A DNA stretch of 32,410 nt from Candidatus Methanovirga australis (GTDB lineage: Archaea > Methanobacteriota > Methanobacteria > Methanobacteriales > Methanobacteriaceae), in NCBI GenBank assembly GCA_031272765.1, contig JAISTD010000096.1, positions 1-32,410 of the forward strand, in the 5' to 3' direction. Every line of letters starts with the position of its first letter. Positions within the stretch are counted from its first letter, which is position 1. The notes beneath the pieces are model-generated. The model did not search any database and had not been told where the DNA came from. It saw only the letters and a program-made list of their open reading frames with translations. Below, piece after piece: positions 1 through 32,410 of this stretch. The translations under genes and the position numbers were made by a program.

Positions 1-2098
1 AAAATTAGTGGAAGATAAATTAACATGCTGAACCGTACTAAAAACAGCACTACTCTGATTAGCCCAATTACCAATAAAACTTGAATTCTTTATATCCAAA
101 ACAGGTGAAACAGTCTCTGAAGAATTTTGTGAACTTTCAAGTGAATCCCTACTTAAAATCCTTGAAAGATTATTTCTTGAAGAATTACCTCTAAAAGATA
201 ATGATGAAGACTTCTTAGACTCACTACTATTCACAGGTGATTCTAATGCCAACAAAGCCCCACCTTTATTTAAAGCCATATTATTAGAAAAATTACAATT
301 ATTAATATGAACGGCAGAATCAACAGTCAAAAGACCTCCACCATCACTATCATTACCCTTATTAAAACTAAGACCATCCAAATAAACATTAAGACCAGAA
401 TTAATAAACATTATCCGAGTCTTATACATAGCATCTAAAAACACTTTATCTTGTTTACTTTCCCATTTTTTAATAGTCACACTCTTATTGACAAAAATAG
501 TATCAGTAACATTAAAATCAGACATTAACACAACCGTTCCATGATCAGACACACTATTTAAAGCATGATTAATGCTTTGAACAGGACAACCTGGAGAATT
601 ACCTAAATTACTATCACTCCCATCCTTACTAACATAAATCTTATTAAAAAAATTTGATGAGGAATACATATAATCATCCACAAATATCGAAAAATCAGAA
701 GGAACATTGAAAATATGGCTTTTAGAACCATCAAAAACAAAATTTTCATTATTAAATTGAAGAAAACCATTAAATGAAGGTAAAATATCTACATTGGTAG
801 AACTATCATTCAACACCATATCATACTTTAATTGAGTAGAACCTTTATTTGCTAATTTTACTATATAATGATTATTAGGTAGTGATCCCCTTGAAATACC
901 TGCTTTTGATATGTCATTAGTACCCCACCAATTAAAATCATAATTCCCACTAAAATCATCATTATTAACATTCTTATCACGAGCACCATCAGTATAAGGG
1001 AAAGCAGAATTATCATAAATCCGATTATAATTCACATACCTTCCATTAGAAACACCACCTCCCCAATATGCCTTATTTTTTGTAATATTACAATGATTAA
1101 CAGTACCACCATAAACACCACCACCATCACCAAAGTCGCCACTAAATTTGTTATTCATAATATTACAACTAATCACCGAACCTACATCATTATAAATACC
1201 AGATCCTTTACCTTTATAGCCACTGACATCATTCTGAGATATTACAGTCAGTCACAACACCATTATTATAAACACCACCACCATATCTATCAGCCGTATT
1301 TGCCATGATCATACAGTTAGTCACAAACCCACCATTATTATAAACACCACCACCACTATTTTCCGCACGAACATACCAAGGACTACTAACTTCATTATTT
1401 TGAATAATACAGTCAATAATAGAACCACCATTATTATAAACACCAGCACCATCAGCTCTTTCAGCAACATTATTTCTAATAGTACAATTTATAATAGAAC
1501 CACCATCATTATAAACACCAGCACCATAAGCTTTTTTAGATGAAAAATCTGGCTTTTCAGCAACATTATTTTTAATAGTACAATTTATAATAGAACCACC
1601 ATCATTATAAACACCAGCACCAGCACCACCACTTAAATAACCTCCAATTACAGTTATTCCATTAATAACAGCATCAGAAGACAAAACAAATACAGATCCT
1701 TTTTTATTTCCATTAACAATAGGATTAGCACCAGCTTTAGCTTTTATAGTTACATTTTTATTAACTCTAATGTTCCATTCATTGTAAACCCTATCCTCTA
1801 ATTCAATAACATCACCAGGATTAGCATTATCAACCATTTCTTGAATAGTAGTTCCACTTGCAGCAATATTATTAACAGAAGAAGAATTATTTGCATTTGA
1901 AACATTACCCTCATCAAAAACTGAGGATAAAGATGAAACCATTGAAAACAAATCACCACTAAACCTTCCAACACTACTTAAATCATAAGCATCAATAGCA
2001 TTACAAGGCACCATACTTGAAAGCATAATCACAATTAAAAAAATACTTAAAAATCTCTTCATAAAACCCACATCACAAAATTTATTATCACATATCAA
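1..2098 (-). pseudogene. Adhesin-like protein with parallel beta-helix repeats, frameshifted near 1234; 3' end lies outside the window
   Basis: ORF 1229..2098 has a signal-peptide-like N-terminus and repeated GGGVYNNGG..I.NC.I..N rungs. After an in-frame TGA (1229-1231) the beta-helix reading continues in another frame (NDVSGYKGKGSGIYNDVGSVISCNIMNN...) and stays open to position 1. 1..~635 closely matches 29064..29704 of the other adhesin. Confidence 0.75.
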
Positions 2099-2225
2099 AA
2101 AAATGGAAAAACTAACACCATGAAACTCATTTCAAAATCATCGAACAAAAATCATATACAACCTATCAAAAATCACGAGCTTGTAAATTTTTGTGGAGTT
2201 TTTTCAATTTTAATGCTTATTTAAT

Positions 2226-2325
2226 TATAAAATTTTTTATTATAGTCCTTGATATTAATAATTTAATTAATAAATTTTTTATTATAGTCCTTGATATTAA
2301 TAATTTAATTAATAAATTTTTTATA
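2226..2325. repeat. Tandem repeat, period 42 bp, about 2.3 copies
   Basis: 'tatagtccttgatattaataatttaattaataaattttt' starts at 2241 and again at 2283. Confidence 0.85.
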
Positions 2326-2341
2326 TAATCTTCTGTTATTA

Positions 2342-2493
2342 AAAATATCATTTAAAGCCTGCCTTATTTCATTATTAAATAATTTAAAATTAACTATATC
2401 AATAAATACACTATTTAATTAAATAAAACTTAAAATAAAATAATATTATATTTATTTAAAAATTCCATTACTTAAAAAAATTATGTCAAGGAC
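2342..2493. repeat. Copy 1 of a ~152 bp nearly identical intergenic direct repeat
   Basis: Matches 2634..2785 (offset 292), including 'gccttatttcattattaaataatttaaaattaactatatcaataaatacactatttaattaaataaaacttaaaataaaataatattatatttatttaaaaa'. Confidence 0.9.
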
Positions 2494-2633
2494 TATATTG
2501 AAAATTTATTTTTCAATTTAGAAGAATTAATTCTTCGTTTTATAATTTAGAAAAACGAATATATAAAGACATCGATATTATATTCTATTGTTGAAAATTT
2601 ATTTTCAATTTAGAAGAATTTATTCTCTGTTTG

Positions 2634-2785
2634 AAAATATCATTTAAAACATGCCTTATTTCATTATTAAATAATTTAAAATTAACTATATCAATAAATA
2701 CACTATTTAATTAAATAAAACTTAAAATAAAATAATATTATATTTATTTAAAAAGTCCATTACTTAAAAAAATTATGTCAAGGAT
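2634..2785. repeat. Copy 2 of the ~152 bp intergenic direct repeat
   Basis: Same as 2342..2493 with a few substitutions. Confidence 0.9.
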
Positions 2786-2989
2786 TATTATAAAATTTTC
2801 AATGCTTAAAAAAAATAAGAAGATTAATTTGTTGAAAATTTAAATAAAAGGTGTGTGAATGTTTTTGAGTAATTGTAGAAAAAATAAATAGGAGAATATT
2901 TTAAAATAAGAAACTAAAATTTAGTAATTGAAAATAAATAAAAATATTTAAAATTTATAAATATGACATTCGAGTCTTAAATATTGGAA

Positions 2990-4459
2990 TTATCTTTTTT
3001 GTAAATTAACTCTTTCAGTCAATATACATCGTTTTCCTTGACTTCCACCGATTGGTGCTTTAGGAGTTCCCATTGAATTCATACATCTCGCCATAATAGC
3101 TGTTCCTAAAGCTAAACCATCAGAGACGAACACAACATCTTTGAATTTATCTTTAACAAGATCAAGAATTAATTCTGGCTTTTTACCTGTGATTCCTGCT
3201 CTTCCTGTGATTCCAAGTACAGAACCTTCAGATATTATATCTTCTTTAAATGCAACATCAAGAACTCTTTCCACTATTAAAGCTGTTACATGATCCATTG
3301 TAGCAAATAATGTAGGTAAACCTGATTCTTCATAAAGTTCTCCACCTAAGTCCATAAGATCTTGAAGTTTATCACCATTGAATCCAACATCACACCCTAT
3401 TAATGTTGTTCCTGCAGTTTCAGCTGCAATAGGATCTAAAGGAACAGTTCCAAATTTATTAACATCCATTGGAACTTTTTTAATATCTATTAACTTATGA
3501 ACCTTATCAGCATCTGATTTGGCCTTCTTCCAATTAGCTTTTTTAAGCATGTTTTTAGAATATAAATCTATCGCTGCTCCACCATCTTTATCAACTTTTC
3601 CTGAACCTTTAACAATTGAATCAGCTATTACTCCTGCTAAACCTAAGAAATTCCCAACTGTATTTGCATATGGTTCAGCATTGTTCACTACTCTTCCAGC
3701 TAATGTTGAACCAAAATCTATGGAAACACAAGGATTTCTGTAATCTACTTCAGTCCATTTTGCACCAAGTTTTATGCCTGCAGTTACAAGTTCACCTTCC
3801 ATTTCATTAGCAACAACTTCTTTTCCTTTTGGTGGTAGAACACTGACAACAGCACCATCAAACATGACCATATCCAATAAAGAATAATCTCTAATTCTTT
3901 TTGGTAATGAATTTGTAGACATTGCTGGAGCCATTTTACTTGGAGGAATGCCAGCATCTAAACATCCATTAGCTAAAGCAATTATCAGTTTTCCTACTTC
4001 TTCTGTAGTTTTAAATCCTGCTGTTACACCCGTTGACCTAACGACAAAATCTAAATTCTCATCAACATCAATATTAGCGGTTTTTAAACAGTGATTGATT
4101 GTATCTTTAACCATTTCAGATACTGACTCTTTTGTTAATTCAATACCCCAAACAGTTTTACCAAAAACTTCTTCTCCTTCTTTAGGTGGGCGTATATCCC
4201 TGGTCATTTTAACTGTTTTATTAATTATATAACTATGGCTCGTATTTAAGTTAGTTGCAATAATAATACATTTTGTAGTTGTGTTTCCAAGTTCAACTGA
4301 TGCTGAAATATAGTAAACATCAGGTTTCATTGCATAACCTGCTCCTACAGTTTTAGATGCAAACCCAGAGGTTAAAACATCTGAAATTTTCTTGTATTTG
4401 CTTTCTGCAATTATTGGTTTAGTTCCAAAAAATTTTTTAAGTAAAGACATTTTAATCAC
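2990..4459 (-). CDS. Methanogenesis marker protein 14
   Basis: 489-aa ORF with VYYISASVELGNTTTKCIIIATN, VRSTGVTAGF and GSVLGITGRAGITGKKPELIL, recognised as the marker 14 family. Start could be the internal Met at 4450. Confidence 0.8.
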   Translation of the reverse strand: MIKMSLLKKFFGTKPIIAESKYKKISDVLTSGFASKTVGAGYAMKPDVYYISASVELGNTTTKCIIIATNLNTSHSYIINKTVKMTRDIRPPKEGEEVFGKTVWGIELTKESVSEMVKDTINHCLKTANIDVDENLDFVVRSTGVTAGFKTTEEVGKLIIALANGCLDAGIPPSKMAPAMSTNSLPKRIRDYSLLDMVMFDGAVVSVLPPKGKEVVANEMEGELVTAGIKLGAKWTEVDYRNPCVSIDFGSTLAGRVVNNAEPYANTVGNFLGLAGVIADSIVKGSGKVDKDGGAAIDLYSKNMLKKANWKKAKSDADKVHKLIDIKKVPMDVNKFGTVPLDPIAAETAGTTLIGCDVGFNGDKLQDLMDLGGELYEESGLPTLFATMDHVTALIVERVLDVAFKEDIISEGSVLGITGRAGITGKKPELILDLVKDKFKDVVFVSDGLALGTAIMARCMNSMGTPKAPIGGSQGKRCILTERVNLQKR

Positions 4460-4799
4460 TATTTTTAATATTTACATTAGTTTACTTATCATTTACTATT
4501 TTTCAAGTTATATCTTCAAATTGTTAAATTTTTAATTTTAATAAGAAGTTGAAATTGATTATTTTAAAAAATTGAATAAAATATACATTTTATTATGCTG
4601 TAAGACAAAGTTTCCTACATTTTAATAACTTTTTCACTTAAAACTTTTTTATTTTATAATTTAGAAAAACAAAGTTTTTTTTTTCAATTTTTAGATAAAA
4701 TATTTTTACTTTTATATGCTTTAAAAGAATTTTTTGTAATTTATAATTTAAATTAAAATATCTTACTTATGATAAATTATATTATATTTCATTAATTAC

Positions 4800-5062
4800 A
4801 AAATATATTTTAAAAATCTTTAAATCTCTCCAACTGTTTCTGTATTGTTTGTATTATATAATATTTGTTAAACACTCACCAACTAAAACAGTGACGAGTT
4901 TACCCGTGTTTTCAAAAATTTCTTTAATAGATTTAGAAAAATTATAACTTAGAGGTAAGTTAGCATTTTAGTTTATATTAAACTTAATAATTAACTTTTC
5001 AAAATCAGATACATTAAGAGATAAATTGCTTTAGTATTCATTTTTCAAAAACTCTTTTTCAA
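4800..5062 (-). pseudogene. Possible decayed fragment of an AAA-ATPase-like gene
   Basis: Minus-strand translation with stops reads NVSDFEKLIIKFNIN*NANLPLSYNFSKSIKEIFENTGKLVTVLVGE, resembling the region up to the Walker-B-like VVLIDEYD of archaeal AAA-ATPase/DUF1703-type proteins. Weak, by eye only. Confidence 0.25.
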
Positions 5063-5154
5063 TAATATTAATTATATTTTTTTCTTTAAATACAATTTTT
5101 GATTTTTAGATAGTCTATTATAAATCTCTAAGAATCCATTAGACTAAATTAGTA

Positions 5155-6239
5155 TCAACTAAAAAATTGAGTATCATGAAATCCTAATGTTGGAATAATA
5201 GTAATTCTTACAACCGCATAAATTAAATAAATTAACAAAAATAATATACCCCAAGATCGTGTTAATTTAAGTCCATTGGATTTTATCAAGAGTAATACAA
5301 ATGCTATAATCCCTATCATTACTGGAAGATCAAATATAATGGATTCAAATTCAATTGGAACTTTAACAAATAATGCAGGTATTCCAATACCAACCAGTAT
5401 ATTAAACACACAACTTCCAAATACAGTTCCTAACGAAAAGTCATGTAGTCCTTTTATAGTGGAACTTAATGTTACAAACAATTCAGGAATAGTTGTAAAT
5501 AATGATAAGACAAAAAGTCCCATTATAATCTCTGGAATGTTGAAATATTCTCCAAAATTTTCAACAGACCAGACTAAAGCTTTGCAACCAATAGATAAAC
5601 CAATAATATATATTATTGGGAAGAAAAGATTTCTTAAATTTAATTTTTTAGAAACATTTTCATTATTAATATGAAGATTATTTGTTTTTAACTCTTCATC
5701 ATATTCAATTGGAGTTTTATTTTCACTTTTAATTAAATCATTGTTTGTTCTATTGGAATTTGGATTTTTTTCATTTTTAATTAAAATTTTTAAATAATAA
5801 ATATAAGTTAAAATCATTACAAAAGAAGCAATGAAAGAAATTGTCTTATCTGAAAAGAAATATCCATAAATTATAAAAACAAAGAATATTGAACCTGCAA
5901 TAAATGCCATAAAGCCATCTCTATTGACAGATATTTCATCTGATTTAATGAAACCAGCGATTAAGGATGTTAAACCAAGAATCCCAAGAACATTCCAAAT
6001 ATTTGCACCAACAACAATACCAACTCCTAACTCTGGTTCACCTTGTAAAGAAGCCACAAGTGCAGAACCAAATTCTGGTAAAGAAGTCCCTATAGCTGAT
6101 GCTGTAACACCCAATATAATTGGGATATGCCCATTATTTTTCCTATTGTAACAACATTATCTACAAATCTATCAGCTGATACTAAAATGATAACAATAGA
6201 CATGATAAATACAATGAACCATATTAATAAATCCAACAT
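5155..6239 (-). pseudogene. CaCA-type sodium/calcium antiporter with a one-base frameshift near 6118-6122
   Basis: ORF 5155..6114 matches the paralog at 6902..7987 (GVTASAIGTSLPEFGSAL..., ..TTIPELFVTLSSTIKGLHDFSLGTVFGSCVFNILVGIGIPAL). The missing N-terminus (MLDLLIWFIVFIMSIVIILVSADRFVDNVVTIGKIMGISQ) is present at 6120..6239 in another frame. Confidence 0.8.
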
Positions 6240-6300
6240 TTACATACCCCAACCTATGTCATCTAATTACTAACGTACTATATGTTTTTGTATTAATGAT

Positions 6301-6741
6301 TTAATCATCATTAACAGTTCTTACTAAAAATACATCACATGGAGCATGATGCACCACCTTTTCAGATACGCTACCTAAAAGATGCTTATCAACAATACTT
6401 TTCCCAGAACCTAAAATTATCATTTGAACTTTATTTTCCTTTGCAAAATTAACAATTACTTCATAAGGACTTCCTTTTTTTAAAATTTTTTTAAGAGATA
6501 TGTTTGGATTATTTTTTAAGTCCAACAATTCCTCAAACTTATCTAAAAAATATCCTCCCTTTAATTTAAGTTCTTCAATCATTTCCTCTTTCACAGCATT
6601 TGGAGTTAGAAAAGGAACAGAATCATCAACCACATATAATGCAATAATTTCAACATCTCTGTCATCAACAAACTTCAGAGTATGATCCATTAATTGATGA
6701 ATATATTTGCCCATTGTAGGAATCAAAATTTTATTATACAT
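6301..6741 (-). CDS. Universal stress protein UspA family
   Basis: MYNKILIPTMGKYIHQLMDHTLKFV...; C-terminal ATP-binding motif IILGSGKS..DKHLLGSVSEKVVHHAPCDVFLVR. Confidence 0.9.
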   Translation of the reverse strand: MYNKILIPTMGKYIHQLMDHTLKFVDDRDVEIIALYVVDDSVPFLTPNAVKEEMIEELKLKGGYFLDKFEELLDLKNNPNISLKKILKKGSPYEVIVNFAKENKVQMIILGSGKSIVDKHLLGSVSEKVVHHAPCDVFLVRTVNDD

Positions 6742-6901
6742 AATAACACCATTTTAATTATATGATAATTAGATAGTTAGAATTTAATATAATTTATATA
6801 TTAATTAAACATTATAAAACTAGTAAATATAAACACTCAATTTGAATTATTATCATATACTAATGAATTCAATGAAATTAAGTTAAATTATTAAAAAAAG
6901 A

Positions 6902-7987
6902 TTATAATCCTCCTAAAAAGAAAATTCTTATATAAGCATACACAACATACACTCCAATGAGAAACAAACCAGAAATTCTATTAAGTTTCATATTATTCCA
7001 TTTAAATAGAAGAATAGCCAAAGCTGTAATCAATATCATTACTGGAGTATCAAAATATAATGAAAGTGTTTCAACATTAATCTGACTAAAAAAAGATAGA
7101 AGACCGATCGGTATCAAAATATTAAAAGTAACACTACCAAATATTGTTCCTAAAGATAAATCATGAAGACCTTTCATAGCTGAAGACAATGTCACAACTA
7201 ACTCAGGTATGCTCGTACCTATAGATAATGTAAATAAAGCCATAATAGTCTCAGGAATACCGATAATATGAGACAAATGAGTTGCACTATCAATTAATAG
7301 ATCACAAGCAACACCTAATGCTAATACAGATACAATCACTAAAATAATATTCTTTGACTTAATTTTTTCTTTTTCAAGAGGATTATTATTGGTCAATGAT
7401 GAATCAAGAATAATGTCCTGTCTTTCACCTACTCTTTCAGTAGCCTCTTTTTTGAAACTATTTAAATCTTCTTTTTGATCTTTAAGTAAAATTTTAAAGT
7501 AATATAAATAAAATAATACCATCACTAATGATCCAAAAATAATAGGTATACTACAAGATATAACACCAATCACATTATTAGATAAAAGTGAGGGATTTGT
7601 GAATTTAACAGATAGTATCATGACGAATAATAACAGTATTCCTGTAACAACAGCTACCACACCATCACGATTCAAAGACTTCTTATCCGCCTTAACAAAG
7701 CCTGTTACTGCAGCAGTAATACCAAATATTCCAGCCACATTCCAGATATTAGATCCAACAACTATTCCAACACCCATATTAGAACTATGATTTAAAATCG
7801 CCAATAAAGCTGAACCGAACTCAGGTAAAGAAGTTCCAATTGCTGCAGCAGTGACCCCTAATAATATTTGGGATACTCCGAAAACAGCCCCAATTAAAGA
7901 AATATTTTCAATAAAAACATCTGCTGATTTAATAACAATTATTAAAGATATAATAAGAATTATCACATTGATTACAACATCCAACAA
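6902..7987 (-). CDS. CaCA-type sodium/calcium antiporter
   Basis: Duplicated alpha-repeat motifs AAIGTSLPEFGSALLA and GTSIPELVVTLSSAMKGLHDLSLGTIFGSVTFNIL; multiple TM segments. Confidence 0.9.
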   Translation of the reverse strand: MLDVVINVIILIISLIIVIKSADVFIENISLIGAVFGVSQILLGVTAAAIGTSLPEFGSALLAILNHSSNMGVGIVVGSNIWNVAGIFGITAAVTGFVKADKKSLNRDGVVAVVTGILLLFVMILSVKFTNPSLLSNNVIGVISCSIPIIFGSLVMVLFYLYYFKILLKDQKEDLNSFKKEATERVGERQDIILDSSLTNNNPLEKEKIKSKNIILVIVSVLALGVACDLLIDSATHLSHIIGIPETIMALFTLSIGTSIPELVVTLSSAMKGLHDLSLGTIFGSVTFNILIPIGLLSFFSQINVETLSLYFDTPVMILITALAILLFKWNNMKLNRISGLFLIGVYVVYAYIRIFFLGGL

Positions 7988-8159
7988 AAAAAAGAACTCC
8001 TTAAGTAATTATTAATTAATAGTGATATTATTAATAAAAAAATGAATATTTTTTAACAACTTATCCTATTTACAATTTCTTTATTAATATAGTTATTGGA
8101 ATTTATCAAAAAATATGATATCTAATCTATGAACTCATTGAAAGTAAAAATAAGAATAA

Positions 8160-8213
8160 AAAAAAACTAAAAATAAAAAAATGAGTTAGATGAAATAAAA
8201 ATTAACATCTAAC
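8160..8213 (-). terminator. Hairpin terminator downstream of mtrH
   Basis: Perfect 8-bp stem GTTAGATG (8185-8192)/CATCTAAC (8206-8213), followed on the minus strand by a T-rich run. Confidence 0.6.
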
Positions 8214-8253
8214 CCTATTAACCATCCAAACTTAATTGAAAAAAAATAGCTAT

Positions 8254-9186
8254 TTAAAGCATAACATTTATTGGATGATCTTCTACAGGTTCAGTACCTA
8301 TATCTTTAGCTGCTTCAGCTAAGAATATATCTGCCATAGCACAAGCAGGAAATGCAATTTTAGCATTTTCAATAGGACCAAAAAGTACGAAATCTCCGCC
8401 AGCCATCTGTTGAACAATGTTTGAACCAATATCACAAACAGGCCATGCCTCTTTGTTTTCCTTTTTGTAAGTTCTTAACCAATCCCATGCAGAAGGTACA
8501 TTGTGAATACCAGAACCAACTGGTAATCCCCATTTACTCTTAACTGCAAATGAAGTTCTAACAGCTACTCCTGCACCTTGACCAAGAGGGGTTACAGCAG
8601 TATCCATTAAAGGTTTGGTAATACCACAAGACTCAGCTAATGGAAGTAAACCTTGATCGATTGTTCCATCACCAGTTTCCCATATGCCAATTTTACCTTC
8701 AACAGTAGGATTCATTGGGTTAAAACCTAAAACAATAGATGCAGTTAATGCAGATTCTTTAACTGCTTCAATTTCATCTGCTTCTGCCGCCATGTTAATA
8801 GAGTTATAAATACCTCTTTCTTCCAAACCAGCTTCAGAAACATATTTAGCACCAGCAACTCTTGCAGCACCAGAAGTAGAATCTATAAGGAAAGGGGCAT
8901 CAGTGAAATCACCTACAAACTCCAAATATTTAACTAAAGCTTCTTCTGTTTGACCAAAAACTTGAACTAAACATGGATTTTTAGTCACATCAGACATTTC
9001 TTCCATTGCTTTTATTCTTGATTCCGCAGCATCTTTATCAAAAACACCTGCTTTTTCATCACTAATAATATTATGTCCACCATAAAAAATGGTTCCTGCT
9101 AAAACTGTTGGATATTCACCTGGCTGACCCCCAATTTTCACACCAGCAATATCTAAAATTTCTTGTTCTTTATCAAATCTAAACAT
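8254..9186 (-). CDS. mtrH: Tetrahydromethanopterin S-methyltransferase subunit H
   Basis: MFRFDKEQEILDIAGVKIGGQPGEYPTVLAGTIFYGGHNIISDEKAGVFDK; last gene of the mtr operon. Confidence 0.97.
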   Translation of the reverse strand: MFRFDKEQEILDIAGVKIGGQPGEYPTVLAGTIFYGGHNIISDEKAGVFDKDAAESRIKAMEEMSDVTKNPCLVQVFGQTEEALVKYLEFVGDFTDAPFLIDSTSGAARVAGAKYVSEAGLEERGIYNSINMAAEADEIEAVKESALTASIVLGFNPMNPTVEGKIGIWETGDGTIDQGLLPLAESCGITKPLMDTAVTPLGQGAGVAVRTSFAVKSKWGLPVGSGIHNVPSAWDWLRTYKKENKEAWPVCDIGSNIVQQMAGGDFVLFGPIENAKIAFPACAMADIFLAEAAKDIGTEPVEDHPINVML

Positions 9187-9211
9187 TTATAAAAACCTCC
9201 ACCTTAGAGCT

Positions 9212-9445
9212 TTAAGCCCCTCTAAAAAAGTATGTAAAGAAGTATTGTATTACAACTATTATTATTATGCCTATTAATATACCATATACTATACCAATGT
9301 CTCTACCCATTTGTTGACCTAATCTTTGATAATATTCACCAACAGCAAACTCAACATTTTCTTCAATCTCATCTAATTTTTCATTAGCTTTATTGAAATC
9401 ATCAGCAGAAACAAGTACCCTCGGCACTGTATTTTCATCAGACAT
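9212..9445 (-). CDS. mtrG: Tetrahydromethanopterin S-methyltransferase subunit G
   Basis: 77 aa, C-terminal TM helix, family sequence and position in the operon. Confidence 0.93.
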
Positions 9446-9460
9446 TTAATACACCTCTAA

Positions 9461-9667
9461 TTAACCGCCGCATAACTTGACTAATAATGGAATTACTAAA
9501 GCTAAAACAAAAGCAAAAATTACACCATATGTCATACCAGTTACACGTGTGCTGATCAAACCAGCAAATAATCTTCCATCTCTACCAATTAACTTGGATT
9601 TATAATTAGCATCTTCAGCAACACTTCTAATACCCTTTATATTAGGTTTATTTGAAAATTTAACCAT
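9461..9667 (-). CDS. mtrF: Tetrahydromethanopterin S-methyltransferase subunit F
   Basis: 68 aa: SNKPNIKGIRSVAEDANYKSKLIGRDGRLFAGLISTRVTGM; operon position. Confidence 0.94.
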   Translation of the reverse strand: MVKFSNKPNIKGIRSVAEDANYKSKLIGRDGRLFAGLISTRVTGMTYGVIFAFVLALVIPLLVKLCGG

Positions 9668-9680
9668 ATTACAAAGCCCC

Positions 9681-10406
9681 CTATATATACATAGCTATGC
9701 ATCCAAATATTATGGTAACAACAAGCCCAATCATTAAACCTTGGACTTTTCCAGCATAAATTCCAGAAAATGTTCTTTGAACAGCACCAACCAACTTAAT
9801 TTGAGTCTGAATATTTCTCATACGAGCTTCAATTAATGCTGTCTCAGCAGACACAGGTCTGACTTCTTCACCGTCATCATCATCATCTCCACCTTTATCA
9901 TCTACAGAAATAAGAAGAGCTTCTTCTTCAAAAGCACCTGGATCTTTTTCTATACATTCTTTTACTTTAGCTTCGATTTGACCAGCATCTTCCACATCAA
10001 CCAAGTTCACAATTTCGACTTGTTGCTGGAATCTTTCAATTCCTTCATCAGGTATGTTCTCAACATAAGGAATAGCACCAGTTGCACCAACAATACTTCT
10101 TTTTTCAGGATCTACACCATTTTGATGTAATGCTTCAATACTTTGACCTGTAATATGTCCTTGAACTTCAGACCCACATAATATTAAAAATCTGATATTG
10201 GGATTAGAAATAATATTTGCAACAACCTTTTCAACACCAAGATTTTCTGTTTTACAAGGTCCTGCAATAGAAGCACCTGCTGCAGCAGGAACATCTTCAT
10301 TGTGAGATGCAAGTGTTACAACAGCAACAGGACTTTCAGGGTTTCCTGCAATATAATCTCCATTTACAGGAGGCCAAGTATCTGTAGTAGCCTTTTTATC
10401 TACCAT
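9681..10406 (-). CDS. mtrA: Tetrahydromethanopterin S-methyltransferase subunit A (corrinoid subunit)
   Basis: [25 protein letters not shown]...[42 protein letters not shown]-terminal TM anchor. Confidence 0.97.
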
Positions 10407-10739
10407 CTATAAAACCCCCAGATAAAAATGTAAAAGTGTGATTACAGGGAACAATACTAAAAGACCTAATAAAAACCCATAAACCATATTAGTCAAAAGA
10501 CCAGCAGTTAAGAACACACCTTTCCTGTTTGGAAAAGCATCAATAGGAACTGTATTAGGATCTAAAGAATTGACTAATTCATTTGCTGCTAATTCTAAAG
10601 TTTCGATTTCTTTATTAATATCATCCATTGATAAAATTAAAACTTCCCTTCCAAGAGCCGCACCAATTGAACCAGTAGATGGATCAAGGGTCAAACTATA
10701 TTCAGGAACTATTTTAATTAAAGGTAACATTTCAACCAT
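10407..10739 (-). CDS. mtrB: Tetrahydromethanopterin S-methyltransferase subunit B
   Basis: 110 aa; [34 protein letters not shown]; between mtrC and mtrA. Confidence 0.95.
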
Positions 10740-10750
10740 TATTTCGCCCC

Positions 10751-11584
10751 CTATTCCTCAACTTTAGGCCATAATCCTGCCCATTTAACAGATGCAGCTT
10801 CTTTATATGATGCTGAAACATAACATTTAAAGAATACAACCCAGCCAACTACACCAACTATGGATATAACTAAAGCTGCAGGAATTCCAGCCCAGTGAAG
10901 AGTAGGATTTCCAATAGATACAATACCTGTAACAACCATTGCTAAAAATCCAGTTGCACCTGCCAATTTAAGAGTTCTTACTTGATTCTCATTTGGACCA
11001 AGACATGCATTAAACGGATGTTGAATAGCCATCGTATTCATAATAAAGAACAATGCAATGTAACCAGGACCTACAACAAGAGACAATATTTTATCAAAGT
11101 TATAACTACCTGCAAATGCTGCAGAAAAGCCAAGAACAGATAATGCAGCAGCACCAGCAATTTCAGCAGTACATCTTTCTAAAACAGCTATTTTCATTTT
11201 AACAATCACTTTTGCAATAATAGCAACAACTAAACCTAAAACCATTGAAAAAACTAAAGCAAGAACAGGACCAGCTATTTCAAATCCTTTTAATAAAGAA
11301 CTTGATGCTATTGCAAGACCAGCCAACGATCCTATAATCCCAATAGAAAGAGACATATAACCAATAGAAGGTACACCAGTGCCTAATCCATAACTTGCAA
11401 CCCTTCTAATTGCATCCGCACCCCATACTATTGCACAAACAGCTCCAAGAGAAGCCAAAGTTGGACCAATAACAGGATTAATAGGAGTCAAGTATATACC
11501 AACTAATCCTCCAATTACACCTATGGCAAGTAATAATTCACCAGAGATTGCAGAACCAGTAGGACCTCCACCAGCAGCAGACAT
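10751..11584 (-). CDS. mtrC: Tetrahydromethanopterin S-methyltransferase subunit C
   Basis: Family sequence starting [26 protein letters not shown]. The ORF track extends to 11650, but the internal Met at 11584 overlaps the mtrD stop (TAATG) and is the likely start. Confidence 0.93.
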
Positions 11585-12288
11585 TATACAACACCTCCAA
11601 GAGTTAAGACATAGACAAAGACAGCCATAACAACAGAAGCTATACCACAAGCAATAATTCCACTACTAATTCTTTTAAATTTAGGATCATGGAATCCTTC
11701 AATAGTACCTCCAATGTTGTATGAAGCAATAACAGAGTTTATGAAAAATATGCCAACAGCTACAATGGCTGCTAAACCACCAGCAATTCCTGGACTAATT
11801 CCAGATAATCCACCAAAAGTATTATTAATTGCATAGTATACTAATCCTCCACCAGCACCACCGAGTAAGCCACCAATGATACCACTAACAAAACAAACTG
11901 TAGGAATACCATGACCTTCAGTACCAGGAGTCACATATTTTTCTTGATTTCTACCAGTGATTGGATCAATTTCAACTTTAGCAGAAGAAGGTACAACACC
12001 AACACCAAAAACATAAATCAAGTTAGCAACTAACATCGTAATTCCCATCATCATCATTGCTCCAACTGCACCAGCCAAAGCAATCATCCAAGGTGGTTGA
12101 CCTGTCATAGCCGCTGCTGTAATTAACCCAGTCAATCCAGCACCTGCTGCAAGCATTGCAGTACCAGTTCCAACACCAGTAGCTGTTGCCATAGCCGCAG
12201 GAGCACCTCCCACAGGTATGAAGTGTACACCCCCACCAATGAGAATTCCACCAACAGTAATGAATATAATTAAAGTTATAGGATCCAT
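11584..12288 (-). CDS. mtrD: Tetrahydromethanopterin S-methyltransferase subunit D
   Basis: [55 protein letters not shown]; operon position. Confidence 0.96.
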
Positions 12289-12304
12289 AAATGAAACCTC
12301 CTAA

Positions 12305-13180
12305 TTATTCTTTATATGGTCCATATTTATTTCTTGCAAAACTCTCAATTCTTTCATTTAGAATAATGAGAGTTAGAACTATAATAAGACCAGCGATCAA
12401 ACCGCCTAATAATCCAAATACAACAGTTATCCAAAAACTTAAAAATACAACAGCACCAAAACAAAAACCAGTTAAAGGTCCACCGAACTTAGCACAAAAG
12501 TTACCTACATCAATAGAGTTTCTTGCACCTAATTCAGCTTTAGTGGTTATATCACCATGAATAGCTACTGGAATACCTCCACCGAATGGGTACTGCTGAT
12601 ATTCTCTTTCAGCACCATAATGTACATCTCCAGTTGAAGAACCAATCGCACCAATTGTAATACCCCATAAAACAGCTAATAATGGAAGGGGAAATGTATG
12701 TAAAGGATTACCATTAATTGGCATGATCATCAGAGAACTAATACCTACAATACAGAAAGAGGTTATAAAACCATGACCAGCAATAGGTCCTAATGCCTGC
12801 ATTAAAGCATCCATAAATAATGGTTGTTCAAATTGGGATTGACTTACAATCCTACCCATATGAGAAGTGATTGTGTAAACTACATGAACTAAAGCACCAA
12901 CAGTAGCACCAATAGCTATAGCAAAAATAGGCATTAAATGTAAGTTAATTAAAACAAATGCAACAGTTCCTGCAATACCACACCATGTACCATAAGCAAC
13001 TGGTTCACCAGAGGTTGCCTTATTTAAAAATCTGTGTAAATGTCCCATTTGAGGAGCAAGCTGAACTTGTGAGTTAGGGTTACTCTGAGAACCTACATCA
13101 GACTCTAAATCTTCTGACGCTCCAGCAATAGTAGCAGCTGCACCCATTAATGCAACAACACCTAATGTCAAAGGATCCAT
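12305..13180 (-). CDS. mtrE: Tetrahydromethanopterin S-methyltransferase subunit E
   Basis: MDPLTLGVVALMGAAATIAGASEDLESDVGSQSNPNSQVQLAPQMGHLHRFLNKA. The ORF track starts at 13195; the likely start is MDPL at 13180. Confidence 0.95.
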   Translation of the reverse strand: MDPLTLGVVALMGAAATIAGASEDLESDVGSQSNPNSQVQLAPQMGHLHRFLNKATSGEPVAYGTWCGIAGTVAFVLINLHLMPIFAIAIGATVGALVHVVYTITSHMGRIVSQSQFEQPLFMDALMQALGPIAGHGFITSFCIVGISSLMIMPINGNPLHTFPLPLLAVLWGITIGAIGSSTGDVHYGAEREYQQYPFGGGIPVAIHGDITTKAELGARNSIDVGNFCAKFGGPLTGFCFGAVVFLSFWITVVFGLLGGLIAGLIIVLTLIILNERIESFARNKYGPYKE

Positions 13181-13674
13181 ATTTTTTTCCTCCAAAACAA
13201 TATATTATATATTAATTAATTTCTTAATCTAACTAATATTAATTAATCTATTAAATAGTTTTAATTAATCTACTATTGATTAATTAAGTGCTTTTAAATT
13301 ACTTAAAATTGTAATTTAAATAATATGAATTAATTTTTAATTAAATTATTAATCACTAAACAGGAATTATAATATGATAATTAAAATATTAATCATTTAG
13401 TAACATGATCACATAATTTCTAAAAAATTGATTTCAAGAAACATATTAATTCAATCATATTCTAAATAATAAAATTTAACCATACATAATATCATTCAAT
13501 TAATAAGATTTAATGATTAATGATAGTTAGTATAATTATTTTAATATTTAAATGTAGTCATTTATTAATAATATCTATTTTTTTAATTTCCATTATTTAT
13601 ATTAATAATAAACATGATGAAATACTTTAAATTTATTTTATAAAAACAATAATTCTAAACGAATAAAAATAAAA

Positions 13675-13706
13675 TAAAAAAAATAAATAGGTGAAAACAC
13701 CTATTT
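13675..13706 (-). terminator. Hairpin plus T-tract terminator overlapping the mcrA stop codon
   Basis: Perfect 9-bp stem aaataggtg (13685-13693) / cacctattt (13698-13706), loop aaaa, followed on the minus strand by ATTTTTTTTATTTTATTTTTA. Confidence 0.7.
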
Positions 13707-15356
13707 AGCTGGTATAATTAAAGATCTTTCACCATCAGGCATGAATTCTCTTAATGCACCTTTTGCAATTTCAGCACGAGGTTGGGAGAAATCGAAACTT
13801 AGGTTTTTATCTGCGAATGCAATTTTAATCAATGGATTAAATGCAAAAGCATCTTTTCTGGCTGCGTGAGGAGCTTGAGCAATACCTGCATATTCACCTT
13901 GGTGACCTACATTCATCGCATAGTTAGGATAGTTTGGTCCTCTTAATTCAACAGGTAAACCTTCATCATTTCTTATAGAGAATACATTAGATGCACCACA
14001 TTGATCTTGTAAATCGTAACCATAGAATCCTAATCTTGAATATTGTTCTTTGTGTAAGTACATAGCTAAGTACCATGCACTTAAACCAGTTTGAGAGTTT
14101 CCAGTTGCAAAAGCTGTTGAAACAGCCGCAGCAGCGGAAACAATGGAAGCCCTCTGAGAACCACCAAATTGAGTTTCAAGTAAAGCAGGATATTCTTCAT
14201 ATTGTTCTAATCCATAGAATGCAACTTCAGACCCAACATCAAGAACCGTGTCCATTGTATTAGGAGCTTTAGTTAATCCACCATACTTATCTTCTACATA
14301 TTCTTTACCATAATAAGTGAAATCATCAAGAACATTGTCTGTGTATGCAGCAGATGCATATTGAGTAAATCCTACCCCACCAGACATGTATGAACCTAAC
14401 CAAATTTGGTCATAAAGTGCAGCAGACATTGCAACAACATCTAATGATACTCTAACAGGATCATCAGAATTAACTCTTGAAGATTGACAAATATCTGCCA
14501 TATAACCAAATGGAATACCTCCAGGTTCATTTTCAGCTCTTGCTCTTCTAACAGGTAAGTATGTTCCCATGTGAATAACTTCTGCATGCTTAGATGCGAA
14601 AGCGAAGTCACCAGTAGCTCCTTCACCAGCACATTGGTTGTAAGCTGAAATCATTGACATACCAATTTGCATAGCAGACCATCTGGAAGTTGTACCTCCA
14701 TCACAAACTCTTCCAACAATGGAAGGAATTCTTACTACTTGCCAAATTTTGTCTCCTACTTCTGCTTTTAAAGTTTCAGCTTGTTCAGCTGGGAACTCTT
14801 TGTTAATATCTAAAACAAATGCGGAATCGATTTCATCTGCTAATTCATCATCTCCAGTGAATACTTTTACATAACTGTCTGCAACCAATAAAGGATTGGT
14901 TTCAACCATGTGTTCCTGTACAACAGCTGCACCTGGCATAGCATGGTTAACAGTTTCTAAATAATTTGTAATAGTTTCTGGAGTAACTTCCATACCTAAC
15001 CTTTTTTCAAGAACTGTGTGTGCTGTGTTTAAACCAACGACAACAGTTCTTCTGATATCATCCCATAATTGTTGGATAGCTGCATTGTTAACAAAGTGAA
15101 AGTCATCACCTTCAACAAAAGTATCTGTAGTTGATACTTGGTAAGGCATTAATGTTCTTTGACCTAATGGAGAACCAACATCTGGGTTGTATTGAGGAAT
15201 TCCCCTTTTAGCAGCTATTTCTTTACCTGCATTATAAAATTCAGTTTTCCTTTCAGACTGTTTCCAACCACCTAAGTTATAAAAGGTAGTGGATTCATCT
15301 TTAGGATCTTCTTTAAATTTTTTTGTTAATGCTTTTAAGAACTTTTTATCAGCCAT
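13701..15356 (-). CDS. mcrA: Methyl-coenzyme M reductase subunit alpha
   Basis: 551 aa; [47 protein letters not shown] (Ni-ligand Gln region), [16 protein letters not shown] (thioglycine / methylcysteine region). Confidence 0.99.
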
Positions 15357-15370
15357 AATAATTACCTCCC

Positions 15371-16120
15371 TTATTCAGGGCAGAATCCTCCTTCGGATCT
15401 TGTAACATGGATTTTATGTAAAATTTCCACAGCATCTTTATCGTCTTTGTAAGCTTCACCATCAACTCTGTAGATTGTAGTTTTGCTTTTCAAAGTTTCT
15501 TCATCTAATGGTTCACCAAGAACAACAGGTTCATCAAGTTCTTTACCTATTTGATCTTTTACCATTTCAACTTTACCAGTTTCCTTGTTAAAAATTTGTC
15601 TTCTGAGCATATCGAACATTACACCATTTTCATCAAGTCTTAAAGAGTGACCATGAACAGATTTTCCTCTGATACCAGTTCTTGCAGGGTCAAAATATTC
15701 AGTTTCTAATAATTCTTTAGAAATTCTTTCTAAATCTCTTTCCCTTGCTTCTATAATCTGTCTACCAGATAAAGTACCTGCATCGACTCCTCTGTATCTA
15801 TTTAAGTAAGATCTTGATCTTAAGTAAGGTTGAGCTGGAGCAAAATACATTGAATCTACAAATTGTATGTATCTAACTCTGTCACCAGCCTTTGCACCGT
15901 CGATAGGTTCAACAATCTCTCTGATATGATCATCAGGCTCATCCATTTCATCTAATGGTGGGTGAACACTTTTATATTCTTCACCTGGAGCTCTGTGACC
16001 TAATATTTTTACTACCCCTTCATCAGAAATTTCCCTTAGTTTCTCTAATTTGTAATCAGGATCTGTGAAATTTCTTCTGTTTTGAGCAACTTGTGTAGTT
16101 CCTGGATAATATTGTGCCAT
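15371..16120 (-). CDS. mcrG: Methyl-coenzyme M reductase subunit gamma
   Basis: [56 protein letters not shown]; between mcrC and mcrA. Confidence 0.98.
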
Positions 16121-16122
16121 AA

Positions 16123-16719
16123 TCATACACCTCCTAATGCTAACTTAACTTTTCTAATAATCTCATCTAATTTATCTTGAGAACAAGTTTCTCCCCTAAT
16201 AACACCAGTAACCATATCCAAAATTTGACCCTTAGTTTTGACCTCATTAGGCATTACCTTAGATGTTTTAATACCTATTTTAGCAAAATCTTCAAAATCA
16301 ACAGGATATTCACAAATGATTACACAAGGTCTGTCAGTATTTCTTAAAATCAATCTTGCTTTATAAATAAGATGATTTCTAACTCCACCTAAATGTATTA
16401 CAAGAAGTTTAAATCTATTCATTTGAAGAATTTCCTTCTCTGTTAACCCAAAAAGACTTCCCCCACCTATATGAGGAGCATCACCTGGAACACCTGCACC
16501 AGCATTTAATATCATTGTACTTGTTAAAACATTGGCTTCACGAAGAGCAAAAGTAATTTCACAAACTGGCTTTGTAATATGCCTTTTACCTGGAGACATT
16601 CCAATAGCTAATACATCTGAACCACATTCGGCAAATGTACCTCTTTGAGCAATTCCTCCACCTTCACCAAGACCCATTGTTTCTCTACAATCAACAACAT
16701 GAGTAGATTTTCCAATCAT
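16123..16719 (-). CDS. mcrC: Methyl-coenzyme M reductase operon protein C
   Basis: [63 protein letters not shown]. The ORF track extends to 16743. Confidence 0.94.
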
Positions 16720-16813
16720 AATAATCAACTTTGTATATGTCATCGTATATGCTAATACAAATGAATTAAGATAAAGTATTATTAAATTAATTGTAATTAA
16801 ATATAATATAGTA

Positions 16814-17269
16814 TCAATTATTTTTCTTAAGAATAGTCACCCGATCTTCAAGTTTTGCAGATTGATCGGTCATTCCAATTAATTCATCAGGAACACTTTC
16901 ATTACCATACTTAATATTATCTGTAACAGTTCTTTGAGTCCTAATAAACTTCCCAACATCAATATCAAAACCAAAAGGAAGTAACTCTTTACATATTTCA
17001 TCAATGCTATCTTTAACCTCGACAATATCAAAATCAGTAGAAACATCAATAAAAATACGACCTGTTTTTACCTTAAGATCAATTTCTTTACCATGAACAT
17101 TGATAACTCTTCTTTCAGCATACTTAGGATTTTCATTAGGATCCTCAGGTGGAAGCCTTGGTCCTTGAATAACAGTCCGTTTAACACCATCAAGAGCCTC
17201 AATTTCATTCAATAACATTTCTGTTCTATCTGAACCTAAAATCCTATGGGGGAATACTTGTAAATCCAT
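16814..17269 (-). CDS. mcrD: Methyl-coenzyme M reductase operon protein D
   Basis: [41 protein letters not shown]; position between mcrB and mcrC. Confidence 0.95.
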
Positions 17270-17312
17270 ATTTTTCCTCTAAGATCAATTAGACTTTTTA
17301 AACCGAGATTAC

Positions 17313-18647
17313 TTAGATTTGGCCTTTAATATCGGCAGCTGCCTCCACAACATATTTAAGTGGTTCTCTAAATTCATCGACACTACTAAATACTTCTTTA
17401 ATTAATCCAGAAGTTGATTCTGGTGAGAAAAGTTGAGTACCTGCATCTAAACACATTGCAGCCACAACACAAGGTATACAGAATCCTTTACTGTGTCTTG
17501 TAACAACATGGTTACCGTTGAAAAGACCAGGACCTCCTCCACCATATATAGAGTGACTAAAGAATGAAAATCCTACAGCTACACCTTCAGCTCTACCGAA
17601 ATCTACACCTGGAAGACCAGTTGCAAATTCAATTGAATCATTGAAGTATAAAATACTGGAAGGTACACCTTGAGCAGCCCTTGCAGCACCAACATTCACC
17701 ATTACAGCAGCAGCTGAACCAGCAGCAGCATAAGCATTCCATTTTGCTAAATCAGTAGCAGCATATTCAGTAAATCCATTGAGATCTTTTTCTGCTTTAA
17801 TTACACCGTCAGCTGAAGCTTTTTCAACTGTTCCGTTAATCACATTAGCAATAGTTCCTTCTTTAGCAGCATCATTAACTAAATCTAAAACAAAATTATC
17901 TGCATTCATACCTTGATAAGCTAAACCTAATAAATGTAATCTTTCAAAAGCACCAACAGCATCTCCCATTTCAAACATAGCAGTTTGTTCTAAAATAGAA
18001 GAAAGAGCAGTTCCTTGTAAAGTATTTTTCAAAGTAGCAGCAGCTATGTGGTTAGCCATAATATTTCTTAAAGCATAACCTGCACCTTCAAGCTTTTGTG
18101 GAATATCTAACATAGTTGCAAGGTTAGAACCCATATAATCAACAGATTGAGGATATCTACCTAAAATTGCAGCTTTCACCATATTAGCATTGTACATATC
18201 TACCTCATCAAATTGATTAATAATAGCTTGTACCAAAGCTGTGGATGTGGATAATGTAGATACAGAATATTCTGCAGCAACATTTAATCTTGCATTTGGA
18301 ATTTGAACTAAAATTCTTTTTCCACCAGCTAAAAGTTCTACTCTTGTATCATCATCTTCAGTTACCTGAATCATTTCTTTGATTGATTTTGCGAGAGCAT
18401 CAGCATTTCCTACAAGATCAAGGTCTATTTCTCTTCCTAAAATCTTACAAGCTTTTCCACCGACACTTGCAGTTCTCAAAGCATTTTCTATACCTTCTAA
18501 GTTTACAGCTACAGTTCTTTTAATACCATTTACGATACTTTTAATAGCAGGATTACGTAGTGGGCTTAATGCTTCAATAGGAACATTAGATTCAACTAAG
18601 TTACCTCTGTCGTCATATAGATCGACTTTATCATCAAACTTCGCCAT
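17313..18647 (-). CDS. mcrB: Methyl-coenzyme M reductase subunit beta
   Basis: 444 aa; [43 protein letters not shown]; strong RBS (AGGAGGG on the minus strand) just upstream. Confidence 0.98.
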
Positions 18648-18799
18648 TTTTTCCCTCCTAACTAAATATAGTTAAAAAATATACCATACAACCCAGACAT
18701 TAAACTTTAAGTCAATGTTGATAAATTTAGGCTTCTATTGAATGAGCTAAAAAGCAAATACAATATAACCTAATTTATTGGTATACGATTTTTAACTTT

Positions 18800-18822
18800 A
18801 TTTAATATATATAATAAAGTTT
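18800..18822 (-). promoter_or_regulatory. Candidate TATA-box region for the mcr operon
   Basis: Minus-strand TTTATTATATATATTAAATAA about 155-170 bp upstream of the mcrB start, implying a long leader. A second TATA-like run lies too close to the start (about 18675-18690). Confidence 0.3.
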
Positions 18823-19333
18823 ATCTTTAAGATTAATTAGTAAAGTTTATAAATGATAATGAAATCAAAATTTTATGAATAATCAATTAGAAAAAGAGTA
18901 AGTTAAGTAATAATTAGTTTTCAATTATAACATAAATATTGAATTATGTAATATTCATAAATGTAAAAATTATTATTTATTATAAAAATTAATTATGAAT
19001 AAATAGACTTATAATAATTAAAAAATAAAATAATGATAATAAATAACAAAATAGTTATAAAAAAGTTAGGTGTAGAAAAATTAAATTTAAAAAAATTAAA
19101 TTTAATTATATTTGATTTAATATATAATAGAATCTGATATATAATTATTAATATTATGATTATACTATAATTAAAAGATTATTTAATATATCTAATTCTA
19201 TTTATCATTATCAATCTTATATATCTTATGGGGTTCAGTTATTATTCACTAAACATTATAATAAATAATTATTACCAATTAATCTTAAAAAATATATTAT
19301 TTATGGGTGGATTAAGTCATCTAAAGGTCAAAG

Positions 19334-20853
19334 ATGTTAAAAGATAGTTTAAATATTTTTAAAACAGACATAAAAGCTATTATAGACAATCCAGTTGTAA
19401 TACTTGTCCTAATAGTTATAGCCCTAATTCCCTCTCTATATGCATTAGTAAATATAGATGCTAATTGGGATCCTTATAGTAATCTAAATCAGCTTAAAAT
19501 AGCTGTTGTGAACAATGATGATGGTTATGTAACTAACAACACAAATGTTAACATAGGGCAAAATATAGTGGATGGTCTAAAAGAAAACGGTGGATTTAAA
19601 TGGGAATTTGTAAATTATACTGTTGGTATGAATGGATTGGAAAGCGAGAAATATTACGCCTTGATTGAAATTCCTAAAAATTTTAGTGAAACTGTATACT
19701 CTATTGAAGGAGGAGAGAATACCAAAAGGTCTGAAATTATTCTCTTAAACAACGAAAAAATAAATCCTGTTAGTCCAAGAATAATTAATTCTGGCTTAGA
19801 CCAAGTCCAATCAGGAATTAATGGAAAAATAAGTGAAATAATAGCTGGAATTGTTTCATCTAAATTACACAATGTTGGAGAACAGGCAAAAGATAACGAA
19901 AATGATTTCATCAGGATAAAAACTCGTTTAAATCAGGTTAATTATGTTTTTAACCAGTTGGAACCCATATTAGACAATTCCAACCTTACCCAAATTATTC
20001 CAAAAGAAGTATTAGATAAAGTTGAAGCCCTTATTACTTTAGTAAGAATAGACACAGCAAAGATTAACTCTGTAGATTATAGTGAACTAACTCAACTTGC
20101 CAATATAAATACTGAAGATGTGGAATATTATATTCAAAGCCCAATCACATTGGAAAAACAAAGTTTATATCCCCTGCTAATAATTATGGTGCGAGTGTTT
20201 CTCCATTTTACATTTGCTTGTCCTTATGGATTGGTTCTATCGTAAGTTTAGCCATGATTAGTAACAGAGTTCGAAGAAGTAGAAAGGAAAAAATAGAAAT
20301 TGATGAAGAAAGTGTTGGATATAATCAAACTAAAACAGTGAAAAATTATGAATACAGTGCATTTAATGTTTTTTTTGGTAGAATGGGGTTGTTTATAATA
20401 ATAAATATCTTTCAATCATTGCTTATGGCTGTTGGACTAATTTTACTTCATCTACAGCTTAGTTCAATTCCAATATTCCTAACCACAATTATTTATATAG
20501 GATTATGCATAATTACAATTGTTTATTCATTAATATCTGCACTTGGAAATGTTGGTAAAGTAATAGCTATTGTTCTTTTAGTTTTGCAAATTCCTGGAAG
20601 TGGAGGAATTTATCCTATGGAACTGATGTCCCACTTTTTTAGAAGCATGAACTCTATTTTACCTATGACTTATGCTATAAAAGTTTTTAGAGAAGTTATA
20701 TCTGGAATTTCATGGAATAGTTATTTTTACAACCTTGAGATTTTAAGTTTAATAACTATTTCAGTACTTATATTTACAATATTTTTCAAAGGAAAGGTGA
20801 ATAAATATTCTAAAAATTTTGAAGATAAATTAAAGGAAAGTGGACTGTTTTAA
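19334..20853 (+). pseudogene. YhgE/Pip-family (ABC-2-type) membrane protein, frameshifted near 20171-20176
   Basis: ORF1 19334..20245 has the YhgE/Pip N-terminus (NPVVILVLIVIALIPSLYALVNIDANWDPYSNLNQLKIAVVNNDDG). ORF2 20218..20853 has the C-terminal TM region. Across the junction the alternative frame reads YPANNYGASVSPFYICLSLWIGSIVSLAMISNR, restoring the family sequence. Confidence 0.78.
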
Positions 20854-20937
20854 AATTTGAGGATTAAAACTAGGAATTGCTAAACATTTAATATATGAAA
20901 ATATAATATCTAATTAACTTAACGAGGTCGGATCATA

Positions 20938-21357
20938 ATGTTCAGTTTAGAATTTTGGATAATGTTGGCTGTTGCTTTTATTTTAGGAGAAATTATAACT
21001 ATGAGCTTTTTTTCATTATCAATCAGTGTTGGTGCTGGATTTGCTGCATTAATTAATTATCTAAATTATGATTACACAATTCAACTATTCACTTTTGTTG
21101 TCGTTACAATAATTTGTGTTTTGCTTTCAAAACCAATAGCAAAAAAACTAACAAGTGGATCTCCCTTAAAGAAATCTAATTCAGATAGATTGATTGGAGA
21201 AGAAGCTATCGTGATTAAGAAAATAGTTCCTGATGAAATGGGAACAGTTAAAATTTTGGGAGATGTTTGGAAAGCAATAGCTGATGAAGAAATAGATGTT
21301 GGAGAAAAAGTATTTGTTAAAGAAATTAGCGGTGTAAAATTAATTGTTGAGAAATAG
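20938..21357 (+). CDS. NfeD-like membrane protein
   Basis: 139 aa: two-to-three TM segments followed by an OB-fold-like C-terminus (LIGEEAIVIKKIVPDEMGTVKILGDVWKAIADEEIDVGEKVFVKEISGVKLIVEK). Upstream of an SPFH gene. Confidence 0.85.
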   Translation: MFSLEFWIMLAVAFILGEIITMSFFSLSISVGAGFAALINYLNYDYTIQLFTFVVVTIICVLLSKPIAKKLTSGSPLKKSNSDRLIGEEAIVIKKIVPDEMGTVKILGDVWKAIADEEIDVGEKVFVKEISGVKLIVEK

Positions 21358-21523
21358 CTAAATTATAATTAGATTAGCATATAATATTCAATTCTATAGT
21401 ATTCATAATACTGTAAGTTAATATTAAATAAAATTATTTTTTAAATATAAAATGATTAATAATTTGATAAATAAATTATTGATTTTAAATAAATTAATAA
21501 ACTTTGATTTTTTAAATAGATTA

Positions 21524-21557
21524 ATTTTTGAAATAAATTGATTTTTGAAATAAATTG
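21524..21557. repeat. Perfect tandem 17-bp duplication
   Basis: atttttgaaataaattg twice, 21524-21540 and 21541-21557, upstream of the SPFH gene. Confidence 0.8.
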
Positions 21558-21605
21558 AATGCTTAAATAATATTAAAGATATGATAAAAAATGAACGGTG
21601 ATATA

Positions 21606-22574
21606 ATGGATGGAATAATAATAGTTATTATAATATTTCTAATAGTGATTGTTGTTGCGGCAAAAACATTGAATATTTTGAGACCCTACGAAAAAGGAGT
21701 TGTTGAAAGATTAGGTAAATATCAGAGAACTGTTGAAAGTGGTTTGATATTTGTAATTCCTTTTATTGAAAATATCAGAACTGTTGACCTTCGTGAGCAA
21801 GTTGTGGATGTTCCACCACAAGAAGTTATTACAAAAGATAATACAGTTGTTATCGTTGATTGTGTAATCTTTTATGAAGTTATAGATCCTTTTAATGCTG
21901 TTTACAATGTTGTTAATTTTTATCAAGCTATTACCAAATTAGCCCAAACTAATCTAAGAAATATTATTGGAGACTTAGAACTTGACCAAACCTTAACCTC
22001 AAGAGAAATGATTAACACACATCTTCGTGATGTTCTTGATGAAGCCACAGATAAATGGGGAACTAAAGTTGTGAGAGTCGAAATTCAAAGAATTGAACCA
22101 CCTAAAGACATTGTTGATGCTATGAGTAAACAAATGAAAGCTGAAAGAATGAAAAGAGCATCAATTTTAGAAGCAGAAGGATATAAACAATCCGAAATTA
22201 AAAGAGCCGAAGGAGATAAACAAGCAGCTATTCTTGAAGCAGAAGGTCGCTCTGAAGCTATTAAAAAAGTAGCAGAAGCTAATAAATACCAAGAAATAGC
22301 TATTGCAGAAGGTGAAGCAAAGGCGAACATATCTGTCTATGAATCCATCCACCAAGGTAATCCTACAAATGAATTAATAGCTATTAAATATTTAGAAGCT
22401 CTTGAAAAAATAGCTGATGGTAACTCAACAAAAATATTCCTTCCAGCTGAACTCTCTGGGATTTTAGGTTCTGTTGGGGCAATAGCTGACTTATTTAATA
22501 AAGATGATTTAAATAAAAAAGTTGTAAAGCCTGAAAACGAGGAATTAAAGGACAATGAGCCGGTGATTAGATGA
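21606..22574 (+). CDS. SPFH/Band 7 (stomatin/slipin) protein
   Basis: LRPYEKGVVERLGKYQRTVESGLIFVIPFIENIRTVDLREQVVDVPPQEVITKDNTVVIVDCVIFYEV. The ORF track starts at 21591; Met at 21606 is likely. Confidence 0.93.
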   Translation: MDGIIIVIIIFLIVIVVAAKTLNILRPYEKGVVERLGKYQRTVESGLIFVIPFIENIRTVDLREQVVDVPPQEVITKDNTVVIVDCVIFYEVIDPFNAVYNVVNFYQAITKLAQTNLRNIIGDLELDQTLTSREMINTHLRDVLDEATDKWGTKVVRVEIQRIEPPKDIVDAMSKQMKAERMKRASILEAEGYKQSEIKRAEGDKQAAILEAEGRSEAIKKVAEANKYQEIAIAEGEAKANISVYESIHQGNPTNELIAIKYLEALEKIADGNSTKIFLPAELSGILGSVGAIADLFNKDDLNKKVVKPENEELKDNEPVIR

Positions 22575-23809
22575 AAAGTATGATAATAGTAATTGATGGC
22601 TTAGGAGACCGTCCAGTGAAGGAATTAGCCAATAAAACACCATTACAAAAAGCCAACACTCCAAACTTAGATAAAATGGCTGAAAATGGAATTAATGGAA
22701 TTATGGACTCCATAGCTCCTGGTATTCGTCCAGGCAGTGATACCGCCCATATAGCTATTTTAGGCTATGACCCTTACACTGTCTACACTGGCAGAGGACC
22801 ATTCGAAGCATCTGGCATTGGGTTAGATATTAAAGCTGGAGATGTTGCTTTTAGATGCAACTTTTCAACTGTTGATGATAACTACATTGTGACAGACAGA
22901 AGAGCTGGAAGAATAAAAGAAGACACCACTCCCCTTATTAATGAACTAAATAAAATGAAAATAGAAGGTTATGAAGACATTGAAATTATATTTAAAGAAT
23001 CAACAGGCCATAGAGCAGCCTTAATTTTAAGAGGAGAAAATTTATCAGATGAAATAACAGATGCTGACCCCAAAGTTGTGGGAAAGGCACCTAAAACCGT
23101 CCACTCCACAACAAATTCTCCTAATGCAGAAAAAACTGCTGATTTATTGAACAAAATCATTAAAGAATCGTATACCATTCTTAGAAATCATCCAATAAAT
23201 TTAAACAGGATTAAAAATAATGAAGCACCAGCTAATATTATAATTCCTCGTGGTGTTGGTCTTGTTCCTGAGATTGAAGAACTCAATAAAAAATATGAAA
23301 TAAAATCTGCTTGTATCGCTGAAACTGGACTTATAATAGGAATCGCAAGATTTGCTGGAATGGATATTATTGAGGTTGAAGGTTCAACAGGCAGTGTAGA
23401 TACAAACTTAGACAACTTTATAGACACTATCATAGATAATGTAAAAAATACAGACTATGACTTCTTTTTAATAAATATAAAAGGAGCAGATGAATCAGGA
23501 CACGATGGTAATGCCAGGGAAAAAGTGGAATTTATTGAAAAAATAGATGAAGTCGTGTTTAGTAAAATATCACAACTCCAATATATGGTTACTGTTGTAA
23601 CAGCTGACCATTCCACACCAATTACTGTTAAAGACCATAGTGCAGATCCTGTTCCTATTCTTATATATGGTGAAGGTGTGAGAGTGGATGATGTTAAAAG
23701 ATTTAATGAAATCGATGCAGTTAAAGGAGGACTTTTAAGAATTAAAGGTTCTGATTTAATGAATATACTTATGGATTTAATAGATAATACCCATAAATTT
23801 GGGGCTTAG
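22571..23809 (+). CDS. apgM: 2,3-bisphosphoglycerate-independent phosphoglycerate mutase, archaeal type
   Basis: MIIVIDGLGDRPVKELANKTPLQKANTPNLDKMAENGINGIMDSIAPGIRPGSDTAHIAILGYDP; ADHSTPITVKDHSADPVPILIYG. ATGA overlap with the SPFH gene. Confidence 0.95.
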   Translation: MKSMIIVIDGLGDRPVKELANKTPLQKANTPNLDKMAENGINGIMDSIAPGIRPGSDTAHIAILGYDPYTVYTGRGPFEASGIGLDIKAGDVAFRCNFSTVDDNYIVTDRRAGRIKEDTTPLINELNKMKIEGYEDIEIIFKESTGHRAALILRGENLSDEITDADPKVVGKAPKTVHSTTNSPNAEKTADLLNKIIKESYTILRNHPINLNRIKNNEAPANIIIPRGVGLVPEIEELNKKYEIKSACIAETGLIIGIARFAGMDIIEVEGSTGSVDTNLDNFIDTIIDNVKNTDYDFFLINIKGADESGHDGNAREKVEFIEKIDEVVFSKISQLQYMVTVVTADHSTPITVKDHSADPVPILIYGEGVRVDDVKRFNEIDAVKGGLLRIKGSDLMNILMDLIDNTHKFGA

Positions 23810-24382
23810 ATAAATTGAACTCTTCATTTACATCCATATCATTAATTTATAAAATAATTCATAACATATCCCCTTCAATTTTAAAGATAAATAGAAACTC
23901 TTCTAAATTTAAAATCTCGAATAGTTTAAACCTAAATTTTTAAAATATAACATTTATAGTCAATTTGATAAAGTTTTTAATAAATAATTTATAAAAAAAG
24001 ATTTATATTTTTAATTTAACAATTTTAAATAGTCTATCAAATTAATAAAGGATTATAATAATATAATTTTTAATAATAGTTAATTTTAACATGATATAAT
24101 TTAAAATCATTATTACTTATGATTTTATTTATTTTCAAAATTTAAGAACTTTTTCAAAAATACTATATAAATTTATTCTTTAATTTTTTTTAATTCTTCT
24201 TTAATTTCCTCATTAAAAAAACTTAATAAAAATACACTAATAATTCTAAAATGAATAAATATTTTGTATAAAATTTTAATTACAATGAATAAATAAAAAC
24301 AAAAAAAATAAACTAATATTCAAATCAAATCATTCATAAACACTTAAATAACTAAACAACGACAATTAACGGAAAAGATAAA

Positions 24383-25735
24383 ATGACTAAAAAACTTTTT
24401 GGAACCTCAGGCATTAGAGAAAAAGTTGGTGATGCAATAAATGGAGAACTTGCTTTAAATATTGGACGAGCTATAGCCACTTACTTAGGTGGAAAAGGAA
24501 ATGTTGTAATCGGATATGATACACGAACCAGTAATCAACTGCTTGAACATAGTATTACTGCTGGATTAATTGAAAGAGGATGTAATGTCATTAAACTGGG
24601 AATTGTTCCAACACCATTATCTGGATATGCCACAAATAAACTTAAAGCAGATTCAGGAATAATGATAACCGCATCACATAATCCCTCCCAATACAATGGA
24701 ATTAAAATTTGGAATAAAAATGGAATGGCATACACCCCAGCTCAAGAAAAAGAAATCGAAGATATCTATTTCTCAAAAAACTTTCAAGAATTAAAATGGG
24801 ATAAGATCGGGAAAATATATGAAAATAAGATTATCCAAGAGGATTATATAAATGAACTGTTAAGTATGGTTGATATAAAACCAGGACTGAAAGTTGTGAT
24901 TGATCCAGGATCAGGAGCAACATCCTACTTGTCCCCATTAATTTTTAAACAGGCAGGTTGTGAAGTAATAACATTAAACGCCCAAATAGATGGATTTTTT
25001 CCAGGTAGAAATCCAGAACCTAACGAAGCCAACTTACAAGACTTGAAAAAAGCTGTTGTTACCACAAACTCAGATATTGGAATAGCTCACGATGGTGATG
25101 GAGATAGAATGATTACTGTGGATAATAAAGGAAGAGTATCTGACTTTGATAAACTTTTATCCATTATATCAAAAAAGTATGCTAAAAATAATAACACGAT
25201 TATAACGACTGTGGATGCTGGAATGTGTATAGATGATGTAGTAGAATCCGTTGGTGGGAAAGTTGTGCGAACAAAAGTAGGTGATGTTTCAGTTGTAGAA
25301 GCTATTATGAAAGAAAATGCAAGTTTTGGAGGAGAACCATCTGGAACCTGGATTCATCCAGAATTTTGTATGTGTCCAGATGGAATACTTTCAGGCTTAA
25401 AAATCGCAGAAATAGTCTCTTATGAAGGAAATTTATCTGATTTATTAGATGCATTACCAGATTATCCTAATATACACGAAAAAGTTCCAGCCAATAAAAA
25501 AGAAAAAATAGCTGTGATGGAAAAAGTTGAAAAAGATATTAAAACTGTTTTTGATGATGTAGTAAATGTTAATACCATTGATGGAATTAGATTAGAATTC
25601 AATGATAATGCTTGGGTTTTGATAAGACCTTCTGGAACAGAAGATTACATTAGAATAACATTAGAAGGAAAAACAATAGAAAGAGCAAACGAAATCAAAA
25701 CAAAATCAATTAACTTAATTAAAAGCTATTTATAG
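24383..25735 (+). CDS. glmM: Phosphoglucosamine mutase / phosphohexomutase
   Basis: KLFGTSGIREKVGD, active-site ITASHNPSQYNG, metal-binding DGDGDR, FGGEPSGTWIHPEFCMCPDGI, RPSGTEDYIRITLE. Confidence 0.9.
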   Translation: MTKKLFGTSGIREKVGDAINGELALNIGRAIATYLGGKGNVVIGYDTRTSNQLLEHSITAGLIERGCNVIKLGIVPTPLSGYATNKLKADSGIMITASHNPSQYNGIKIWNKNGMAYTPAQEKEIEDIYFSKNFQELKWDKIGKIYENKIIQEDYINELLSMVDIKPGLKVVIDPGSGATSYLSPLIFKQAGCEVITLNAQIDGFFPGRNPEPNEANLQDLKKAVVTTNSDIGIAHDGDGDRMITVDNKGRVSDFDKLLSIISKKYAKNNNTIITTVDAGMCIDDVVESVGGKVVRTKVGDVSVVEAIMKENASFGGEPSGTWIHPEFCMCPDGILSGLKIAEIVSYEGNLSDLLDALPDYPNIHEKVPANKKEKIAVMEKVEKDIKTVFDDVVNVNTIDGIRLEFNDNAWVLIRPSGTEDYIRITLEGKTIERANEIKTKSINLIKSYL

Positions 25736-25820
25736 TCCAATACAAAGTTTTTTTACATTTAAAAACTTTAGTTTTTGAATTTAGATAATCATTGATTCCG
25801 AACAAAATGAAGAACTTAGG

Positions 25821-25917
25821 GAACGAAACTCACATTGTTGTGAACAAAATCTGAAATAATAGAATCCTCACTGGTCGATGTCTATAAGAACGAAACTCAC
25901 ATTGTTGTGAACAAAAT
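25821..25917. repeat. Two perfect 30-bp direct repeats separated by a 37-bp spacer (CRISPR-like geometry, no cas genes in the window)
   Basis: gaacgaaactcacattgttgtgaacaaaat at 25821-25850 and 25888-25917; internal hairpin TCACA-TTGT-TGTGA. Spacer ctgaaataatagaatcctcactggtcgatgtctataa. Confidence 0.85.
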
Positions 25918-26094
25918 GAAGAACATAGAAAAACGAAGTTTCTGTTATTATATTTAGTTAAAATAATTATTAATTTAATTATATCTTTAAATTAAATTTT
26001 ATAAAAGAAATTTTATTCATTGAACGGAAGTTGTGTAACGAGTTCTCTAATTTAATGTGAAATAAGTAAAATTTGAAAATATTGATTGTGACAA

Positions 26095-26240
26095 GCCCAA
26101 TGTCATCAACTTAACGATTTTTATTTAAATTGAGTTTTATATTTTTCATGATTTTAAATAAATTGCAAATTTTTTTATATAAATTTGTCTAATTTTTTAC
26201 GAAAATATTTAACCAGATTTCTTAAGTTGATGACATTGGG
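26095..26240. mobile_element. Putative ~146 bp MITE-like element
   Basis: Perfect 19-bp terminal inverted repeats cccaatgtcatcaacttaa (26096-26114) / ttaagttgatgacattggg (26222-26240); AT-rich non-coding interior; flanked by gacaa at 26090-26094 and 26241-26245. Confidence 0.6.
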
Positions 26241-26514
26241 GACAACTGTTAATATTCTTTGAACATTTATGTCTTTAACTAATATTAATGGATTAATAAT
26301 GGTGTCTTCATGGAGTTGCTCTTCGGACAAACTGTTTATAATGAACTTAGGAATATATTATTGGTAAATTGAAGATAAAAGGTAAAAGAGAATTATCTAT
26401 CAATCACTGAAAATCCTTTGGATTAAATTTTTGTTCATCGAGTCAGAATTGTTAGATAGGCTCATGTTTAAAAAAAAAGAAAAGAAAAAGTTGAAAATAA
26501 AAAATAGATATTGA

Positions 26515-27480
26515 TTATATCCTCCTGAAAGGCTCAGTTGCAACAGGCCAATAAACCAAATAATCAGAACCTAAATCACCAGCAAAAGTCCTATAATTCA
26601 CACCACCATAGAAAAAATTATTAGAAGCATTCACAAAACCATCGCCATTACTATTCACATGATTCACAATATCATCACCAAATGTAGTAGGTCTATCACC
26701 AGGTGAATAAGATCCATAAGGTATAAAACCGTCAGCATGATTTAATTCAAAATTACACTCATGCACATCCACATGCCCATAAAAATTACAAATCGCACCA
26801 CCATGAGCAAAAGTTTCATGATCACCCCATGAAGCTCCGAGCATCGTTATTACATTACAACCATGATTATTTTTAAAATCACATTTAGTAATGTTTAAAT
26901 AACAGTTGCTAGAACTAATGGCACCAGTGATCCCTTTGTTATTCTCAAAAGCACAATTACTAATTGTAAAATTACCACCTCCCCTATCTTCTATAGCTCC
27001 TGCTATAGTATTAGATTCAGCAACACTGCCAGCACCATTCTTAAAAGTTATATTTTCAATAAAAAGATTACCCTTATCATTTATTACAAATATTGGATAC
27101 TGATTTGTTTCAGCATCTGAAGGCGAATAGACACCATTATCCCAATTATAACGGATATTCTTGACAAACTCAGAGCCATTCCTTTCTATCACAACATTAC
27201 CAATGCCTCTAATAGTAAGTGTCTTGCCTTTAGGAATATTAATTGAAATATTATTCTCTACATACACACCCTCTTTAAGTATAAGCAAAACATTATCCTT
27301 ATCACTACCAAGTAATTCATTCAATTTAGACTGAATACTACTACTATTATCCATCACAACACTCGCATTTGAATCCATCACACCCACATCAGATACATCC
27401 GAATCTATAGAATAGACAGACACACAACCAAACAACACAACACAACACAAAATTTTTAGTAAAACTACATTAATTTTCAT
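26515..27480 (-). CDS. Secreted adhesin-like protein (short, beta-helix-like)
   Basis: 321 aa; N-terminal signal-like helix; ISINIPKGKTLTIRGIG, NLFIENITFKNGAG, NFTISNCAFENNKGITGAI, HGGAICNFYGHVDVHECNFELNHADG. Confidence 0.75.
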   Translation of the reverse strand: MKINVVLLKILCCVVLFGCVSVYSIDSDVSDVGVMDSNASVVMDNSSSIQSKLNELLGSDKDNVLLILKEGVYVENNISINIPKGKTLTIRGIGNVVIERNGSEFVKNIRYNWDNGVYSPSDAETNQYPIFVINDKGNLFIENITFKNGAGSVAESNTIAGAIEDRGGGNFTISNCAFENNKGITGAISSSNCYLNITKCDFKNNHGCNVITMLGASWGDHETFAHGGAICNFYGHVDVHECNFELNHADGFIPYGSYSPGDRPTTFGDDIVNHVNSNGDGFVNASNNFFYGGVNYRTFAGDLGSDYLVYWPVATEPFRRI

Positions 27481-27489
27481 TAATCACTA

Positions 27490-27570
27490 CCCCCCCAGAG
27501 TATAGTTTATCATTAAACTTATCAAAAAAAATGGCATATATTCGATGAAATATTTATAAATATATGAAAC
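27490..27570 (-). promoter_or_regulatory. Promoter region of the short adhesin; TATA-like TTTATAAATA
   Basis: tatttataaatatatgaaac (27551-27570) about 75-90 bp upstream of the start. The block is shared with the region upstream of the other adhesin (31141-31160). Confidence 0.45.
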
Positions 27571-27635
27571 ATGCCATAAACCTAATGTGTAAACTATTAT
27601 ATATAAAGACATCGATTATTCACACACATGCGGTT

Positions 27636-30600
27636 TTAATTTGAATTAGAAATTTTCACAGAATTAAAAGAACACCTTGAATGAAGACCACTATAATCAC
27701 CTCTTTTAAAGAGATTATCCAAAGAAAATATACTGTTCAAATCTGTCTCATTTATGGAATTAAACGGAAGTTGATTGCTCAGAACCTCGTTATATTTATC
27801 AACTTGAATGAACCGACACTGAATAAAATCAGTCTTCTGACTATTCAATATTTTATAGTTTTCAATTTTCCCTGTTCCATTTATGAAGTTAACCTCATAA
27901 TTAGTGGAATTTCTATTTTCGATTAATTCAATCATATATTTTCCCGATAAAGTCCGATTACTCAATAACGAAACATTCAAAGTTATATTAACCATATCAC
28001 CAACCTTAGGATCAACAGCAGGAGTCATATTAATCCACAAAACAGGAGTATCCCGCTTCCAACCCACAGCATGACTATCAGAAGCATAAGAATACCAATA
28101 TTCCTTAAAATATGTTGGTTCCTTATATTGCTGTTGAAAAAACTCAGCATAAACCGCTCTTTCAGGCATATTATACATAGGATCTATTCCAACAGTATGA
28201 TTAATCTTAGCCTTACCATCTTTAAAAGGCACATTATCAATATTTTTATTATTTATACTTATATCATAATCACCATCCGAAATAGGAGTTTTTTCTCTCG
28301 TAGGACCTGTTACACTCAAATCGATTGTAACATTATCCCCCACATATGCATCATCATCATTTGTCGAAACACGATTTATAATCACATCATCCTTAATAAT
28401 TTCAAATTCCTTATCAACTATCGTAAGAATAAGTGAAATTGATCCAGTAACAGCTGTAGCCAAACCAAATTTATAAGCGTTTCCAGGACCTGCAGGAGGT
28501 GCAGGAGGAGCTGGTGCAGGTACTCCACCAGGAGCAAGTAATGGTACAGGAAGTACAGCAGCAGGAGCAGCAAGATATGCAGAAATTGCACTAGCGATAC
28601 CTAATACAATTGCAATCCCAGTAAGTACATACTCTGAAATAGTATAAATCTTTTTAGTTCCATTAATATGATATCCTGGATATTCTGTTGATATGTTTAA
28701 ATTTTCATTATATGCAAGTATATCATCTAAATTAGTAGTGAATAGTAATCCATTTCCTTCAGTGAAATTCCTCATATCAGTAGATAATGAAACAGAAACA
28801 TTCTTATTGGGGAAATATGCAGTGAAAGAATGATTATTTCTAACATAATTGGCAATATCCGTACTATTTGGCTGATAATAACATATCATAGACAAATTAC
28901 TTAAATTAGATAAAGCATTCATTTTCTCAAAACACCCATAAATCCCAACTATATTACTACCATTCGCAAAATAATACGGTGAAAATCTAACATCATCACT
29001 CACATCAAGATCATGCCCATTAAAATAAAACACATTAATAAATGGAGTGAACAAATTTGCTGTGAAATTAGTGGAAGATAAATTAACATGTTGAACTGTA
29101 CTAAAAACAGCACTACTAGTCTGATTAGCCCAATTACCAATAAAACTTGAATTCTTTATATCCAAAACAGGTGAAACAGACTCTGCAAAATTTTGTGAAA
29201 TTCCAAGTGAATCCCTACTTAAAATCCTTGAAAAACTATTCCTTGAAGAATTACCTCCAAAAGATAATAATGAAGACTTCTTAGACTCACTACTATTTAC
29301 AGGTGACTCTAATGCCAATAAAGCCCCACCTTTATTTAAAGCCATATTATTAGAAAAATTACAATTATTAATATGGGTAGCAGAATCAACAGTTAAAAGA
29401 CCTCCACCATCACTATCATTACCTCTATTAAAACTAAGACCATCCAAACAAACATTAAGACCAGTATTAATAAACATTATCCGAGTCTTATACATAGCAT
29501 CTAAAAATACTTTATCTGACTTATCATCCCACTTCTTAATAGTCACACTCTTATTAACAAAAATAGTATCAGTAACATTAAAATCAGACATTAAAACAAC
29601 AGTCCCATTATCAGACACAGAATTTAAAGCATGATTAATGTTCTGCATAGGACAATTTGGAGAATTACCTAAATTACTATCATTCCCATCCTTACTAACA
29701 TAAACATCCTTTATTGAATATTTAACTGATGTTGAAACAATTTGATTATCAACTTTGCAGGATATATTAAATAAGTCTGGAGTTGATGAATTGAAAATTG
29801 ATTGTGCAGACCCATTAAATAACTCAGATTTTTCATTTGGGAATTCTACTGTTAATCCATCAGGAATGTGAACATCTTTAGGATCATGATAGTTACCCAT
29901 ATTATCATATGTTAAGGAAGCAAGTAGTTTGGATGGTTGGTTAGGAGAAATTAGGTTAGGATTTGCAGTGAATTTTAAAACCATCCAAGATGATATTTCT
30001 TTACTAACCTTACCTGAAATATAAGGATCATTATTATCCCCCCACCAATTAAAAGACAAATCAGTGCAGGTTCTCGCATCTTTAGATTCAGGAGCATTAT
30101 TACTAAAGATACGATTATATTTAACATCACAATTAATGAATTCTACACCTATTCCACCCGCACACCCATCTGCAGTATTATTTACAATGTTACAACCAGT
30201 AACAGTAGTATTATATCCAACTTCAATTCCACCAGACGAACCACTAATACCATCACCAGTAATCGCATTATTATTGGTAATATTAGAATTTAATATTGCA
30301 GTTTGATATGCAAAAATTCCACCACCACAACGTGCAGTGTTATTATGAATACTTGAATTTACAATAGTTGTATTTCCGTATGTATATATTCCACCACCTT
30401 GAATCATCCCCCCCATTGCAGTGTTGTTGTAAATATCACATCCAATAATATTAACCCTATTATTACCATCATCATTAACCCAAATACCTCCACCGTTATT
30501 AGCTTTATTTCCAGTGATAGTACAATTTATAACATTAACACTACTACAAGATATACAAATACCACCACCATAATTATTTTCAAAATCTTTAATTAATAAA

Positions 30601-31058
30601 CCTTCAATTGTAATATTCTCAACATTGGATATTCTAAAGCCACTCTCTCTAATTGAATTATTATCATTTCTTTCAATTATGGGGAGATTATTATTTGCGG
30701 CTCTAATTGTAATATTGCTTTTGTTTACATCAATGCCTCCAGCATATTTTCCACCATCTAACTCAATAACATCACCACTATTAGCATTATCAATAGCAGA
30801 TTGAATAGAATCTCCAGAATGAAGACTTATACTCCTCTTTGACTTATTATTAAAGGGTAAATAATCATATATGCTGTTTATTCCATTACTTAAATTATTG
30901 ATTAATTTGTCGGTGAGATTAGAGTCATTAAGGTTTGTTTCTCCCACAGCACTAATAGGAACAATACTAAAAAGCATTAAGCCTATCACAAATAATCCTT
31001 TTAAAATTTTCTTATTTTTTTTACTATTTGTCATACAAATTTCTCCTATAATATACAT
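27636..31058 (-). CDS. Large adhesin-like surface protein with beta-helix repeats, internal membrane/Pro-Ala region and C-terminal Ig-like region
   Basis: 1140 aa; signal-like N-terminus; HSGDSIQSAIDNANSGDVIELDGGKYAGGI and repeated GGGI..Y.N..I.NS.I.NN rungs; SFNWWGDNNDP; TM-PGGVPAPAPPAPPAGPG-TM segment. Confidence 0.88.
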   Translation of the reverse strand: MYIIGEICMTNSKKNKKILKGLFVIGLMLFSIVPISAVGETNLNDSNLTDKLINNLSNGINSIYDYLPFNNKSKRSISLHSGDSIQSAIDNANSGDVIELDGGKYAGGIDVNKSNITIRAANNNLPIIERNDNNSIRESGFRISNVENITIEGLLIKDFENNYGGGICISCSSVNVINCTITGNKANNGGGIWVNDDGNNRVNIIGCDIYNNTAMGGMIQGGGIYTYGNTTIVNSSIHNNTARCGGGIFAYQTAILNSNITNNNAITGDGISGSSGGIEVGYNTTVTGCNIVNNTADGCAGGIGVEFINCDVKYNRIFSNNAPESKDARTCTDLSFNWWGDNNDPYISGKVSKEISSWMVLKFTANPNLISPNQPSKLLASLTYDNMGNYHDPKDVHIPDGLTVEFPNEKSELFNGSAQSIFNSSTPDLFNISCKVDNQIVSTSVKYSIKDVYVSKDGNDSNLGNSPNCPMQNINHALNSVSDNGTVVLMSDFNVTDTIFVNKSVTIKKWDDKSDKVFLDAMYKTRIMFINTGLNVCLDGLSFNRGNDSDGGGLLTVDSATHINNCNFSNNMALNKGGALLALESPVNSSESKKSSLLSFGGNSSRNSFSRILSRDSLGISQNFAESVSPVLDIKNSSFIGNWANQTSSAVFSTVQHVNLSSTNFTANLFTPFINVFYFNGHDLDVSDDVRFSPYYFANGSNIVGIYGCFEKMNALSNLSNLSMICYYQPNSTDIANYVRNNHSFTAYFPNKNVSVSLSTDMRNFTEGNGLLFTTNLDDILAYNENLNISTEYPGYHINGTKKIYTISEYVLTGIAIVLGIASAISAYLAAPAAVLPVPLLAPGGVPAPAPPAPPAGPGNAYKFGLATAVTGSISLILTIVDKEFEIIKDDVIINRVSTNDDDAYVGDNVTIDLSVTGPTREKTPISDGDYDISINNKNIDNVPFKDGKAKINHTVGIDPMYNMPERAVYAEFFQQQYKEPTYFKEYWYSYASDSHAVGWKRDTPVLWINMTPAVDPKVGDMVNITLNVSLLSNRTLSGKYMIELIENRNSTNYEVNFINGTGKIENYKILNSQKTDFIQCRFIQVDKYNEVLSNQLPFNSINETDLNSIFSLDNLFKRGDYSGLHSRCSFNSVKISNSN
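29064..29704. repeat. Second copy of the ~640 bp module shared with 1..635
   Basis: Long near-identical stretches, e.g. ctgattagcccaattaccaataaaacttgaattctttatatccaaaacaggtgaaaca and attaataaacattatccgagtcttatacatagcatctaaaaa. Confidence 0.95.
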
Positions 31059-31079
31059 TATTATTTATAATAATATTTT

Positions 31080-31175
31080 ATAATTGATAACCACAGAGAG
31101 TTTCTATTAACCTCATCAAAAATAGCATATTTTGATAAAGATTTTATAAATATATGAAACTCCCATGACTAACCT
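31080..31175 (-). promoter_or_regulatory. Promoter region of the large adhesin, homologous to that of the short adhesin
   Basis: attttataaatatatgaaac (31141-31160) followed by aacctaatgtg, as at 27551-27587. Confidence 0.45.
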
Positions 31176-31281
31176 AATGTGCTGACAGTATATAAATGTG
31201 CCGATTATTCACACCCTCCCCTGTGGCTTTAATTTGGTATTAAGGACTTTTAACAGGTTTATATGGTATAAAGTGATAATT

Positions 31282-31580
31282 ATGAACAATGAAATTAATC
31301 TTATCAGCAACAAATGTAGATGATATTAAAAAACACTGTGTATAAATATAAATGAATATTTTGATCAAATAGTAGACTGGGAAATCTTCAACCCAATACT
31401 GCCACAATCATATAAAAATAAGACATAAAAATGTGGAAAACCTGAATTTGATATTATTAGTTATATTTAAAACATTGATAATTCAAAAAACCTATGGTTT
31501 ATCTGATCCTGAATTGAGAGAAAATCCTTCATGAGTAGAGTATCCTAATAGCTTATTGCACAATTCCATTCCAATGAAAA
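31282..31580 (+). pseudogene. Decayed IS5-like transposase N-terminal fragment
   Basis: Frames with stops and shifts read FDQIVDWEIFNPILPQSYKNKT*KCGKPEFDII and LVIFKTLIIQKTYGLSDPELRENPS, the characteristic 'VDW..F.P.L...Y.N..-GRP..D.I...K.LI.Q..YGLSDPELE' N-terminus. Confidence 0.65.
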
Positions 31581-31616
31581 AAAATATTAATTTAATAAAA
31601 TTTTAATAAAAAATTT

Positions 31617-32165
31617 TCAATTACCAAAAATCAAAGATTTGGTAATTTTCTTTAAATTCTTTTTTTTCAAGGAATGATGAGTTTTAACGAAATTATGAAC
31701 GGTTTTATATAAATCTAAGCTTAATTGTAGCCATTTATACTTTTTTGGAGTAAGGATATTGTTTTTCTGGTTAATCTCTTGTTATCTTGCCTTAGATTTA
31801 AATTTTGACATTCAATTAGTGTTGTTGAAATGTCGTGATAGTTTTTTTCTTCAGGTTTTCCGTACACGATACTTTTTTCAACACTTTCTATTTCTGCCTT
31901 TTTACAGTTCTTTTATAACTTGTGCATATTTCAATTCTTCGAAAGGATCTTATAATTGGTTTTTGAAGTCTTCCATTCTTTTATTGTTGGGTGTGGTTGT
32001 ATGGCTTCACTGTATTTGTTTAATAATGAGTGTTTATAGAATTCTCTTCCATCTGTGTACAAATAGGGGTAGATTGTTTCCATTTTATGACTTCTGATGT
32101 ATTGTTTTTACGATTTCATACTGAGGATTTTTTGGGTCATATCCTCCAAGATGAGCTGCTAAAAT
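31617..32165 (-). pseudogene. Decayed DDE-type transposase fragment, multiple frameshifts
   Basis: Minus-strand pieces: YLYTDGREFYKHSLLNKYSE; ELKYAQVIKEL; KAEIESVEKSIVYGKPEE; TTLIECQNLNLRQDNKRLTRKTIS; KWLQLSLDLYKTVHNFVKTHHSLK. Together they follow the order of 'DGR.SY..L...Y / YAQV.K / VE.R.VYG / ERxNLTxRQ..RRLTRKT / YNFV.PH.SL'. Plus-strand ORF 31759..32097 is antisense to this. Confidence 0.65.
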
Positions 32166-32410
32166 ATATCTTATTAATTATAAAATAAAGAAACAAACAA
32201 CTAAACATGAAAAAATATTAACAATGACCCCATTCTCAAATCTTTAAAAAAAAATTTTTAAAAAATAAGAATAATAATAGAATAAATTTGAACTATTGTT
32301 ATGACATGAGTATTTTTCTGCATAAATTCTTCATGTATAATGTTTTGATAATTTTTCATCAGCATCTCCTTTAGTGAAATTCCAGCTTATTTTACAATTA
32401 TTTTCATTTC

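Follow-up and report, generated by a model that had tools for sequence, protein, structure and literature searches.

The unit at positions 26098-26238 of the window, by which we mean the whole 32,410-nucleotide stretch of Candidatus Methanovirga australis DNA analyzed here, is very probably a MITE derived from an insertion sequence of the IS4 family (IS4 subgroup) that has lost its autonomy, and the copy found here was later rearranged. The dispersal of the family, its shared ends, and its 10-bp target duplications are directly observed, and these copies have almost certainly been moved by an IS4-type transposase. In this reading, the MITE has lost the transposase gene but kept its 17-bp ends, which a DDE transposase of the IS4 type would bind, pair, cut, and rejoin; acting in trans, such a transposase would excise the unit and insert it at cuts staggered by 10 bp, giving rise to 10-bp direct repeats.

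The host is a methanogen whose draft genome comprises 236 contigs totaling 2.44 Mb. The window is contig 159 of this assembly and carries genes for methyl-coenzyme M reductase and a methyltransferase complex, as named from their translations. Upstream of the MITE, the last part of the neighboring gene is 99% identical to that of the termite-gut species Candidatus Methanovirga procula (G002), which makes the host a close sister of this species and not a Methanobrevibacter in the narrow sense. Other repeats are common in both genomes. A short unit, gaacgaaactcacattgttgtgaacaaaat(gaagaac), occurs twice at 25800-25920 of the window, with one copy fewer at this locus in Ca. M. procula, and similar units are scattered through many intergenic regions of the host and its relatives. 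Elsewhere in the host (L009, ~2200-2500; G000:C113) are further abundant repeats of ~110-160 bp, which recur dozens of times across the genomes of the host and Ca. M. procula.

The initial annotation described a MITE-like element of 146 bp with 19-bp perfect terminal inverted repeats. The arms at 26096-26114 and 26222-26240 are indeed perfectly complementary and lie 107 bp apart, and within 400 bp in the window there is no other perfect inverted repeat that long, short AT palindromes aside. Across copies, however, only the 17 bp CAATGTCATCAACTTAA are conserved, and the outer two bases read CC, AC, CA, GC, TT, AG, AT, or GG. Because these outer bases differ among copies, 26096-26097 and 26239-26240 (cc and gg here) belong to the flanks, and the element is 141 bp rather than 146 bp long. 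The features of the locus are as follows:

26098-26238, no strand assigned: MITE, 141 bp, with 88-99% identity to the aligned Methanovirga copies from two genomes.
26098-26114, forward strand: left terminal inverted repeat CAATGTCATCAACTTAA, 17 bp.
26222-26238, reverse strand: right terminal inverted repeat, 17 bp, the perfect complement of the left one.
26088-26097, forward strand: left 10-bp flank gtgacaagcc, the same in the MITE-free orthologous locus of Ca. M. procula (G002:C156) and hence native locus sequence.
26239-26248, forward strand: right 10-bp flank gggacaactg, which matches GGGATAACTG in MITE-free transposase paralogues and is hence native transposase sequence.
26239-26425, forward strand: fragment of a decayed transposase gene, ~187 bp, starting exactly at the MITE end and absent from the Ca. 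M. procula orthologue.

The interior between the arms is AT-rich and without an ORF, as first described. The longest reading frame stays below 45 aa in the measured copies of 129-155 bp, and the MITE encodes no transposase.

The unit is far from unique in its genome, whereas uniqueness was one of the outcomes that the initial annotation had named as refuting its reading. A search of the host with the 19-bp query, allowing up to 3 mismatches, returned 30 matches against 2 for the reversed control, and strong nucleotide-search matches mark at least 13 sites in the host and about 13 (12 or more) in Ca. M. procula. Outside these two genomes, the nucleotide search found one copy in a further genome (G001) and, elsewhere, matches at the level of the ends only; the exact 17-bp ends are present in 7 of 139 genomes of the host's family. 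Most copies measure 129-155 bp. The Methanovirga copies aligned from two genomes are full length save for internal deletions, and the nearest relative of the window MITE is 99% identical to it. Two copies from other genomes have only the ends and the general layout in common with it (64-69% identity). There are two length classes, which differ by an ~11-bp insertion (taagacgat-) near the left end. One insertion is shared by both sister species, measuring 365 bp in the host (L076 375-740, G000:C138) and 151 bp in Ca. M. procula (L067 359-509, G002:C67); apparently, ~214 bp of another repeat are nested inside the host copy. At another site, a related MITE directly adjoins a CRISPR-like array with the repeat atttcaatttcaaaatgatcttatttaaac (L097 2500-3340, G022:C231).

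The flanks of these copies establish the size of the target duplication. Among 30 end pairs, which include a few shared by descent or formed by alternative pairings of one end, the two 10-bp flanks match at 10/10 positions in seven and at 9/10 in three, while flanks mispaired from different copies reach 9/10 or better in ~0.3% of cases. Examples are gtttcaaatt, tgctaatgac, cttcatgacc, gtttaaatag, tgttttacac, ctctcttagg, ggataataga, and atattatcac; at L061 and L063, the duplication is displaced by one base. Many copies have no recognizable duplication, which is what age or recombination would be expected to produce. The family thus duplicates 10 bp, not the 5 bp (gacaa) initially proposed. A 320-bp relative of the MITE with a perfect 10-bp duplication splits a serine/threonine kinase gene (L098 2485-3855, G022:C282); joining the kinase flanks with a single copy of the 10 bp gives a 347-aa frame with a Pkinase match at E=1.4e-35, in a scan whose query had four erroneous first residues outside the matched domain. 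Multiple copies, dispersal, conserved ends, and genuine target duplications elsewhere in the family bear out the MITE reading. The suggested search for empty sites yielded no clean one for a Methanovirga copy: at G000:C13, G000:C113, G002:C73, and G002:C151, the flanks are missing, the insertion is shared, or the locus is rearranged. Ten joined flanks used as a combined query returned filled sites only among the few candidates scored, and a lead in G001 from this query proved to be a repeat at a different locus.

Both the ends and the duplication point to the IS4 subgroup, whose ends follow the consensus -AATR--------WTW and whose direct repeats are 10-13 bp long (De Palmenaer et al. 2008, PMC2266710). 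The 17 bp CAATGTCATCAACTTAA fit this consensus (Table 1, PMC2266710), and the 10-bp duplication falls within the range. The full-length insertion sequence with the same ends that the initial annotation had proposed to look for exists in bacteria such as Clostridium hydrogenum, where a 1593-bp autonomous IS4 element (L228 873-2465) is bounded on either side by exactly the same 17-bp inverted repeats and flanked by a 10/10 duplication, tttgggcgta. Its 444-aa transposase scores 158 bits against NF033592 (cut-off 115) and has the DDE and Y(2)R(3)E(6)K motifs, as do the host transposases L102 and L107. IS4 transposases also lie next to the exact end on contigs of Marinobacter, of Clostridium tepidiprofundi, and of one further record. 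The exact 17-mer occurs in more than 100 stretches among the matches listed, mostly from gut Clostridia (one genome per species). These bacteria carry the IS4 end in great abundance, and it frequently forms short, non-autonomous pairs that have duplications of 9-10 bp.

Among the 139 searched methanogen genomes of the family, no autonomous element with the exact 17-bp ends was found. Methanovirga does have IS4 transposases, both intact and decayed, several of which adjoin a related end, CAATGCTGTCAACTTAAG, and none of which has the exact end; near each of two intact host transposases lies a single recognizable end of related but different sequence. Either the methanogen partner has been lost, or it is missing from the assemblies, or a related element does its work despite the slightly different ends. 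When archaeal IS4 transposases were screened automatically for paired ends around them, AT-rich noise made up most of the output, along with a few genuine pairs (CAATGCTGTCAAGTTAAG and CATTCCTAGAAACTTAAG types). In viral contigs, one extended end had no match, the other had a single unpaired match, and no IS4 transposase was found. An ISL3-type transposase near L097 and L099 was rejected as a candidate, its Pfam matches being weak and the ends not flanking it as a unit.

The window copy differs from its relatives in its surroundings. Its flanks, gtgacaagcc and gggacaactg, are alike at 6 of 10 positions with gacaa in register inside both, as would be expected of a simple insertion whose own target duplication, be it gacaa or the two 10-mers, has been worn by mutation. 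However, ~7% of mispaired flanks reach 6/10 or better, so that finding gacaa in register is probably a coincidence. The two flanks also derive from different sequences, because each matches a different MITE-free one: at the orthologous locus on contig 156 of Ca. M. procula, the MITE is absent and the left flank is kept up to ...TTGTGACAAGCC, after which other sequence follows, while the paralogues L327 and L328 read ...aaaaagatg GGGATAACTG... with no MITE there. Since each 10-mer is native to a different sequence, a real duplication at this copy finds no support, and at 99% identity to its nearest relative the window MITE is too young to have lost four of ten duplicated positions. On these grounds, we regard a simple insertion as unlikely. 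On the right, the interior of a transposase gene starts immediately at the MITE end; a paralogue of this gene in L087 matches Pfam DDE_Tnp_IS240, and ~190-bp homologues of the fragment at 26239-26425 lie at many sites in Ca. M. procula and the host. Because the DNA to the left is that of the original locus and the DNA to the right is the inside of an unrelated transposase pseudogene, the window copy lacks a matching target duplication and lies at a junction formed by recombination or deletion. Either two MITE copies recombined or a deletion ran from the MITE end; each would account for this junction, and the copy would have been caught in such a rearrangement after its insertion.

The fragment abutting the MITE also raises the question of whether a host transposase of another family mobilizes it, for instance one from an IS240-domain element, such transposases being abundant in the host and their remnants adjoining the MITE. 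At G000:C104, moreover, one IS240-type copy adjoins a lone MITE end. The ends of that element are nevertheless different by eye (of the cccattgaattttttacacagtcg type), for which reason its transposase was rejected as a partner, and it looks inserted beside or into the MITE end. Since it is IS4-family elements that the ends of the MITE and its 10-bp duplication match, mobilization by another family is very improbable. We give still less credence to a conserved structural RNA, attenuator, or transcription terminator in which the long stem is the function. The MITE is intergenic in the window, and a transcript would form a strong stem (-31.9 kcal/mol, z = -5.5), but such a stem follows from the inverted ends in any case. 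The copies are, moreover, dispersed at unrelated sites with 10-bp duplications, one of them inside the kinase gene, and the sister species lacks the unit at the orthologous locus. A conserved RNA or terminator was the other outcome that the initial annotation had set against its reading, and no Rfam family matches at the gathering threshold across the whole window.

A non-autonomous IS4 derivative thus remains our preferred reading, and its place among known systems can be described. With the IS4 subgroup, it shares ends that fit the consensus and the 10-bp duplication, the C. hydrogenum element adding a transposase with DDE_Tnp_1 and the YREK motif; it differs in having no transposase gene and in being 141 bp long, as against 1400-1650 bp. 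The C. hydrogenum element likewise has its own transposase, and it belongs to another domain of life. MIC231 cassettes, of the IS231 subgroup of IS4, are non-autonomous IS4-family units mobilized in trans that carry passenger DNA. The MITE resembles them as a non-autonomous IS4-family unit but carries no gene, and it does not fit the IS231 end consensus CAT-------AA--TAA, since IS231 ends begin CAT and the third base of the MITE end is A. MIC231 is cited in PMC2266710. Archaeal MITEs have been described in Sulfolobus and haloarchaea, according to the accessible text of a review (PMC10969869), and the present family is likewise short, multicopy, and non-coding, with IS-like ends. The hosts are different, and that portion of the review lists no MITEs from Methanobacteriales and gives them as apparently absent in Methanobacterium thermoautotrophicum (PMC10969869). 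The term 'insertion sequence' is absent from the literature examined on this termite-gut lineage, and mobilome-category pseudogenes accumulate in a close relative (PMC11287868). As far as could be found, the family is new in this genus and of an ordinary, well-known kind.

Letter-identical ends on bacterial elements, mostly from gut Clostridia, and on MITEs of gut-dwelling methanogens, for which no archaeal autonomous partner is seen, could reflect a trans-domain mobilization, in which IS4 elements from neighboring gut bacteria founded the methanogen MITEs or kept them active; we hold this to be unlikely. The gut Clostridia themselves harbor a large unexplored population of MITEs with the 17-bp IS4 end.

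The mechanism itself is ordinary. What this analysis documents is a family of IS4-type MITEs from the termite-gut Methanobacteriales, for which we found no earlier description of MITEs, and it ties that family to a precise end and a 10-bp duplication. In genomes rich in decayed insertion sequences, its copies mark points of rearrangement and interrupted genes, and they probably contribute to the fragmentation of the assemblies.
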